NCBI RefSeq assembly: GCF_000380165.1
Contig: NZ_KB904657.1
Span: 1-64,000 of the forward strand
Direction: 5' to 3'
From: Wenjunlia vitaminophila DSM 41686
GTDB lineage: Bacteria > Actinomycetota > Actinomycetes > Streptomycetales > Streptomycetaceae
Length of the DNA: 64,000 bases
Shown here: positions 1 through 64,000 of the stretch, piece after piece
Position numbering within the stretch: the first letter of the stretch is position 1
Layout of the letters: each line of letters begins with the position of its first letter
The notes under the pieces: model-generated
Told to the model about the DNA's origin: nothing
What the model saw: only the letters and a program-made list of their open reading frames with translations
Database searches by the model: none
Translations under genes and position numbers: made by a program

Positions 1-735
1 TTGCGAACCCTCCAGGGCTGATGAGAACACAGCAGCTCACCACCTGGGCGAGCGGCGCGGAGCTGTTGCGAACCCTCCAGGGCTGATGAGGACTTGTGGC
101 ACCCGGAGGAGCAATGCCTGACTCTTGCGAACCCTCCAGGGCTGATGAGGACGGCGGCGGCGGCGAGGCCGTACCGGTCTGAGACCGGGTTGCGAACCCT
201 CCAGGGCTGATGAGGACTGGCCCAGCCGCCCATCCAGGTGTCGGTGACAGCGTTGCGAACCCTCCAGGGCTGATGAGGACGGTGGGGCACGAGCACCCGC
301 ATCCCGCGTCGCCGTCGTTGCGAACCCTCCAGGGCTGATGAGGACCTGCTGAGCATCCGCGCGGCCTGTTCCGCGCGGACCCGTTGCGAACCCTCCAGGG
401 CTGATGAGGACCGAGGACGCTGGGGCGCTGCGCGCCACCGCGGCCCTCGTTGCGAACCCTCCAGGGCTGATGAGGACCGGAGGAGACACTGCGGGTTGTG
501 CAGATGCCGATGCTGTTGCGAACCCTCCAGGGCTGATGAGGACCCCGGCCCGAGACGAGAGGACCCCCAATGGCTGAGTTGCGAACCCTCCAGGGCTGAT
601 GAGGACGTCCGCGTCGGCGACCCGGCCGACGCCGAGTACCGGTTGCGAACCCTCCAGGGCTGATGAGGACACGCCGTCCGCCACGCCGGTGCGTGCTGAC
701 GTGCCAGTTGCGAACCCTCCAGGGCTGATGAGGAC
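1..735 (-). CRISPR. CRISPR array 1 (type I-B), leader-proximal end at 735
   Basis: There are twelve copies of a 29-base repeat, read on the minus strand; it begins GTCCTCATCAGC and ends GGGTTCGCAAC. On plus coordinates they start at 1 (first base outside the window), 65, 124, 189, 252, 317, 383, 449, 515, 578, 642 and 707. The eleven unique spacers are 30-37 bases long. Two copies vary: 124-152 has a changed last base, and the leader-distal copy 1-28 reads GTTCTC at its start. The leader lies at 736-845, next to cas2, so new spacers should enter at the 735 side. The array may end at or just beyond the window edge. Confidence 0.97.
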
Positions 736-845
736 CCGATGGTAAAGCCGCAGGTCACGTCCATCTCGTGGCTCGAGATCACGGCCGATTTTGCGGCGAT
801 CCGCCGGTTGTGCATCAGCGCAGGTCAGCACGGTTTGGCTCGGGG
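736..845 (-). promoter_or_regulatory. leader of CRISPR array 1
   Basis: This is the 110 bases between the cas2 stop and the first repeat. Read on the minus strand it carries TGACCTGCG twice (plus positions 819-827 and 749-757), the block GCACAACCGGCGG, and a repeat-proximal GCTTTACC. The same blocks in the same order precede array 2, which identifies both as leaders. It probably holds the array promoter and the adaptation signals. Confidence 0.85.
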
Positions 846-1109
846 TCAAAGGATATCGCTGGAGTTGCCCAGTACGATGCCCAGGCAGGCAGTGTTGACC
901 ATGTCCGGAGACCTTGTGGCGTAGGCCATGATGCTGTCCTGGTCGCGGTCGATGACGCTGTTGAGCTCGGCCAACAGGGCTCGGTACTGCGCAGCGGAGA
1001 GCTCCCCCTGGAAAACACTGCGCTGTACCCAGTGCAGGTACTTGCGGCAGGTGCGCAGCACTCGCGGGTTGCGCTCAACGGCGGTGTCATAGACGAGGAT
1101 GGCAAACAG
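846..1109 (-). CDS. cas2: CRISPR-associated endoribonuclease Cas2, start codon unclear
   Basis: Small adaptation-complex protein that bridges Cas1 dimers during spacer integration. The frame gives a typical Cas2 core: a hydrophobic first strand ending in VYDT (the conserved Asp), then TCRKYLHWVQRSVFQGEL, and an end in GIVLGNSSDIL. The frame is open directly from the Cas1 TGA at 1116-1118, but no ATG, GTG or TTG occurs before the first strand. The coordinates assume a CTG start at 1107-1109, giving 87 residues. The first GTG, near residue 23, would delete the catalytic strand. A non-standard start, readthrough from cas1, or a sequence error are the alternatives. It is the last gene of the cas operon, directly before array 1. 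Confidence 0.85.
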   Translation of the reverse strand: MFAILVYDTAVERNPRVLRTCRKYLHWVQRSVFQGELSAAQYRALLAELNSVIDRDQDSIMAYATRSPDMVNTACLGIVLGNSSDIL

Positions 1110-1115
1110 GTCGGG

Positions 1116-2096
1116 TCACCACCAGGGGCGGAACGGCTTGTAGGGACTTCCTTCCAGGCACAACCGAACCATTTTCAAGGCCTCCAGGTGCAGAAGCTCG
1201 TCATAGCTGACCTTGCGCTTGAGTGCTCGGTGGTGGACTGTCACCGCCAGTTCATCCCTGATGAGGGCGGATACCTTCTTTCGTCCGCTCCTACTCAGGG
1301 ACGCCTTTCCGATGTCGGTCTCGAAGTCGCTGGATTTGAGCGATTTTTGGCTGGCGGCTCGTCGAAGGAGGCGTTCGGCGAACAGTGGCCTGAACAGCTC
1401 AGCGAGGTCGAGAGCGAGCGTGTTGCGACGGCGGTCGGTGTCGGAGTGCAGGAAGCCGATCGCCGGATGGAGTGGGGTGGTGCGCAGCACGGACAGCAGC
1501 CGGGCATACGTGATGGCGTTGGTGTAGCTAATGAAGGCGTTGCCCGCATTGGTTGGAGGGCGGCGTGTGCGACCGTCCAGACGGAGCCAGGGCGGCAGGA
1601 AGGTGTCCAGCACCGCCCAGGCGGTGCGACGGAAGTTGCCTTCCTGACCCATGATCTCGTCACTCGTTCGGCAGCGTGGCAGGGCTTCCCTCAGGGTGTT
1701 CAGTGCCGGATCCAGTAAGTGGGTTTCCAGAGACCAGCGGACGTTCTCGGCTGCGGCCTGCACAATGGCCCGTGCAACGGGAAGGCGGCTGTCCGGGTCC
1801 TCGGTCACTCCCACCTGGCGGCGGAGCACAGTGGCCGACGACATCGAGTCGGCTGGGCTGATGCTGCCCGCGTAGTTGCCGTAGTGGTCGAGAACGTGGA
1901 TGGTGACGTGACTGCGGCCGAGCAGAGAGATCGCCGACGTGTTGATGTCGATGTGGTCGAACGCGATCAGGTCACGGATATCGGTGATGGGGATGCGGAC
2001 GGGGGTGGTGTCCGCGCGTTCGATGCGGATGCTGTTGTCCTCGCGTCGGATTCGACAGGGCTCAGTGAGCCAGTAGGTTCGGCCGACAGCGGCCAT
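1116..2096 (-). CDS. cas1: CRISPR-associated integrase Cas1
   Basis: Metal-dependent spacer integrase of 326 residues, the usual length. It begins MAAVGRTYWL and shows the catalytic set: Glu at about 152 (EGNFRR), His at about 217 (GFLHSD), and Asp/Glu at about 230-233 (LALDLAELFRP). It ends YKPFRPWW, a common Cas1 tail. An upstream in-frame start at 2132 exists. I chose the ATG at 2094-2096 because it overlaps the cas4 stop as TGATG and removes twelve non-conserved residues. It acts with Cas2 and Cas4 in adaptation. The stop is TGA followed by C, and cas2 continues in the same frame. Confidence 0.95.
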   Translation of the reverse strand: MAAVGRTYWLTEPCRIRREDNSIRIERADTTPVRIPITDIRDLIAFDHIDINTSAISLLGRSHVTIHVLDHYGNYAGSISPADSMSSATVLRRQVGVTEDPDSRLPVARAIVQAAAENVRWSLETHLLDPALNTLREALPRCRTSDEIMGQEGNFRRTAWAVLDTFLPPWLRLDGRTRRPPTNAGNAFISYTNAITYARLLSVLRTTPLHPAIGFLHSDTDRRRNTLALDLAELFRPLFAERLLRRAASQKSLKSSDFETDIGKASLSRSGRKKVSALIRDELAVTVHHRALKRKVSYDELLHLEALKMVRLCLEGSPYKPFRPWW

Positions 2097-2617
2097 CAGT
2101 CTCCTCCCCAGCAGTAGTCGTTGTACGAGCAACCTCGGCAGCCCCCGCGGGGTAGGCGCGGAGGCGGGCTACCGCTGTTGATGACCTGGTGGGCGCGCGA
2201 CAGGGTGGTCTGGGCTTCGGCTCGGGCCTCGGCGTCCCAGGGAACATCGGTGGTACGGCGGATCAGTGGGTAGTGGATGACGCCGCCGCGCACGGTGACG
2301 CCTCGCCGTTCGAGGAGCAGGCAGTAGTGCCGGACCTGGGCAGCGTGGGCTGGTGAGGGCGTGCGGGACGACTTGGTCTCGTGAACGACGGCGCCGGTCG
2401 TCACCCAGTCGATCTTGGCTTCACCCAGATCGACATCCCGTCGGCGGGAGTGCGTCGTGGCATCGACGACTTCGCCGAACGCGACGAGTTCGTTGCCCTG
2501 CTCGGGGCGGTACCCGCGGCTGTAAAGCCACAACTGGCGGGGGCAATGCAGAAGGTACTTAATGTGGACGCCGCCGAGCGTGGCGTCATCAGTGGCGTGA
2601 CACCGTGGTTCGGTCAC
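2096..2617 (-). CDS. cas4: CRISPR-associated exonuclease Cas4
   Basis: RecB-family Fe-S nuclease that trims prespacers and helps select PAM and orientation for Cas1-Cas2. The 173 residues show an early Cys (YLLHCPRQLWLY), the nuclease signature with E-x-K (VHETKSS), and a C-terminal cysteine cluster (CRGCSYNDYC). Together these give the four cysteines of a 4Fe-4S site. The GTG at 2615-2617 overlaps the cas3 stop as GTGA and is preceded by GGGAGA. A longer GTG start at 2668 would add 17 weakly conserved residues. Confidence 0.93.
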   Translation of the reverse strand: MTEPRCHATDDATLGGVHIKYLLHCPRQLWLYSRGYRPEQGNELVAFGEVVDATTHSRRRDVDLGEAKIDWVTTGAVVHETKSSRTPSPAHAAQVRHYCLLLERRGVTVRGGVIHYPLIRRTTDVPWDAEARAEAQTTLSRAHQVINSGSPPPRLPRGGCRGCSYNDYCWGGD

Positions 2618-5079
2618 AGGACTGTCTCCCGTGGAGGCGGTGGCGGAGTGGTCGCGCTGGGGACACACAGGCCTCTCTCCGATGTGTACGGGGCTGTGGT
2701 GACGAAGACATTGAGGCTTTTGTCGAACATGGCGTCAAGCTGACGCAAATATCCGTACCGGACGGGGATGAGCAAGCCGGCGGCTAACAGCGGGTGGCCC
2801 TGGCGGTCCCTGCTCAGTTGCCTGAACTCGTCGATGTCGTCCGCGTGCAGCACTTGGGTGCTGTCAAGTTCCTCGTCGAGCCGTCGGGCGAACTCACCGC
2901 GGTCCCGGAAGGGTTCGTCGAACGTCAGGAATTCGGTGGTGTGATGGTCCCGGGCCTCGCGCGCCTCCTTCGCCCACCTCTCCCCCCACTCGGTGTCGTA
3001 GGCCATGGCCAAGAGCTGGTCGATGTCCTGTTCGGACAGTGTGCTGGTGCCGTGGCTGGTGAGGGTGGTCAGTGCATGCCAGGCCGCGTCCACCGCCGGT
3101 GCCGGATAGGGAAGGGTCGATCGGGGGCGGTGGACCCTGAACTCAACCACACCCTCGGGGTGGCGTCCCCGGCGGTTCACTCGCCCTGCGCGTTGGGCCA
3201 CGGCTTCGACCGGGGCCGCCTCGACCGCGCCACGATCGAAGTCCAGGCACAGGGACACCTCCACTGTCTGGGTGGCCACCACGACGCCACCACGCCTTGC
3301 GGTTTCCCCGGAGCGGCGTTCGCCGTGGCGGAGGCTGAGACGCCGTTCGATGGCCGCACGGTCGCGGTTTTTGAACCGGGAGTGCAGGAGGAGCGCGGCG
3401 CCGGCGTCACCTGGGCACGCCTCTCGGGCCGCTGGGGCCAGTGTTTCGTAGACGTGTTGCGCAGTGGCGACGGTGTTGGCCACGACCAGGACGCTGTGTC
3501 CGGCTTGAAGCCATCCGACCAAGCGTGCCAGGGAGGTCGGGTCGGTGAGCGTGGTGTGATCGAGGACGAGTCGATGCCGTTCGGGACTGGTGTCCGGCGC
3601 GGCGCGGTGCACGGTGATCGGTTGGTTGAGGCTCTCCTCGATGAGCTGCGTCATGGGCGGTGCGAGAGTGGCAGACAGCACGGCTACGCGGCTGCCCATG
3701 CGTTCCCACAGCCCCATCGCGGAGCACAAACGGCCGAAAGTGACCGGGTCGTAGGCGTGGAGTTCGTCCAGGACGAACGTGCAGTTGGCCTGTTCCAACA
3801 GGGCAGAGGAGTGGCTGGGCCCGGCGATGGCTCCCCGTAGAAGCTGGTGAGGGGTGGAGACGCGCACGCGCTGCGCAAACAGCCGCATCACGTTCGCACG
3901 CGCTTGAGCCTGTCGGGCCAGCACCTCGGCGGGGGCCGGTGGGCCGACGCGCTGTGCGGGCCCGCGCGGCTCGTCCGCGCTGTTGTCCGTGCAGGGACAC
4001 TCGTCCTCGATGGCCTGGGCCAGCAGGGTCTGTGCAACGGTGCCGTGTAGAACCCCGATGTCCGGTTCCTTGCCTCCCGGGGGCGGGTCGAGGTCGTTCC
4101 TGAAGCGTTGGGCCGCGGCATCAATGGAGGCGCGGTAGGGCAGGACCCACACCATGCGGGGCTGGCCGGGCATCCTGCGAACCTGCCGGCCGGCCCAGGC
4201 CAGACCGGCTTCCGTCTTCCCGCTGCCGGTCGGAGCGATGAGGACCAAGTGCCCGTCGGTCTCCGCCGCCAGCCGCTGGTGGGGGTAGGGACGTTCCAAT
4301 CGTGCCAGGTAGTCGTCAGGAAGCGGCAGGTGGGACTGTGGTGCAACGTGGGCGGAGCCCGTGTGGTCGGCCAGCGTCAGTGCCCCTTGGGCAAGTACCG
4401 CGACGAGACCCCTGTGAGGATCGACGGGGTCCTTCCACTCCTGGACGAGCTCGGCGAGGAGATCACGGGCCCGGTGGGCGAGCTTCGAGCCGGCGATGGT
4501 CGGCGGTGGATCAGCTTCGAGGGCACCACAGAACCAGGCCAGGAGCTCCCGGTGGAGGTCCGGACGCACCTGCACCTGGTGGGTGTCCAGGCGGGGGCGT
4601 CGGGTGAAGGCATCTTCCCAGAGGGTGTGCTCGTTGTATTGCTGAACGAGCGAGCGCTTGCTGCCGCGTCCCTGCCCCCCGTCGGGGAACAGCGGGCGGT
4701 GATGGGTGGCCACCAGGACCGCCGTCAGCAAGCGGTCCTGTTGGGTCCAGCCGCAGGCGGAGGCGAGCAGATCCACGTAAGCGAGGGAGAGCACCTCGTG
4801 GCGTTCGCCCCAGGGCTCGCCCCCGGGCAGGAGTTGCTGCTGGAACCCCTCGGCCACCTTCCCGGAGTCGTGGAGCAGGCCGGCACGGGACACCCAGGAC
4901 CAGAACGACGGAACGTCGGCGAGGATGCCGGACGAACCGATCCGGTCCCGGATCTGCCCAACGGCGTCCCGTACCGTCCGGCTGTGCTCCGTCAGGCGTT
5001 CCGGGTCGTGGGTGGGTGTGGACTTGGCCCGGACCTCAGCCAGGGTGCGCCGGCCAGAGGTCACCCGGTCAGCAACCAC
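2614..5079 (-). CDS. cas3: CRISPR-associated helicase-nuclease Cas3
   Basis: Interference effector that unwinds and degrades target DNA after Cascade binding. An N-terminal HD nuclease domain carries LLHDSGK (His70, Asp71), with further His/Asp near 94, 125-126 and 237-238. It is followed by an SF2 helicase: Walker A APTGSGKTE (Lys288), DELH box (Asp438-His441), motif III SATL and a late VATQTVEVSL. The 821 residues match a fused HD-helicase Cas3. The GTG at 5079 has an upstream AAGGGCAGG. A GTG at 5064 would instead form a GTGA overlap with the cas5 stop and cost only five residues. It ends by overlapping cas4. Confidence 0.96.
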   Translation of the reverse strand: MVADRVTSGRRTLAEVRAKSTPTHDPERLTEHSRTVRDAVGQIRDRIGSSGILADVPSFWSWVSRAGLLHDSGKVAEGFQQQLLPGGEPWGERHEVLSLAYVDLLASACGWTQQDRLLTAVLVATHHRPLFPDGGQGRGSKRSLVQQYNEHTLWEDAFTRRPRLDTHQVQVRPDLHRELLAWFCGALEADPPPTIAGSKLAHRARDLLAELVQEWKDPVDPHRGLVAVLAQGALTLADHTGSAHVAPQSHLPLPDDYLARLERPYPHQRLAAETDGHLVLIAPTGSGKTEAGLAWAGRQVRRMPGQPRMVWVLPYRASIDAAAQRFRNDLDPPPGGKEPDIGVLHGTVAQTLLAQAIEDECPCTDNSADEPRGPAQRVGPPAPAEVLARQAQARANVMRLFAQRVRVSTPHQLLRGAIAGPSHSSALLEQANCTFVLDELHAYDPVTFGRLCSAMGLWERMGSRVAVLSATLAPPMTQLIEESLNQPITVHRAAPDTSPERHRLVLDHTTLTDPTSLARLVGWLQAGHSVLVVANTVATAQHVYETLAPAAREACPGDAGAALLLHSRFKNRDRAAIERRLSLRHGERRSGETARRGGVVVATQTVEVSLCLDFDRGAVEAAPVEAVAQRAGRVNRRGRHPEGVVEFRVHRPRSTLPYPAPAVDAAWHALTTLTSHGTSTLSEQDIDQLLAMAYDTEWGERWAKEAREARDHHTTEFLTFDEPFRDRGEFARRLDEELDSTQVLHADDIDEFRQLSRDRQGHPLLAAGLLIPVRYGYLRQLDAMFDKSLNVFVTTAPYTSERGLCVPSATTPPPPPRETVL

Positions 5080-5747
5080 ACCGCCTGCCCTTCGTCGTCC
5101 CGGTACGCGTCCCGAACGGGGTACTCACCAGCGAACACGTCGCACCACAGGTAGTCCCGCCACACGGTGTGCAGGCGATCAGAGGAGACGCTGGCGGCCA
5201 GACGGAAGGCCGACGCCATGGGGGCGTCATGACCGTGCGGCGGGGCCAGGGCGTGACCGACACGTGCGGCCCTGCACGTCCGCAGGGTCGTGAGGCGCCG
5301 GCTGATCGGGTGAACGATGTCCTGGGAGCGCCCCAGCCTCAATGGGTACACGGGTCGGCACAGCGACCGCTGGATGCGCTCCCCGTCGGCGTCCGGCAGC
5401 CACACGGTCAGGTGGACACCCGTGAGGAAGGCACGGTCCCGAACCGTTGTCCCTCCCTTCACCGCCCGAACTCGCCCCGCGACGGCTGGGTTGGTGCCGT
5501 TGGCAGCGATGGGGTGGTAGGTCTCCGCATCCACTCCGCCCCCCTCCGACCAGGCAGCCATGCCGAAGGGACCCGGCTCTCCGTCCCGGCCGGTGGCGGC
5601 GGACAACAGACCCCGCACCGTCGAGGGCGGTGGAACCGGCAATCCCCTGCACAGCCCGGGGAACAGCGGGTCTCGGAAGGACGCCACGGGCGCGAAGAAC
5701 TCCATACGCCAGGCCGGAAGCAGCTCGTCGGCGTCGGACATGGCCAC
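5061..5747 (-). CDS. cas5: CRISPR-associated protein Cas5 (type I-B, Cas5t-like)
   Basis: RAMP-fold Cascade subunit that caps the 5' handle of crRNA. The 228 residues contain a hydrophobic first strand with AWRMEFFAPVASFRDP, a proline-rich PVPPPSTVRGLLSAATG (the usual Cas5 first helix) and LRLGRSQD, the conserved Cas5 Gly-Arg-Ser-x-Asp stretch. Translation can begin at the GTG at 5747, abutting the cas7 TAG, or at the ATG at 5741. Position between cas7 and cas3 is the standard type I-B order. Confidence 0.92.
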   Translation of the reverse strand: MAMSDADELLPAWRMEFFAPVASFRDPLFPGLCRGLPVPPPSTVRGLLSAATGRDGEPGPFGMAAWSEGGGVDAETYHPIAANGTNPAVAGRVRAVKGGTTVRDRAFLTGVHLTVWLPDADGERIQRSLCRPVYPLRLGRSQDIVHPISRRLTTLRTCRAARVGHALAPPHGHDAPMASAFRLAASVSSDRLHTVWRDYLWCDVFAGEYPVRDAYRDDEGQAVWLLTG

Positions 5748-6809
5748 CTACCGCTCGGGATCGTCGAACCAGGAATCCAGTTCTCCGGCCCGTACCTGGG
5801 CCGCGAGCGTGCGCAGAACGGCGCGGGGGTGGTCGATGACCAGGGTTCCCTCCTCGATCTCCTTGCGGCAGGTGGTCAGGAACTGCTCCCGCAGATCGTC
5901 ACGGAACCCTGGGCGCCAACCCACGCGCACCGGCGCCTCCCACTCGCCGTCCCAGGCAGCCAGCTCGGCGCGCAGGACCTCGCCCCGCACCCGGAGACCG
6001 GAACCGTCTTCCGCGCCGTCAATGCAGTAGGCGAGCGGGTTGACGCCGCCCTTGAACGGCACCATCAGCAGCAGCGTGGGCAGTCTGTCGCCATAGTGGA
6101 GGGCCTTCTTCGCGCCCCCGCTGAGGTGCGCGAGGGACTCCAGGAGGAGTGCCGCCCGTAAGCGCCGCTCCTCGATCGGCAGGCGGACCGCGGGCTGGTT
6201 ACGGAACGTCGTCGTCGTGGCCCCGGCGGAGACCGCCTCGGCCACGGCCAACGCTTCCTCTGCCGAGAGGTAGTTGGGACGGCCAGCTCCGCTGGAACCG
6301 GGAAGGGTGAAGGTGCCGATCCTGGGCATGTCCAGCAGGAACGGCGAGGCCAGGTCCGCGGTGTAGAACTCGTGCCCGTGCAGGACCGGCTCACCAATGC
6401 CCCGGGCCATGACACCGAAGTCCTCGGTGGGCACCACTGGCTCGACGGACATGAAGGTGCCGACCATGAACGGACTGTCCCTGAGTGTCGTGCCGGCGTC
6501 ATCCTTCTTGGCACCGGCCCGCATGTATCCGAACAGGTCGTCATCGACGTACCTCACCGGGTCGGCCGCGGTGTTGGCCTTCTGAGCCCTCCCCTGGGCC
6601 TTCCCCACGCGCTCGACCGGCGAGGGGAGCGAACCGAGCTCAATCAGGCCCTCGCGCATCCAGCGACGACCTGCCTGGGCCGAGACGTACGGATACCTCT
6701 TGCCACGCACACGCGCAGTCTTCACCCGTGCTGTGGTGTCCTCTCCCTTGCCGTTGTTGGGTGCACCAGCCTCCACCGAGAGCACCATCTTCCCCGCCAG
6801 GTAGGCCAT
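5748..6809 (-). CDS. cas7: CRISPR-associated backbone protein Cas7 (Cst2/DevR family)
   Basis: Backbone subunit of Cascade that polymerises along the crRNA spacer. The 353 residues carry DevR/Cst2-family features: an N-terminal strand SVEAGAPNNGKGE, an RYPYVSAQAGRRWMRE segment, the conserved DDDLFGYMRA, and a glycine-rich ALHYGDRLPTLLLMVPFKGG. The ATG overlaps the cas8 stop as TAATG. The next gene, cas5, starts one base after the stop, so the subunits are translationally coupled. The Cst2-type backbone points to the Tneap form of type I-B. Confidence 0.92.
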   Translation of the reverse strand: MAYLAGKMVLSVEAGAPNNGKGEDTTARVKTARVRGKRYPYVSAQAGRRWMREGLIELGSLPSPVERVGKAQGRAQKANTAADPVRYVDDDLFGYMRAGAKKDDAGTTLRDSPFMVGTFMSVEPVVPTEDFGVMARGIGEPVLHGHEFYTADLASPFLLDMPRIGTFTLPGSSGAGRPNYLSAEEALAVAEAVSAGATTTTFRNQPAVRLPIEERRLRAALLLESLAHLSGGAKKALHYGDRLPTLLLMVPFKGGVNPLAYCIDGAEDGSGLRVRGEVLRAELAAWDGEWEAPVRVGWRPGFRDDLREQFLTTCRKEIEEGTLVIDHPRAVLRTLAAQVRAGELDSWFDDPER

Positions 6810-8257
6810 TACGCCGCATCCTCCTCGTCCGATTCCAGAATCGGCTGTTCGACGAGCTGCTTGATCCGTTCCTCGTCGTCCGGGTCCGCACCGCCGCCGA
6901 TGCTGACCCCACGCCGAACAAGCAGCTCAGTGACCGAGAAGAACAGCAGCATGCGCTGCTCCCAGCTCCGCGGCCCCGTGCTGATCAGCGCGGCGCAGTC
7001 CTCGGGGCCCGCCGGAGCGGCCCGGCCGTCCAACATCAGTCTCGACTGCGCCTGCATCAACAACTGCCCGAGTTGGTAGGGCTTGAGCGCGACCGCGCGG
7101 TACTCGGCGAACCTGCCGCGCGGACTTGCGCTGCCGTGCTCAATCCAATCGACCAGCAGGGTGGCCACGGAGGCCAACCTCGGCTCCATCCCCAGAACCT
7201 CCTCGGCGTAAGTGGAACCCAGAGTCGCCAGTGCTCCGAGTTCGTACGGCAACCAGCGGCGCGCGGGGGCGACCAGCAGGTGGTGGATCCGCGTGAGGAA
7301 CGGCCTGCTGCTGCCGTCCTCCGCTTCGAACAACGAACGGGCGGCCCCCTGCCGGCCGTCTGCGACCACCTGCCCGTCCTTGTCCCGCGCGGTGAGCGCC
7401 TGCTCCAACAGGGACCAGCCGGCACGCAGCGGCGCCCGCGCGCCCACCATTGACAGGAACCGGGCGGTGGCGCGCCGGGTCCGGCTCACCCGCAGCCACG
7501 GATCCTGGTTGTCGTTCTTGAACGACCACAGCACAGCCGTGGCCGGCAGCTCGGGGGCGAGCTGCCGCAGTGCCACAGCCACCACGTGCTCGGGGCCGGC
7601 CGTGGCCGGTAACCCATCGAACCCAACCTGTGCGATGCGACGTGCACGTCGCACGTTGCGCGTTACGAATGCGCGCTCCACCGCCGGTTCCTCACACGTC
7701 AGGACTGTGGCCGAGCCGGCGGTCACCCAGGCACCGTACGGCAGGGCCCACATCGCGACCCGGCATCCCCGACAGACCGGCCAGCCGGGGACCCCCGGCG
7801 GGAGCGTGTTGATCGCCTTGTCCGTGTCAAACATCGGAAGAACCATCTTGGTCCACACCACACTCGAGGGCACGCCGCAGAACGTGCACGGCCACACCCC
7901 GGTGTCATCGCTCTCATCGGTGTCATCGGTGTCATCGGGGGCGAATAACTGACTGATCGCGGGCTGGAGGGCAGCTCGGTCACGCGGCCGCGAGTTGTGC
8001 GTGGCCTTGGAGTTGGGGAAGAGAGCGAAAAGGACCTTCCACCAGTCGTACTCCACCGCCTGCCTGCTTGACGCGGCTGCGGCACACACGTCAGCGACGA
8101 GACGGTCGGCCACATCCTCGAGATCCTCGACCGAAACTCCCTCGGGCGTGTCCCGACCAGCAAGGACGGTAACGGCCCACGCACCGGAGCGTTGCAGGGG
8201 GTGGCTGGTCAGCGTTAACGGCAGCGCGGCCCCAACCGCCACTGTCACTTGATCCAT
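6809..8257 (-). CDS. cas8: CRISPR-associated large subunit Cas8 (Cst1-like, zinc ribbon)
   Basis: Large Cascade subunit, expected to recognise the PAM and recruit Cas3. The 482 residues include a four-cysteine ribbon (CTFCG near 150 and CRGC some 40 residues later), typical of Cst1/Cas8 of type I-B Tneap systems. The assignment rests on this ribbon, the size and the position between cas6 and cas7, since Cas8 proteins diverge strongly. The chosen ATG at 8257 gives MDQVTVAV and a 13-base overlap with cas6. A longer frame to 8419 would lie antisense-free but inside cas6 and has no homology-like content. Confidence 0.87.
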   Translation of the reverse strand: MDQVTVAVGAALPLTLTSHPLQRSGAWAVTVLAGRDTPEGVSVEDLEDVADRLVADVCAAAASSRQAVEYDWWKVLFALFPNSKATHNSRPRDRAALQPAISQLFAPDDTDDTDESDDTGVWPCTFCGVPSSVVWTKMVLPMFDTDKAINTLPPGVPGWPVCRGCRVAMWALPYGAWVTAGSATVLTCEEPAVERAFVTRNVRRARRIAQVGFDGLPATAGPEHVVAVALRQLAPELPATAVLWSFKNDNQDPWLRVSRTRRATARFLSMVGARAPLRAGWSLLEQALTARDKDGQVVADGRQGAARSLFEAEDGSSRPFLTRIHHLLVAPARRWLPYELGALATLGSTYAEEVLGMEPRLASVATLLVDWIEHGSASPRGRFAEYRAVALKPYQLGQLLMQAQSRLMLDGRAAPAGPEDCAALISTGPRSWEQRMLLFFSVTELLVRRGVSIGGGADPDDEERIKQLVEQPILESDEEDAA

Positions 8258-8949
8258 CCAAAACCCTGGACGGTGCACAGGCCCAGTCCCCAGCAGCGGA
8301 TCGCATCGACGAAGCGGGGGTCCGCCATCATGCGGACGCGCACCACGGCACCGATGCGGAAGGCCTTTTGTACCAGGAACTGCCGACGAGGGCCCGCCTC
8401 CACCACGCGAAGGCCGCACGGCTGAGGGAGGCCCAGGAGATCGGCCTTTCGGAACAGGTTCTGTAGCAGCCGGTCCTCATAGTGATCGTCACCGGGTAGC
8501 AGATAACGACTGTCATGCTTCAACAGGACCGGCGTGGCGGTAGTCAGCTCCACCTCGCGCGTGGTGTCGGTGCGATTGACATCCACGCTGATCCCTCGGA
8601 CCGCTAACCGCGCACCACCCCAACGGATCTCGTCCCGCGCCGCCAGCCCCGCTACCAACGCCCCGGCGATCTCGGGAACCGGCGACCCGAACCACAGCGA
8701 GCCGTCCTCCGACGTGGTGTAGACGCCGGTCCGGCGGGGGGCGCCCCTGAACAGCGGGCTGGTCAGCCCCAACGGCTTGAGCGGCGACTCCCCCCAGCCG
8801 AAGTCGTGCAGCCGCCGGGCCAACTCGGCGTTCTGGCTCCCCAGCAGCCCGTACACCACACCCTGAGCCGGGCCGTGGACCTGCTCCCAGGGAAGGCTCG
8901 ACACATCGGCTGTCACATCCACCCTGACCCGCACGACTCCCCCTACCAC
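8245..8949 (-). CDS. cas6: CRISPR repeat endoribonuclease Cas6
   Basis: Processes pre-crRNA by cutting within repeats. The 234 residues have RAMP architecture with the diagnostic C-terminal glycine-rich loop (GLGLCTVQGFGWIK) and a candidate catalytic His in the N-terminal helix (VHGPAQGVVYGLL). It is the first gene of the cas operon. The start is uncertain among clustered GTG codons at 8949, 8934 and 8922; a GGGGGAG tract at 8937-8943 fits the two inner ones as a ribosome binding site. It serves both arrays, whose repeats differ at position 4. Confidence 0.92.
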   Translation of the reverse strand: MVGGVVRVRVDVTADVSSLPWEQVHGPAQGVVYGLLGSQNAELARRLHDFGWGESPLKPLGLTSPLFRGAPRRTGVYTTSEDGSLWFGSPVPEIAGALVAGLAARDEIRWGGARLAVRGISVDVNRTDTTREVELTTATPVLLKHDSRYLLPGDDHYEDRLLQNLFRKADLLGLPQPCGLRVVEAGPRRQFLVQKAFRIGAVVRVRMMADPRFVDAIRCWGLGLCTVQGFGWIK

Positions 8950-9208
8950 CGCTCTAGCGCGACGCCGGCAGTGTTGCTTTTGAGTGTGATCACCAACGAG
9001 TCAGACCCTACGCGGGGAGGCCTGCGGCTACGCGACTTCTACGGAAAGTCATCGAGTGTGAACTTCGTGTGATATAGACCTGGGATGTTGGCGGATACCG
9101 CCACCGCCGCCACGGGGTTGAAGAGAAGGGTGGGGATAGTGAACGGGCTCCCTTCCGCCGGACGGCTCTGCGCGGGCGTCCCATCACGTTCTTCCCGCCG
9201 TACGCGTT
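8950..9208. promoter_or_regulatory. divergent region between cas6 and the array 2 leader
   Basis: About 260 bases with no supportable gene. It must hold the promoter for the minus-strand cas operon and possibly upstream elements of the plus-strand array 2 leader. It is slightly richer in A/T than its flanks near 8980-9070, but I cannot assign a -35/-10 pair confidently. Confidence 0.5.
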
Positions 9209-9300
9209 TGACCTGCGATGTTGCACAACCGGCGGGTCGCCGCAGAATGCGCCTGGAGGTGCCCAGTTGGCCATGGTGTGACCTGCGGCTTTACCCTCGG
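9209..9300 (+). promoter_or_regulatory. leader of CRISPR array 2
   Basis: This sequence parallels the array 1 leader. TGACCTGCG occurs at 9209-9217 and again at 9279-9287, GCACAACCGGCGG follows the first copy, and GCTTTACC lies just before the first repeat at 9301. Blocks between the two copies have diverged from leader 1, so the conserved parts are likely the functional ones. Confidence 0.85.
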
Positions 9301-10622
9301 GTCGTCATCAGCCCTAGAGGGTTCGCAACCTGCTCAACTGGGCGAGAACCGTAATGATTTCAAGTCGTCATCAGCCCTAGAGGGTTCGCAACGCGCAGCC
9401 CCGGCAGCGCACCTCCAACTGAACCGGTCGTCATCAGCCCTAGAGGGTTCGCAACCCACCCGTGTGCCGGCGCTTCCACGCGTCGATGATCGTCGTCATC
9501 AGCCCTAGAGGGTTCGCAACAGGGCCAGCCCTAGGCTCGCGACCATGACGATGAGTCGTCATCAGCCCTAGAGGGTTCGCAACCGTGCTGGAGATCCGCG
9601 ACCCCTCCCCCGTCCTCGGGTCGTCATCAGCCCTAGAGGGTTCGCAACCCGGGCCCCGGCCCGAGAAGAGTCCGGCACCACCAGGTCGTCATCAGCCCTA
9701 GAGGGTTCGCAACAAATGGTCCCTGTACACCCGCATGTCCGGGTGCACGTGTCGTCATCAGCCCTGGAGGGTTCGCAACCTGGCTCGCGCGCTTGAGCCC
9801 GACCGGGTGGCGGTCGTCATCAGCCCTGGAGGGTTCGCAACCATTTCGCTGAGGCAAGTTCGGCATCCGCCGATTCCCCAGTCGTCATCAGCCCTGGAGG
9901 GTTCGCAACGCGCCCCGGTGGTAGATGGTCAGGCGGTCCGCGAGTCGTCATCAGCCCTGGAGGGTTCGCAACGTTGTCCTCACGCCGTACTGGCCCGGTC
10001 CGTTACCGGTCGTCATCAGCCCTGGAGGGTTCGCAACACTGAAGTAGAAGAGGGCACGGACGCGTACGGCGAGGTCGTCATCAGCCCTGGAGGGTTCGCA
10101 ACTGTTCCGCACGGTTGAACTTCTTCCGCTCCGCTTTCGTCGTCATCAGCCCTGGAGGGTTCGCAACAGGAGCCGGGCGAGGATCTCCGCGTCCTGCTCG
10201 CCGGTCGTCATCAGCCCTGGAGGGTTCGCAACGCGTTCACCAGACCGGTGCGGGACCGGCGAGGCGGCCGGTCGTCATCAGCCCCGGAGGGTTCGCAACA
10301 TGGTGGGCGACCTACCAACGATCGTCACCGAGTAGTCGTCATCAGCCCTGGAGGGTTCGCAACGGGCTGATCGGCTGCCACCGGGTCGCCCTGCACGCCG
10401 TCGTCATCAGCCCTGGAGGGTTCGCAACGGGATCAGGCGGGCCGCGCGGGCGGCGGACAAGGGGTCGCCATCAGCCCTGGAGGGTTCGCAACAAGACCGT
10501 GACGAAGCTGGTCGCGGCCAGGCGTCTGGTCGTCATCAGCCCTGGAGGGTTCGCAACAGACGCTGACCGAGCGGGTCCGCGACCGGGCCGCGCGTCGTCA
10601 TCAGCCCTAAAGGGATCGAGGC
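9301..10622 (+). CRISPR. CRISPR array 2 (type I-B), 21 repeats
   Basis: There are twenty-one 29-base repeats beginning GTCGTCATCAGC and ending GGGTTCGCAAC. Starts: 9301, 9364, 9427, 9492, 9555, 9620, 9685, 9751, 9813, 9881, 9944, 10009, 10074, 10139, 10204, 10271, 10335, 10400, 10464, 10529, 10594. The twenty unique spacers are 33-39 bases. The seven leader-proximal repeats read CTAGAG in the middle, the rest CTGGAG. Copies at 10271 and 10464 have single changes. The last (10594-10622) is degenerate in its 3' half, as usual for a leader-distal end. Repeats differ from array 1 at position 4 (G instead of C). Confidence 0.98.
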
Positions 10623-10697
10623 GGGGCGAACGCCCCCCGGGGGATCGCCGGCGACCCACGTCCCTTCCTCCCCCCAGCCCACCCACGAGGTAGCGAG

Positions 10698-10737
10698 TTG
10701 CATATTTCTGCAATTAGCTACATAGTGAGATAGTGAG
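10698..10737 (+). promoter_or_regulatory. ArsR-type operator candidate and direct repeat
   Basis: An AT-rich inverted repeat TTGCA-N6-TGCAA (10698-10713) is followed by a perfect tandem ATAGTGAG (10722-10729, 10730-10737). It lies upstream of the small gene, ArsR gene and SulP gene that follow. ArsR/SmtB proteins commonly bind such TTGCA-type palindromes, so autoregulation of the cassette is a reasonable inference. Confidence 0.5.
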
Positions 10738-10785
10738 CAATGCGGGGCGTGCCGAGGCGCCGTCCGTGAGTGAAGGGGGGCGCCC

Positions 10786-11004
10786 GTGGGCGGGGAGTTC
10801 GGCGCCGCGGTGCGGGAGCGGGTGCGCAGGGCGCGGCTGGCCTGGGAGGAAGCGGTCGGGGGCGGGGACGTCTTCGAGATCGCCGTCGCCCGGGGTGAGC
10901 TGGACGAGGCGCTGTGGGTGGCCCGGGAGCACGGGGTCGAGACCGGCCCCGAAAGGGGCGGGCGGTCCGCGGACGGGGTTGCCGACGAGGGCCTGGACGA
11001 GTAG
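10786..11004 (+). CDS. small hypothetical protein
   Basis: Putative 72-residue acidic protein starting at GTG behind AAGGGGGG. It looks helical (ERVRRARLAWEEAV, FEIAVARGELDEAL) with no transmembrane segment and no motif I recognise. It lies just after array 2 and 14 bases before the ArsR gene, suggesting co-transcription with the transporter cassette. Codon third positions are GC-rich as in neighbours, which supports coding. I cannot assign a function. Confidence 0.6.
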   Translation: MGGEFGAAVRERVRRARLAWEEAVGGGDVFEIAVARGELDEALWVAREHGVETGPERGGRSADGVADEGLDE

Positions 11005-11018
11005 GAGCTGAGGTACGG

Positions 11019-11360
11019 ATGCCGGTGCCGTTGTACCAGGCGAAGGCGGAGTTCTTCCGGATGCTGGGGCACCCGGTGCGCATCAGGGTGCTGGAGCTGC
11101 TCCAGGGCGGGCCCATGGCGGTGCGGGACCTGCTGACGGAGATCGAGATCGAGCCGGCCGCCCTGTCACAGCAGCTTGCCGTGTTGCGGCGGTCGGGGAT
11201 CGTGACGTCCACCCGGGAGGGGTCCACCGTGGTCTACGAGCTGGCCGGCGGGGACGTCGCCGAGCTGATGCGGGCCGCGCGGCGCATCCTCACCGAGATG
11301 TTGGCGGGGCAGAACGAGCTGCTGGCGGAGCTGCGGGAGGCCGAGGTCCCGGCCAAGTGA
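11019..11360 (+). CDS. ArsR-family transcriptional repressor
   Basis: Winged-helix DNA-binding protein of 113 residues. It shows the ArsR core: FFRMLGHPVRIRVLELL, then LTEIEIEPAALSQQLAVLRRSGIV (recognition helix) and the wing STREGSTVVYEL. No CxC metal motif of the classical ArsR alpha-3 site is present, so the signal may not be a thiophilic metal. The ATG at 11019 follows GAGG at 5-base spacing. The stop overlaps the SulP start (GTGA), so it probably controls its own transporter gene through the palindrome at 10698. Confidence 0.9.
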   Translation: MPVPLYQAKAEFFRMLGHPVRIRVLELLQGGPMAVRDLLTEIEIEPAALSQQLAVLRRSGIVTSTREGSTVVYELAGGDVAELMRAARRILTEMLAGQNELLAELREAEVPAK

Positions 11361-13066
11361 GCGCGCTCGTCGCCCGGGCGTGGGCCCGGGTCCGTTCCGT
11401 GCTGCCCGCACGCGCCGACCTGGCCGTGATGGGGCGCCAGCCGCGTCGGGACCTGTTGGCCGGGTTGACGGTGGCGATCGTCGCGTTGCCGCTGGCGCTG
11501 GGCTTCGGGGTGTCCTCGGGCCTGGGTGCCGAGGCCGGGCTGGCCACCGCGGTGGTGGCCGGGGCGCTGGCGGCCGTGTTCGGTGGGTCGAACCTGCAGG
11601 TGTCCGGGCCTACGGGCGCGATGACCGTGGTGCTGGTGCCGATCGTGGCGGCCCACGGGCCGGACGGGGTGCTGGCGGTGGGGCTGCTGGCCGGGCTGAT
11701 CCTCGTGGGGCTGTCGCTGGCGCGGGCCGGGCGGCTGATGTCGTTCGTGCCGGCGTCGGTGGTTGAGGGGTTCACCCTGGGCATCGCCTGCGTGATCGGG
11801 CTCCAGCAGGTGCCGGGCGCGCTCGGGGTGGACAAGCCCGAGGGGGACAGGGTGCTTGTGGTGACCTGGCGCGCCCTGGAGGAGTTCGCCGCGGCGCCGA
11901 ACTGGACGGCGTTGGCGCTCGCGGGTTCGGTGGCCGGGGCGATGGTGGTCGGGGCCCGGTGGCGGCCCACGGTGCCGTTCTCGATCGTCGCGGTGATCGG
12001 CGCCACCGTCGTGGTGCGCCTGTTCCACCTGGATTCCGTGGCCACCATCGGTTCCCTGCCGGCGGGGTTGCCCGCTCCCTCGCTGGGGTTCCTGGACGTG
12101 TCCGCGGTGCCCTCGCTGCTGGCGCCCGCGGTGGCGGTGGCCGCGCTCGCGGCGCTGGAGTCGCTGCTGTCGGCGCAGGTGGCGGACGGCATGACGGTGG
12201 ACCAGAAGCACGACCCTGACCGGGAGCTGTTCGGGCAGGGCCTGGCGAACGTGGCCGCGCCGCTGTTCGGCGGGGTGCCGGCGACCGGGGCGATCGCGCG
12301 GACGGCGGTCAACGTCCGTACCGGCGCGTCGTCCCGACTGGCCGCCCTGGCCCACGCGGCGGTGCTCGCGGTCATCGTGTTCGCCGCGGCGCCGCTGGTC
12401 TCCGAGATCCCGTTGGCGGCGCTGGCCGGGGTGCTGATCGCGACCGCGGTGCGCATGGTGGAGGTGGGTTCGCTGCGGGCCATGGCCCGGGCCACCCGCT
12501 CCGACGCCGCCGTGCTGGTGCTGACCGCGGCCGCCACGCTCGCCCTCGACCTGGTGTACGCGGTCGTCATCGGGTTGGTCGTGGCGGGCGCCCTGGCGCT
12601 GCGCGCGGTGGCCCGGCAGGCCCGGATCGACCAGGTGGACGTCCGGCCCGACCTGCCCGGCGAGCACAGCGCGGAGGAGCGCGCGCTGTTGGCCGAGCAC
12701 ATCGTGGCGTACCGCATCGACGGGCCGTTGTTCTTCGCCGCCGCGCACCGTTTCCTGTTGGAGCTGACCGAGGTCGCCGACGTGTCGGTGGTGATCCTGC
12801 GCATGTCGCGGGTGACCACCATCGACGCCAGCGGTGCCCTGGTGCTGGGGGACGTGATCGAGAAGCTGGAGCGGCACGGCGTGACGGTGTACGTCTCGGG
12901 GATCCGTGACGGGCACCACCGGCCGTTGGAGGCGTTGGGCGTCATCACGCGTCTCGACGCGGCCGGCCGGGTCTTCGCCACCACGCCCGGGGCCATCGCC
13001 GCCGCGCGTTCCGGGTTGCAGCGGGCGGGGGTGCTCTCGGGGGCCGCCGCGGGGCCCGCGGGGTGA
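11357..13066 (+). CDS. SulP-family inorganic anion transporter with STAS domain
   Basis: Membrane transporter of 569 residues. The N-terminal part has the SulP fold (DLLAGLTVAIVALPLALGFG, GPTGAMTVVLVPIV, many hydrophobic helices). The C-terminal STAS domain follows from about 430 (VVILRMSRVTTIDASGALVL). Substrates in this family are sulfate, bicarbonate, molybdate or other oxyanions, and sequence reading cannot choose between them. It is translationally coupled to the upstream ArsR gene by a GTGA overlap. Confidence 0.92.
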   Translation: MSALVARAWARVRSVLPARADLAVMGRQPRRDLLAGLTVAIVALPLALGFGVSSGLGAEAGLATAVVAGALAAVFGGSNLQVSGPTGAMTVVLVPIVAAHGPDGVLAVGLLAGLILVGLSLARAGRLMSFVPASVVEGFTLGIACVIGLQQVPGALGVDKPEGDRVLVVTWRALEEFAAAPNWTALALAGSVAGAMVVGARWRPTVPFSIVAVIGATVVVRLFHLDSVATIGSLPAGLPAPSLGFLDVSAVPSLLAPAVAVAALAALESLLSAQVADGMTVDQKHDPDRELFGQGLANVAAPLFGGVPATGAIARTAVNVRTGASSRLAALAHAAVLAVIVFAAAPLVSEIPLAALAGVLIATAVRMVEVGSLRAMARATRSDAAVLVLTAAATLALDLVYAVVIGLVVAGALALRAVARQARIDQVDVRPDLPGEHSAEERALLAEHIVAYRIDGPLFFAAAHRFLLELTEVADVSVVILRMSRVTTIDASGALVLGDVIEKLERHGVTVYVSGIRDGHHRPLEALGVITRLDAAGRVFATTPGAIAAARSGLQRAGVLSGAAAGPAG

Positions 13067-13303
13067 CCGGTGGGGGCGTTGGTGTCGCCCCGTACGTCCG
13101 CCGGGGACGGTCAGGCCCTCTTGTCACCGCAACGAGGACGACCTAGGTTAACGCGCATCGTGACGGCGGTCACAGGCTCCGCCCCTGCCGCCGCGTGGGC
13201 GCGCACCGTTCCACCCGCGCGTCCCGCACCGTCCTTGTGTCGCCGCATGCACCTCGCTCGCCGTAGTCGCGTCCGCGCATCCGCACCGAGTGGAGGCACC
13301 ACG

Positions 13304-14575
13304 ATGACCGACAGCGAACCCTGTTCCCCCGCCGGTGCCGGCGGGCCGGCGGGGGACGGTGACCGCCGCTCCCCCGCCACCGCCGAGTTCCTCGCCGACT
13401 GGCGCAACGCGGCGTACAACTGTTTCTCCTCCGGGCACAAGTTCTGCCGCGAGGTCTGCCCGGTGATGCAGGTGACCCGCAACGAGTCCTGGTCGCCGAC
13501 GGCGTTCCACGCCAACGTGGTGGCGATGGAGCAGGGCGAGCTGACCGTCGAGGACGTCGCGGAGGACTACGTCAACTGCACCGGGTGCGGGGCGTGTGAG
13601 CTGCGCTGTCCGAACACCCTGTTCACCGGGGACTTCTACCGGTTCCGCACCCGCACGGTGGACCTGGTCAAGCGGGTGCGGGCGCTGGCCGTGGAGAGCG
13701 GTGTCCACCAGCCCGGGCACCGGCGCTGGAACGAACTCACCGAGCAGCGCGCCCACGAGCCGGTCCTCGGCGACGTACCGGTCAGTCAGGAGCACGTTCG
13801 GGACTGGGCGCACGGTCTGGGCCTCCCCGTCGGCGGTGAAACGATCCTGTTCGTGGACTGCGAGGCCGCGTTCCACCGCACGTCGGTGCCGCGGGCCGTG
13901 GCGCAGATCCTGCGCCTGGCCGGGGTGGAGTTCGGCCTGATGGGCGAGCAGTGGTGTTGCGGGGGGCCCGCGGCGGAGATGGGCTACCGGGACCAGGCCC
14001 GCCGCTTCGCCGAGCACAACCTCGCGGACTGGCGGGCCGGTGGGGTCCGCCGGGTGCTGGTGCTGGACCCGCACGACTACGTCACCTTCACCGAGGACTA
14101 CCCGGCCTACTTCGGCGACGCGTACGACGTCGAGATCGTGCTGGTGGTCGAGTTGTTGGCGAAGCTGATCGAGGACGGGACGCTGACCCCGACCGTGCCG
14201 GTGCCGCGGACGATCACCTACCACGACCCGTGCCGGCTCAACAAGCGCAAGGGGGTGTGGCAGGAGCCTCGCCGGGTGCTGCGCGCGATCCCCGGGCTGA
14301 CCTTCCACGACGAGGACCGGGTGACCCAGTGGTCGTACTGCTCGGGCGCGGGTGGCGGCCTGCCGGTCGAGCGGCCCGAGCTGACCGCACGGATCAGTGG
14401 GAGCCGGATGGACAGGGCCGCCGCGCTGGAGGTGGACACGCTGGTGTCGGCCTGCCCGTGGTCGGAGCGGCCCCTGGCGGAGGCCGGCCGGGCGCGGTCG
14501 ATCGACGTGGTGGACATCCACGAACTGCTGGCGGAGTCACTGGGCATCGAGGTCGGGGGGAGCACGGGGCGATGA
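13304..14575 (+). CDS. (Fe-S)-binding oxidoreductase subunit with CCG domains
   Basis: The 423 residues resemble GlpC/LutA/HdrB-type electron-transfer proteins. There is an N-terminal pair of Fe-S cysteine groups (CREVCPVM and CTGCGACELRCP) and two cysteine-rich CCG domains, one around CCGGPAAEMG and one around HDPCRLNK with CSGAGGG. The ATG at 13304 has GGAGG seven bases upstream; the open frame extends further 5' without support. The stop overlaps the next gene as ATGA. With the following FAD protein it probably forms a membrane- or quinone-linked dehydrogenase, as in glycolate or lactate oxidation. Confidence 0.88.
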   Translation: MTDSEPCSPAGAGGPAGDGDRRSPATAEFLADWRNAAYNCFSSGHKFCREVCPVMQVTRNESWSPTAFHANVVAMEQGELTVEDVAEDYVNCTGCGACELRCPNTLFTGDFYRFRTRTVDLVKRVRALAVESGVHQPGHRRWNELTEQRAHEPVLGDVPVSQEHVRDWAHGLGLPVGGETILFVDCEAAFHRTSVPRAVAQILRLAGVEFGLMGEQWCCGGPAAEMGYRDQARRFAEHNLADWRAGGVRRVLVLDPHDYVTFTEDYPAYFGDAYDVEIVLVVELLAKLIEDGTLTPTVPVPRTITYHDPCRLNKRKGVWQEPRRVLRAIPGLTFHDEDRVTQWSYCSGAGGGLPVERPELTARISGSRMDRAAALEVDTLVSACPWSERPLAEAGRARSIDVVDIHELLAESLGIEVGGSTGR

Positions 14576-16110
14576 CGACGTCCACGGTCACCACGCCGCG
14601 GGTTCCCGACGGGGTGCTGGGCGCCCTGGTGGACGTGCTGGGCGGCGAGCACGTGCTGACGTCGCGGACGGCCCGGTTCAACCGGGCGCGGGTGCCCGCG
14701 CCGTTCCCCGTCCACCGGTGGCGGGAGCGGGTGCCGGACCTGGTGGTGCTGCCCGGGACCGCCGAGGAGGTCGCCGAGGTCGTCCGGATCGCCAACGCGC
14801 ACGGCGTGCCGATCGTGCCCAGGGACGGCGGGACCGGGCTGACCGACGGCGCGGTCCCGGAGCGGGGCGGCATCGTCGTCGACGTCAAGCGGATGAACGA
14901 GGTCAAGGAGATCGACCTGGAGAACCGGACCTGCACCGTGGGCACCGGCATCAGCATGCTCAAGCTCAACGAGGTCCTCGCCGGGCACGGGCTGATCTAC
15001 CCCGACAACCCGGCGTCGTACCCGTGCTCGCTGGTGGGCGGGCGGATCGGTACCAGTGGCTGGTCGCTGATCGGCGCCCGGTACGGGCACACCCGCGACC
15101 TGGTGCTCAGCTTCGAGCTGGTGCTGCCGACGGGACGGGTCATCCGGGTCGGCGACGGCGGCGGGCGCAAGGTGTCCAAGAGCTCCAGCGGCTACCAGCT
15201 CAAGCACCTGTTCATGGGGCACCAGGGCACGCTGGGCATCGCGACCGAGGCGACGTTGAAGCTGTACCCGAAGCCGGAGGCGGAGTTCTCCCCGTTCTGG
15301 GCGTTCGCCGACTTCGACAGCGCCCACCGGTGCGTACAGCGGCTCGCCCACGCCGGGGTGGCCACCTTCGCCGGGGCGGTGCTCTTCGACGAGCGGAAGG
15401 TGGAGTACCTGCGGCGCGACGACGAGGCGTACATCCCGCAGCCGGCCGACGTGCGGGCGCTGGTGTGCGCGGTCGCGTACGGCAACGAGGACGAGGTGCG
15501 GGCCGGGGGCACCCGGTTGATGCGGGTCGCCCGGGCGGCGGGGGCCCGCTACCTCGGGGACGAGATCTCCCAGGGCGACTGGGCGGCCCGGCACGACCGT
15601 TACGCCACCCCGCTGCACGGCCGCACCCGCTCGGGGCAGGTGGCGCCGATGAGCTGGCACTGTGAGGACGCCGCCGTCAACTGGACCGAGCTTCCGGCGG
15701 TGCGTCGGGAGTGGCACGCCATCGTTGACCGGCTGCGCGGCCGGTTCGACGTCTTCGACGACTGGGGGATGTTCTTCTACACCAGTGCGGACACCGGCGT
15801 GGACTACCTGACGGAGATCGACGTCGGCATCTGGGAGCAGGAGCTGGACGACGAGGCGTGGGCCGCCTGGGTCGCCGCCAAGCGGGACATCGCCGCGGTG
15901 GCGCTGCGGCACGGCGGGTCGATCAGCGCCTGCCACGGGGCGTGTCGGGAGGGCGAGGTGGACCTGGTCCCGCTGGAGCTGGGCGGCGGCTACGACGTCA
16001 TGCTCGACATCAAGCGGGCCCTTGACCCCCGGGGCGTGATGAACCCGGGCAAGTACGGCCTCGACCGGGCGTACGGTCCCTCGCCCGCGGAACCGGAGGG
16101 TGGCGTCTGA
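14572..16110 (+). CDS. FAD-binding oxidoreductase (GlcD/lactate dehydrogenase type)
   Basis: Flavoprotein of 512 residues with the PCMH/VAO FAD-binding domain: PDLVVLPGTAEEVAEVVRIA, IVPRDGGTGLTDGAVP, and GGRIGTSGWS. A C-terminal FAD-linked oxidase domain ends with ALDPRGVMNPGKYG. Related enzymes oxidise 2-hydroxy acids and pass electrons to the neighbouring Fe-S subunit. The ATG overlaps the upstream stop (ATGA), and its own stop overlaps the next ATG (TGATG). The substrate is not apparent. Confidence 0.92.
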   Translation: MTTSTVTTPRVPDGVLGALVDVLGGEHVLTSRTARFNRARVPAPFPVHRWRERVPDLVVLPGTAEEVAEVVRIANAHGVPIVPRDGGTGLTDGAVPERGGIVVDVKRMNEVKEIDLENRTCTVGTGISMLKLNEVLAGHGLIYPDNPASYPCSLVGGRIGTSGWSLIGARYGHTRDLVLSFELVLPTGRVIRVGDGGGRKVSKSSSGYQLKHLFMGHQGTLGIATEATLKLYPKPEAEFSPFWAFADFDSAHRCVQRLAHAGVATFAGAVLFDERKVEYLRRDDEAYIPQPADVRALVCAVAYGNEDEVRAGGTRLMRVARAAGARYLGDEISQGDWAARHDRYATPLHGRTRSGQVAPMSWHCEDAAVNWTELPAVRREWHAIVDRLRGRFDVFDDWGMFFYTSADTGVDYLTEIDVGIWEQELDDEAWAAWVAAKRDIAAVALRHGGSISACHGACREGEVDLVPLELGGGYDVMLDIKRALDPRGVMNPGKYGLDRAYGPSPAEPEGGV

Positions 16111-16403
16111 TGACGGAACTCGGGTACCGGCACGGCGAACAGCACACACCACCGCCCGCGCGCCGGGTCACCGACGTCGCGGTGGAGCGGTTCGAGCACG
16201 TCTTCGAGGTCGATCCGCGGCTGATGACGGTGCACGTGGCCCAGCAGCTCTTCCCCAACTGGGACACGCTGCGCATCGCCGCGGGGCGGGCGGACCACCT
16301 GGACTGGATGCACCGGCACTGGGCCCACACGGTGGTCTCGGGCCAGGAGCTCCTCGACGACATCACCGGTGCCGACGCGGACGGGCCACCAGGCGGTCCG
16401 TGA
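16110..16403 (+). CDS. small hypothetical protein in redox operon
   Basis: A 97-residue protein without a motif I recognise. It is rich in His and Trp (LDWMHRHWAHTVV) and has an amphipathic middle (MTVHVAQQLFPNWDTLRIAAG). No signal peptide or membrane helix is seen. TGATG overlap with the flavoprotein gene shows translational coupling, so it may be an accessory or electron-transfer partner of the oxidoreductase. Confidence 0.75.
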   Translation: MTELGYRHGEQHTPPPARRVTDVAVERFEHVFEVDPRLMTVHVAQQLFPNWDTLRIAAGRADHLDWMHRHWAHTVVSGQELLDDITGADADGPPGGP

Positions 16404-16451
16404 CCGGCGCCCAACCAACGGACCTTGGCGCGGACCGGAGGGACAGACAAC

Positions 16452-17504
16452 ATGCGGTTCAGTTTCGTCTTACTGCCCGACTACCCACTCGACGACACCA
16501 TCGAGTCGATCAAGCTCGCCGACCAGCTCGGTTTCCACGGCTGCTACGCCGCCGACGAGACGTGGCACAAGGACCTGTGGCTGCTGTTCGCGGCCGCGGC
16601 GGACAAGACCACGAACATCCGCTTCGGACCGAGCCTTTCTGCGGTGACCCTGCGCGAGCCCTCACTGATCGCCCAGGCCACCGCGACCCTGGACGAGCTC
16701 ACCGGTGGGCGCGCGGAGTGCGTGCTCGGCTCGGGGAACTTCGGCCTGCTCGCCCAGTACGGCATCGACTGGGCGAGGACCAGGCCGCTGTCCCGGCTCA
16801 CCGAGGCCCACGACGTGGTGCGCACCCTGCTCGACGAGGGGGCGATCACTCGGAGGGGGGAGTTCTACTCCTACGACGGCCTGTTCACCTTCGCCCGGCC
16901 GGTGCAGCGGCGGGTGCCGGTCAAGCTGGGGGCGATGCGCGGTCCGAAATCGTTCCAGCGGGCGGGAGAGATCGCCGACGGGGTGCACCACGCGCTCAGT
17001 TACACCAGGCGTGCCTACACGTACATGGTGGACAACGTCCGGATCGGCGCGCGGCGGGCCGGGCGGGACGCCGACGCGCTCGACCTGGGGGCCTGGGTGG
17101 TGTTCGCCACCGGTCCTGACGCCGCCGCGGCCAAGGACGCGGCACGGGCCATGGTGGGCCTGTACGCCTCGTCGATGTCCGCGGAGCAGTTGGAGCGCAA
17201 CGACGTCTCCCCGGACGAACTGACCGACATCGTCGCCGCGGTCGCCGAGGGCCAGCTCGCCCGCGCCTTCGAGCTGACCCCGCCCGACCTGGCGGACCGG
17301 CTGTCGGTCGCCGGCTCCCCCGCCGAGTGCGCGGAGAAGATCCGGTCCGAGATCGCCTCGGCCGGGGTCAACCACATGATCCTGGCGATCACGGACGCCG
17401 CCCTGGTCAAGGCGTTCACGGGGTTGGACCTGCCCGGTGTGGCCACGATGCGCGAGCAGTTGCGGCTGGTCCACGACCAGGTGATGCCGGTGTTCGCCGC
17501 GTAG
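16452..17504 (+). CDS. LLM-class flavin- or F420-dependent oxidoreductase
   Basis: Luciferase-like TIM-barrel enzyme of 350 residues: MRFSFVLLPDYPLDDTIESI at the start, ADETWHKDLW, GPSLSAVTLREP, TLDELTGGRAECVLGSGNFG, and PVKLGAMRGPKSFQRAGEIADGV. The organisation resembles the methylene-tetrahydromethanopterin reductase group, many of which use F420 in actinomycetes. FMN use cannot be excluded. The ATG at 16452 follows GGAGGGAC; a start at 16425 would add nine residues. It is the last gene of the four-gene operon and convergent with the next gene. Confidence 0.9.
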   Translation: MRFSFVLLPDYPLDDTIESIKLADQLGFHGCYAADETWHKDLWLLFAAAADKTTNIRFGPSLSAVTLREPSLIAQATATLDELTGGRAECVLGSGNFGLLAQYGIDWARTRPLSRLTEAHDVVRTLLDEGAITRRGEFYSYDGLFTFARPVQRRVPVKLGAMRGPKSFQRAGEIADGVHHALSYTRRAYTYMVDNVRIGARRAGRDADALDLGAWVVFATGPDAAAAKDAARAMVGLYASSMSAEQLERNDVSPDELTDIVAAVAEGQLARAFELTPPDLADRLSVAGSPAECAEKIRSEIASAGVNHMILAITDAALVKAFTGLDLPGVATMREQLRLVHDQVMPVFAA

Positions 17505-17570
17505 CAGGACCGTTGCGACCGGGGGTCACTGGTGCCATGAGTAGCGCCGTCCGCCGGGGGGCGGGGGGCG

Positions 17571-17999
17571 CTAGCACCCCGTGGCCAGCGACCAGCGGGG
17601 CGCGATGCCCGCGATGTGGCAGGTGATGACGTACAGCGGGATGGGGGGCGTGTAGGGCGAGCCGCCCCTGGGGTGGTGGATCAGACGGGGGCGTGCGGGG
17701 CGGGCCTGGGCCGTGCCGGGCAGGTAGCCGCCCAGGGCGTACCTGGTGAAGGGGGGCCAGGTGACGTCGATGTCGGAGCCGGCCGGCACGATCCACCACC
17801 AGCGCTGGTCGTCGGCGTAGACGCAGCCGACCCGGGACAGGCTGTCCATCACGCGCCTGCCGTACTCCTCGGGCATGCCGACCGCGTCGTAGCCGAGGCT
17901 GGTGGGGAGTTCGGCCGGGATGGGCAGGCGCCCCCGGTACGCGCATCGCGCTGAGGGGTCCACGGCTGGCCGCGGCCTCAGGTGGCGCTGTCGTTCCAT
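17571..17999 (-). CDS. conserved-looking hypothetical protein
   Basis: A 142-residue protein without a domain I can name. It has a tryptophan-rich strand (DDQRWWWIVPAGSDIDVTWPP) and a proline/arginine-rich segment ending in HPRGGSPYTPPIPLY. Third-position GC is high, and no frame on the other strand has recognisable content. It lies divergent from the XRE/DUF397 cassette. Small proteins of this style often sit near such cassettes in actinomycetes, but that is context only. Confidence 0.65.
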   Translation of the reverse strand: MERQRHLRPRPAVDPSARCAYRGRLPIPAELPTSLGYDAVGMPEEYGRRVMDSLSRVGCVYADDQRWWWIVPAGSDIDVTWPPFTRYALGGYLPGTAQARPARPRLIHHPRGGSPYTPPIPLYVITCHIAGIAPRWSLATGC

Positions 18000-18370
18000 G
18001 GGTCATGGCCTTTCGGTCACGTGCCGGACCAGCGTGGGCGGTGTCGGACGCGTACTGCCTGTGCCTGTCGGGTCTGCTGCGCAAGCGTCCCGCCGTCACC
18101 GGCCGGGGGAGGACGATGACGGCGGGCGGACGTCGCCGTGAGCCGGGACGGCTCCGACCTCGGGCCGCGGCCGCACACAGCGACCGTCATCACGACGTGC
18201 TGTCGGAGCTTTGTCACCAGGCGGTGACGCTGTGCCCACTGTGCCATCAGCCAAGAGCGGGTTGCAAGCGCTAAGTTGAAATTTGCAAGTTGCTAGGTGC
18301 ATGCTTCTCTCGGGTCCAACCGCGGGCGTGAAAGACTCACCGCAGATGGCCCGGTACGAGGAGGTAGGGC
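18000..18370 (+). promoter_or_regulatory. control region of the XRE/DUF397 cassette
   Basis: No gene is supported in these 371 bases. An AT-richer patch at 18262-18298 contains TTGCAAG twice (18262-18268, 18283-18289), with TTGAAA at 18276-18281 between them. Such repeated TTGCAAG sites are plausible operators for the XRE protein that follows. A start-proximal GAGGTAGGGC serves as its ribosome binding site. Confidence 0.5.
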
Positions 18371-19249
18371 ATGACGGCCGAGTCCGGGTGGGGTGGCAGC
18401 ACACCCTCCGTCCTGCGCATGATCCTCGGCAGGCAGTTGGAGGACCTCCGCGTGCGCGCGGGACTGACGTACGCGGAGGCGGGCGCGGCGATCGGCGTGA
18501 GCCACTCCACGATCCGCAGGCTCGAGGCCGCCAAGGTCGCCCGGCTCCGCCTCCCCGACGTGGAGAAGCTGCTCCAGGTCTACGGCGTCACCGACCAGCG
18601 GGAGATCGACACCTTCCTGAAGTCGGTGCGGGAGGCCAACAAGCGGAACTGGTGGCACACCTACCGCGACGTCATGCCCGACTGGTTCACCGCCTACCTC
18701 AGTCTCGAGCAGGCAGCGGCGCAGATCAGGGCGTACGAGGCGCAGTTCGTGCATGGCCTGCTGCAGACCGAGCAGTACGCCCGTGCCCTGCTCAGCGCGG
18801 GCAACCCGCACGCTGCCACGGAGGCGACCGAGCGCAGGGTGGCCCTGCGGATGCAGCGTCAGGAACTGCTGCACCGCAAGGACCCGCCCCGGGTGTGGGT
18901 GGTGATGGACGAGACGGTGCTGCGGTGGCCGGTCGGCGGGCCGCCGGTGATGCGCGCGCAGATCGACCACCTGATCGCGGTCAACCAGCTCCCCCACGTC
19001 ACCCTGCAGATCATGCCGTTCCGCAATGGCCCCCACCCGGCCATGCGGGCCGGCGCGTTCCACATCTTCCGGTTCAGCGCCTCGGAGTTGCCGGACATCG
19101 TCTACCTCAACGGTCTGGTCGGGGCGGTCTACCTCGACAAGCGCGAGGACGTGGTGGTGTATCGCGAGGCACTGGACCGGCTGGGCGCCCAGTCGACGCC
19201 CGCGAGAAAGACCGAGGCCCTCCTCGGCGCAATTCGCAAGGAGCTGTGA
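18371..19249 (+). CDS. XRE-family regulator with DUF5753 domain
   Basis: The 292-residue protein has an N-terminal helix-turn-helix (LEDLRVRAGLTYAEAGAAIG, then SHSTIRRLEAAKV). A C-terminal DUF5753-type domain includes FVHGLLQTEQYARALL, WVVMDETVLRWPVGG and HVTLQIMPF. Members of this actinobacterial family regulate development and secondary metabolism and are paired with a small DUF397 protein, which follows here after a one-base gap. The ATG at 18371 follows GAGGTAGGGC. Confidence 0.93.
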   Translation: MTAESGWGGSTPSVLRMILGRQLEDLRVRAGLTYAEAGAAIGVSHSTIRRLEAAKVARLRLPDVEKLLQVYGVTDQREIDTFLKSVREANKRNWWHTYRDVMPDWFTAYLSLEQAAAQIRAYEAQFVHGLLQTEQYARALLSAGNPHAATEATERRVALRMQRQELLHRKDPPRVWVVMDETVLRWPVGGPPVMRAQIDHLIAVNQLPHVTLQIMPFRNGPHPAMRAGAFHIFRFSASELPDIVYLNGLVGAVYLDKREDVVVYREALDRLGAQSTPARKTEALLGAIRKEL

Positions 19250-19250
19250 A

Positions 19251-19499
19251 GTGCACCATCACATACGCAACGGCATGTCATCCCGTGAGCTCGGCGCGAA
19301 GGGCTGGCACAAGCCGTGGAGCGACGACGTTGGGGGAGCGTGCGTCGAGGCGAAGAAGCTGGACGACGGGCGGGTGGCGCTGCGCCAGTCCACCGATCCC
19401 GACGGCCCGGCCCTGATCTTCAGTCCTCGGGAGATGACCAGCTTCCTCGCGGGTGTGAAGGCCGGAGACGCCGACTTCCTGCTCCAGGGGCCCCACTGA
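19251..19499 (+). CDS. DUF397 domain-containing protein
   Basis: Small protein of 82 residues with the DUF397 pattern: WHKPWSDDVGGACVEAKKL, VALRQSTDPDGPALIFSP and a C-terminal SFLAGVKAGDADF. The GTG at 19251 is one base after the XRE stop; an internal ATG at 19275 is an alternative. DUF397 proteins are partners or antagonists of XRE/DUF5753 regulators, consistent with the pairing here. A strong terminator follows. Confidence 0.9.
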   Translation: MHHHIRNGMSSRELGAKGWHKPWSDDVGGACVEAKKLDDGRVALRQSTDPDGPALIFSPREMTSFLAGVKAGDADFLLQGPH

Positions 19500-19506
19500 T
19501 CCACCG

Positions 19507-19536
19507 GCGGCGCCCGCCCCTTGGGGCGGGCGCCGC
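19507..19536 (+). terminator. hairpin terminator after DUF397 gene
   Basis: A perfect 14-bp GC stem (19507-19520 with 19523-19536) with a two-base loop lies eight bases after the DUF397 stop. There is no T-tract, as is common in actinomycetes. Confidence 0.8.
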
Positions 19537-19690
19537 GAGCCGGGCGGCTGTCTCACGACAGGCGCATGTCTTAGGGGTCCGGCCGACACGGTCGGACCCG
19601 GAGACGACTACCTTCTTCCCGTCCTGTGCGACCGCCCGGTCGGACAGCACGGGAGTTTCCGATCTGACCACGCGACAGGAGGGGGCGGCA

Positions 19691-20509
19691 GTGCAGCACG
19701 AAGACGGATGGCCCGCCGACCGGATCGACACCGAGGGCGCGCACTCGGCCCGCATCTACGACTACATCCTGGGGGGCAAGGACTACTACCCCGCCGACAA
19801 GGAGGCGGGCGACGCGATGTCCAGGGAGTGGCCCGCGCTGCCGATCCACATGCGGGCCAACCGGGACTTCATGCACCGGGCCGTGCGGTACCTGACGGAG
19901 GAGGCGGGCGTCCGGCAGTTCCTGGACATCGGGACCGGCATCCCCACCTCCCCCAACCTGCACGAGATCGCCCAGGCCGTCGCCCCGGACTCCCGGGTGG
20001 TCTACGTGGACAACGACCCCATCGTCCTCACCCTCTCCCAGGGGCTGTTGTCCAGCACGCCCGAGGGCAAGACCGCCTACGTCGAGGCCGACATGCGCGA
20101 CCCGGGGGCCATCCTCAGTTCCCAGGGGATGCGCGACACCCTGGACCTCAGCAAGCCGGTGGGGCTGACGGTCATCGCGATCGTCCACTTCGTGCTGGAC
20201 GAGGACGACGCCTACGGCATCGTCAACCGGCTGCTCGAGCCGCTGCCCTCGGGCAGCTACCTGGCGATGTCCATCGGCACGGCCGACTTCGCGCCGGAGG
20301 AGGTGGGTCGGGTCGCCAGGGAGTACGAGGCCCGCAAGATGCCCATGCGGCTGCGCACCATGCCGGAGGCGGAGCAGTTCTTCGACGGCCTCGAGCTGGT
20401 CGAGCCCGGGGTCACCCAGGTCCACCACTGGCGCCCGGACGGCACGTGCACCGAGGACATCAGGGACGAGGACATCGCCATGTACGGGGCGATTGCCCGC
20501 AAGCCCTGA
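19691..20509 (+). CDS. S-adenosyl methyltransferase (pfam04672-like)
   Basis: A 272-residue protein of the actinobacterial SAM methyltransferase family often encoded beside XRE/DUF397 genes. It has the family start HSARIYDYILGGKDYYPADK, the SAM-binding strand VRQFLDIGTGIPTSPN, VVYVDNDPIVL and AIVHFVLDE. The GTG at 19691 follows GGAGGGGGC; the longer open frame upstream is unsupported. Its substrate is unknown. It ends at a bidirectional terminator. Confidence 0.9.
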   Translation: MQHEDGWPADRIDTEGAHSARIYDYILGGKDYYPADKEAGDAMSREWPALPIHMRANRDFMHRAVRYLTEEAGVRQFLDIGTGIPTSPNLHEIAQAVAPDSRVVYVDNDPIVLTLSQGLLSSTPEGKTAYVEADMRDPGAILSSQGMRDTLDLSKPVGLTVIAIVHFVLDEDDAYGIVNRLLEPLPSGSYLAMSIGTADFAPEEVGRVAREYEARKMPMRLRTMPEAEQFFDGLELVEPGVTQVHHWRPDGTCTEDIRDEDIAMYGAIARKP

Positions 20510-20531
20510 CGCCGCGGACAACCGTTTCCTC

Positions 20532-20566
20532 GCCTCCCGGCCGGGGCTCGGTACCGGCCGGGAGGC
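20532..20566. terminator. bidirectional terminator between convergent genes
   Basis: A perfect 13-bp stem (20532-20544 with 20554-20566) with a nine-base loop lies between the methyltransferase stop and the stop of the minus-strand dehydratase gene. Confidence 0.8.
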
Positions 20567-20572
20567 GGTGCC

Positions 20573-21721
20573 TCACCACTCGGCGAACGAGCCGTCGGGG
20601 TGCCGCCACACCGGGTTGTGCCAGCTCGCCGCCGCACCGTCGGCCCGGCGCACCGCCCTCTCGTCGATCTCCACGCCGAGGCCGGGCCCGGTGGGCCGCA
20701 GCAGGTGGCCCTCGTGGAAGCGGAACACCTCCGGGTCGGTGACGTAGTCGAGCAGCTCGGCACCGGAGTGGTAGTGGATGCCGATGGACTGCTCCTGGAT
20801 GAGGAAGTTCGGGGTGCAGAACGCCAGTTGCAGGCTCGCCGCGAGCGCCAGCGGACCCAGCGGGCAGTGCGGGGCGACGGCGACGTCGAAGGTCTCGGCG
20901 AGCACGGCGATCCGGCGGGACTCCGAGATGCCACCGGCGTGGCTGAGGTCGGGTTGGAGCACGGCGACGCCGGACCTGAGGGCGGGAAGCACCTCGGCGC
21001 GGGAGTAGAGGCGCTCCCCGGTGGCGATGGGCAGCGTCGTGCTCTCCGTGACCCTGCCGATCAGGTGGGTGTGCTCGGGGAGCACCGGCTCCTCGACGAA
21101 CATCGGGGCGTAGGGCTCCAGGGCCGCGACGGCCCTGATCGCCCCCGCCACCGAGAGGCGCCCGTGGAAGTCCACCGCGAAGTCCCCGGTGGGCCCGAGG
21201 GCCTCGCGTGCCGCCTGGGCCCGCGCCGCCACCTGGTCCAGGTCGGCGACGCTCGGCAGTCGGTCGGTGCGGCCGGACGCGTTCATCTTGACCGCGGTGA
21301 AGCCCGCCTCGACCTGGGCGGTGACCTCCTCGTGTATCTGGGCCGGCTCGTCGCCGCCCACCCAGCAGTAGGCACGCGCCCGGTCCCGCACGGGCCCGCC
21401 GAGGAGTTGGTGCACCGGGGCGCCGAACGCCTTGCCGGCGATGTCCCACAGCGCCTGGTCGAGGCCGGCGACGGCGCTGGAGAGCACCGGGCCGCCCCGG
21501 TAGAACGAGCCCTTCGTCATGAGCTGCCAGTGGTCCTCGATCCGCAGGGGGTCCGCCCCGACGAGGAACTGTTCGGCCAGCTCGTGGACGGCGGCCCGAA
21601 CGGTGTCGGCACGGCCCTCGACGACGGGCTCGCCCCACCCGACGAGGCCCTCGTCCGTCTCGATCCGGCACAGCAGCCAGCGCGGCGGTACGGCGAAGGT
21701 CTCGACCCTGGTGATCTTCAC
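20573..21721 (-). CDS. dgoD: enolase-superfamily dehydratase, galactonate dehydratase-like
   Basis: A 382-residue mandelate-racemase-type enzyme. The N-terminal capping domain starts KITRVETFAVPPRWL and includes RGGPVLSSAVAGLDQALWDI. The barrel follows with FTAVKMNASGRTD, DFHGRLSV, FVEEPVLPEHTHLI, PIATGERLYSR and LQPDLSHAGGI. These match D-galactonate dehydratase, which yields 2-keto-3-deoxy-galactonate. It is the last gene of the GH42/ABC operon, 17 bases after the permease, with AGGAG before a GTG start. A substrate other than galactonate in the same superfamily is possible. Confidence 0.88.
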   Translation of the reverse strand: MKITRVETFAVPPRWLLCRIETDEGLVGWGEPVVEGRADTVRAAVHELAEQFLVGADPLRIEDHWQLMTKGSFYRGGPVLSSAVAGLDQALWDIAGKAFGAPVHQLLGGPVRDRARAYCWVGGDEPAQIHEEVTAQVEAGFTAVKMNASGRTDRLPSVADLDQVAARAQAAREALGPTGDFAVDFHGRLSVAGAIRAVAALEPYAPMFVEEPVLPEHTHLIGRVTESTTLPIATGERLYSRAEVLPALRSGVAVLQPDLSHAGGISESRRIAVLAETFDVAVAPHCPLGPLALAASLQLAFCTPNFLIQEQSIGIHYHSGAELLDYVTDPEVFRFHEGHLLRPTGPGLGVEIDERAVRRADGAAASWHNPVWRHPDGSFAEW

Positions 21722-21738
21722 GTGTGATGCTCCTGGAG

Positions 21739-22653
21739 TTATTCCTTGACGCTGCCTTCGGTGAGCCCGGTGCGCCAGTACCGCTGGAGCACGAGGATCG
21801 CCAGGGCCAAGGGGATGACGGAGACGAACGCGCCCCCGATGGTGTACTGCGTGAGCTCCGGGACCCGGTCGGCCGCGCCCTTCCAGGTGGTCAGTCCGAG
21901 GGTAACCGGGTACTTCCGGTCGTCGGAGAGCATCACCAACGGCAGGAAGTAGTTGTTCCAGATGCCGACGAACTGGAAGAGGAAGACGGTGACCAGGGCG
22001 GGCGACATGATGCGCAGCACCAGTCCGAAGAAGATCCGTGTCTCGTGCGCCCCGTCCACCCGGGCCGCCTCGAGCAGGGAGTCCGGGACCGCGGACTCGG
22101 CGTACACACGGCAGAGGTAGACGCCGAACGGGGAGGCGATACTCGGCAGCAGGACCGCCCAGTAGGTGTTGACCAGGCTGATCTGGCTGAACATCAGGTA
22201 CAGCGGGAGGGCGAGCGCCGTCTGGGGCAGCAGCACCCCGGCGAGCACGGTCTTGAAGACCGCCTCCCGGCCCCGGAAACGGTACTTGGCCAGGGCGAAC
22301 CCGGCAGCCGCGGAGAACAGGGTGGCCAGGGTGGCGCCGAGCCCGGCGTAGAGGGCGGAGTTGAGGACCCAGCGCAGGTAGACGTGGTCGTCGTAGGAGA
22401 AGATGTCGCCGAGGTTGCTCAGCAGCCGCGGGTCGTCGAACCAGAGTCCGAAGCTGCCGTAGAGCCGGTCGGTGGACTTGGTGGCCGCAACGACCAGCCA
22501 GTACACCGGCAGCAGGAAGTAGCCCGCGGCGATGGCCAGGACCGCGACCAGCAGGATGCGGCCGGGCCGCGGGGGGCGGCGGCGCCTGGGCGGGGCCGGC
22601 ACGGGGGCTCTTCGGGCGGCGTCGGGGTCGGTGGTCGTGGTGGTGGCGCTCAC
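21739..22653 (-). CDS. sugar ABC transporter permease (MalG type)
   Basis: A 304-residue inner-membrane permease with about six helices and the EAA loop (ESAVPDSLLEAARVDGAHETRIF) that contacts the ATPase. The proline-rich cytoplasmic N-terminus precedes the first helix. The GTG overlaps the preceding permease stop as GTGA. No ATPase gene is present in the operon, so a shared ATPase such as MsiK is likely, as in other actinomycete sugar importers. Confidence 0.92.
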   Translation of the reverse strand: MSATTTTTDPDAARRAPVPAPPRRRRPPRPGRILLVAVLAIAAGYFLLPVYWLVVAATKSTDRLYGSFGLWFDDPRLLSNLGDIFSYDDHVYLRWVLNSALYAGLGATLATLFSAAAGFALAKYRFRGREAVFKTVLAGVLLPQTALALPLYLMFSQISLVNTYWAVLLPSIASPFGVYLCRVYAESAVPDSLLEAARVDGAHETRIFFGLVLRIMSPALVTVFLFQFVGIWNNYFLPLVMLSDDRKYPVTLGLTTWKGAADRVPELTQYTIGGAFVSVIPLALAILVLQRYWRTGLTEGSVKE

Positions 22654-23585
22654 CGCTCGCTCCTTTGCTTGCGGGTGACCAGGCTGAGGAAGGCGAACGA
22701 CAGGGCGCAGGCGACCACGGCGAGGATCACCGACTTGGTCGCCGCCAGGTAGACGTTGGCGTTGGCGAAGCCGTCGTTGTAGGCGCTGAGGTTGGGCGTG
22801 TAGTCGCCGGTGACGGCGGGGGCCTGCAACTTGATGATCAGCGGCTCGGCGAAGAGCTGCATCGTGCCGATGATGGAGAAGACGCAGGTCAGGACGAGTG
22901 CCGGTCGGATCAGCGGGAGTTTGATGCGCAGCGCCGTCTGCCAGGGCCCGGCGCCGTCGATGGTCGCGGCCTCGTACAGCTCCTGGGGTATGGACCGCAG
23001 TTGGGCGACGACGATCAGCATGTTGTACCCGGTGAACTCCCAGATGACGATGTTCGCCAGCGACCACAGCACGTTGTCGTAGGCGAGGAAGTCGGGCGCC
23101 GCGCCGCCGAGCAGGTCGCTGATGGGGCTGACCCCGGGGACGTAGAGGAAGCCCCACAGGATGGTGGCGATGACGCCGGGGACGCCGTAGGGCAGGAAGT
23201 ACGTGGCGCGCAGGACACCGGCCCATCGGCCGGAGACGTGTTCCAGCAGCAGTGCCAGGGTGACGGCGAGGAACAGCATCACCGGGATCTGGACGAGGCC
23301 GAAGAGGAACACCCGGCCGAAGGACTCGATGAAGCTGGTCTGCTGCAGGGCGAGGGTGTAGTTGTCGAGGCCGGCGAAGCCGAGGGTGGGTTCACCGAGC
23401 CCCATCGGCCCGTGCCGCTCGACGGTCAACAGGCTCTGGTAGACGGCGTAGCCGATCGGCGCCACGAAGGTGAACAGGAAGACCGCCAGGAAGGGGGCGA
23501 GGAAGCCCCAGGCGGCCCGGTCGGGGCGCGGGGAGCGGCGGCCGGTCGCGGCGGGCGTGGGGGAGCCGGTTCTCGTGGTGGTCAT
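22650..23585 (-). CDS. sugar ABC transporter permease (MalF type)
   Basis: A 311-residue permease with the N-terminal helix AWGFLAPFLAVFLFTFVAPI and the EAA-like loop SIPQELYEAATIDGAGPWQTALRI. The ATG overlaps the stop of the binding-protein gene (TGATG). It pairs with the downstream MalG-type permease to form the membrane channel for the imported saccharide. The open frame continues upstream in antisense-free space but without meaningful content. Confidence 0.92.
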   Translation of the reverse strand: MTTTRTGSPTPAATGRRSPRPDRAAWGFLAPFLAVFLFTFVAPIGYAVYQSLLTVERHGPMGLGEPTLGFAGLDNYTLALQQTSFIESFGRVFLFGLVQIPVMLFLAVTLALLLEHVSGRWAGVLRATYFLPYGVPGVIATILWGFLYVPGVSPISDLLGGAAPDFLAYDNVLWSLANIVIWEFTGYNMLIVVAQLRSIPQELYEAATIDGAGPWQTALRIKLPLIRPALVLTCVFSIIGTMQLFAEPLIIKLQAPAVTGDYTPNLSAYNDGFANANVYLAATKSVILAVVACALSFAFLSLVTRKQRSER

Positions 23586-24916
23586 CACGCGCCTCTCGCC
23601 TTGAGTCCCTTGGCCTTGAGGTCGTCCACGACCCGGCCCTGTGCGTCCCTCAGGGCGTCCACCAGGGGCTCGCGCTGGGCGATCGCCTTTCCGAAGGCGT
23701 CCTGGATGTGGGAGAAGGACTGGGTGGTGGTGGGGGCCCACTGCCAGGAGGTGTCGACGTTCCGGTCGGACTCCTGGAAGACCCGGTTGTAGACCTGGCC
23801 GCCGAAGAACGGGTCCGGCTTGCCCAACGCGGTCTGCTCCAGTTCGATGCGGGCCGCCGGCCAGCCGTAGCCGGCGCCGATCAGCAGGTCGATGCTCCCG
23901 GGGTCGGTGTTGAGCCAGTGCGCGAACTGGAGTGCTTCCACGGGGTGCCTGGTGCCCTGGAGGATCGCGGTGGAGGAGCCGCCGTAGTTGCTGCTCGCGG
24001 TGGCGCCCGGTTCCCACTGCGGCAGTTGCGTGACCCGCCACTTGCCCTTGGTGCCCGGTGCGTTGCCGCGCAGCAGCGCGTCGCCCCACTGGGCGGACGG
24101 CCAGCTCACGAGGTCCCCGGTCTGCACCGCCCGGTACCAGCCGCCCTGCAGGTCCGGCATCAGCGCGACGAGGTCGTCGCGGACCAGTCCGTCCCAGAAG
24201 TCCGCGACCTCGAGGGACTCCTTGCCGTCGATGTCCACCACCCAGGTGTCCGTCTCCAGGTCGGCCTGGATCCAGTGGGCGCCGCGCTGCCAGGGGAAGG
24301 CGGCGAACCACATGGCGCTCGCGGGTGGGAAGGTGCAGATCCGGGCGCCCCGGCCGCGTTTCCTGATCTTGATGGCCGCCTGCCGGAACTCGTCCCAGGT
24401 GCGGGGGACGTCCACGTCCCAGCGCTCGAAGAGGTCCTGGCGGTAGTAGTAGCCCATCGGCCCCGACGCCTGGGGGATCGCGTACACCCCGTCGCCGAAC
24501 ACGCCCTGCCGCCACTGCCAGTCCACGTAGGCGCCCTCGAGCTTGTCCGCGCCGTACGCGGTCAGCTCGGTCAGGCCGTTGACGAGCATGAACTCCGGGA
24601 GTGCGTAGAACTCGACCTGGGCCAGGTCCGGTGGGGTGCCGGCCTTGAGGGAGGCGTGCATCTTCTGGTAACCGCCGGAGGTGCTCGCGGGGATGATCTG
24701 CACCTCGACGTGGATGTCCGGGTGGGTCCTGTTCCACAGGGCGACGGCCTTCTGCAACGGCACCCAGGACCAGAAGACCAGGTTGACCTTCTGCCCCGGC
24801 CGCCGTTCGGCCTGTTCGGTGCGCCGCGCGGCGCCCGGGGACTCGGCGCAGGCGGCGAGCGCCGGGGCCGCGGCGACCGCGGCCCCCCACGCCAGGACGT
24901 CTCTTCGGGTGGGCAT
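23585..24916 (-). CDS. sugar ABC transporter substrate-binding lipoprotein
   Basis: A 443-residue extracellular binding protein. It starts MPTRRDVLAWGAAVAAAP with a lipobox LAAC, so it is probably lipidated after export; the Arg pair suggests a Tat route. The mature part resembles family 1 solute-binding proteins (VNLVFWSWVPLQKAVALWN, TPPDLAQVEFYALPEFM, YAIPQASGPMGYYY). Directly downstream of the beta-galactosidase, it probably captures galactose-containing oligosaccharides. GAGGAGGT precedes the ATG. Confidence 0.93.
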   Translation of the reverse strand: MPTRRDVLAWGAAVAAAPALAACAESPGAARRTEQAERRPGQKVNLVFWSWVPLQKAVALWNRTHPDIHVEVQIIPASTSGGYQKMHASLKAGTPPDLAQVEFYALPEFMLVNGLTELTAYGADKLEGAYVDWQWRQGVFGDGVYAIPQASGPMGYYYRQDLFERWDVDVPRTWDEFRQAAIKIRKRGRGARICTFPPASAMWFAAFPWQRGAHWIQADLETDTWVVDIDGKESLEVADFWDGLVRDDLVALMPDLQGGWYRAVQTGDLVSWPSAQWGDALLRGNAPGTKGKWRVTQLPQWEPGATASSNYGGSSTAILQGTRHPVEALQFAHWLNTDPGSIDLLIGAGYGWPAARIELEQTALGKPDPFFGGQVYNRVFQESDRNVDTSWQWAPTTTQSFSHIQDAFGKAIAQREPLVDALRDAQGRVVDDLKAKGLKARGA

Positions 24917-24928
24917 CTGACCTCCTCG

Positions 24929-26929
24929 TCAGTGCGGGTCGGGCTGGAGCACGGCGACTCCGCGGGCGGGCAGGGTCAGCGCGCGCAGCGGGGCCGTACC
25001 GGGCCGCAGCAGGTCGCGCATCGGCTCCGGCAGGGTGATCTCGGCGGGGCCCTCGCCGTGGTTGAGCAGGAAGGTGAAGCTGCGGTCGGCGTCGGAGCGC
25101 ACGGTGGCCTGGACGTGCGGTGGCAGTCCCGGCAGCACCGGCAGCACCCCGGCCGCCTCCCGCACCCGGTCGGTCAGGGCGCGCAGGGCGGCGGCGTCCA
25201 GGCGGGTGCCGACGTACCAGGCGGTGCCCGCCCCGAAGGCGTGCCGGGTGACGGCGGGCCGGCCGGCGAGCTCGCCGTCCCCGAAGACGGCGACGGCCTC
25301 CGCGCCCTCGAGGTCGATGGCCTCGGACCACAGGTCGGCCGTGCCGTCGAGTTCGCCGCGCACCGGGACGGTGGTGTCCTCGGCCAACGGCCAGAACTCC
25401 TCGACCCGCAGGCCGAGCATCCCGCGCAGCCGCGCCGGGTAGCCGCCGAGCCGCACCCGGTCGCACTCGTCCACGATGCCGGAGAAGAAGGAGACCAGCA
25501 CGTGGCCGCCCCGGTCCACGTAGTCGGTCAGGCGGGCGGCGTCCCGCTCGCCCAGCAGGTACAGGTTGGGGACGATGACGAGCCGGTAGCCGTCGAGCTC
25601 ACGGTCGGGCGGCAGGACGTCGCAGGGGACGCCGGCCTCGAACAGCGCCCGGTGGTGGGCTCGGTTGATCGCCGTCTGGTCCAGGGCCGTGGACGGGTGC
25701 GAGTCCAGTTCCAGCGCCCACCAGCTGTTCCAGTCGGTGAGCAGCGCGACGTCGGCCCGGGAGCGGGTCCCGGCGATCTCGGGAACGGAGGCCAGTTCGC
25801 GGCCGAGGTCGGCGACCTCGCGGAAGGTCCTGGTGTCCGTCCCGGCGTGCGGCACCATCGCCGAGTGGTACTTCTCCGCGCCGCCGGGCGAGGCCCGCCA
25901 CTGGAAGTACAGCACCGCGTCGGCGCCCTGGGCGACGGCCTGCCAGCTCCACAGGCGCATCTGGCCGGGGCGTTTGGGGCCGTTGCGGTCGCGCCAGTTG
26001 ACCGCGCTCGGCGCCTGCTCCAGCAGCATCCAGGGCTGTCCGCCGCGGGCCGAGCGCATCACGTCGAAGTTGACCGCGGCACCGAGGTGCGTCTCGGGGT
26101 CGTGGGGGTCCTGGTAGTAGTCCAGCGCCATGACGTCCATGTGCGGTGCCCACGCGAAGGCGTTCACGGGCTTGTGGTGCGGCATGAGGTTGGTGGTGAC
26201 GGGGACCCGGGGGGTGACCCGGCGCAGCACCTCCACCTCGGCGAGGTAGCACTGGCGCAACGCGTCGTCGCTGAACCGCCAGTAGTCGAGTTGCTGGGCG
26301 GGGTTGGCGAAGGTGGGGGCCTGCCGGGGCGGCAGTACCTCGTCGAAGGAGTCGTACGCCTGTGACCAGAAGGCGGTGGACCAGGCCTCGTTGAGCGCGT
26401 CCACGGTGCCGTAGCGCTCTTCGAGCCAGCGCCGGAAGTCGGCGGCCGAGACGTCGCAGAAGCACTGGCTGACGTGGCAGCCGTACTCGTTGCCGACGTG
26501 CCAGGTGTCCAGCGCCGGATGGGTGGCGTAGCGGGTGGCGACCTGCTCGACGAGCCGGGTGGCGTACTCGCGGTAGACCGGGCTCGAAGGGCAGTAGTGC
26601 TGGCGGCTTCCGGGCCACAGGCGGTGTCCGTCCTGGGTGACCGGCAGCACCTCGGGGTGTGCCCGGGACAGCCAGGGCGGCGGGGACGCGGTCATGGTGG
26701 CCAGGCAGACCCGGATGCCGGCCGTCGAGAGGTTGTCCATGACCCGGTCGAACCACCCGAAGTCGTAGGCGCCCGGGCGGGGTTCGACCTTGGCCCAGGA
26801 GAAGATCCCCGCCGTCACCATGGTGACCCCGGCCTGTTTCATCAGCCGGGTGTCCTCGGCCCACACCTCTTCGGGCCACTGCTCGGGGTTGTAGTCGCCA
26901 CCGAAGTGGATGCGCTGGTCAGCTCTCAT
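24929..26929 (-). CDS. GH42 beta-galactosidase
   Basis: A cytoplasmic-looking 666-residue enzyme (no signal peptide) that hydrolyses terminal beta-galactosides. The GH42 start FGGDYNPEQWPEEVW is clear, with acid/base Glu148 in WHVGNEYG, nucleophile Glu304 in MLLEQAPS, the Cys-rich zinc-site region (CHVSQCFCDVS), and the trimerisation and C-terminal domains. AGGAG lies nine bases before the ATG. As first gene of the operon, followed by importer and galactonate dehydratase, it probably cleaves imported galactosides inside the cell. Confidence 0.95.
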   Translation of the reverse strand: MRADQRIHFGGDYNPEQWPEEVWAEDTRLMKQAGVTMVTAGIFSWAKVEPRPGAYDFGWFDRVMDNLSTAGIRVCLATMTASPPPWLSRAHPEVLPVTQDGHRLWPGSRQHYCPSSPVYREYATRLVEQVATRYATHPALDTWHVGNEYGCHVSQCFCDVSAADFRRWLEERYGTVDALNEAWSTAFWSQAYDSFDEVLPPRQAPTFANPAQQLDYWRFSDDALRQCYLAEVEVLRRVTPRVPVTTNLMPHHKPVNAFAWAPHMDVMALDYYQDPHDPETHLGAAVNFDVMRSARGGQPWMLLEQAPSAVNWRDRNGPKRPGQMRLWSWQAVAQGADAVLYFQWRASPGGAEKYHSAMVPHAGTDTRTFREVADLGRELASVPEIAGTRSRADVALLTDWNSWWALELDSHPSTALDQTAINRAHHRALFEAGVPCDVLPPDRELDGYRLVIVPNLYLLGERDAARLTDYVDRGGHVLVSFFSGIVDECDRVRLGGYPARLRGMLGLRVEEFWPLAEDTTVPVRGELDGTADLWSEAIDLEGAEAVAVFGDGELAGRPAVTRHAFGAGTAWYVGTRLDAAALRALTDRVREAAGVLPVLPGLPPHVQATVRSDADRSFTFLLNHGEGPAEITLPEPMRDLLRPGTAPLRALTLPARGVAVLQPDPH

Positions 26930-26981
26930 GTGTCGGTGCTCCTGGCGGTCGGCCGGCGTGGCGCCGCACCGACGGTCGAAT

Positions 26982-27000
26982 TTATTAATTATTAATTAAG
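26982..27000 (-). promoter_or_regulatory. AT-rich operator candidate upstream of GH42 operon
   Basis: Nineteen bases made almost entirely of A and T stand out in about 70% GC surroundings. TTATTAAT occurs twice with a one-base overlap (26982-26989, 26989-26996), followed by the palindrome TTAATTAA (26992-26999). It lies 55-70 bases before the GH42 start, an operator or promoter position. TTATTAAT recurs before the GH2 gene at 28477-28484. Confidence 0.55.
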
Positions 27001-27098
27001 CCCCGGAATATAGGCGCCCCCGAGGACCGGGTCAATCCCCCGGCGCCTTCGACTTCCGGGGCGCGACCGGGGTGGGGGCCGGGGTGTGGGCCGGGGAC

Positions 27099-28394
27099 TC
27101 AGCGGCCGGTGATCCGTGCGTTGACCCGGCGCATCCAGTCCCGGTCGGTGTGCCACATCGGGTGGTGCGGTGCGGCGTTGGAGGTCAGGACGGTGCCCCG
27201 GAAGCCGGCCCGCAGGCAGCGGTCCACGACGTACTCCGCCAGCGCCCTGCCCACGGCGTCCTCCTCGAAGCGCGCGAGGCGGGGCGTGTAGCCGATGACG
27301 CCCTCACCGAGCACCGCCGGGACGCCCCGGTCTCGGGCGAAGCCGGCCACGGCGTCGATCCACAGGTCGAGGGTCTGCCGCATCGCCTCCCGGTGCGGCA
27401 GGTAGTGCTCGTACAGCCACAGGTCCCACCGGTCGGGGTCCACCCAGTCGTGCACGTAGAACAGCTCCCGGGGGATTCCGGTGGCGGCGAGGCGCCACGG
27501 CTCGTCCGGCTGGTGGTCGGGGAAGTCGGGCGCGTCGGGACGGAGCATCGCCGTCAGCTCGGGCGTCGGCCACGCGGCGTCCCGCGGTGCCGCCTCGGTG
27601 CCGTGGCCGAGTCCGACCGCGCGGTACAGGGCGCCGAGGACGCCGTAGACGTAGAAGTGGAAGTGCGCCACCTGGACCCCGCCGGGCAGGTCCGCCAACT
27701 CCAGGGGCCAGGGCTCCCCGACCGAGTAGGTGACCGGGGTCCGGGGGTGGCGCGCGCGCAGCAGGGCCACCGCCTCGGTGAGCGGGCCGCGGAGTCGGGC
27801 GTAGTGCCCGGAGCCACCGTCGCCGGGCACCAGGTCGCAGTTGTCCACCTCGTTGTGGACCTCGACGTAGGCCACCCGGTCCGCCAGTCCCCGCTCGGCG
27901 AGGTGGTCGAGGAGCGCGGCCAGCGACGCGGCCATCACCCCGGCCCGCTGCGGACCGGGAACGGCGGCCAGGGCGCGGTGCCAGTGGTCGGTGTGGGCGA
28001 AGCAGGCGGACTGCTGGTACTCCCAGGAGGACACGATCACCCGGCAGTCGTGGCGGGCCGCGGCCGCGAAGAGCTCGGTGAGCCGGCGCAGGCCGTCGAG
28101 CGGGTAGCCGCCGCGCACGTCGTACCAGCGGGTGCGCTGCCCGAAGTCCCCGCCAAGACCGCGGACGGTCACCGCGTCCGGGTCCGTCACCCGTCCGGAG
28201 AACAGCAGGAAGGGCATGGCGCAGATCCGCACCGTGTTGAAGCCGCGGTCCACGGCCTGCGCGAACGCCAGGTCCAGGTCGGCGAAGGGCTCACCGGGGC
28301 CGGCCTGGGTGTACCAACTGAAGTCCCACAGGGTGATGGCGAGGCGGTCGCCGGTGAGCTGGGCGGAACCGTCGGAGCGGGGCATGGTGGTCAT
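27099..28394 (-). CDS. cellulase-like (GH5-type fold) family protein
   Basis: A 431-residue protein with a TIM-barrel glycosidase look: ITLWDFSWYTQAGPG, DRGFNTVRICAMPFLLF, VIVSSWEYQQSACF, VAYVEVHNEVDNCDLVPGD (candidate acid/base Glu) and VPAVLGEGVIGYTP (candidate nucleophile Glu). It fits the sugar-binding cellulase-like family, whose substrates are poorly defined. No signal peptide is seen. It lies between the GH42 operon and the divergent GH2 gene and is probably under the same sugar control. Confidence 0.78.
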   Translation of the reverse strand: MTTMPRSDGSAQLTGDRLAITLWDFSWYTQAGPGEPFADLDLAFAQAVDRGFNTVRICAMPFLLFSGRVTDPDAVTVRGLGGDFGQRTRWYDVRGGYPLDGLRRLTELFAAAARHDCRVIVSSWEYQQSACFAHTDHWHRALAAVPGPQRAGVMAASLAALLDHLAERGLADRVAYVEVHNEVDNCDLVPGDGGSGHYARLRGPLTEAVALLRARHPRTPVTYSVGEPWPLELADLPGGVQVAHFHFYVYGVLGALYRAVGLGHGTEAAPRDAAWPTPELTAMLRPDAPDFPDHQPDEPWRLAATGIPRELFYVHDWVDPDRWDLWLYEHYLPHREAMRQTLDLWIDAVAGFARDRGVPAVLGEGVIGYTPRLARFEEDAVGRALAEYVVDRCLRAGFRGTVLTSNAAPHHPMWHTDRDWMRRVNARITGR

Positions 28395-28462
28395 GGGTCA
28401 CCTGTCCGGTGGGGGGCGGGGGGGTGCGCGGGCCTGCCGCCGGCTGCGCGGCCGACACCCTA

Positions 28463-28495
28463 CAAGAACTCCTTTTTTATTAATACTTCTTGACA
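28463..28495 (+). promoter_or_regulatory. operator/promoter candidate upstream of GH2 gene
   Basis: An imperfect inverted repeat CAAGAACT (28463-28470) and ACTTCTTG (28485-28492) encloses TTATTAAT (28477-28484). It overlaps TTGACA (28490-28495), a good -35. The -10 is weak. The TTATTAAT core is shared with the element upstream of the GH42 operon. Confidence 0.5.
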
Positions 28496-28564
28496 GCGCG
28501 GCTGTGCCGTTCCAGGCTCTGGGGGCGATGGCCCGCGCCCACCTGACCCACAGTGGAGGGACCG

Positions 28565-30646
28565 ATGACCACTCAGCCCCCTACCCACCCCGCCCGGGGC
28601 CTGTCGCGCCGCGCCGTTGTGGCGGCTGCCGGCGTCGCCGGCGTGGTCGCGCTGCCGGTGTGGCCCGGGGCCGCACGGGCTGCCGCCCGCGACACCGGCA
28701 CCGCGGGCGCGCCCGTCCTGGACACCCACCCGCCCACCGAACCCTCCGGCACCCATGTGCGGGACGTCGGCGGCACCGGGGTGGTCTTCCAGTACGGTGC
28801 CGTGCTCCCCAGCTTCGACGGCTGGCGCACCCGCGAGCCCACCCGCGACTACGCGTCGCTGGACGGCCGCTGGCGGTTCCGCTTCGACCCGGAGGGCACC
28901 GGGGACCGCGCCGGCTGGCAGTCCCCGGACCACGACGACCGGGACTGGGACCACGTCACCGTGCCCGGGACCTGGGACCTGCTGGACACCCCGGACTTCG
29001 CCTCGCTCGACGGGGCCGCCTTCGGCAAGGGCACCGCGTTCACCGACGGCTACGCCTGGTACCGGACGACCGTCGCGGTGCCCGCCTCCTGGCGCGGCCG
29101 GCACGTGCGGGTCAACTTCCTCGCCGTCGGGTACAGCGCCGAGGTCTGGCTCAACGGCGTCCACCTGGGCAAACACGAGGGGGCCAACTCCCCGTTCTCG
29201 CTGCCCGTGTCCGAGGGGCTGCGGCCCGGCACCCGGCACACGGTCGCGGTCCGGGTCTTCCGCCGGGCCAGCTACACCGACTACACCGCGGCCCGGCCCC
29301 AACCGGTGACCGACGACCACGAACTGCCGTACAAGCCGGTGGACTACTGGCCCTACGCCGGCATCACCCGCTCCGCCTGGCTGGAGTCGGTGCCCGCGGT
29401 CACCGTCGCCAAACTGCTGGTCGCCGGGTCCCCCGCCGGGGGTGGGACGTTCCAGGCCAGGGCCGTGCTGGAGAACCACGGCGACACCGACTTCGTGGGG
29501 CGCCTCACGGTGGACCCGGGCCGGGACAGCGGGGGGCGCCCGACCACCGAGGAGGTCCGGGTCCCGGCGCGTTCCGTCGGGGTCGTCCCGGTCACGCTCC
29601 CGGTGCCCGGCGCACCGCGCTGGAGCCCCGGGTCACCACGGCTGCTCACCGCCCGCGCCACGCTGACCGACGGGTCCCACCACCGGGTGGACACCCTGGC
29701 GACGACGTACGGGGTGCGGGAGGTGTCGGTGGGCGACGCGGAGCTGCGGCTGAACGGCGCCCCGTTGTTCCTCAAGGGCGTCAACTGGCACGAGGAGACA
29801 GCCGTGCGGGGCCGCGCGATGACCCCGCGCGACTACGACGCCGAGCTCGGCCCGCTCCTCGACCTGGGCGCCAACTTCGTTCGCAACTGCGTGTACAACC
29901 GCCACCCGTACGCCTACGACTGGGCCGACCGCCACGGCGTGCTGGTGATGGACGACATCGACACCATGTGGCTCAACACGGCGCAGCAGAAACTCCAGAC
30001 CGAGCGGTACGGTCTGGCCCGGGCGCTGGCGCTGACCATGGCCTGGACCCAGCACAACCACCCGTCGGTGATCCTGTGGTGCCTCCAGAACGAGTCGGAG
30101 ATCGACGGCGGCGGCGCTCCCGTCTACCGCGCCTGGCTCGCGGACCTCAAGGCGGCCGTGCGCGCGGTGGACCTGACCGCCCGACCGGTCACCTGGGCGT
30201 CCCACACCAGCAACGATCCGGCCTTCGACCTCGCGGACGTCGTGGGGTTCAACGAGTACTTCGGGTACTTCTACGGCAGGGACACCGACCTGGGCCCCAC
30301 CCTCGACGCGGTCCACGCCAGGTACCCGGACAAGCCGATCCTGATCACCGAGAACGGGACCTGGTCGATCGCCGGCACCCACGGCCCGGGGACGACCCAG
30401 GGGACCGAGGAGTGGCAGGCGGCCGGGCTGCGGTCACACTGGTCCCAGGCCGCCCAGCGCGCCGCGTTCGTGGCCGGCTACACCTACTGGGTCCTGAAGG
30501 ACTACAAGCAGCGCGCAGGGTACAACCAGGCCTACAACGGCGTCTCGGTGATGGGCGTGCGGACCTTCGACGGGCAGCGGACCAAACTCGCCTACCGGGC
30601 CTTCCAGGAGGCGGTCAACCCGCGTGGGGAGCCGGCGAACCCGTGA
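28565..30646 (+). CDS. exported GH2-family beta-glycosidase
   Basis: A 693-residue enzyme with a Tat signal (GLSRRAVVAAAGVAGVVALP, then ARA) and the GH2 order: sugar-binding jelly roll (DGRWRFRFDPEG, VTVPGTWDLLDT, YRTTVAVPASW), immunoglobulin-like domain, and TIM barrel starting LNGAPLFLKGVNWHEE. Acid/base Glu510 is in QNESE and nucleophile Glu596 in ITENGTWS. Substrate could be beta-galactoside, glucuronide or mannoside. The ATG at 28565 follows GGAGGG; an in-frame GTG at 28553 adds four residues. The export signal contrasts with the intracellular GH42. Confidence 0.92.
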   Translation: MTTQPPTHPARGLSRRAVVAAAGVAGVVALPVWPGAARAAARDTGTAGAPVLDTHPPTEPSGTHVRDVGGTGVVFQYGAVLPSFDGWRTREPTRDYASLDGRWRFRFDPEGTGDRAGWQSPDHDDRDWDHVTVPGTWDLLDTPDFASLDGAAFGKGTAFTDGYAWYRTTVAVPASWRGRHVRVNFLAVGYSAEVWLNGVHLGKHEGANSPFSLPVSEGLRPGTRHTVAVRVFRRASYTDYTAARPQPVTDDHELPYKPVDYWPYAGITRSAWLESVPAVTVAKLLVAGSPAGGGTFQARAVLENHGDTDFVGRLTVDPGRDSGGRPTTEEVRVPARSVGVVPVTLPVPGAPRWSPGSPRLLTARATLTDGSHHRVDTLATTYGVREVSVGDAELRLNGAPLFLKGVNWHEETAVRGRAMTPRDYDAELGPLLDLGANFVRNCVYNRHPYAYDWADRHGVLVMDDIDTMWLNTAQQKLQTERYGLARALALTMAWTQHNHPSVILWCLQNESEIDGGGAPVYRAWLADLKAAVRAVDLTARPVTWASHTSNDPAFDLADVVGFNEYFGYFYGRDTDLGPTLDAVHARYPDKPILITENGTWSIAGTHGPGTTQGTEEWQAAGLRSHWSQAAQRAAFVAGYTYWVLKDYKQRAGYNQAYNGVSVMGVRTFDGQRTKLAYRAFQEAVNPRGEPANP

Positions 30647-30716
30647 CCCCACGAACCAGCGCCGCCGGGGACCTCGTCCGACCCGGCCGTGCGCGGTCCG
30701 CGGACGCACCCCTTGT

Positions 30717-33659
30717 TCAGGCACGATCGACGGGGGTCCCCCGGGTTCCGGCCCCGGGGGGCCCCGGATGGGAGGAACCCCGATGACAGCGAGCCCGGGT
30801 GCCGGCCGTTTCCCCGGCCGGACGGCCGTCGTCACCGGCGCCGCGGCGGGCATCGGTGCCGCCACCGCGCGCCGCCTCGCCGCGGAGGGCGCCGCGGTCG
30901 TCGTCGCCGACATCGACGGGCCGCGGGGCTCGCTGGTCGCCCGGGAGATCACCGAGGGCGGCGGCAGGGCCGTCCCCGTCGCCGCGGACGTGGGGTGCGA
31001 GGAGGGGTGGGCCGAGGTCCTGGCGGCCGCCCACCGGCTCGGACCGGTCGGCGTGCTGGTCAGCAACGCGGTGCGGGTCGAGGTCGCCCCGGCGCACCTG
31101 ACCTCCCCTGACTCCTGGAACCGGCAGCTCTCCGTGGGGCTGACCGCCGCCTTCCTCGGCGTGCGGGCCTTCCTCGAGGACCTGCGCGCCGAGCGGGGCT
31201 CCGTGGTCCTGGTGTCCTCCGTCCACGCCCACCGCGGAATCCCCGGCCACCCCGCCTACGCGGCTGCCAAGGGAGGGCTGCTCTCGCTGGGCAGCCAGCT
31301 CGCCGTCGAGTACGGGCCCGAGGTACGGGTCAACACCGTGCTGCCGGGGCCGATCCTCACCGGGATGTGGGACAGGGTGTCCGAGGAGGAACGGGAGGCG
31401 AGCGTCGCGGAGACCGCCGCCCGCCGCTTCGGCAGCCCGGACGAGGTCGCCTCGGCCATCGTGTTCCTCGCCTCCCCCGAGGCCTCGTACATCACCGGCT
31501 CCAGTCTGGTGGTGGACGGCGGGTGGAGCGTGGTGAAGTCCTCGGCGTGACCGGTACAGGGCGCGGGCCGGGGCATCGGCCTTGAGGAGCATCTCGGCGT
31601 ACTCCTCGGCGGGGTCGGAGTCCATCACCACGGCACCGCCGGCACCGACCAGCCACCGTCCCCCGGCCAACACCATGGTCCGGATGACGATGTTGAGGTC
31701 GGCGGTCCCGTTGCAGCCGAGGTAGCCGATGGTGCCGGAGTAGATCCCGCGGGCCCGCTCCTCGAGCGACTCGATGATCTCGAGGGTACGGGGCTTGGGC
31801 GCGCCGGTCATCGAGCCGCCGGGGAAGCAGGCGCGGACGCAGTCGATCACGTCGTTCCCCGGCTTGAGGGTGCCCCGCACGGTGGACACCAACTGGTGGA
31901 CCGTGGCGTAGCTCTCGACCTCCATCAGCACCGGGACGTGGACGGAACCGAGCTCGCAGACCCGGCCCAGGTCGTCGCGGAGCAGGTCCACGATCATCAG
32001 GTTCTCGGCGCGGGTCTTGGCCTGGGACGCCAGCTCCCGTCGGGCGGCGGCGTCCTCACCCGGGTCGTCGGCGCGCGGCGCGGTGCCCTTGATGGGTTTG
32101 GTCTCCACCACCCCGTCCCGGGTGACCCGCAGGAAGCGCTCGGGGGACGAGCAGGCCACCTGGACGTCGTCCAGCCGCAGGTAGGCGGCGTAGGGCGCCG
32201 GGTTGAGCCGGCGCAGCCGCCGGTAGGTGTCCCACCCGCCGTCGGTGGCGGGCACCTCGGCGACGTTGGTGAGGCAGATCTCGTAGCTCTCCCCCGCCAC
32301 GAGCTGTTCCTTGCAGGCCGCCACGGACCGCAGGTAGGCGTCCCGGCCCTGGGCCCACCGGGGCTCGGGGCCGGCCGCCGCCGGCGGCGGTGCCACGGGG
32401 GTGGGCGGGGCGAGGCGGGTCAGGGTCCTCGCGGTGTCGGCGAGCCAGCGGGCGGCGTCCGCCGCGGTGGCCCCGTCGGTGCTCAGTGCCACGAGGTAGG
32501 TGCGGTGGTGGGCGTGGTCGACGGCCAGGAAGCGGTCGGCGAAGACCCACACCGCGTCCGGTGTCTCCGCGGCGTGTCGGTTGGGCGACCCGCAGTCGGC
32601 CTTCAGCTCGTAGCCGAAGTAGCCGACGTAGCCACCGACGAAGTCGAACGGCAGCGGCGGCGCGTCGACCTCCCGGCGGGCCAGTTCCCCCTTCAGGTGG
32701 TCGAGCACCGTTCCCGGGTAGGTCCTGGGGGGTGTCGAGTGCGCCACCACCCGTCGGTCGGCCACCCGGTAGGTGAGGACCTCGGCGAGCGGACCGGAGG
32801 CGTCGCCGAGGAACGAGAAGCGGGACAGCCCCCGCTCCACGCGTGCGCTGTCCAGCCAGAAGGCGTGCCGGGACGAGGCGTAGCACGCCTGGAAGGCGGC
32901 CTCCGCGTCCACCGGCGTGTCCAGCACCTGGACGTGGGCGGTGTAGCGGACGGGGGGGTCGGTGCGGGACTGCTCCTCGGCCTGCCGGCGGTGGTCCTCG
33001 GCCTGCCGGCGGTGGTCCGGAGGGGGAACGGAGGGGGCCGGCACCGGGCGTCGCCGGGGCAGGGCCCGGGTGCGGCGGTGGGCGGCGCGGGTGAGGTCGC
33101 GGAAGTTGGCGAGCAGCCGCGCGCCGTGTTCCGTGGAGACGGACTCGGGGTGGAACTGCACGCCCCACCGTGGCAGGTAGCGGTGCCGCAGTGCCATCAC
33201 CACACCGTCCTCGGCCCGGGCGGTGACCTCGAGGTCCTGGGGCAGGGGTTCGGCGGCGCACAGGGAGTGGTACCGGACGGCGGCGAACGGGCTCGGCATG
33301 CCGGCGAAGAGGGCGTCGCCGTCGTGCGTGACCCTGCTCACCTGGCCGTGGCGGGCCCGGGGCGCGGCGACGACCTGGCCTCCCGCGGACACCACCAGGC
33401 CCTGGTGGCCCAGGCACACGCCCAGGACCGGCAGCCTGGCCGTTCTCAGCACGTCCGCGCAGACACCGAAGTCCCGGGGCCTGGCGGGGTGTCCCGGGCC
33501 GGGGGTGAGCACGACGTTGTCGTAGCGGTCCAGGTCCACCTCGCTGATCCGGGCCGCGTCGTTGGCCAGGACCACGGGCTCCTCGCCGTTCACCTGGCCC
33601 AGCAGGTGGAACAGGTTGCGGGTGTAGGAGCCGTGGTTGTCGATGAGGAGGGTCCGCAC
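30717..33659 (-). CDS. pabAB: fused aminodeoxychorismate synthase (PabA-PabB) with run-on C-terminus
   Basis: Makes 4-amino-4-deoxychorismate for p-aminobenzoate. The N-terminal glutamine amidotransferase has Cys82 (LGVCLGHQG) and His170/Glu172 (VQFHPES). After a charged linker, the chorismate-binding domain carries ETKPIKGTAPR; Lys in PIKGT marks PabB rather than anthranilate synthase. It ends with FPGGSMTGAPK and EEYAEMLLKADAPARAL. Family homology stops near 31554. The frame then stays open for about 279 codons antisense through the whole SDR gene, giving 980 residues instead of about 700. The extra tail is unlikely to be a natural domain. Confidence 0.85.
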   Translation of the reverse strand: MRTLLIDNHGSYTRNLFHLLGQVNGEEPVVLANDAARISEVDLDRYDNVVLTPGPGHPARPRDFGVCADVLRTARLPVLGVCLGHQGLVVSAGGQVVAAPRARHGQVSRVTHDGDALFAGMPSPFAAVRYHSLCAAEPLPQDLEVTARAEDGVVMALRHRYLPRWGVQFHPESVSTEHGARLLANFRDLTRAAHRRTRALPRRRPVPAPSVPPPDHRRQAEDHRRQAEEQSRTDPPVRYTAHVQVLDTPVDAEAAFQACYASSRHAFWLDSARVERGLSRFSFLGDASGPLAEVLTYRVADRRVVAHSTPPRTYPGTVLDHLKGELARREVDAPPLPFDFVGGYVGYFGYELKADCGSPNRHAAETPDAVWVFADRFLAVDHAHHRTYLVALSTDGATAADAARWLADTARTLTRLAPPTPVAPPPAAAGPEPRWAQGRDAYLRSVAACKEQLVAGESYEICLTNVAEVPATDGGWDTYRRLRRLNPAPYAAYLRLDDVQVACSSPERFLRVTRDGVVETKPIKGTAPRADDPGEDAAARRELASQAKTRAENLMIVDLLRDDLGRVCELGSVHVPVLMEVESYATVHQLVSTVRGTLKPGNDVIDCVRACFPGGSMTGAPKPRTLEIIESLEERARGIYSGTIGYLGCNGTADLNIVIRTMVLAGGRWLVGAGGAVVMDSDPAEEYAEMLLKADAPARALYRSRRGLHHAPPAVHHQTGAGDVRGLGGGEEHDGRGDLVRAAEAAGGGLRDARLPFLLGHPVPHPGEDRPRQHGVDPYLGPVLDGELAAQREQPSLGSRVGGVAGDSAVGVDGGHQDHGAPLGAQVLEEGPHAEEGGGQPHGELPVPGVRGGQVRRGDLDPHRVADQHADRSEPVGGRQDLGPPLLAPHVRGDGDGPAAALGDLPGDQRAPRPVDVGDDDRGALRGEAARGGGTDARRGAGDDGRPAGETAGTRARCHRGSSHPGPPGAGTRGTPVDRA
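30783..31550 (+). CDS. short-chain dehydrogenase/reductase
   Basis: A classical SDR of 255 residues: TGAAAGIG cofactor motif, ADI after beta-2 (an Asp there usually favours NAD), SNAV in place of the usual NAG, Ser in LVSSVHAH, and Tyr/Lys in YAAAK. The C-terminal end is SSLVVDGGWSVV. The ATG at 30783 follows GGAGG in frame with an earlier ATG at 30768. Substrate is unknown; sugar-acid or sugar-alcohol oxidation would fit the surroundings. The 3' end converges on, and lies entirely opposite, the run-on tail of the PabAB frame. Confidence 0.92.
   Translation: MTASPGAGRFPGRTAVVTGAAAGIGAATARRLAAEGAAVVVADIDGPRGSLVAREITEGGGRAVPVAADVGCEEGWAEVLAAAHRLGPVGVLVSNAVRVEVAPAHLTSPDSWNRQLSVGLTAAFLGVRAFLEDLRAERGSVVLVSSVHAHRGIPGHPAYAAAKGGLLSLGSQLAVEYGPEVRVNTVLPGPILTGMWDRVSEEEREASVAETAARRFGSPDEVASAIVFLASPEASYITGSSLVVDGGWSVVKSSA
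32977..33018. repeat. 21-bp tandem duplication in the pabAB linker
   Basis: Two identical 21-base units (32977-32997 and 32998-33018) encode a duplicated DHRRQAE heptapeptide in the linker between the PabA and PabB halves. The duplication is in frame and lies outside the catalytic domains. Confidence 0.9.
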
Positions 33660-34015
33660 GGTGAGTCACTCGCTTACGTCTGTCGTCGGGGGGCTGGAAC
33701 CCCACGACGCGTCCCGTGTCCCCGGGCGCCGCGCCCGTGGCCGCGTGACGCCGGTGGTAGGCGAGGTGATCGCCTGTGCACCTTTCCTGAGCAGAATACG
33801 GTGCGGTCGGTTCGGCCGTTCGACACGGTCGGTCCGCGGGCCGCCCGTCTCCCCGGAGGTCGATGGTCGGGCGGCCCCTCGCGGATGAGAGAGAATGAGC
33901 GATATTGCGCGAACAAGTTCGGTAGAGTCAAGAAACAGCCATGACTATGCAAGGACATGGCCGGGCACGGTGAGATGTCCCGTGCGGGCAGTGGGCACAG
34001 GGCCGGGGAGACGAG
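33660..34015 (+). promoter_or_regulatory. divergent region between pabAB and deoR-type gene
   Basis: No gene is supported here. The part at 33885-33960 is comparatively AT-rich, with short palindromic bits around GATATTGCGC, and is the likely promoter/operator zone of the DeoR-type regulator. I could not define a convincing -35/-10 pair. Confidence 0.45.
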
Positions 34016-34801
34016 ATGGCGGCACCGCAGGTCAGGTGGAACGCGCTGCTGGAGATGCTGTCCCACGACGGCCGGATCGAGGTCGAGGCCGCCGCGGCGG
34101 AGTTGGGCGTCTCGACCGCCACCATCCGGCGCGACCTCGACGAGCTCGCCCACCAGCAGGTGGTCACCCGCACCCACGGTGGGGCCACGGTCAGCACCGT
34201 CACCTACGACCTGCCGCTGCGCTACCGGGCGGCGCGCAACGCCCCGGAGAAGCGGCGGATCGCCCGGGCCGCGGCGGGGCTGGCCACCGCGGGATCGGTG
34301 GTGGGCCTCAACGGCGGCACCACCACCACCGCGCTCGCCCGGGAGCTGGCCACCCGGGCCGGCCGTGCGCGGAGCACCGGGGCATCCCTAACGGTCGTCA
34401 CCAACGCCCTCAACATCGCCGGCGAGTTGGTGGGAGCCCGGCACATCAAGCTCGTCGTCACCGGAGGTGCGGCCCGCCCCGCCTCGTACGAGCTGGTCGG
34501 CCCGTTGGCCACCGAGGTGCTCGCCGAGATCACCCTCGACCAGGTCTTCATCGGGGTGGACGGGATCGACGTCGCCCACGGCGCCACCGCGCACCACGAG
34601 GCCGAGGCGAGCATCAACCAGGAGCTGGCCCGCCGTGCCGGGCGGGTCGTCGTCGTGGCCGACTCCACCAAGCTGGACAAGCGCGCCTTCGCCCGGATCT
34701 GCCCGGTCGCGGACGTGCAGGTGCTGGTGACCGACTCCGGCGCCTCCCCCGAGCTCGTCGAACCGTTCACGACCGCCGGTGTGCGGGTCGTCCGCGCCTG
34801 A
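34016..34801 (+). CDS. DeoR/GlpR-family sugar-phosphate-responsive repressor
   Basis: The 261-residue regulator has the N-terminal DeoR winged helix (RWNALLEMLSHDGRIEVEAAAAELGVSTATIRRDLDEL, ending in RTHGGA) and the C-terminal sugar-phosphate sensor domain (GLNGGTTTTALAREL, LTVVTNALNIAGEL, FIGVDGID, VVVVADSTKLDKRAF). It resembles AgaR-type regulators of amino-sugar use. Its position directly before the SIS-domain gene and the hexosaminidase genes suggests control of this locus by a phosphorylated sugar. Confidence 0.93.
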   Translation: MAAPQVRWNALLEMLSHDGRIEVEAAAAELGVSTATIRRDLDELAHQQVVTRTHGGATVSTVTYDLPLRYRAARNAPEKRRIARAAAGLATAGSVVGLNGGTTTTALARELATRAGRARSTGASLTVVTNALNIAGELVGARHIKLVVTGGAARPASYELVGPLATEVLAEITLDQVFIGVDGIDVAHGATAHHEAEASINQELARRAGRVVVVADSTKLDKRAFARICPVADVQVLVTDSGASPELVEPFTTAGVRVVRA

Positions 34802-34982
34802 CCGGCGGCCGAGCCGCCGCTGGCGCCTGAGGCTGCGCGGAGCCGGCCGGGGACGGGCACCCGAGGATTGATCCGTAAGAGTCTGCTCGATTATGTGCGT
34901 TTCCTGTTAGTGTCAAGCATCAAACACCATGATGACGTAACTGGTGAGGCGAGATGTCAAGGCTGAGATGGGAGCCGCGTTC

Positions 34983-35888
34983 ATGACCACGAGCCAGACC
35001 GAGATCGAGATCGCCACGCAGCCGGACTGCTGGCAGCGCGCCATCGCGTTGGCCCGGCGCCCGGACGGCCCGGCGTCCGCGGCGGTTCCGGGCCGCGGCG
35101 AGCGGGTCGCGGTCGTCGGGTGCGGCACGTCCTGGTTCATGGCCCAGGCGTACGCGGCCCTGCGGGAAGCGGACGGCCAGGGCGAGACCGACGCCTTCCC
35201 CGCCTCGGCCCTGCCGACCGGCCGGCGGTACGACCGGGTGATCGCGCTGACCAGGTCGGGCACCACCACGGAGGTGCTGGAGCTGCTGCACGCCCTGGCC
35301 GGGCGGACCCCCACGGTCGCGGTCACCGCGGTGCCGGACAGCCCGGTGGGGCGGGCGGCCGACGCGGTCGTCGCCCTCGACTTCGCCGACGAGCAGTCGG
35401 TGGTGCAGACCCGCTTCGCCACCACGGAGCTGGTGCTGCTGCGCGCCCTGCTCGGGCACGACCTGGAGTCCCTGCCCGCGCAGGGCGCGTCGGCGCTCGC
35501 CGAGCCGCTGCCGGACGAGCTGCTCGCCGCCGAGCAGTTCACCTTCCTGGGCCAGGGCTGGACCTACGGCATCGCCCAGGAGGCGGCGTTGAAGATGCGC
35601 GAGGCGGCCGGGGCCTGGACCGAGGCGTACCCGGCGATGGAGTACCGGCACGGCCCGATCAGCATCGCCGGACCGAACCGCGTGGTCTGGTGGTTCGGGG
35701 ACCCGGACCAGCTCCCCGCCGGCCTTCCCGACGAGATCGCCCGTACCGGGGGCCGGTTGGTCGCCCGGGGGCGTGACGCGGTGGCGGACCTGGTCGTGGC
35801 GCAGCGACTGGCCGCCGCCCTCGGCACCGCCAGGGGGCTCGACCCGGACCGCCCCCGGCACCTCACCCGCTCGGTGATCCTGCCCTGA
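34983..35888 (+). CDS. SIS-domain sugar isomerase/deaminase (AgaS-like)
   Basis: A 301-residue protein with two SIS domains: VVGCGTSWFMAQAYAAL and ALTRSGTTTEVLELLHAL, then FLGQGWTYGIAQEAALKMREAA and AYPAMEYRHGPIS. Such proteins are aldose/ketose isomerases or deaminases of (N-acetyl)hexosamine phosphates. In GalNAc pathways AgaS deaminates galactosamine 6-phosphate. The ATG at 34983 follows GGGAG with eight-base spacing. It lies between the DeoR-type gene and GH31, supporting amino-sugar metabolism. A GlmS-like synthase is excluded by the missing amidotransferase domain. Confidence 0.85.
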   Translation: MTTSQTEIEIATQPDCWQRAIALARRPDGPASAAVPGRGERVAVVGCGTSWFMAQAYAALREADGQGETDAFPASALPTGRRYDRVIALTRSGTTTEVLELLHALAGRTPTVAVTAVPDSPVGRAADAVVALDFADEQSVVQTRFATTELVLLRALLGHDLESLPAQGASALAEPLPDELLAAEQFTFLGQGWTYGIAQEAALKMREAAGAWTEAYPAMEYRHGPISIAGPNRVVWWFGDPDQLPAGLPDEIARTGGRLVARGRDAVADLVVAQRLAAALGTARGLDPDRPRHLTRSVILP

Positions 35889-35917
35889 CGCCGTAGTCGG
35901 AGGCAGTCCTGGCAACG

Positions 35918-35958
35918 CCCCCGCCGCGGAGCGCCCCTCGGGCCCGCGGCGGGGGTTT
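35918..35958 (+). terminator. rho-independent terminator after SIS gene
   Basis: A 12-bp perfect GC stem (35918-35929 with 35944-35955) is followed by TTTCGT. It lies 30 bases after the SIS stop, separating that gene from the exported glycosidases. Confidence 0.85.
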
Positions 35959-36018
35959 CGTGTTGTCCGGGCCCGGCGCGGGGGCGCTCGAGTGGCCCAG
36001 AAAAGGGCGTTCGGAGCG

Positions 36019-36071
36019 TTGACACCTGCTCTTTACTGCTGAACCATGAGCCGAATCGAGCAAGATCTTGC
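36019..36071 (+). promoter_or_regulatory. promoter with downstream palindrome for GH31-GH123 genes
   Basis: TTGACA at 36019-36024 is a strong -35. A 17-base spacer leads to a weak -10 (AACCAT, 36042-36047). The perfect 12-bp palindrome GCAAGATCTTGC (36060-36071) follows close to the expected start of transcription, a typical repressor position. The GH31 start codon is 48 bases further on. Confidence 0.55.
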
Positions 36072-36119
36072 ATCTTGAACCACCATCTCGGTGATCTCAC
36101 CGGTTTCAGGAGGACGTGA

Positions 36120-39116
36120 GTGCGCTTTCCCCTGCGAAGACGGGGTGCCCCCCTCGCCGCCGTACTGACCCTGACGCTCATCCCCACCACCACCACGCTC
36201 CTCACCTCACCGGCCCAGGCGCAGGCGTCGGCCGGGCCGAGGGTGACCCAGGGCGAGGACGCCGTCACGGTGTCCGTGCCCGCCGCCGGGAGCTCTCCCG
36301 GCTACACCGTCGAGGTCGCCACCGACGCGCTGACGGTGACCACCCGCAGGGCCGGCGAGACCGTGCTCGAGACCGCCTCCGGGGACACCGGCGGGTTGCG
36401 GTTCAAGGCCGGGGACCGCTGGCACCACGCCACCGACGTCACCGACTGGTCCTGGGAGGACGGCGTCCTGGTCCTCACCGCGGACAGCACCCTGGCCGAC
36501 GCCACCGTCACCGCGCGGCTGACCCCCCGGGCCGACCGGTACCAGTTCCAGTGGGACGTCGAGGGCGGTGACCCGCAGGAGCTCGGGCTCGCCTACGACC
36601 TGTCGTCGGCGGGCCACTGGTACGGCCACGGCGAGGCGTTCACCCCGCGCGGCGGACCTGGCACCGACCAGCCCTGGCCGTTGGAGACCGGCGAGGTCGC
36701 GGACAGCGCCTTCGGCCCGGCCTCGTACCACATGGTCGAGCCCTTCTGGTACACCTCCTCCTCGGTGGGCCTCCAGGTGGAGACCGGCGACACGATGGAC
36801 GTCGGGATCAACCGCGGGAGGGACGGCCTCGGCCGGTTCACCGTCAGGTCCGCCGACGAGTACCGGGCGACGGTGTTCGTCGAGGCGACGCCGCTCGAGG
36901 TGTACCGCGACTACGTCGGAGTCGTCGGCAAGCCGCGCCAGAGCGACGCCACCTACGAGCAGTACGCCAAGCCGCTGTGGAACTCGTGGGCGCAGTTCTA
37001 CACCAACATCGACCAGCAGAAGCTGCTCACGTACGCCCAGCAGCTCAAGGACAACGGGCTGGGCGGGCACACCATCCAGCTCGACGACAAGTGGGAGTCG
37101 AACTACGGGAACCTGACGTTCGACGCCTCGACCTTCCCCGACCCCCGGGCCATGTCCGACCGCATCCACGACATGGGGTTCGACCTCGGTCTGTGGGTGA
37201 CCCTGTGGATCAACCTGGACTCGGCCAACCACGAGTACGCCGCCTCCCACGGCTACCTGCTGAAGGACGCGGACGACCCGAACTCGGCGTGCGAGGTCAC
37301 CTGGTGGAACGGCCAGGCCGGGATCATCGACCTGGCCAACCCCGACGCCAGGGCCTGGTACGTGGGCAAGCTCAAGCAGCTCATGGCCGACTACCGCATC
37401 GACGGGCTGAAGTTCGACACCCGTTTCTTCGACGAGCGGTGCGCACCGCGCGACGGGCTCCAGCAGGCCGACTACCAGAAGCTCGGGGCCGAGCTCGCCG
37501 ACGAGTTCAACCTGCAGGGCGCGGGCATCCGCACCCACTGGAGCGACACCGCCCACCAGGCCGGCTTCGTCACCCGGCAGGTGGACAAGGGCACCAACTG
37601 GGAGTCCCTCAACGCCTCGGTGAGCCAGAACCTGGCCATCTCCACGGTCGGCTACCCGTTCGTGGAGTCCGACATGATCGGGGGCTCCGGCAGCCACCCG
37701 GCGCCCACCAAGGAGGTGCTGGTCAGGTGGGCCCAGTCGGCCTCCCTGATGCCGCTGATGTACTCCTCGACCTCCCCGGTGGAGACGTACGACGTCACGA
37801 CCGGCAAGAAGGTCGTCTACGACGAGGAGACCATCGCCCTCTACCGGGACGCGATCAACACCCACGAGCGGCTCGCCCCGTACATCTGGGACCAGGTCCA
37901 GGCCACGCTCAGGACCGGTGACCCGATCATGCGTCCGCTGTTCTTCGACTTCCCGCGGGACGAGCGCAGCTACACCGTGGACGACGAGTGGATGCTCGGC
38001 CCCGCCGTGCTCGCCGCCCCCAACCTGACCGACCGGGCCACCCGGGACGTCCACCTGCCGCCGGGCACCTGGCGCGACGTCAACCGGGGCAGGACGATCC
38101 ACGGTCCGGCCACCCTGCGCGGGTACTCGGCCCCGCTCGGCGTGACCCCGGCGTTCGTCAACCTCGACGCCGACGGGGCGGGCAAGGCGCTCCGGGCGCT
38201 GAGCCGGGACGGCGTGCCGGCCGCCGGGGTGCAGATCGCCCCGGACGGGGTCACCACGGAGCCCGGCGTTCCGGTCGAGGTGACCACCACCGTCACCAAC
38301 TGGGGCCCGAAGCCGCTGCGCGACGTCAGGGCGGCGCTGGACGTCCCTGCCGGCTGGACCGCGGAGGCGGCCACCGGCGCCAAGGCCGCGTCGCTCGGCA
38401 GCGGCGCCACCCTGACCACCACCTGGTCGGTGACCCCGGCGCGGGACGCCACGTGGGGCAACCACGACCTGGTCGCGACCGCCTCCTACGACGGGGGCCC
38501 CGCGGGCGTCACCGACTCCACCCGGATCAGGGTGCGGGCCACGCCCGGCGAGGTGGCGGCGCCCTACCTGACCACCTCCACCACCGACGCGGAGTTCGCC
38601 AGGTCCGGTGAGCAGTTCGCCATCTGGGCCGGCGGCCAGGACCTGTCCGGGTGGAAGGACGAGAGGGGCGCCATCTACCTCGACGGCGTCACCGGCGAGC
38701 AGGCCACGGTCCGCACCACGGTGGTCTCCCAGGAGGGTGACACCCCGGTGAGCAAGGCCGGGATCGCCGTCGCGAACGACCTGACCGCGCCGGAGAAGGG
38801 CGGCTACGCGATCCTGGTGATGTCCCGGAGCTGGGGCCTGGAGTTCCTGACCGACAGTGACGGCGACGGCAGGCTAGACACCTGGGCCGGTGGCGGCGCC
38901 AGTTACCACCCCGCCCACCTGAAGCTGACCCGGGACGGCACCACCTACACCGCCTACGCCAGCGAGGACGGCAGCACCTGGAAGCAGGTCGGGGTCGCCC
39001 AGGTGCCCTCGGCCACGGGCGTCGGCGACGCGGGCATGGTCGCCAGCGCCGTCAACCTCAACTACCCGGGCGCGCGCACCGAGGCCATCTTCAAGGGCTT
39101 CTCCGTCACCCCCTGA
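36120..39116 (+). CDS. secreted GH31 alpha-glycosidase with C-terminal accessory domains
   Basis: A 998-residue enzyme starting at GTG after AGGAGG, with a Sec signal ending near AQAQA. The GH31 barrel has FDLGLWVTLWINLD, nucleophile Asp433 (IDGLKFDTRFF) and acid/base Asp518 (ESDMIGGSG), and ends before the beta domain (MRPLFFDFPRDE). A NEW3-like module follows (about 700-790), then a beta-sandwich-like module (about 815-998) shared with the GH89 enzyme. Substrate is uncertain: GH31 covers alpha-glucosides, xylosides, galactosides and N-acetylgalactosaminides. Neighbours GH123 and AgaS-like make the last plausible. Confidence 0.88.
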   Translation: MRFPLRRRGAPLAAVLTLTLIPTTTTLLTSPAQAQASAGPRVTQGEDAVTVSVPAAGSSPGYTVEVATDALTVTTRRAGETVLETASGDTGGLRFKAGDRWHHATDVTDWSWEDGVLVLTADSTLADATVTARLTPRADRYQFQWDVEGGDPQELGLAYDLSSAGHWYGHGEAFTPRGGPGTDQPWPLETGEVADSAFGPASYHMVEPFWYTSSSVGLQVETGDTMDVGINRGRDGLGRFTVRSADEYRATVFVEATPLEVYRDYVGVVGKPRQSDATYEQYAKPLWNSWAQFYTNIDQQKLLTYAQQLKDNGLGGHTIQLDDKWESNYGNLTFDASTFPDPRAMSDRIHDMGFDLGLWVTLWINLDSANHEYAASHGYLLKDADDPNSACEVTWWNGQAGIIDLANPDARAWYVGKLKQLMADYRIDGLKFDTRFFDERCAPRDGLQQADYQKLGAELADEFNLQGAGIRTHWSDTAHQAGFVTRQVDKGTNWESLNASVSQNLAISTVGYPFVESDMIGGSGSHPAPTKEVLVRWAQSASLMPLMYSSTSPVETYDVTTGKKVVYDEETIALYRDAINTHERLAPYIWDQVQATLRTGDPIMRPLFFDFPRDERSYTVDDEWMLGPAVLAAPNLTDRATRDVHLPPGTWRDVNRGRTIHGPATLRGYSAPLGVTPAFVNLDADGAGKALRALSRDGVPAAGVQIAPDGVTTEPGVPVEVTTTVTNWGPKPLRDVRAALDVPAGWTAEAATGAKAASLGSGATLTTTWSVTPARDATWGNHDLVATASYDGGPAGVTDSTRIRVRATPGEVAAPYLTTSTTDAEFARSGEQFAIWAGGQDLSGWKDERGAIYLDGVTGEQATVRTTVVSQEGDTPVSKAGIAVANDLTAPEKGGYAILVMSRSWGLEFLTDSDGDGRLDTWAGGGASYHPAHLKLTRDGTTYTAYASEDGSTWKQVGVAQVPSATGVGDAGMVASAVNLNYPGARTEAIFKGFSVTP

Positions 39117-39144
39117 CCCACCACCCGAGGAAACACTCAGTCCA

Positions 39145-41025
39145 ATGGCACGTACTTCCTCACTCATCGCCGGCTTCGTGGCCGGTGTCGTCCTGGCCGG
39201 TAGCACGGTGGCCCTCGCGGGCGACACCAGCACCAGCCCCGGCGGCACCGACCCGAACACCAAGACCACCACCACCTGGCTGACCGTCAAGGTCGCCGAC
39301 GCCATGGGCACCAGGGACACCATCACCTGGGTTCCCACCGCCTCCTTCGGCTCCTCGGCGGAGGTCCGGGTGCCCCGCTACCCCATGACCGCCATCGAGG
39401 GGAGGGACACCAGGGAACTCACGCTCTCCGCGGTCCGGAACGAGCAGGTCTCCGCCCAGATCGCCATCGCCTCCGGGCGGCCCCTGAGCGATGTGCACGC
39501 GGTCGTGGGCGACCTCACCGGGCCAGGCGGCGCCCGCCTGTCCGGTGACGACACCCAGGTACGGTTCGTCAGGTACACACCGGTGCAGCGCTCCAAGGGC
39601 GAGATCGACTGGTCCGCCACCATCGACCAGGTCAGCTCCGCGAGGGAGGTCTCCGGGGACCGCAACCCGGACGTCGTCGGCGACGCCCTCGCGGAGGGCT
39701 CCTCCGTCAACGTGCCCGCCTACGCCGCCCAACCGCTGTGGTTCACCTTCCACATCCCCCGGGACGCGAAGCCGGGCACCTACACGGGCAACGTCAGGAT
39801 CCGCGCCGACGGCAGGACCCAGACCACCTACCCGCTGACCATCACCGTCGCCGACGCGGTCGTGCCGGACCCCGCCGACTACGACTTCTTCCTCGACGTG
39901 TGGGCCCAGCCGGAGACCATCGCCGAGTCCCACGGGGTGGCGCCGTGGTCCGGCAAGCACTGGAAGCTCATCGAGACCTACGACCGCGACCTGGCCAGCC
40001 GCGGCCAGAAGGTCATCAACACCACCATCGTGGACAACCCCTGGCACCACCAGTGGTCGTTGGGCACCCGCGAGTCGCAGACCGCCACGCCGTACTCCAG
40101 CATGGTCGGCTGGACCTGGGACGGGAAGAAGTTCGCGTTCGACTTCACCCGCTGGGACACCTACGTCAGGACCGCGCAGCGCGCCGGGCTCGGACCGGAC
40201 ATCGGCGCGTTCTCCATGCTCGCGTTCCAGGACCGGGAGCACCTGACCTACACCGACACCCGCACCGGCAAGGTCGTCTACGAGAACGTCGACCTCGGCG
40301 GGGAGCGGTGGCGGCAGGCATGGGGGACGTTCCTGCCGGCCTTCGAGCAGCACCTGCGGGACCGGGGCTGGCTGGAGAACACCTGGCTGTCCTTCGACGA
40401 GCGGCCCATCGACACGATGAGGGTGGTCCGGGACTTCGTCCACGAGGTCGCCCCGGCCTTCGACGACCGCATCTCCGTCGCCGGGTCGATCGCCACCGAG
40501 GAGGTCGCCGGCAACCTGTCGGTGGACTGGGGCGGCATCGACCGGCTGACCCCGGAGAAGGTCGAGGAGCGGCGCAGGGCCGGCAAGACCACCACGTTCT
40601 ACGTGTACGGGCTGCCCGCGCACCCCAACACCTTCTCCTACTCCCCCGCCGTCGAAGCGCGGATGCTGCCCTGGATCTCGGCGCAGCGGAAGCTGGACGG
40701 GTTCCTGCGCTGGTCCTACAACAGTTGGACCAGTGATCCCTTCGCCCAGCCGGTGCACATCTTCACGCAGGGCGACGAGTACCTGGTCTACCCGGGTGAG
40801 GACGGGCCGATGTCCAGCATCCGCTGGGAGCAGCTCAAGGAGGGCATCGAGGACTTCGAGCTCGTCTCCCAGCTCCGCGCCAGGAACGGCGGTGCCGACA
40901 GCGAGGCGCTCACCGCGGCCCTGACCACCGCGACCCGTGACCTCGACGGCCGGACCAAGAACGTCACCGACCTGGAGGCCGCACGGGCCGCCGTCGTCAA
41001 GGAGCTGACGTCGTCGGACGGATGA
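39145..41025 (+). CDS. secreted DUF4091/GH123-like beta-N-acetylgalactosaminidase
   Basis: A 626-residue protein with an N-terminal signal sequence (LIAGFVAGVVLAGSTVALAG). A beta-sandwich region lies near 70-240, followed by a TIM-barrel-like DUF4091 region. The adjacent acid pair Asp418-Glu419 (LSFDERP) corresponds to the Asp-Glu pair used in GH123 substrate-assisted catalysis. Further family-like parts are VINTTIVDNPW, FLRWSYNSWTSDPF and FTQGDEYLVYPG. GH123 removes beta-GalNAc from glycolipids and glycans. It begins 28 bases after GH31, so is probably co-transcribed. Sequence distance from characterised enzymes is unknown. Confidence 0.8.
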   Translation: MARTSSLIAGFVAGVVLAGSTVALAGDTSTSPGGTDPNTKTTTTWLTVKVADAMGTRDTITWVPTASFGSSAEVRVPRYPMTAIEGRDTRELTLSAVRNEQVSAQIAIASGRPLSDVHAVVGDLTGPGGARLSGDDTQVRFVRYTPVQRSKGEIDWSATIDQVSSAREVSGDRNPDVVGDALAEGSSVNVPAYAAQPLWFTFHIPRDAKPGTYTGNVRIRADGRTQTTYPLTITVADAVVPDPADYDFFLDVWAQPETIAESHGVAPWSGKHWKLIETYDRDLASRGQKVINTTIVDNPWHHQWSLGTRESQTATPYSSMVGWTWDGKKFAFDFTRWDTYVRTAQRAGLGPDIGAFSMLAFQDREHLTYTDTRTGKVVYENVDLGGERWRQAWGTFLPAFEQHLRDRGWLENTWLSFDERPIDTMRVVRDFVHEVAPAFDDRISVAGSIATEEVAGNLSVDWGGIDRLTPEKVEERRRAGKTTTFYVYGLPAHPNTFSYSPAVEARMLPWISAQRKLDGFLRWSYNSWTSDPFAQPVHIFTQGDEYLVYPGEDGPMSSIRWEQLKEGIEDFELVSQLRARNGGADSEALTAALTTATRDLDGRTKNVTDLEAARAAVVKELTSSDG

Positions 41026-41033
41026 CGCAGCCG

Positions 41034-41068
41034 ACCGGTGCCGTCGGGACGCGCCCGACGGCACCGGT
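41034..41068 (+). terminator. hairpin terminator after GH123-like gene
   Basis: A perfect 15-bp stem (41034-41048 with 41054-41068) and five-base loop begin nine bases after the stop. No T-tract follows. Confidence 0.85.
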
Positions 41069-41137
41069 CACCCGTGCGCCAACGGCGCCGCCCCGGCACA
41101 CCGCCGTGGCACCCATCGACCTTTTCACCGTGGAGGA

Positions 41138-44100
41138 ATGATGACCAGAACGCCCAACCAGGACCCGGAACCCTCCGGGTCGGGAGCACGGCGGCGTTCA
41201 CCGGGGGACCAGCAGGGCTTCAGCCGCCGGCAGGCGCTCACCGCGGCGGCCGCGCTGGGCGGTGCGCTGCTGCTGTCCCCCGTGGGAGGCGCGGGCACGG
41301 CCCGGGCCGCCGAGCAGGGCGGGCACGGGTTCGACACCGGCCCGGCCGCTGACGCGTTGCGGCGCCTGCTGCCCGGCCACCACCGGCAGTTCACGCTGCG
41401 GGCCGTCTCCGGGCGCGACGGCGAGCGGTTCCGGGTCACCGGCGGCACCGGACGGATCACCGTCGAGGGCACCAGCCCCGCGGTCCTGCTGACCGGTGTC
41501 AACACCTACCTGACCCGGGTGGCCAGGGCCGACATCTCCTGGAACGGTGAGCAGCTCGACCTGCCCCGCCAGCTTCCCGCCGTCGGCACCGAGATCACCG
41601 GCCGGGCCAACGTCCCGCACCGCTTCGCCTTCAACGACACCAACGAGGGCTACACCGGCCCCTACCGCGACTGGCCGGCGTGGGAGCGGGAGCTCGACGT
41701 CCTCGCCCTGCACGGCATCAACGAGGTGCTGGTCTACATCGGTTCCGACGCCGTCTACTACGACACGTTCCGGGAGTTCGGCTACTCCGACGCCGAGCTC
41801 AGGGCGTGGATACCGGGGCCCGCGCACCAGCCGTGGTGGCTGCTGCAGAACATGTCGGGCTTCGCGGGTCCGGTCTCCAGGCAGCTCCTCGACCGGCGCG
41901 CGGCGCTCGCCCGGAAGATCATCAACCGGGTGCGGGAGCTGGGGATGACCCCGGTGCTGCCCGGCTACTACGGCACGGTCCCGGACGACTTCCCGGCCCG
42001 CAACCCCGGCGCCGCGGTGGTGCCGCAGGGCGGGTGGGGCGGCTTCAAGCGGCCCGACTGGCTCGATCCCCGGACACCGGCCTTCGCCGCGGTCGCCGCG
42101 TCGTTCTACCGGCACCAGCAGGAGCGCTACGGCAGCAGCACCATGTACAAGATGGACCTGCTGCACGAGGGCGGCCGGCCGGGGGACGTCCCGGTCGGCG
42201 ACGCGGCCAGGGCGGTGGAGTCCGCGCTGCGCACCGCCCACCCCGGCGCCGTCTGGGCCATCCTGGGGTGGCAGTCCAACCCCAGCCGGCAGATCCTCGA
42301 CGCCGTCGACACCAGCGCCATGCTGGTCGTGGACGGTCTCTCCGACCGGTACACCAGCGTGACCGACCGGGAGAGCGACTGGCAGGGCACCCCCTACGCC
42401 TACGGCTCCATCTGGAACTTCGGCGGCCACACCGCGCTCGGTGCCAACGCCCCCGACTGGGTGGAGTGGTACCCCAGGTGGCGGGACAAGGACGGCAGCG
42501 CGCTGTCCGGCATCGCCGTGATGCCGGAGGGCGCGGACAACAACCCCGCCGCCATGGCGCTGCTCACCGACCTCGCGTGGACACCCGGCACCATCGACCT
42601 GGACGAGTGGTTCGCGCAGTACGCGACGAGCCGCTACGGCGCCCCGGACGCCAAGGCGCTGGCCGCCTGGAAGGTGATCCGCGACACCGCCTACAACATG
42701 ACCCGCTCGGACTCCTGGAGCGAGGCGCCCGACGGGCTGTTCTGCGCCCGGCCCAGCCTGACCACCAACAAGGCCGCCGCCTGGGGGCCCGCGGGCGAGC
42801 GTTACGACACCACGGCCTTCGACCGGGCGCTGCCGGCCCTGCTGGACGTCGCCCCCGAGCTGCGCGACAGCTCGGCCTACCGTTACGACCTGCTCGACGT
42901 CACCCGCCAGGTGCTGTCCAACCGCAGCCGGTGGCTGCTGCCGCAGATCAAGTCGGCGTACGAGCTGGGCGACCGTGCGCGCTTCACCGAGCTCACCGGG
43001 GTCTGGCTGGGCTGGATGGAGCTGATGGACAGGGTGCTGGCCACCAACGACCAGCACCTGCTGGGCCGTTGGCTCGCCGAGGCGCGGTCGTGGGGGGCCA
43101 CCGCCGCCGAGCAGGACCTGTTGGAGTACGACGCGCGCTCCCTGCTCACCACCTGGGGCGACCGGCAGAGCAGCGAGGAGGGGCTGCACGAGTACGCGAA
43201 CCGGGAGTGGTGCGGCCTGGTGGGCGGCCTGTACCGGGACCGGTGGAGGAAGTACTTCGACGAGCTGTCCGCGGCCCTGGCCGAGGGGCGCGCCCCGGCC
43301 GCGATCGACTGGTTCGCCGTGGACGACCGCTGGGCGCACCAGCACGACACGTACCGCACCACCCCCACCGGCGACATCCACCGGCTGGCCCGCCGGGTGA
43401 TGGCCACGCTGGCCGCCGACCCGCACCAGACGTCGTTGACGGCGTCCACGGACACCGCGGCGGTGAGCGACGGCCGTCCGGTGACGGTCACCGTGACGTT
43501 CACCAACCGCAACGGCTTCTCCCCCGCGACGGGGTTGGTGTTGTCGGTGGAGGCGCCCGAGGGCCTGGCGGTGGAGCCGGTGGGTCCCTCGGGGGCCGAC
43601 TCGGTGGCTTCCGGCGAGACGTTCACCGCGACCTTCCGGGTGACCCTCACCGGGGGCGTCCCGGACGTGGTGCTGCGACTCCCCGTGAAGGCGTCCTACC
43701 GGACCGGGACGTCCACCGGGGTGGCCGTGGCCTCGGTCCGGGTGATGGCGGGGATGCCGGTGGGCGAGCCGTACCTGACCGCCTCCTTCAACGGCGCCGT
43801 CTTCGGCCAGTCCGGGTCGGTGCTGGCCATCGAGGGTGCCGGCGCCGACCTGTGGGGGGGCACCAACGAGTTCGGCACCGTCTACCGGGCGGGCGCGTTC
43901 ACCGACGGTTCGACCGCGACGGTGCGGGTGGCCTCCCAGGACAACACCGGCGGCTGGGCGCGGGCCGGGCTGATCGTCCGCAACGAGCTCGCCGTCAACG
44001 GCTCGACGGGGTACGTCAACCTGGCGGTGACCCCGGGCAACGGCTGTGTGCTGTCCTGGGACGCGGGCGGCGACGGCCGCTTCGACACCATCGCCATGAA

Positions 44101-44317
44101 GGGCTCGTTCGCCGCCCCGGTGTACCTGCGGCTGACCCGTTCCGGCGGGACCTACACCGGTGAGTGCAGCTCCGACGGCACCACCTGGACCACCGTGGGC
44201 ACGGCCACCCCCGGTGGCGCGGCCACCGCGCAGGACGTCGGCGCCTTCATGACGGCGGCCAACGGCTGGACCGGTACCCGCGGGATCGCCACGTTCGACG
44301 GCTTCACCGTGGGCTGA
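41138..44317 (+). CDS. exported GH89 alpha-N-acetylglucosaminidase with C-terminal modules
   Basis: A 1059-residue enzyme with a Tat signal (FSRRQALTAAAALGGALLLS, ARAA). The NAGLU/GH89 body has HRFAFNDTNEGYTGPYRDW, GINEVLVYIGSD, candidate acid/base Glu in MDLLHEGG, SIWNFGGH, candidate nucleophile Glu in AVMPEGADNN, and a late helical domain. GH89 removes terminal alpha-GlcNAc, for example from gastric-type mucin or heparan. After about residue 765 come a NEW3-like domain and the same final module as in GH31. ATGATG allows starts at 41138 or 41141. Confidence 0.93.
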   Translation: MMTRTPNQDPEPSGSGARRRSPGDQQGFSRRQALTAAAALGGALLLSPVGGAGTARAAEQGGHGFDTGPAADALRRLLPGHHRQFTLRAVSGRDGERFRVTGGTGRITVEGTSPAVLLTGVNTYLTRVARADISWNGEQLDLPRQLPAVGTEITGRANVPHRFAFNDTNEGYTGPYRDWPAWERELDVLALHGINEVLVYIGSDAVYYDTFREFGYSDAELRAWIPGPAHQPWWLLQNMSGFAGPVSRQLLDRRAALARKIINRVRELGMTPVLPGYYGTVPDDFPARNPGAAVVPQGGWGGFKRPDWLDPRTPAFAAVAASFYRHQQERYGSSTMYKMDLLHEGGRPGDVPVGDAARAVESALRTAHPGAVWAILGWQSNPSRQILDAVDTSAMLVVDGLSDRYTSVTDRESDWQGTPYAYGSIWNFGGHTALGANAPDWVEWYPRWRDKDGSALSGIAVMPEGADNNPAAMALLTDLAWTPGTIDLDEWFAQYATSRYGAPDAKALAAWKVIRDTAYNMTRSDSWSEAPDGLFCARPSLTTNKAAAWGPAGERYDTTAFDRALPALLDVAPELRDSSAYRYDLLDVTRQVLSNRSRWLLPQIKSAYELGDRARFTELTGVWLGWMELMDRVLATNDQHLLGRWLAEARSWGATAAEQDLLEYDARSLLTTWGDRQSSEEGLHEYANREWCGLVGGLYRDRWRKYFDELSAALAEGRAPAAIDWFAVDDRWAHQHDTYRTTPTGDIHRLARRVMATLAADPHQTSLTASTDTAAVSDGRPVTVTVTFTNRNGFSPATGLVLSVEAPEGLAVEPVGPSGADSVASGETFTATFRVTLTGGVPDVVLRLPVKASYRTGTSTGVAVASVRVMAGMPVGEPYLTASFNGAVFGQSGSVLAIEGAGADLWGGTNEFGTVYRAGAFTDGSTATVRVASQDNTGGWARAGLIVRNELAVNGSTGYVNLAVTPGNGCVLSWDAGGDGRFDTIAMKGSFAAPVYLRLTRSGGTYTGECSSDGTTWTTVGTATPGGAATAQDVGAFMTAANGWTGTRGIATFDGFTVG

Positions 44318-45088
44318 CCGGCCGGGCACCCCCCGGGCCGCCGCCCCGCCGCCCCGCCTCCCGCCCCACCTCCCGCTACGGCGACCGCGCGGTCGCCGTG
44401 GTGGTGGCGGGCGGCGGGGTGGTCGTCACGGACCCGGGGGGGTGCCCGGACCCCGGAGGTGTTCGCGCGGGGTGGGGCCGTCCGGGTGCTCCGGGACCCG
44501 GCCGCGGGCGATTCCGCGAGGCTTCCGCCGGACACCCGGCCCCCGGACGGCGCAGCAACCGGCCGACCTGTGGTGATGTGGCCCGCGCCGCACTGACGGG
44601 GAATCAGCTCACCCTTGCCGGATACCGGTCAGGGAGCGCTCACCGGGTATGCCGGGGTGCACAAGACGCAGGTCAGAAGTTGTACGACGAGCTGCGGCCG
44701 GCAGCCTGGCGTTCAGCCAGGGCAGCGACAGCACGCGCTCGACACGCGCGCCAGATCGACGTGGCGCCGCCGCGTGAGGTCCTGTTGACTCATGTCGCCG
44801 ACCACGTCAGGGCGAGGTCTTTCCGGTCAAGGAGAGCCACTGGTCGTTCCGCGTCCTGGACGGCGTGAACCGCGGAACTCCCGAGACCGCCGGAGGAGTA
44901 CCGAAAGGGACCGGACGAGCGGGCGGGTGACGTCAGGACCGCGGCGGGTCGTTGCCCACCACGGGACGTCGGGGGCGTTGGTGGGGTGGGCACCGGAGCG
45001 GCACCGGCACCGCGCACGCCCGCCGGGACGGCCCGCACCGGTGGGTGGGTGGGATGCTGGTGGCGACGTGGAGCGGGAGGAGGGCACG
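44318..45088. other. 771-base intergenic stretch without a supported gene
   Basis: Open frames here have no recognisable content and poor ribosome binding sites. Bases 44600-44870 are less GC-rich than the surroundings and could be a decayed gene, but I cannot identify a parent. The last 30 bases hold the GGAGGAGGG ribosome binding site for the kinase gene. Confidence 0.4.
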
Positions 45089-46012
45089 GTGGGCAACCGG
45101 GTGACCGTCGTCGGCGAGGCGCTGGTGGATCTGCTGTGGGAGACGGCCGGGCACCGGGTCACCCCGGTCCCCGGCGGCAGCCCGGCGAACGTGGCGGTGG
45201 GGCTGCACCGGCTGGGGCGGCCGGTCACGCTGGTCACGACCTGGGCCGACGACCCGCCGGGAGAGCTGGTCCGCGCCCACCTGGAGTCAACCGGGGTGGA
45301 CGTGCGACGGGCCCCGGACTCCTCGGGGCGTTCCATGCTGGCGCTCGCCTACCTGGACGGCCACGGGTCGGCGAGCTACGACTTCCTCACCGCCTGGGCA
45401 CCCGAGGAGCTCACCGTGCCCGACGACACCGCGGTGCTGCACACGGGATCGCTCGCGGTGGTGGTGGAGCCGGGCGCGTCCGCGGTGCTGCGGCTGTGCC
45501 GAAGGACGCGGGACCGTCCGGAGGTGGCGGTGGTGGCGGACCTCAACGTGCGGCCCGCGGTGCTGCCGGACCGGGACGCCTACCGGGACGCCTGCCTGCG
45601 GCTCGCCGCGGCGACGGACGTGGTCAAGGCCAGCGACGAGGACCTGGCCTGGCTGTTCGGGCACGCCGACCCGGTGGTCGCGGCCCGGACGCTGCTCGCC
45701 GCGGGGCCGCGCCTGGTCGTGGTCACCCTCGGTGCCGCCGGGGCCCTGGCGGTGACCGAGGGGACCGAGGTCCGGGTACCGGCCCGGAGGACCACGGTGG
45801 TGGACACGGTCGGCGCCGGCGACGCCTTCCAGGCCGCCCTGTTGGACGCGCTCGCCGATCGCTGCGGGGGCGGCGGACGCCCGTTCCCGGCGACGCCGGA
45901 CGAGCTCACCGCCGTGCTCTCCCGGTGTGTCACCGCCGCGTCCGTCACCTGCTCCCGGGTGGGGGCGGTGCCACCGACCGCCGAGGAGCTGGCGGCCGCC
46001 CGCGCGGGCTGA
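45089..46012 (+). CDS. PfkB-family carbohydrate kinase
   Basis: A 307-residue ribokinase-fold kinase: VVGEALVDLLWE, GGSPANVAVGLHRLG near the N-terminus, and the C-terminal anion-hole/catalytic motif DTVGAGDAFQAALL. Resemblance is to fructokinase and 2-keto-3-deoxy-sugar-acid kinases. In this locus a kinase for 2-keto-3-deoxy-galactonate, the galactonate dehydratase product, would complete a pathway, but this is inference. The GTG at 45089 has GGAGG eight bases upstream; longer in-frame starts lack support. Confidence 0.9.
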   Translation: MGNRVTVVGEALVDLLWETAGHRVTPVPGGSPANVAVGLHRLGRPVTLVTTWADDPPGELVRAHLESTGVDVRRAPDSSGRSMLALAYLDGHGSASYDFLTAWAPEELTVPDDTAVLHTGSLAVVVEPGASAVLRLCRRTRDRPEVAVVADLNVRPAVLPDRDAYRDACLRLAAATDVVKASDEDLAWLFGHADPVVAARTLLAAGPRLVVVTLGAAGALAVTEGTEVRVPARRTTVVDTVGAGDAFQAALLDALADRCGGGGRPFPATPDELTAVLSRCVTAASVTCSRVGAVPPTAEELAAARAG

Positions 46013-46470
46013 GGGGGAGTCAGCGACGGCGGCTCGGAGGCCCGGCCGGGGATCGCGCGGACCCGATGGCCGCGGCGACGTCGCCCCGCTTCCCAACGGT
46101 ACGGTTAAGTAGGTATAACCATAGGTATGTTGTTGTAGAACGATGTTCTTGCGAGACCCGACCCGCAGTGGGTCGGCTGTGTCGGGACCGGTACCCCCGC
46201 TCGGGGCCGGGGCCCGGCGGCCGGGACCCGGGGACCGGCACCCCGAGGACCGGACGTGGAGACGGGACCGACCCTCCCTCGGGTCGCACCCGGGTGTACT
46301 GATCCGACCGATCCGGTCAGCTCCTCGCGCGGCCAGGACAGCACCCGCCACCCGCTCCGCCTGCCCGCGGCGCCCGCTCCCGCCGGCGTCGCCCTCCGTG
46401 AGCAACCGTGAAGCGCCTGGCGAGTCCCGCGCCCTCCTGTCGCGCCAGGCCCTGACTTCTGGGAGAAGCC
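46013..46470. promoter_or_regulatory. intergenic region with TAGGTAT direct repeats
   Basis: No gene is supported here. TAGGTAT occurs at 46110-46116 and again at 46122-46128 in an AT-rich patch, and a 7-bp inverted repeat CCGACCC/GGGTCGG lies at 46158-46176. The complementary motif ATACCTA recurs at 48782 and 48906 within the same regulator group. The region probably contains the promoter of the AraC-type gene or an operator. Confidence 0.45.
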
Positions 46471-47529
46471 ATGGACAGTACGCGCTGCCGGCAGCCGTTG
46501 GCGCAGTTGCGGGCACCACGGATCATCGTCGCCCCCCGACCGGGCGCCGGGTCCGCCCCGGCCGGCCCACCAGCCGGGGTCACCATCCGAAGAGCGGGCG
46601 GCACGGCGGCCGGCGTCAGGCCACACCGTCCGCGGGACCGCCGCGAGCCGCTGCCCGGGGTGCTCTTCCGAGCCGAACTGGGCCGGTTGGCGGTGGCCGT
46701 CGCGGAGTCAGGGCCGGACGCACTGGGCGGTCGGCTTCCGGGAGGTCCGCTGGTCCTCGCCCGTCCGGTCAGTGGAGCCCTCCGGGTCGAGCAGGACGGG
46801 CAGAACGCGCTCGTCACCCCGCGCACCCTCGTCGCGCTGGACACCAGCCGGCCGCACCACGTGGTGGTGCCCTGCCGGGCGCACGTGGTCGCCCTCCTAG
46901 TGCCGCACGCGCTCGTCGGCCTCAACCCCGAGGACACGACGGGCCTCACCGCGGCCACCTGGTCCGGCACCGAGGCAGCCGCGGCCCCGCTCTTCCACCT
47001 GCTGGCCGGGATCGACCGGTCCATCGCCCAGTTGGCACCCGCCACCGCCGAGCAGTTGGGCTCGGGCATCACCGACCTGGTGGGCGCGCTGCTCGTCAGG
47101 CGCCTGTGCCGGGACACCGCGGCGGAGGCCGCGGAGCTGCGGCGCTCGTTGCTGCTGCGGATCCAGTCCGACGCCCGGCTCAACCTCTCCGATCCGGACC
47201 TCGGACCGGCCGGGATGGCCCGCCGGCACCACGTCTCGTTGCGTTACCTGCACAAGGTCTTCCACGAGCAGGGGCTGAGCCCGGCGAGCTGGATCCGGGA
47301 CGAGCGGCTGGCCCGTTGCCGCACGGACCTGCTCGACCCGCGCCTGGCCCATCTGACGATCGCCGCGATCGGCGAGCGCTCGGGACTGCGCGGCGCCTCC
47401 ACGTTCACCCGGCTGTTCCGCGAGCGCTACGGCGTCACCCCCGGGGAGTTCCGCCGTGCCGCCGTGCACGCCACGGCGACCTCGCCGGGGGCCGTGGCGA
47501 TCGTCCGCACCCCGGCGCCCGTGGGGTGA
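46471..47529 (+). CDS. AraC-family transcriptional regulator
   Basis: A 352-residue regulator. The N-terminal part resembles the AraC-binding-like ligand domain (GGPLVLARPVSGALRVEQDG, TLVALDTSRPHHVVVP). The C-terminal double helix-turn-helix is clear: LGPAGMARRHHVSLRYLHKVFHEQGLSPASWIRDERL and IAAIGERSGLRGASTFTRLFRERYGVTPGEFRR. Effector and targets are unknown. The ATG at 46471 follows GGGAGAAGCC. Its 3' neighbour is a TetR-type gene in the same direction. Confidence 0.9.
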   Translation: MDSTRCRQPLAQLRAPRIIVAPRPGAGSAPAGPPAGVTIRRAGGTAAGVRPHRPRDRREPLPGVLFRAELGRLAVAVAESGPDALGGRLPGGPLVLARPVSGALRVEQDGQNALVTPRTLVALDTSRPHHVVVPCRAHVVALLVPHALVGLNPEDTTGLTAATWSGTEAAAAPLFHLLAGIDRSIAQLAPATAEQLGSGITDLVGALLVRRLCRDTAAEAAELRRSLLLRIQSDARLNLSDPDLGPAGMARRHHVSLRYLHKVFHEQGLSPASWIRDERLARCRTDLLDPRLAHLTIAAIGERSGLRGASTFTRLFRERYGVTPGEFRRAAVHATATSPGAVAIVRTPAPVG

Positions 47530-47694
47530 GTTCCTCCGCACCGAAGGAGCCGTCGGGCGACCGATGGGCGCCGGTTCACCGGCCGCGTACCAACCCCCGC
47601 ACGGCTGAATCGCATCCGGAGCCGCCCTCAGCCGCCCGATACCAGGCTAGCTTCGGAGGATGCGCTACATCCACGACGAATGGAGAGAAAACGG

Positions 47695-48303
47695 ATGCCC
47701 ACACAGATGAGAGCCCGGTGCACCTACGACCTGGTACTCGATGCCGCCGCCACCGATTTCTCCCGGTACGGGTTCGGCAGGACCAACCTCCAGGGAGTGG
47801 CGAACCGCCTCGGTCTGACCAAGGGGGCGTTGTACGGACACTTCTCCTCCAAGGAGGAGATCGCGGCCCGTCTGATCGCGGAACTCGACCAGATCCTGGA
47901 GGCCCCGCCGGACGCCGCCGGAGCGCCGGGGCGCGCGCTCGACCGCCTGCACGCACTGCTGCACGGCTTCACCGAACGGGTCGAGCAGGACATCCGGATT
48001 CGCGGCGCGGTACGGCTGGTGGTGGAACGGGCCCAGTCGGGCGAGCGGCAGCCGGAGTTCCTCCGCCGGTTGAAGGACACCACGGTCACCCTGGTCCGCC
48101 AGGCCCAGCGGGACGGCGACCTCTACCCCGACCTGCCCAGCGAGAGCGTCGCCGACCTGCTGGTGGCGGTGCCGTTCGGGACGTACTACCTCACCGACTC
48201 GGGGGGCTGCGACGGCCTGTCCAGCCGGGTGGACGCGGTCTGGAGCCTGTTGGCGCCACTGCTGCGCACCTCCGGGACCAGCGGGGCGGACGCGGCGGCC
48301 TGA
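47695..48303 (+). CDS. TetR-family regulator, butyrolactone-receptor-like
   Basis: The 202-residue protein has an N-terminal TetR helix-turn-helix (LVLDAAATDFSRYGFGRTNLQGVANRLGLTKGALYGHFSSKEEI). The wording TKGALYGHFSSKE and the overall length match the ScbR/ArpA-like group of gamma-butyrolactone receptors and pseudoreceptors, though no ligand can be deduced. The ATG at 47695 follows GGAGAG; an in-frame ATG at 47680 is possible. Its 3' end overlaps the tail of a truncated LysR frame on the other strand. Confidence 0.87.
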   Translation: MPTQMRARCTYDLVLDAAATDFSRYGFGRTNLQGVANRLGLTKGALYGHFSSKEEIAARLIAELDQILEAPPDAAGAPGRALDRLHALLHGFTERVEQDIRIRGAVRLVVERAQSGERQPEFLRRLKDTTVTLVRQAQRDGDLYPDLPSESVADLLVAVPFGTYYLTDSGGCDGLSSRVDAVWSLLAPLLRTSGTSGADAAA

Positions 48304-48572
48304 TCACGGGGCCGCACGCGGCCGGGGACGTCACTGCGGGCCGCCTCGACCAACCCCAGGATCTCCTCCGCGTACGGCAGCATCCGCACACCCGCGTCGG
48401 TCAACGACACGGTCCGGCCCTCCCGGTGGAAGAGGCGCGTCCCCAGGGCCAGTTCCAGGCTCTTGACCTGGGCGGTGATGGTGGACTGGGCGTAGTGCAG
48501 GTTCTTTGCCGCGCGCGTGAAACTCAGCTCTCTCGCCACCTCACGGAACGCCGCCAGGTGTTGGATCTCCAT
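48186..48572 (-). pseudogene. truncated LysR-family regulator (DNA-binding domain only)
   Basis: The frame starts MEIQHLAAFREVARELSF and gives a complete LysR winged helix (FTRAAKNLHYAQSTITAQVKSLELALGTRLFHREGRTVSLTDAG) up to about residue 75. Recognisable sequence then ends, close to the TetR stop at 48303, and the frame runs antisense into the TetR gene until 48186. The entire effector-binding domain of about 200 residues is absent. It is probably a remnant left by a rearrangement, although a short DNA-binding protein could still be made. Confidence 0.8.
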
Positions 48573-49097
48573 CGCGCCTCCTGTCCACCGGCCGAAGCGG
48601 ACACCGCGGACGCCCCCTCCCCGGCGGCGCCGACGCACCGCCCCCGAACAGTCGCCGCTCCCCGCGCACCCAGCCGTGGACCAGCGAAGCCATGACGCGC
48701 CACCGCGCCCGCCAGGCGTCAACCCCGTCCCGAGACGTCCGACCCGGAACCCCCGCATACCACCGAACGTCGCCCAGAAATATACCTACTGGCTGGTATG
48801 CCAACAAGGGTCACGAGCCTCATGACCAGGGCATCCACCGGCTGTCGGCCCAGGGGAGCCGCTCATTAGAGCAGACCGACGCCCGATTGTCAGACGCCAT
48901 CGGAAATACCTATCGCATATGCCGATACCAATGCGCTGACCTGCGGGAACGCCACAGCGAGGCGTGCGCGAATCAGCCAGATCCCATGCACGTCCGCGCA
49001 CCCGCCGAGGCCGCCCACCACCTAGCGTGGAGGCAGACCCGGGCATTCGCGTCGGGGACCGGTCCCGGCCGCTCACCACCCGCAAAGGAGCACCGTC
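48573..49097. promoter_or_regulatory. intergenic region with ATACCTA-type operator candidates
   Basis: No gene is supported over these 525 bases. An inverted repeat ATACC-N8-GGTAT lies at 48782-48799. A second element at 48906-48929 starts ATACCTA, contains the palindrome GCATATGC (48915-48922) flanked by TATCG and CGATA, and ends ATACC. Both stand out as AT-rich. TetR proteins of the butyrolactone-receptor group bind sites of this general kind, so the upstream TetR protein is a candidate ligand. AAAGGAG at 49084-49090 serves the LuxR-type gene. Confidence 0.5.
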
Positions 49098-50114
49098 TTG
49101 AGGAGCGCACCCCTCACCGAGCTCCCCGGCACCGCCGATCCCGTCGGGGACGTCGAGGCCCTGCTCCACCGCGCCCGACGGCTGACCGCCGCCGCGGCCG
49201 AAGGTGAGCGGCGGCACCCGGCGCGCTCACCCGCGGCCCGGGACCCGGGGACGCTGATCGCCCGGCTGATCGACCACGCCCGCTCCGGACCCCTCACCGC
49301 CCAGCTCACCGCCTGGCCCCTGGCCTCCCACGAGCACCCCGGTGTGCGGGCGCTGCACACCGCCCTGTTGGCCAACCCGGGACCCGTGTGCCTGCTGCTC
49401 CCGGCCGGCGCCGGGGACGACCCCGCCCACCAGGACATCGGCCAGCTCGCGGGACGCAGCACCCGCCTGCGGGTGTCGCCCCACCCCCTGCCCCCGTTGA
49501 CCGTCATCGACGGCACGGTGGCGGTGACCTCCGTGCGCAACGGAGCGGGCGTCTCCCGGTTGCTGGTCATCCAGGACGTCCGGGTAACCCAGACCCTGCA
49601 GGCGCTGTTCACGGCGCTGTGGCACCAGGCCACCGTCTGCGTGCCGGTGCCCCGCCGACGGGACCCGGGGTGCGGCCACCCGGACGGGTCGGACGACGAC
49701 CGGAACGCCGTTGGCGACACGTCCGGGGCGAGCGGGTCCCGCGTCGGTCCCCCGGGCGGGGACGGCGTCTCGGGCGCCGACGGGTGCGGCACGGCACCTG
49801 GTGCGGTCACCGACCCGCTGGACACCACCGGGGTGCACGCCATCCGACGGGACCGGGCCACCCTGCGCATCCTGCAACTGATGGCCACCGGGGTCACCGA
49901 CGACACCGCGGCACGTCAACTCGGCTGCTCCACCCGCACCTACCGGCGTCGGGTCGCCACACTGATGCAGCAGCTCAACGCGACCTCGCGGTTCCAGGCG
50001 GGCCTGTACGCCGCACACCACGGGCTCCTGGCCCACGGACCCGCGCCCCTGGGGCCTTCCGGTGATCCGCAATCCGGTGACCAGTGCGCTCGACGGAACA
50101 GTCAGACGTGCTAG
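49098..50114 (+). CDS. LuxR-type helix-turn-helix regulator
   Basis: A 338-residue protein with a C-terminal LuxR-like helix-turn-helix (LRILQLMATGVTDDTAARQLGCSTRTYRRRVATLMQQLNATSRFQAGLYA). The N-terminal half has no named domain but resembles sensor parts of actinobacterial HTH regulators (VCLLLPAGAGDD, RVSPHPLPPLTVIDGTVAV). A low-complexity Gly/Asp/Pro linker lies at about 195-245. The start is probably TTG at 49098, eight bases after AAAGGAG. No receiver domain or signal peptide is visible. Confidence 0.8.
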   Translation: MRSAPLTELPGTADPVGDVEALLHRARRLTAAAAEGERRHPARSPAARDPGTLIARLIDHARSGPLTAQLTAWPLASHEHPGVRALHTALLANPGPVCLLLPAGAGDDPAHQDIGQLAGRSTRLRVSPHPLPPLTVIDGTVAVTSVRNGAGVSRLLVIQDVRVTQTLQALFTALWHQATVCVPVPRRRDPGCGHPDGSDDDRNAVGDTSGASGSRVGPPGGDGVSGADGCGTAPGAVTDPLDTTGVHAIRRDRATLRILQLMATGVTDDTAARQLGCSTRTYRRRVATLMQQLNATSRFQAGLYAAHHGLLAHGPAPLGPSGDPQSGDQCARRNSQTC

Positions 50115-50116
50115 CT

Positions 50117-50141
50117 CCGTTCTTTTAATCACTCAGAACGG
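50117..50141. repeat. inverted repeat after LuxR-type gene
   Basis: CCGTTCT (50117-50123) and AGAACGG (50135-50141) form a perfect 7-bp inverted repeat with an 11-base AT-rich centre, directly after the stop. It may be a weak terminator or an operator; the TTCT/AGAA half-sites resemble those of the palindrome at 50484. Confidence 0.5.
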
Positions 50142-50377
50142 TACCCACGAACTCCTGCGGGGCCACCGCACATCAATCTCCGCCGACCACTCCGCCAAAG
50201 CGATGCGTTCACCGGACTGGGCACGTGAGGTGTCCAGCCGTGGCCGCCGGGCGGAGCCAGTCACCGCCCGCGTTCCCACGCGCGAACGGCCCGCCGGCTC
50301 CCCAGCCCGCCCGCGGGGACGCGGCGCTGGGCCGTCTCGTTCCGTTCATGCCTGCCGGGGCACGGTGGTCAGCCAGA

Positions 50378-50410
50378 TCAAGGCTGTTCGGCTGTGCCGA
50401 ACAGCCTTGA
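50378..50410 (+). terminator. perfect 15-bp hairpin
   Basis: The arms 50378-50392 and 50396-50410 pair perfectly over 15 bp with a three-base TGT loop. It lies 264 bases after the LuxR-type stop and 143 bases before the next gene. It could terminate readthrough toward the exported protein gene; without a T-tract an RNA processing or attenuation role is also possible. Confidence 0.7.
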
Positions 50411-50483
50411 CGCACTACGGGACCAGCACACCCACACCAAGGGGTTGACCACGCCATTCGCACACTCCTACGATCCCACCACC

Positions 50484-50500
50484 GTTCTGCAATACAGAAC
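50484..50500 (+). promoter_or_regulatory. IclR-type operator candidate
   Basis: A perfect inverted repeat GTTCTG-N5-CAGAAC (50484-50500) with centre CAATA is followed by a further GTTCT half-site at 50504-50508. The pattern matches operators bound by IclR-family regulators. It lies about 50 bases before the beta-helix gene start. No IclR gene is in the window. Confidence 0.65.
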
Positions 50501-50552
50501 AGCGTTCTCAAAAGGGGCGCTTCGCATCCCTTCAGCCCTTCAGGAGTGCCCT

Positions 50553-52694
50553 GTGGACCGCCCCGACACGACCACCCGGCGCCGGATGCTGCGCGCCTCC
50601 GGCCTGGCCGGACTGACCGCGGCGGGCGCCGTGGTCGCCGCCTCCCCCGCCGCGGCGGCTGGCTCGCCCAGCCAGAACCCCCCGGCGTACGACACCGTCA
50701 AGGAGTTGCTCGCCCGGTCCCCGCGCCAGAACCTCGACGGGGACACGGCACTGGTGAACGGGTACCACCGGCCCGGTGACGGTGGCGGCATGGTCGTGCG
50801 CTGGGACGCGTCCTCCACCGCCGCCCCCAACGGGGGAACCGTGCTGGCGCCGGCCCAGGCCACGGCTCAGGGCCGCTGGATACAGATGCACGACGGGGTG
50901 CAGGACTTCCGTCGGTTCGGACACTTCGACGCGGAGCGGCCGGCGGACGACGCCCTCGACGCGATGGTGGAGGACCCCGCGGTGCACCGCGTCGAGGCCC
51001 ACACCGACCTGCTCTTCACCCGCCGCCACGTGTTCGACCGGTCCGGGATCGAACTCGACTTCGGGGGACACACCGTCCACTCCACGGGCATCGAGAAGAA
51101 CACCCATGACAACCCGTTCGGGGCGGTGCTCGCCTTCCGCGGGACCGTCACCGACACCTCGGTCAGCTACGCCCTGCCCGCCACGGTGATCGAACTCACC
51201 GACACCTTCCCGGTGCCGGACTCCTCCGCGTTCCGGGTCGGCCAGTGGTGGACGGTCCAGGTGGACCCGGTCAAGGGCGGCGGCAGGGACGAACGCGAAC
51301 TCCAGAAGCTGGTGGAGATCACCGAGATCGTGGACGGCACCCACGTCCGGATCGGCTATCTCAACGGCTGGGAGCTGGCCCAGGGGCGGACACTGACCTG
51401 GACCCGGGTGGAGCCGGTGCGCCGTGCGCACGTGCGCGACATGCGCTTCCTCGGTGCGGGCGACGACGAGTACACCGGATCGCACCCGGTGTCCTACGAG
51501 TACGCCGTGGACTGCGACGTGCGGGACATCCACGCCACCGGGACCTTCTGGCCCGTCATCATGCGGCGCTGGTGCACCCGCTTCAGCACCGAGCGGTGCT
51601 CGCTGAAGAACCCCCCGACCGTGTTCTACGGCGGCGCCGGCTACCTCACCCAACAGATCTACTGCCTGTACGGTCGGGTCTCGGACTGCGTGACCAGCAA
51701 CGTCCGTCACCTCAACGACCTGACGGCCTCGGCCTACTGCACCGTCGTCAACTGTCACGGCGACGGCGACGACGCCGGTGGCAACCCCTTCACCACCCAC
51801 GGCCAGTACGAACACGACCTGCTCTTCGACGGCAACTCCGGGCTGATGGACATCGCCAACTCCGGGGCGCAGTGGGGGATCTCGGCCAAGCGGATCACCG
51901 TCCGCAGACACGTCTGCTCCTGGTTCACCGCCAACACCAAGATCACTGACCTGACCCTCGAGGACGTCACGGTGATCGCCCGGCCCACCTTCGACCAGGC
52001 CGGCACCCTGACCGTCAACGCCGACGGGGCGCAGGTCCGCGGCTGCACCGCGAAGTTCTTCGCGGTGGCCCAGCGCTCCGCGCGCTCCCGCCGGCCGACC
52101 GTGATCAGCGACTGCTCCTTCGCCCTCCCCGCGGGGACCGTCCTGGTCCAGACGCCGGTCACCGCGCCGGTCCACTTCGAGCGCTGTGTCCTCACCGGAC
52201 TCGACGGCGTGGTCCTGCGCGGCTCGGGTCCCGTGCGGTTCACCGACTGCACCCTGGAGGGCGCCAACGGCTCCGCCGCCCCGCTGTCCGTGGGCTCGAC
52301 CGACCTGGTGGTGGAGTCGGGCGCGCTGCGGGACACCGGTATCCAGCTCACCGCGGTGCGGGACCAGCGGGTCCACCTCACCGGTGGGGTCCGGCTCTCC
52401 GGGACCAACGGCTCGGGAGCGCTGCTGAGCCGCTCGGACGGCCCCGGCCGGATCACCTGGCAGCTCTCCGGCGTCACCAGCGACACCGACGCTGCCACCG
52501 CCCACCTGCGGATCGCCCACGGCACCAACCACGTGGCGGCCACCTCCAGCCGGTTCACCGGCGGCCGGCTGCACCTGGAGCCCGACGCCTGCGCCGACGT
52601 CCTGTACAGCTCGTGCGTCGAGGACGGCACCCAGCGCACCGCGATGCCCCAGGACGGGGACACGGTCCGCACCGACGGCAACCTGGTGTTTTAA
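50553..52694 (+). CDS. Tat-exported protein with beta-helix-like repeats
   Basis: A 713-residue protein starting at GTG after AGGAG. The signal is twin-arginine-like (TTRRRMLRASGLAGLTAAGAVVAA, ending AAAA). The mature N-terminus includes YHRPGDGGGMVVRWD, a strand typical of phage tail-spike and glycan-active beta-helix proteins. The rest is a run of short beta-strand rungs (for example CDVRDIHATGTFWPVIMRRW, VQVRGCTAKFFAV-like segments) consistent with a right-handed parallel beta-helix. A polysaccharide lyase or glycosidase role is possible, but I see no defining catalytic motif. Confidence 0.8.
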   Translation: MDRPDTTTRRRMLRASGLAGLTAAGAVVAASPAAAAGSPSQNPPAYDTVKELLARSPRQNLDGDTALVNGYHRPGDGGGMVVRWDASSTAAPNGGTVLAPAQATAQGRWIQMHDGVQDFRRFGHFDAERPADDALDAMVEDPAVHRVEAHTDLLFTRRHVFDRSGIELDFGGHTVHSTGIEKNTHDNPFGAVLAFRGTVTDTSVSYALPATVIELTDTFPVPDSSAFRVGQWWTVQVDPVKGGGRDERELQKLVEITEIVDGTHVRIGYLNGWELAQGRTLTWTRVEPVRRAHVRDMRFLGAGDDEYTGSHPVSYEYAVDCDVRDIHATGTFWPVIMRRWCTRFSTERCSLKNPPTVFYGGAGYLTQQIYCLYGRVSDCVTSNVRHLNDLTASAYCTVVNCHGDGDDAGGNPFTTHGQYEHDLLFDGNSGLMDIANSGAQWGISAKRITVRRHVCSWFTANTKITDLTLEDVTVIARPTFDQAGTLTVNADGAQVRGCTAKFFAVAQRSARSRRPTVISDCSFALPAGTVLVQTPVTAPVHFERCVLTGLDGVVLRGSGPVRFTDCTLEGANGSAAPLSVGSTDLVVESGALRDTGIQLTAVRDQRVHLTGGVRLSGTNGSGALLSRSDGPGRITWQLSGVTSDTDAATAHLRIAHGTNHVAATSSRFTGGRLHLEPDACADVLYSSCVEDGTQRTAMPQDGDTVRTDGNLVF

Positions 52695-52725
52695 TCCTCC
52701 CCGCCCAAAAGGACGGGGCATCCTC
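52695..52725 (+). terminator. hairpin after beta-helix gene
   Basis: CCCCGCCC (52699-52706) and GGACGGGG (52711-52718) pair over seven of eight positions around an AAAA loop, immediately after the stop. Read on the minus strand it is followed by AGGATT, a layout seen at IS200/IS605-type ends, but no transposase or TnpB frame is nearby. A simple terminator is the safer reading. Confidence 0.6.
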
Positions 52726-52805
52726 GAAGGAGACGCGGTGAGCGCGCCCGTGCCGCCGCGCCCGTCAGGGAGCGGCGGCACGGGCGGACGGTGCTCGCCG
52801 CCGGT

Positions 52806-53906
52806 TCAGCAGGGGCTCGCCTCGACGATGCACACCGGGGACGCGGTCTGCACCACGCGCTCAAGCCTGAACCCGGTCTTGGCGAAGACCTCGCTGTACT
52901 GGGAGGCCGAACGCTCCTTGCCGCCGACCAGCAGCATCAACCACAGGTCGATCAGCTTCGCCGGGTGCTGCCGGTTCCCCTTCTCCGGAGCCACGAACTC
53001 CATCAGCAGCAGTCGGCCGTCCGGGTTGATCGCCTCGCGGACGTTCTTGAGGATCTCGATGACCTGCGGCTCGGGCCAGTCGTGCACGATGTGCTTGAGG
53101 ATGTAGGCGTCACCGCCCTTGACGTAGGGCCCGAAGAGGTCCCCACCCTCGATCTCGCACCGGTCGGCGACGCCGGACTCCTGGAGGAACTCCTTGGCGC
53201 CGAGCTCGCCCGCGCGCCCGTCGAAGAGGATGCCGCGTGACTGCGGGGAACGCTGCAGGGCACCGGCGAGCAGGGCGCCGCGTCCCCCGTACACGTCCAC
53301 CACGGTCTGGTAGCGGGAGAAGTCGTAGGCGGCGAGGATGGGCAGTGTCTCCAGGTTGGACAGGTTGCCCATGCCGCCCATGAAGATCTCCGCGTACTCC
53401 GGGTTCTTCTCGAGGTACTCGTACGCGCCCATGCCCCGCGTCTTGGGAATGGTCGGCTGACCGCTGCGCACCGAGTAGGCGAAGTGGCCCCATTCTTCCC
53501 AATGCGTGGGGTGGCCCATCAGCAGTGCTATGGGACGCATCGAATTGGGCGAGTCGCTGCGCAGGGCGTCGCCCATGGACGTCATGGTGAAACGCCCGTC
53601 GTTCTGCTCGGCGAAGATGTCGTAACTGGCGAGCAGGCGCATCAGGCGGTGCAGCGCGTCCGGATCGGCGTCGACCTTCTTGGCCAGTTCCTCCGCGGTC
53701 TGCGGCCCGGAGTGCAGGGCGTCGGCCACCTTCAGGTCGGCGGCGACGTAGATGGCCTGTGTGATCATGGAGCTCTGGGTGAGTTCGAGCAGCGCCATCG
53801 GGCCCGGCACCATCCGCCGGTGCAGCTTCAGAAGACGCGCGCGTACGCCTTCCAGGGCGCGGACGAGACGAACGGGCGGCATCTTCGGGCTGGACGATGC
53901 GGACAT
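52806..53906 (-). CDS. SAM-dependent O-methyltransferase
   Basis: A 366-residue class I methyltransferase of the plant-type/antibiotic O-methyltransferase group. The N-terminal dimerisation helices include SMITQAIYVAADLKVADALHSG with winged-helix features. The SAM site is VVDVYGGRGALLAGAL, followed by GDLFGPYVKGGDAYILKHIVHDWPEPQ (the usual His-Asp catalytic region) and LLLMEFV. The ATG at 53906 follows GGAGGAAA. Such enzymes methylate hydroxyls in polyketides and other metabolites. Its nearness to the StrR-like gene supports a tailoring role. Confidence 0.93.
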   Translation of the reverse strand: MSASSSPKMPPVRLVRALEGVRARLLKLHRRMVPGPMALLELTQSSMITQAIYVAADLKVADALHSGPQTAEELAKKVDADPDALHRLMRLLASYDIFAEQNDGRFTMTSMGDALRSDSPNSMRPIALLMGHPTHWEEWGHFAYSVRSGQPTIPKTRGMGAYEYLEKNPEYAEIFMGGMGNLSNLETLPILAAYDFSRYQTVVDVYGGRGALLAGALQRSPQSRGILFDGRAGELGAKEFLQESGVADRCEIEGGDLFGPYVKGGDAYILKHIVHDWPEPQVIEILKNVREAINPDGRLLLMEFVAPEKGNRQHPAKLIDLWLMLLVGGKERSASQYSEVFAKTGFRLERVVQTASPVCIVEASPC

Positions 53907-54297
53907 GCGTTTCCTCCGTGGCGGTTGCACAGCGATAAGGGACTTCTCCGCGCGTGCGACCGCCGCAACGTGTAAAGCGCACCACGCGTACTTCAGCGGT
54001 CGGGCGGGAACACCAACTCACCCCAGGTGTTGGTTCGCCCGGGTGACTCTAGAGCGGCACCTCAATGGCGAACAACTTCCTGCTGTTGGTGTTCGGGGAG
54101 CGCGTTGAACAGCGCCAACCCCTGGTTTTCGAACGATAGGTTGACCGGGCCGCTGACGGCGGGAACGCGTCCGTCGCCCCCCGGGGTCGGTGCCGCGGTG
54201 GGGCCGTGCAACCGCGGAGCTCCCGCAGTCGAACGCTCCGGTCGGCACCCGGCACGGAAGGCTCCGCGCCGAGGGGCCGCCGCCCCAGGTGCCGCGT
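53907..54297. promoter_or_regulatory. region upstream of the O-methyltransferase gene
   Basis: No gene is supported over 391 bases. An inverted repeat AACACC (54009-54014) / GGTGTT (54026-54031) lies about 100 bases before the methyltransferase start. A second, TGTTC-N12-GAACA, is at 54090-54111, and TTCGAA is at 54128-54133. These are candidate operators, with the StrR-like protein encoded next to them a possible binder. Confidence 0.45.
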
Positions 54298-55353
54298 TCA
54301 CTCGCCCGTGCGCTGTTGGAGCTGCTCGGCAAGGGTGTTCCAGGCCGCGGCGCAACTGCGGGCCAGGTCGGCGACCTCGGGCACCCAGTGGCCGGGAAGC
54401 CCTCTGCCGAGGCTCTCCAGGCCCTCGTCGTCCACGGCGTAGCGGTGCAGCCAGCGGAAGGTGCGCCGCCCCGCCTCGTTGAGCCGCAGTGAGGGGTCCT
54501 CGCTCAGCTTGGCGAGCAGCTTGTGCCGGTCCACGAGGACGTCGCCCTGGTTCACCGTGGCGCAGCCGGCGGTGGCGGCGGAGCGCGCGGCCACGGTGGC
54601 CCGGGGAACCTGGTGGGCACCGGGCACCCGGTACCTGCCCGGCACCGGGTCCTCGCCGCGCTCGATGCGCTGGCGGACGTCCCGCACCGTCGCCGGGGAC
54701 AGCCCGGTGGCCCGGGCGACCTCGCGCAGACCGGCGTCGGGGCGCTCCTGGAACATCGCCGCGGCCTGCTGCCGGCGGTGGCCCGTGTCCAGCGGACGCA
54801 GTCGCCCGTCACGACCGATGCGGGCCCGCACCTGGTCAGCCTCGGTCGCCGAGCGGGCACGGATCTTCGAGACGGTCTTGTCCGACAGCGCGGTGGCGGC
54901 GGCCACGGCGCGGTCCGACCATTGCGGGTGGGTGGCGATGATCCGCGCCGCCGCCGCGGCCCGGTCGGTGCGGGACAGGGGGAGGCCGTGGGTGACGTTC
55001 GCCTTGACCGCCAGGACGAAGGCCGCTCCCTCGTCGCAGTCGAGCACCCGCGCCTCGATGACGGTCCGCCCGTTGAGCAGCGCGGCCCTGACCCGGTGGG
55101 TCCCGTCGATCACGCGCATGGTCGGCCGGTGGACGGTGATCGGCGGCAGGGTGCCCGGAGCCTCGGCGAGCATCCGGACGTGGTCGGCGTCCTCGCCGCT
55201 GAGCCGCGGCGAGTCCGTGAGGACCAGGTGGTCGATCCGCACGCTCGTCACCGGGTGTGACTCGAGCCAGACCATGGACGCGGCGATGTCGTCCAGGTCG
55301 ACCATGGGGAACCTCAGCAACTGATCGTCAACTGACTTCTCCGCCAGAGTCAA
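54298..55353 (-). CDS. StrR-like pathway-specific regulator with ParB-type N-domain
   Basis: The 351 residues match StrR-family activators in length and order. A ParB-like N-terminal domain (SPRLSGEDADHVRMLAEAPGTLPPITVHRPTMRVIDGTHRVRAALL, NVTHGLPLSRTDRAAAA) precedes helix-turn-helices (WSDRAVAAATALSDKTVSKIR and LREVARATGLSPATVRDVRQRI), with IGRDGRLRPLD between. StrR relatives activate aminoglycoside, glycopeptide and aminocoumarin clusters. The start is TTG at 55353, preceded by a strong AGGAGGT; an ATG at 55305 and a longer frame are less supported. It is divergent from the sigma-factor gene across two palindromes. Confidence 0.9.
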   Translation of the reverse strand: MTLAEKSVDDQLLRFPMVDLDDIAASMVWLESHPVTSVRIDHLVLTDSPRLSGEDADHVRMLAEAPGTLPPITVHRPTMRVIDGTHRVRAALLNGRTVIEARVLDCDEGAAFVLAVKANVTHGLPLSRTDRAAAAARIIATHPQWSDRAVAAATALSDKTVSKIRARSATEADQVRARIGRDGRLRPLDTGHRRQQAAAMFQERPDAGLREVARATGLSPATVRDVRQRIERGEDPVPGRYRVPGAHQVPRATVAARSAATAGCATVNQGDVLVDRHKLLAKLSEDPSLRLNEAGRRTFRWLHRYAVDDEGLESLGRGLPGHWVPEVADLARSCAAAWNTLAEQLQQRTGE

Positions 55354-55449
55354 CGCGCACCTCCTAGCCGGCAATCGGAAGCGGAATCCACTTCCGGTAA
55401 CGGCATTAGAGGTGACGCGCGTGCTCACTGTCAACCATTGGGACCACCA

Positions 55450-55497
55450 TGAACCTCATTGGTTCACAGGGGAGTTGAGTTCGAGTGAGGCTCGAAC
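55450..55497. promoter_or_regulatory. two palindromes between StrR-like and sigma-factor genes
   Basis: TGAACC-N5-GGTTCA (55450-55466) and GTTCGAG-N5-CTCGAAC (55479-55497) are both perfect inverted repeats placed centrally in the divergent region. The second contains GTTCGA and its complement, the outer bases of known StrR sites, although spacing differs from the classical StrR box. Autoregulation by the adjacent StrR-like protein is a reasonable guess. Confidence 0.6.
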
Positions 55498-55603
55498 GAA
55501 CCTCCACCGGAGTGCCCCGAGACGAGCACGCCACCCGGGACGCCCCCGTCACACGGGAGGGCGCTCGTACGTCATTGCTACGACCACATGCGAGAACAGG
55601 GAT

Positions 55604-56494
55604 GTGACCGTGGACGAAGTCGAGTGGCTGGCAGACCGGTTCGAGGAGAACCGGCCCCATCTGCGAGCGGTGGCCTACCGGATGCTCGGTTCGCTGAGCG
55701 AGGCGGACGACGCCGTCCAGGAGTCCTGGCTCCGGCTCAGCCGCTCCCACCCTGACACGATCGAGAACCTGAGCGGCTGGTTGACCACGGTGGTGGCCAG
55801 GGTGTCCCTGGACATGCTGCGTTCCCGCAGGTCACGACGGGAAGAGTCACTGGTGGTGGGGGTGCAGGACCCGATCCTCGGCACCGAGGAACCCACCGGG
55901 CCCGAGCATGAGGCGCTGCTCGCCGACTCGGTGGGCCTCGCCCTGCTCGTGGTGTTGGAGACGCTGGCGCCGCCGGAGCGCCTCGCCTTCGTGCTGCACG
56001 ACATGTTCGCGGTCCCGTTCGACGAGATCGCCCCCATCGTGGGGCGCACCCCGACCGCGGCCCGGCAGCTCGCCAGCCGTGCCCGGCGCCGGGTGCAGGG
56101 GGCGTCCACCGCGTCCGAGTCCGGGCCCACCCAGCAACGCCGGATCGTGGACGCCTTCCTCAGCGCGACGCGGGACGGGGACTTCGACGGCCTGGTCGCC
56201 GTCCTGGACCCGGACGTGGTCCTGCGCTCCGACCGCAACGCGGCGCACACCGACAGCGCCCGCGAGGTGCGGGGCGCGATGGCGGTCGCCAAGCAGGCCA
56301 GCCTCTACTCCCAGCGGGCCCGTTACGCCAGGCCCGCCCTGATCAACGGCTCCGTCGGTCTGGCGCTGGTCCGCGACGGGCGGCTCCTGCTGGCCATGGA
56401 CTTCGTGCTCCGTGGTGAAAGGATCAGCGAGATCGACGTCATCGCCTCCCCCAGCCGGCTGAACCGGATCGACCTCGTCCTGCTCGACCCGTGA
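55604..56494 (+). CDS. ECF sigma factor, SigJ-like with SnoaL-type C-terminus
   Basis: The 296 residues show sigma region 2 (DRFEENRPHLRAVAYRMLGSLSEADDAVQESWLRL), region 4 (TLAPPERLAFVLHDMFAVPFDEIAPIVGRTPTAARQLASRARRRVQ) and a C-terminal SnoaL-like extension (VDAFLSATRDGDFDGLVAVLDPDVVLRSD). This is the ECF41/SigJ plan, in which the extension tunes activity. ECF41 genes usually sit beside a carboxymuconolactone decarboxylase or oxidoreductase; none is adjacent here. The GTG at 55604 was chosen because conserved sequence begins there. Confidence 0.92.
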   Translation: MTVDEVEWLADRFEENRPHLRAVAYRMLGSLSEADDAVQESWLRLSRSHPDTIENLSGWLTTVVARVSLDMLRSRRSRREESLVVGVQDPILGTEEPTGPEHEALLADSVGLALLVVLETLAPPERLAFVLHDMFAVPFDEIAPIVGRTPTAARQLASRARRRVQGASTASESGPTQQRRIVDAFLSATRDGDFDGLVAVLDPDVVLRSDRNAAHTDSAREVRGAMAVAKQASLYSQRARYARPALINGSVGLALVRDGRLLLAMDFVLRGERISEIDVIASPSRLNRIDLVLLDP

Positions 56495-56505
56495 CCCGGC
56501 CACGA

Positions 56506-56558
56506 GGCAGGGCACCGGTCCCGCGCCGCTGGGGCGCCACCGGGGCCGGTGCCCTGCC
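56506..56558. terminator. bidirectional terminator
   Basis: A perfect 13-bp stem (56506-56518 with 56546-56558) encloses a 27-base partly structured loop between the convergent sigma-factor and exporter genes. Confidence 0.75.
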
Positions 56559-56590
56559 GTGTCCTGGGGTCGCTGCCCGTCGGACAGGCC

Positions 56591-58348
56591 CTACGGGGTG
56601 AGCTGGGGGGAGTGCTCCTCCTCCGCTTCGGCGGGCACGGCCTCAAGGCCGGTCCTGACGTGGCGGGGCAGAGCGAACATGCCGAGGAACACCAAGACCT
56701 GGATACCCACGCCCCACCACAGAGTGAGGCTGAAGCTCCGGGAGAAGTTGTGGGCGTTGGCCTCCTCCCCGGCCTTCTCCAGGAGCTCGCCGAGCCGCGC
56801 CGGGCCGCCCTCGGCGCTGGCCAGGCAGCTCTCCGGTACCTCGGTGGGGTCGTGGGAGGCCGAACGTTCCCGCACGCAGGTACGGAAGCCCGCGAGGATG
56901 TCGCCCCGCTGGTCATCCGGGACGCCGGCGGCGGTGAGCTGCTGCTGGAGGGCCGGGACGACCTTGTCCACCCCCCGGTCGGAGTCGTGGTCGATCTGGT
57001 TGAAGAAGAAGACGCCGACCAGAGCGACGCCGAGCGCCATGCCCACCTGCTGGACCATCCCGAGGGTGCCGGAGGCGGAGCCGGCGTCACGGCCGGGAAC
57101 CCCGGTGAGGATGGCGTCGATCATCGGGGCCACGACCAGGCCGAAGCCGAACCCGGTGACCACCAGCGGCAGCGCCATCTGCCAGGAACTGATGTCGGGG
57201 CCGTAGTGGTCGGCGGCCCACAGGTACGCGGCGAACCCGGCGCCGTTCAGCGCGGCGCCCCCCATCAGCACCTTGCGGCCGAACCTCGGGGTGAACACCT
57301 GCACCGCGAGGCCGGAACCGGTGGCCCCGCCCACCGCGAACGCGGTGCTGGTCAGACCGGCACGCAGGGCCGACCAGCCGAGGCCCATCTGCATGTACAG
57401 CGTCCAGACCAGGAAGAAGCCACCGGCCGCCAACCAGAACAGCATCCACACCGTCATACCGGCGGAGAAGGCGCGGTTGCGGAACAGGCTGAGGGCCACC
57501 AACGGTGAGCCCACCGTCCTGGTGCGGTGGCTCTCGTAGAGGACGAACAGACCGAGCACCACGACCGCGGACCCCATGAGCAGGAAGATCCACAACGGCC
57601 AGCCGCGGTTGCGGCCCTCGGTCAGCGGATAGACCAGCAGCAGGATGCCGAGGATGGACACCACGGCTCCGACCAGGTCCACCCTCGGGGCGTTGCGCGG
57701 CTTGGACTCCGAGACGAAGAACCAGGCAGCGATCAGTGCGGCCAGGCCGATCGGCACGTTGACCAGGAAGATCGAACGCCACCCGAGGTCCGCGGGGTTC
57801 CACTCGATCAGGGCGCCGCCGGTCACCAGCCCGATCGCGGAGGCCGAGCCCATCACGCCGCCCCAGATCCCGATCACCTTGCCCCGCTCCTCCGCGGGGA
57901 AGGAAACGTGGATGATGGCGAGGATCTGCGGGACCATCAGGCCGGCCATGGCCCCCTGCAGGAAGCGTGCTCCGATGAGCATCTCCGGGCCCGTGGCGGC
58001 ACCGCACAGCGCCGAGGCGGCGGTGAAGCTGGCGACCCCGACGAGGAAGAGGCGCTTGCGGCCGAAGATGTCACCGAGGCGGCCACCGGTCACCAACAGC
58101 GCGGCGAAGCCCAGCACGTAACCGGCGACGATCCATTCGGCCTGGGCGTACTCGGCGTCCAGGTCGGTCAGGATGCTGGGCAGCACGACGTTGACGATGG
58201 TCACGTCGAGCAGGTCCATGAACCCGGCGCTCAGAATGATCACCAGGGCGATCCAGCGGCGGGGGTCCGGTTCCCGCCGTGCGGGTCCGCCCGGCTCCGG
58301 CCGGCCTCCCTTGGGCGCCGCGGAGCGGCCTTGCGTGTCGTGGGTCAT
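56591..58348 (-). CDS. MFS exporter, DHA2 (EmrB/QacA) family
   Basis: A 585-residue drug:H+ antiporter-type protein with about 14 transmembrane helices. It carries the DHA2 opening (IILSAGFMDLLDVTIVNVVLPSI), motif A (GGRLGDIFGRKRLF) and RFLQGAMAGLMVPQ. A large extracellular loop near 480-540 carries two Cys. The ATG at 58348 (MTHDTQG) was preferred to an ATG 18 bases upstream. In a cluster with a StrR-like regulator it may export a product or give self-resistance. Confidence 0.93.
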   Translation of the reverse strand: MTHDTQGRSAAPKGGRPEPGGPARREPDPRRWIALVIILSAGFMDLLDVTIVNVVLPSILTDLDAEYAQAEWIVAGYVLGFAALLVTGGRLGDIFGRKRLFLVGVASFTAASALCGAATGPEMLIGARFLQGAMAGLMVPQILAIIHVSFPAEERGKVIGIWGGVMGSASAIGLVTGGALIEWNPADLGWRSIFLVNVPIGLAALIAAWFFVSESKPRNAPRVDLVGAVVSILGILLLVYPLTEGRNRGWPLWIFLLMGSAVVVLGLFVLYESHRTRTVGSPLVALSLFRNRAFSAGMTVWMLFWLAAGGFFLVWTLYMQMGLGWSALRAGLTSTAFAVGGATGSGLAVQVFTPRFGRKVLMGGAALNGAGFAAYLWAADHYGPDISSWQMALPLVVTGFGFGLVVAPMIDAILTGVPGRDAGSASGTLGMVQQVGMALGVALVGVFFFNQIDHDSDRGVDKVVPALQQQLTAAGVPDDQRGDILAGFRTCVRERSASHDPTEVPESCLASAEGGPARLGELLEKAGEEANAHNFSRSFSLTLWWGVGIQVLVFLGMFALPRHVRTGLEAVPAEAEEEHSPQLTP

Positions 58349-58962
58349 GCCGTGCCTGCCTGCCACCCGTGGTGTCGAGCCCGACGGGCCGGGTCGGGCC
58401 CCTGGCCGTCACGTCCGCCTGCCACGCGTCCCGCGTTCGGGGCCCACACGCCGGACCGCCTGCCCCACCGGGAGGGCGGTGAGGGATCGAGCGATATGCA
58501 TGCCATGTCGTGACTCCTTGTCACTCCGGCTCGGTCTGGTTTCTCGCAGCTATGACGGTGGGCGGGACGAGACTGTGACCGGTGCGCCCGACGGCCGCCC
58601 GGGGGACACGTTCTGGCGACGGCCGCGGAACGGCGGGACCCGCGGCTGTGGCGCCGGGCCGGGCGGCGGGGGACGACCGCCGGCGGCGCGACGGCACGCA
58701 GCGGCGGCGACATGGGAAAGTGCCTTCGCGCGGACCACGCACGGCATGTGACGTCGTCGGATCGAAGGCACTCGCTGTGTCGGCGGACGGTGCCCCCGGG
58801 CGGGGTACCCGGGGCCGCGCCCTCCCGTGCGGCGCCACGGCTGCGGCCACCGTCCACGGCGTGCGGCGGTTGACGCGATCAGCCCACGGGGGTCATGGCT
58901 GATCGGCGCCCGGCCTTGCCCTGCGGGTCGCAGCGGGAGGGGCGGTTCACGGGGCCGACGTG
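58349..58962. other. 614-base intergenic region with a long-spaced inverted repeat
   Basis: No gene is supported. AGTGCCTTCG (58719-58728) and CGAAGGCACT (58763-58772) form a perfect 10-bp inverted repeat separated by 34 bases. This could be a pair of operator half-sites or a structured RNA. Upstream of the exporter start the sequence at 58500-58560 is mildly AT-richer and may hold its promoter. Confidence 0.5.
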
Positions 58963-59493
58963 TCAGGACGTCGGCTGGAGCGCGGCCTTGGCGGCTTCCT
59001 CGTCGGCACGGGCGGCCTCCACCAGGACACCGGTGGGGGTCAGCCGCATCGGCGCCGTACCGGCGAGCTTCCAGTCGAAGCGGGACGCCAGTTCGAACAG
59101 GTCGTCCTGGGTCAGCGGCCCTCCCCGCTCCTCCTCGGCGCGCAGCGCCGTGGGGTGGTACTCCTCGTAACCGCCGGGGAGGTGCAGGGTCAGGAAGTGG
59201 GCCCCGCTCCCGGGCGGGGTGGCCCAGGTGTGCTCGGTGCCCCGGGTGATGTGCGCCAGCCCGCCCGCGCCGAGTTCGGTGACCTCGCCGTCGATGTGCA
59301 TGATCAGCGTGCCGTCGATGACGAAGTACGTCTCCTCGGAGGCGGAGTGGGTGTGCAGGGGCGGCCCGGCCATGGCCGCGTTGACGTGCGCTTCGACGAG
59401 GGCTGCGGCACCGCCGGTGACGGCGCTGGAAAGGACGATCTCGAATCCGCGCCTGCCGGCGGGACGGTCGCCGGGAAGGACGATCGTGGTCAT
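58963..59493 (-). CDS. cupin-domain protein
   Basis: A 176-residue single-domain cupin. Motif 1 is HTHSASEETYFVIDG with two His and a Glu, and motif 2 is RGTEHTWATPPGSGAHFL with one His, consistent with a mononuclear metal site. The C-terminal helical part (FELASRFDWKLAG) is less conserved. The ATG at 59493 follows GAGAGG; the frame opens further upstream without support. The function could be a dioxygenase, isomerase or small-molecule binding protein. Confidence 0.87.
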   Translation of the reverse strand: MTTIVLPGDRPAGRRGFEIVLSSAVTGGAAALVEAHVNAAMAGPPLHTHSASEETYFVIDGTLIMHIDGEVTELGAGGLAHITRGTEHTWATPPGSGAHFLTLHLPGGYEEYHPTALRAEEERGGPLTQDDLFELASRFDWKLAGTAPMRLTPTGVLVEAARADEEAAKAALQPTS

Positions 59494-60301
59494 GAGTCCC
59501 TCTCTGATGTGGGGGTGTGGTAGGGGTTCTAACACGGTTCCGTGGAAGGCGGTCAAGGATCACCTGGGCGTCCTCGAACACTGAATGCCGTCGTCCGCTG
59601 ACGGAGTGTCGATGCGGGAGGGCCGGGCCGCGGCCCTGCACGGGGGTGTCGGGGAGGGTGGGGGCCGCCCGCGCGGGTGTCGGCGTTGTGCGACCGCGGA
59701 CGCTCCGCAGTTGAACGGCGACGGGCCCTGGCTATCGTCCCGACGCGGGGGACGGCACCCACTCCCCGTGCCCCGGCTCCCCCGCGCGGAGGTCCCGATC
59801 CCGGCCCGGACGGCGTTCGCCAATTCTCGGACGAATGGCCCGCAGGGACGACAAAAACAGGAGTGCGTGTGACACCCACACATCTCCACACGTGCAACCG
59901 CGGTTTATCCGCGGTTGCACGGCCCGCTGCCGGAACAACCTGGGCGCGTCACCGGTACGACTCCGCCCGACCACCGCGGAAGGCCAACTCCACCGCACGC
60001 TGACCGCAACGGCGAAAACAGTCACCAGGGATTGGGCGCACCACGTGCGCCGCTCGGACCGCCGCCTTCAGGGCACGCCCCTTCCACCGTGCGACTTTCG
60101 ACGTTCGGGGATCGAACAGTGACCGGTCCCGGAAATCCCGCCCGTCTCTCCCGAGGAATCCGTGCAGCTCGGGGGGTGCAGCACCCACCGTTCCCTCCAG
60201 GGGTTACTTCGTGTAAATCTTTCCGGCGGCGCCGACGGCGTCACATTCATGCTTCTGAAGCCAGTCAGCACGAGCGATGAAAACAAGACGGGAGGTGCGC
60301 A
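59494..60301. promoter_or_regulatory. 808-base intergenic region upstream of the ferredoxin operon
   Basis: No gene is supported. A perfect 13-bp hairpin (59891-59903 with 59909-59921, loop TTTAT) is a likely terminator or RNA element. A palindrome GTTCG-N5-CGAAC (60103-60117) lies about 190 bases before the ferredoxin start and shares its GTTCG/CGAAC ends with the site at 55479, hinting at common control by the StrR-like protein. The ferredoxin ribosome binding site is GGGAGG at 60289-60294. Confidence 0.5.
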
Positions 60302-60637
60302 ATGCCCTGGGGAAAGACCACTTCGGCGGATGCGAGTGCCGGCCGGGCCGAGCGGATCGCCACACGGTCCCGCAACGAGGTCTGGAAGAAGCCGCCGCGC
60401 CGCATCGAGTCATCGGAATGCATCACCTGTGACACGTGCGTCCGCAACTGCCCACCGGAGTTCGGCGCCATATTTGACCGCGGTCTCGATGTTGTCATCA
60501 TTCCCGAATTGTGCTCGGGCTGCCCCGTGTGCGTGATGGTCTGCCCCGTGGACTGCATATACGTGGACGAGGACTGGACGCCGACCGACAACGACATGTG
60601 GAACCACGTCGAGCTGACCGCGGAGGGGACGTCATGA
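60302..60637 (+). CDS. ferredoxin with two 4Fe-4S clusters
   Basis: A 111-residue electron carrier. Cluster 1 ligands are CITCDTCVRNCP, followed by PEFGAIFDRG. Cluster 2 ligands are CSGCPVCVMVCPVDC, both with the Cx2Cx2Cx3CP spacing. The N-terminal 35 residues are basic and the C-terminus acidic with several Trp. Its ATGA overlap with the next gene strongly suggests it is the dedicated electron donor of that 650-residue protein. Confidence 0.93.
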   Translation: MPWGKTTSADASAGRAERIATRSRNEVWKKPPRRIESSECITCDTCVRNCPPEFGAIFDRGLDVVIIPELCSGCPVCVMVCPVDCIYVDEDWTPTDNDMWNHVELTAEGTS

Positions 60638-62586
60638 CCGCGTCCACCGGGCGCGGCGGGACCACGCGCCGTGCCGCACTGGCCAAGAAGAGGCTCAGCC
60701 GCCGACCGAGCCGGCTCGGCACGTCCGCCGGCACGGCCCCGGCCCCGGACCAGGCCCTCGACCGGTACGCCGGCTTCCCCGGGCTGCTGCGCCAGGTGTG
60801 GCAGCGGGCGACCGCGGCCGACGACCTGCCCACGGCGGTGGACACCCTCCTCACCCTCGGCGGCCACGTCCCCGCCGACGTCCAGCTCCGGGCGCTGCGA
60901 GCGGCCGACGAGGCGGCGCTGAAGGTGCTCTGCGGGGTGTCCTGGCGGGACGACGACGGCTCCCCGGACGGCCCGGAGCCCCCGGCCACGCCGGACCGCC
61001 CGGGCGGTGAACCCCCCGCGTTCCTCGGTGAGCTGGGGCTGACCACGAGCGGTCGGATCGTGGTGCGCGTTCCCTCCCAGGGCCCCCTGGCCAGCGAGGA
61101 GGACCTGGTCGACGGGGTGATGCGGGTACCGTGGTCGGCCCGTGCACTGCTGGACTACCAGACCGAGGTGAGCCGAGCCGCCACCCGCTTCGCCCGCTCC
61201 GTCGTGGACTGCCGCCAGTGGCTGGCCGCCGCGGGCTCCCAGAGCAGGGACAACCTGCTCGAGCAGCTCAAGGAGGCGGCGCAGCGCACCGCGCCGTTCA
61301 TCCTGTACCAGGAGGGCAAGCAGTACACCAACTTCCGGGACCGCAACACCATCACCGGGAAGACGCTGTGGCCCGGCCACCCGGACTGTGCGCTGAGCAG
61401 CCTCCAGAAGATGCCGCTCGAGCTGTGGTCGGACCAGGACGTGGTGATGGTGGTCTGCCTCACCCTGCTGGTGCGCTCGGCCGGCTTCGCCAGGATCGAG
61501 GAGGCCAACGGCACCCAGTTGACGCTGGACCACGTCGCGTACCTGCTCGAGGGCACCCGGCGCACCTACAACGGGGTGCCGGGCGGTCAGCAGGTGCCGG
61601 CGGCGACCTCCACCGGCGTGGAGGCGCTGGACCAGTTGGCGGGCCGGCTGCTCGCCCGGCGCACGGAGGTCCTCGGGACGGCCCAGCTCTACCGGGAGAT
61701 CCACGGCGCGCTGATGCACAAGATCGAGCGGGTCGCCGGCCGGCCGGGGGACGCCGCCCGCATGCGGGAACGGGCCGTCTGCGACCACCTGCGGGAACGG
61801 CTGCCGCTGGACGGGGCGACCCTGGACGAGCTCGAGGCGGAGCTCGCCGCGTCACCGTCCTGGCTGGGGGAGCCGCTGGGCGACTTCGGAACCGGGCTCG
61901 AGGCCCTGGTCCACGCCACGGTGGCGGCGGCGAGGACGGCGTTCGACGCGGACTTCGCGATGAGCCGCGGTCTGCGCTCCCTGCCCCGGCTGATCCGGGC
62001 GCTGCGCGAGCAGGACTGGGAAGACCTCGTCCAGTGGGACCTGCCGGACTACTTCTGCTGCGTGGTGCCGGACCCCAGGGCCCGCCGGTACTTCGAGGAC
62101 TCCGCGGCGAGGCTCGCCGACATGGCGTGGGCGATGTCGTCGCGGATGCAGTACAACTCGTGGCACTTCCTCGCGGGCAACGTCCCCAAGGTGCCGGTGG
62201 TGCGGGCCCGGGACTACTTCGTGCCGCCCACCATCCCGGACATCGCCTTCCACTCCGACCAGCACCACCACGGCCACGTCGCGGCCAAGGTGCGGTTCAG
62301 CATCCGCAGCCCGCAGGCGGTGGAGGTCCTCGGCCAGCCGTTCAACGGGTTCATGGACCTGCGCCTGCTGCGCTGCGCCGGCCGGCCGTTCGACGAACAG
62401 GACATGCTCGCCGCCCACCGCTGCTCGGGGTTCGTCGCCCGGGCGACCAGCCTGGTGGCCTCCCTCGCCGCGGACGGCGCGGACATCGAGATCACGTCGT
62501 TCGACTCCCAGTGGCACTGGGAGCAGGTCGCCGGCGGCACCGGGACCGCGGACGGCGCGGGGGAACCGGCGCGCAGGGTCTCGTGA
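60634..62586 (+). CDS. large protein of unknown function coupled to ferredoxin
   Basis: A 650-residue protein I do not recognise. The first 35 residues are basic and unstructured. A mostly helical body follows, with SARALLDYQTEVSRAATRFA, FILYQEGKQYTNFRDRN and LPLDGATLDELEAELA. Near residue 540 a histidine group (HSDQHHHGH, His540 and His544-546, His548) lies in a beta-like region that continues VRFSIRSPQAVEVLG, suggesting a metal site. A CC pair occurs near 475. No signal peptide or membrane helix is seen. The overlap with ferredoxin points to a redox enzyme. Confidence 0.85.
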   Translation: MTASTGRGGTTRRAALAKKRLSRRPSRLGTSAGTAPAPDQALDRYAGFPGLLRQVWQRATAADDLPTAVDTLLTLGGHVPADVQLRALRAADEAALKVLCGVSWRDDDGSPDGPEPPATPDRPGGEPPAFLGELGLTTSGRIVVRVPSQGPLASEEDLVDGVMRVPWSARALLDYQTEVSRAATRFARSVVDCRQWLAAAGSQSRDNLLEQLKEAAQRTAPFILYQEGKQYTNFRDRNTITGKTLWPGHPDCALSSLQKMPLELWSDQDVVMVVCLTLLVRSAGFARIEEANGTQLTLDHVAYLLEGTRRTYNGVPGGQQVPAATSTGVEALDQLAGRLLARRTEVLGTAQLYREIHGALMHKIERVAGRPGDAARMRERAVCDHLRERLPLDGATLDELEAELAASPSWLGEPLGDFGTGLEALVHATVAAARTAFDADFAMSRGLRSLPRLIRALREQDWEDLVQWDLPDYFCCVVPDPRARRYFEDSAARLADMAWAMSSRMQYNSWHFLAGNVPKVPVVRARDYFVPPTIPDIAFHSDQHHHGHVAAKVRFSIRSPQAVEVLGQPFNGFMDLRLLRCAGRPFDEQDMLAAHRCSGFVARATSLVASLAADGADIEITSFDSQWHWEQVAGGTGTADGAGEPARRVS

Positions 62587-62592
62587 CCTGAC

Positions 62593-62620
62593 GGGCACCG
62601 GCCCGCCGCGGCCGGTGCCC
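62593..62620 (+). terminator. hairpin terminator after the 650-residue gene
   Basis: A perfect 10-bp stem (62593-62602 with 62611-62620) with an eight-base loop begins six bases after the stop. Confidence 0.75.
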
Positions 62621-62667
62621 CGCTGACCGTTGACGTTGTCCGTCATCTGCTGTGTCGAGGAGAGCCA

Positions 62668-64000
62668 TTGACCTGCACCGGCATTCGCGAGACGAGGGAA
62701 CTCCTCGGCCGGGGAGAGATCACCGTGACCGACCACGTGCAGTCGGTCCTGACCGCGATCCACAAGGTGGACACCGAGTTGGGTGCCTTCGTCTCCGTCG
62801 CCGGGGACGAGGCGCTGCGGGCGGCCGAGGCGGCCGACGCCAAGGTCCGGGCGCTGGGTCCCGCGGCCTGGGCGGACCAGCCGCTGCTGGGGGTCACCGT
62901 CGCGGTCAAGGACCTGGTGCAGACCGAGGACCTGCCGACCACCCGCGGTTCGCTGCTGCCGAACCGGCGGGCCAGGGCCGACGCGCCCGCGGTGGCCCGG
63001 CTCCGGGCGGCCGGCGCCGTGGTGGTGGGGAAGACCACCACGTCGGAGGGCGGCTGGAGCGCCAGCACCGTCGGCCGGGTGGGCTCCCCCACCCGCAACC
63101 CCTGGGCGCTGCGGCGCTCCGCCGGGGGGTCGAGCGGCGGGTCGGCGGCCGCGGTGGCGGCGGGCCTCTGCTCGGCGGCGCTGGGCACCGACGGGGCCGG
63201 GTCGATCCGGATTCCCGCGGCGTTCTGCGGGGTGGTGGGGTTCAAGCCGTCGTTCGGCCGGGTCCCCTACGTCCCGGCCTGCGCGGACCGGCTGGCCCAC
63301 CTCGGTCCACTGGCCAGGTCCGTGTCCGACGTCGTCGAACTGAGCTCGGTCCTCGCCGGCCCGCACCCCGAGGACCCCGACTCGGGCCTGGGCCCGGTCG
63401 GTCCGCCCCGGGCACCGGGCGCGCTGCGGATCGGCTGGATCGAGTTCCCCGGGACCACGGCGGAGGTCCGCCGGGTGAGCGAGGGTGCCCTGCCGGTGCT
63501 CCGCGGGCAGGGGCACCGGGTGGAACGGATCGAGGTGCCGTTCCCCGACCCCTATCCCGCGCTGGTGGACATCCTGGCCGCCGTGGAGGCGGCGGGCACC
63601 GCCCCCGAGGACGAACCGCTGTGTGACCCCGGCCGGTTGGCCGTCGTCCGGTACGGACGCCGGCTGACCGCCGCGGCCGTGGCCCGGGCCGAGGACGTCA
63701 GGTTGCGTCTGCGCACCACGATGCGGTCGGTGATGGCTCGTTACGACCTGCTGGCCATGGCGACGGTGCCGATCGAGCCGTTCGACGCCGAGGCCATCGG
63801 CCCGGACGGGGCCGACGACCCCGAGGGCCTGCGCTGGTTGGCCTGGACGCCGGCCACCTACCCGTTCAACCTGACCGGCCAGCCGGCCCTGTCCCTGCCG
63901 GCCGGGCTCACCCGTTCCGGTCTCCCCGTCGGACTCCAGTTGGTCGGCCCGGTCGGGGCCGACGACCTGGTGCTGACGACCGCCCGGAACGTCGAGGCGG
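62668..64000 (+). CDS. amidase signature-family enzyme (partial, runs off the window)
   Basis: At least 444 residues are visible before the window ends. The amidase signature is complete: catalytic Lys in VTVAVKDLVQ, cis-Ser in GGSSGGSAAAVAAG and nucleophile Ser in GTDGAGSIRIPAAFCGVVGFKP. The late segment FNLTGQPALSLPAG and GLPVGLQLVGP is also typical. The start is probably TTG at 62668, with GAGGAGAG just upstream. The family includes aliphatic and aryl amidases, GatA and enantioselective amidases; sequence does not decide. It follows the unknown 650-residue protein and may act on its product. Confidence 0.9.
   Translation, partial: MTCTGIRETRELLGRGEITVTDHVQSVLTAIHKVDTELGAFVSVAGDEALRAAEAADAKVRALGPAAWADQPLLGVTVAVKDLVQTEDLPTTRGSLLPNRRARADAPAVARLRAAGAVVVGKTTTSEGGWSASTVGRVGSPTRNPWALRRSAGGSSGGSAAAVAAGLCSAALGTDGAGSIRIPAAFCGVVGFKPSFGRVPYVPACADRLAHLGPLARSVSDVVELSSVLAGPHPEDPDSGLGPVGPPRAPGALRIGWIEFPGTTAEVRRVSEGALPVLRGQGHRVERIEVPFPDPYPALVDILAAVEAAGTAPEDEPLCDPGRLAVVRYGRRLTAAAVARAEDVRLRLRTTMRSVMARYDLLAMATVPIEPFDAEAIGPDGADDPEGLRWLAWTPATYPFNLTGQPALSLPAGLTRSGLPVGLQLVGPVGADDLVLTTARNVEA

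Follow-up and report, generated by a model that had tools for sequence, protein, structure and literature searches.

KinJ, FzmP, Lom29 and NegJ form a family of heme enzymes described in 2025 (Kenney et al., PMC12154649). In kinamycin biosynthesis by Streptomyces murayamaensis, KinJ acts with the ferredoxin KinI: nitrite is reduced and joined to L-aspartate, giving L-hydrazinosuccinate. NegJ makes hydrazinoacetate from glycine, and heme b is present in both KinJ and FzmP as purified (PMC12154649). The hydrazino cassette of kinamycin and fosfazinomycin includes genes for a hypothetical protein (KinJ/FzmP), a glutamine-synthetase-like enzyme, a PurB-like lyase and GNAT, and the amidase KinK/FzmO deacetylates glutamylacetylhydrazine (PMC6133997). 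AlpH attaches glutamylhydrazine to the scaffold of kinamycin in a SAM-independent reaction (PMC10477347).

The window analysed here is a stretch of 64,000 nucleotides from Wenjunlia vitaminophila DSM 41686 (contig NZ_KB904657.1, positions 1 to 64,000), and it holds a two-gene unit at 60302-62586 near its end. Based on homology, the predicted fold and analogy with the described relatives, this pair is, with a probability of about 0.93, a hydrazine-forming enzyme of the KinI-KinJ type which would convert L-aspartate and nitrite to L-hydrazinosuccinate. Gene content, gene order, homology, residue conservation and predicted fold are observations on this genome; heme b, ferredoxin dependence, the reaction and the roles of the cassette enzymes are taken from relatives. 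It is likewise from relatives that we infer the same reaction here, the preference for aspartate and the role in a diazobenzofluorene product. The features are collected in Table 1.

Table 1. Features of the KinJ-like locus; positions are those of the window, or of the contig where so marked.
Feature	Position	Strand	Basis
AlpH orthologue, O-methyltransferase-like, predicted glutamylhydrazine loading onto polyketide	52806..53930	-	PDB 8h3t
DHA2-type MFS efflux pump, possible product exporter	56591..58366	-	PF07690; TIGR00711 EmrB above cut-off
KinI-like 2[4Fe-4S] ferredoxin, 111 aa	60302..60637	+	Fer4 dicluster models, invariant Cys, adjacency
KinJ/FzmP/Lom29-family heme enzyme, predicted L-hydrazinosuccinate synthase, 650 aa	60634..62586	+	homology, active-site residues, GAF fold
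C475-C476	62056..62061	+	C475 = KinJ C468; C475 invariant in 35-relative alignment
RMQYNSWH, residues 504-511	62143..62166	+	R504, M505, N508, H511 = KinJ R497, M498, N501, H504
HSDQHHHGH, residues 540-548	62251..62277	+	H548 = KinJ H541, proposed heme axial ligand
G+C-rich hairpin between KinJ-like and amidase genes, no T tract, not a canonical terminator	62593..62620	+	fold z, terminator scan
Amidase, KinK/FzmO homologue	62668..64000, on to contig 64053	+	PF01425 E 2e-97
Glutamine-synthetase-like (Gln-synt_C)	contig 64057-65586
PurB-like lyase (Lyase_1)	contig 65630-66919
GNAT	contig 66903-67304

A ferredoxin gene coupled to a KinJ-like gene

A reading of this DNA from the letters alone (the sequence-only reading) had described a ferredoxin gene overlapping a 650-residue gene by ATGA, and both open reading frames and the overlap, all on the forward strand, were confirmed. 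The ferredoxin is matched by 4Fe-4S dicluster models in a profile search and carries two CxxCxxCxxxCP sets, C40/43/46/50 and C71/74/77/81. These eight cluster cysteines are invariant among 66 sequences, as are R24, W28, K30 and P32-E36 of its N-terminal extension, and its pI is about 4.6. Three marks of a KinI-type ferredoxin are present: the 2[4Fe-4S] type, the N-terminal extension, and a gene adjoining the KinJ gene. The neighbourhood survey that had been proposed as a check bore out the pairing: a ferredoxin reading frame lies directly upstream of the KinJ-like gene in 65 of 84 related loci, and 52 of those 65 have a 4-base ATGA or GTGA overlap. Because of these counts, the pairing of the two genes is not chance.

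The 650-residue protein had been called a protein of no nameable fold or family, and indeed it has no sequence match in Pfam, NCBIfam or the PDB. It had also been suggested to be a metalloenzyme of unfamiliar family, fed by its dedicated ferredoxin and lying outside the P450, Rieske and radical-SAM groups. That was right in kind: no Pfam or NCBIfam model of P450, Rieske oxygenase or radical SAM matches at E up to 1. When plasmid records were searched with tblastn, seven Streptomyces plasmids proved to carry homologues (58-65% identity), and a further one came from Burkholderia (28%). On two of the Streptomyces plasmids a ferredoxin gene is followed, in this order, by genes for a hypothetical protein, (an amidase,) a glutamine-synthetase family member, an adenylosuccinate lyase and GNAT. 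This cassette led to PMC12154649, and the proposal of a new ferredoxin-dependent metalloenzyme family was given up, because the KinJ/FzmP/Lom29/NegJ heme enzymes had already been described in 2025.

By homology, the protein is assigned to the KinJ/FzmP/Lom29 family. It is 56-68% identical to members of the main ferredoxin-linked clade and 24-44% identical to more distant ones, with the distribution of the family drawn from a search of one genome of the same genus, the plasmid tblastn search and a genome scan with two motifs. In the family tree it lies among the ferredoxin-linked, cassette-bearing members, with no well-supported nearest group.

Like KinI/KinJ, the pair joins a ferredoxin gene to a heme-enzyme gene, and it shares the nine named active-site residues, the GAF-like C-terminal domain, the same cassette enzymes and a type II angucycline PKS; unlike KinI/KinJ, it is known from sequence, and neither the CreE nor the CreD homologue of its genome is linked to the cluster. 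Lom29/Lom30 (lomaiviticin, Salinispora) and FlsU2 (fluostatin, Micromonospora rosaria) are also similar. The Salinispora pacifica protein (locus L024) is 65% identical and the M. rosaria protein (locus L033) 62%, each with a ferredoxin and cassette genes, although the window protein falls in no well-supported group with either, and in the Salinispora loci the ferredoxin gene and the large gene do not share the ATGA overlap. FzmP (fosfazinomycin) and NegJ (negamycin) share the family and the core chemistry, whereas their clusters often have no ferredoxin of their own (PMC12154649) and lead to a phosphonohydrazide and a hydrazide.

Other arrangements were seen further out in the family. In two Noviherbaspirillum genomes a KinJ-like protein is fused in-frame to an AMP-binding ligase (L072:10001-13414, 1138 aa; L078:1253-4609, 1119 aa), and in Burkholderia stagnalis (L005) they are encoded by two neighbouring genes with a 4-base overlap. 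Judging by this fusion or overlap, those lineages may activate the hydrazino acid directly, in the form of an adenylate. Wenjunlia tyrosinilytica, a close relative of the window strain, has a distant KinJ-like protein (L080/L002, about 30%) together with amidase, glutamine synthetase, PurB, GNAT, CreE and CreD, and no ferredoxin match was found at this locus. By its sequence the W. tyrosinilytica protein is of a different subfamily.

Predicted fold and active-site residues

The structure of the 650-residue protein was predicted with AlphaFold2 from 35 sequences, giving a confident model (pLDDT 88.8, pTM 0.87). In the fold search that had been suggested along with this prediction, residues ~370-617 matched phytochrome and cyanobacteriochrome GAF domains, with a best Z of 11.4 and an rmsd of 3.2 over 161 residues; by Foldseek alone the GAF similarity is weak (E 0.01). 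Distant GAF similarity is likewise reported for KinJ (PMC12154649), and the model of the C-terminal half has a GAF-like fold, as for KinJ. The N-terminal half (residues ~44-372), folded alone, reached a pLDDT of 92 and had no match among the solved structures in the PDB, where the best Foldseek E was 1.2 and no structure reached a Z of 2. The absence of a PDB match does not prove a new fold. The origin of the N-terminal half of KinJ is also unclear according to PMC12154649.

The residues named for KinJ are K356, C468, R497, M498, N501, H504, H541, R551 and R570 (PMC12154649). All nine are found at a constant offset of +7 from the published KinJ numbering, a mapping made by that offset rather than by alignment to the KinJ sequence: K363, C475, R504, M505, N508, H511, H548, R558 and R577. 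They do not vary among 35 aligned relatives, the most distant of them 24% identical. The genome-scan loci of the survey had been picked up by two motifs that lie in the active site, which makes the invariance of 504-511 and 540-548 among them partly a matter of selection. As an independent check, residues 363, 475, 558 and 577, which lie outside the motifs, were considered together with the loci from a whole-length search (L002, L004, L005 and L006). Both agree, except that the distant Burkholderia protein has Thr at 475; L003, a partial hit only, is excepted from this agreement. This gives the active site proposed for KinJ independent support from sequence.

Two sites had been picked out before any of this was known, a CC pair near residue 475 and HSDQHHHGH near residue 540, and both are where they were said to be. 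At the first, the Ala variant of KinJ C468 lowers heme b content (PMC12154649). The second had been taken for a His cluster binding a metal, and His conservation, the check suggested for it, gave a mixed result. No full-length relative departs from H544 or H548, and H545 is almost invariant; H540 and H546 are freely variable. The conserved histidines stood, and the multi-His metal site was rejected because conservation covers only part of the run. A non-heme metalloenzyme, fed by the ferredoxin and binding its metal directly through this stretch, would fit the two invariant histidines and the lack of a named Pfam or NCBIfam family for the protein. It would not fit the variable H540 and H546, the heme b in purified KinJ and FzmP, or the loss of heme in KinJ H541A (PMC12154649), and we regard it as the least probable of the alternatives considered. 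In PMC12154649, H541 is the proposed axial ligand of the heme, and by homology H548, the last His of the stretch, is the proposed ligand here.

Hydrazino cassette, proposed pathway and probable nitrite supply

The two genes had also been read as a self-contained unit closed by a terminator. The hairpin in question, at about 62593-62620, has no T tract and an unexceptional fold (z -1.39), a terminator scan found none there, and the amidase gene begins, on the same strand, 80 bases after the KinJ-like gene. The closed unit was rejected: the full hydrazino cassette of amidase, glutamine-synthetase-like enzyme, PurB-like lyase and GNAT follows the KinJ-like gene at contig 62668-67304. The order KinJ-amidase-GS-PurB-GNAT recurs at other loci. 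Among the 84 loci surveyed, an amidase gene was found in at least 58, a glutamine-synthetase-like gene in at least 62, PurB in at least 64 and GNAT in at least 54, which are lower bounds because the flanks are limited.

The proposed pathway is as follows. The ferredoxin would dock on the 650-residue protein and pass low-potential electrons to a heme b in the GAF-like C-terminal half, where H548 would serve as its axial ligand. Nitrite would bind the heme and be reduced, and L-aspartate would be held by the conserved arginines R504, R558 and R577. The reduced nitrogen would be joined to the amino group of L-aspartate to give L-hydrazinosuccinate, in a net four-electron, oxygen-independent reaction. 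GNAT may then acetylate the L-hydrazinosuccinate, after which the PurB-like lyase would release acetylhydrazine and fumarate. The glutamine-synthetase-like enzyme would load acetylhydrazine onto glutamate, and the amidase would strip the acetyl group, leaving glutamylhydrazine. The AlpH orthologue would attach this to a benzofluorene-type polyketide from the neighbouring type II PKS, and the attached hydrazine would later be converted to a diazo group.

The amine substrate of the window enzyme could differ, because its relative NegJ uses glycine (PMC12154649). The same heme-ferredoxin chemistry acting on glycine or another amino acid would give a hydrazino acid other than hydrazinosuccinate. 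We consider this very unlikely: the PurB-like lyase and the GNAT encoded downstream are of the kind that acts on hydrazinosuccinate, and the window protein groups with cassette-bearing members, away from the distant ones.

With L-aspartate as the predicted substrate, the nitrite would probably come from CreE and CreD homologues elsewhere in the genome. There is a single close CreE homologue (contig C25:14290-16197, 60% identity) and a single close CreD homologue (contig C46:30877-32280, 64% identity); the CreD query itself best matches CreD 5xny. The two genes are on separate contigs outside the KinJ-like cluster, and they are not neighbours of each other or of the cluster, because they lie too deep in C25 and C46. 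In other clusters CreE and CreD are adjacent; here they are unlinked to each other and to the cluster. Judged by homology, these unlinked genes are the likely nitrite source, and as unlinked genes they need not be co-expressed with the cluster. Their position outside the cluster could also be taken to mean that the KinJ-like gene is a degenerate or silent member retained in a decaying cluster. However, the protein has kept every active-site residue, the ferredoxin and the coupling are preserved, the four cassette genes are intact, and CreDE is absent from most KinJ clusters (PMC12154649), so that decay seems even more improbable than a different amine.

AlpH orthologue, surrounding cluster and likely product

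The gene at 52806-53930 has AlpH (8h3t) as its best PDB match, with E 7e-131 and 57% identity over 359 residues, and it keeps the equivalents of AlpH K266, H267, H270, D271, M174 and L252. The seven closest AlpH matches are all on the seven Streptomyces plasmids that bear the KinJ gene. It differs from AlpH at C201, which hinders SAM binding in AlpH and is Tyr here. Many orthologues have Val or Ile at this position, and the idea of a special Cys-to-Tyr variant was dropped, bulky residues being common there.

After GNAT, the contig continues with a response regulator and then with genes for an acyl-CoA carboxyltransferase, FAD hydroxylases, a KR, an ACP, ketosynthases and polyketide cyclases. 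These type II angucycline PKS genes lie beyond the window on the same contig. One protein of the cluster best matches 5f9p (anthrone oxidase-like), and one oxygenase best matches the angucycline-type 6j0z and FlsO1. The type II angucycline PKS, AlpH orthologue and ring-modifying oxygenases of a diazobenzofluorene cluster are all present. Regulation by StrR, as the sequence-only reading had it, found no supporting profile match, and 54298-55434 hits generic HTH domains only.

Three other genes of the window were noted. A 766-residue protein (50394-52694, forward strand) has an apparent twin-arginine signal, is repeat-like and has no Pfam or NCBIfam match. A small cupin-domain protein (PF07883; 58963-59556, reverse strand) is divergent from the ferredoxin gene. 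An alpha-N-acetylglucosaminidase (NAGLU) gene (41138-44317, forward strand) is apparently unrelated to the cluster.

Based on the AlpH orthologue, the cassette, the type II angucycline PKS and the angucycline-type oxygenase, the cluster is most likely, by sequence comparison, of the kinamycin/lomaiviticin/fluostatin type. Among the papers searched, none linked Wenjunlia to a diazobenzofluorene. It is a tentative suggestion, to which we give less than even odds, that the locus combines a new diazobenzofluorene or hydrazine-bearing polyketide, nitrite supplied in trans by the unlinked CreE and CreD, and an N-terminal half (~44-372) with a fold unseen in solved structures. With the assignment proposed here, an orphan actinomycete cluster would join the small group in which a nitrite-reducing heme enzyme builds a hydrazine independently of oxygen, and its predicted product would be a diazo-type antibiotic of the kinamycin/lomaiviticin type.
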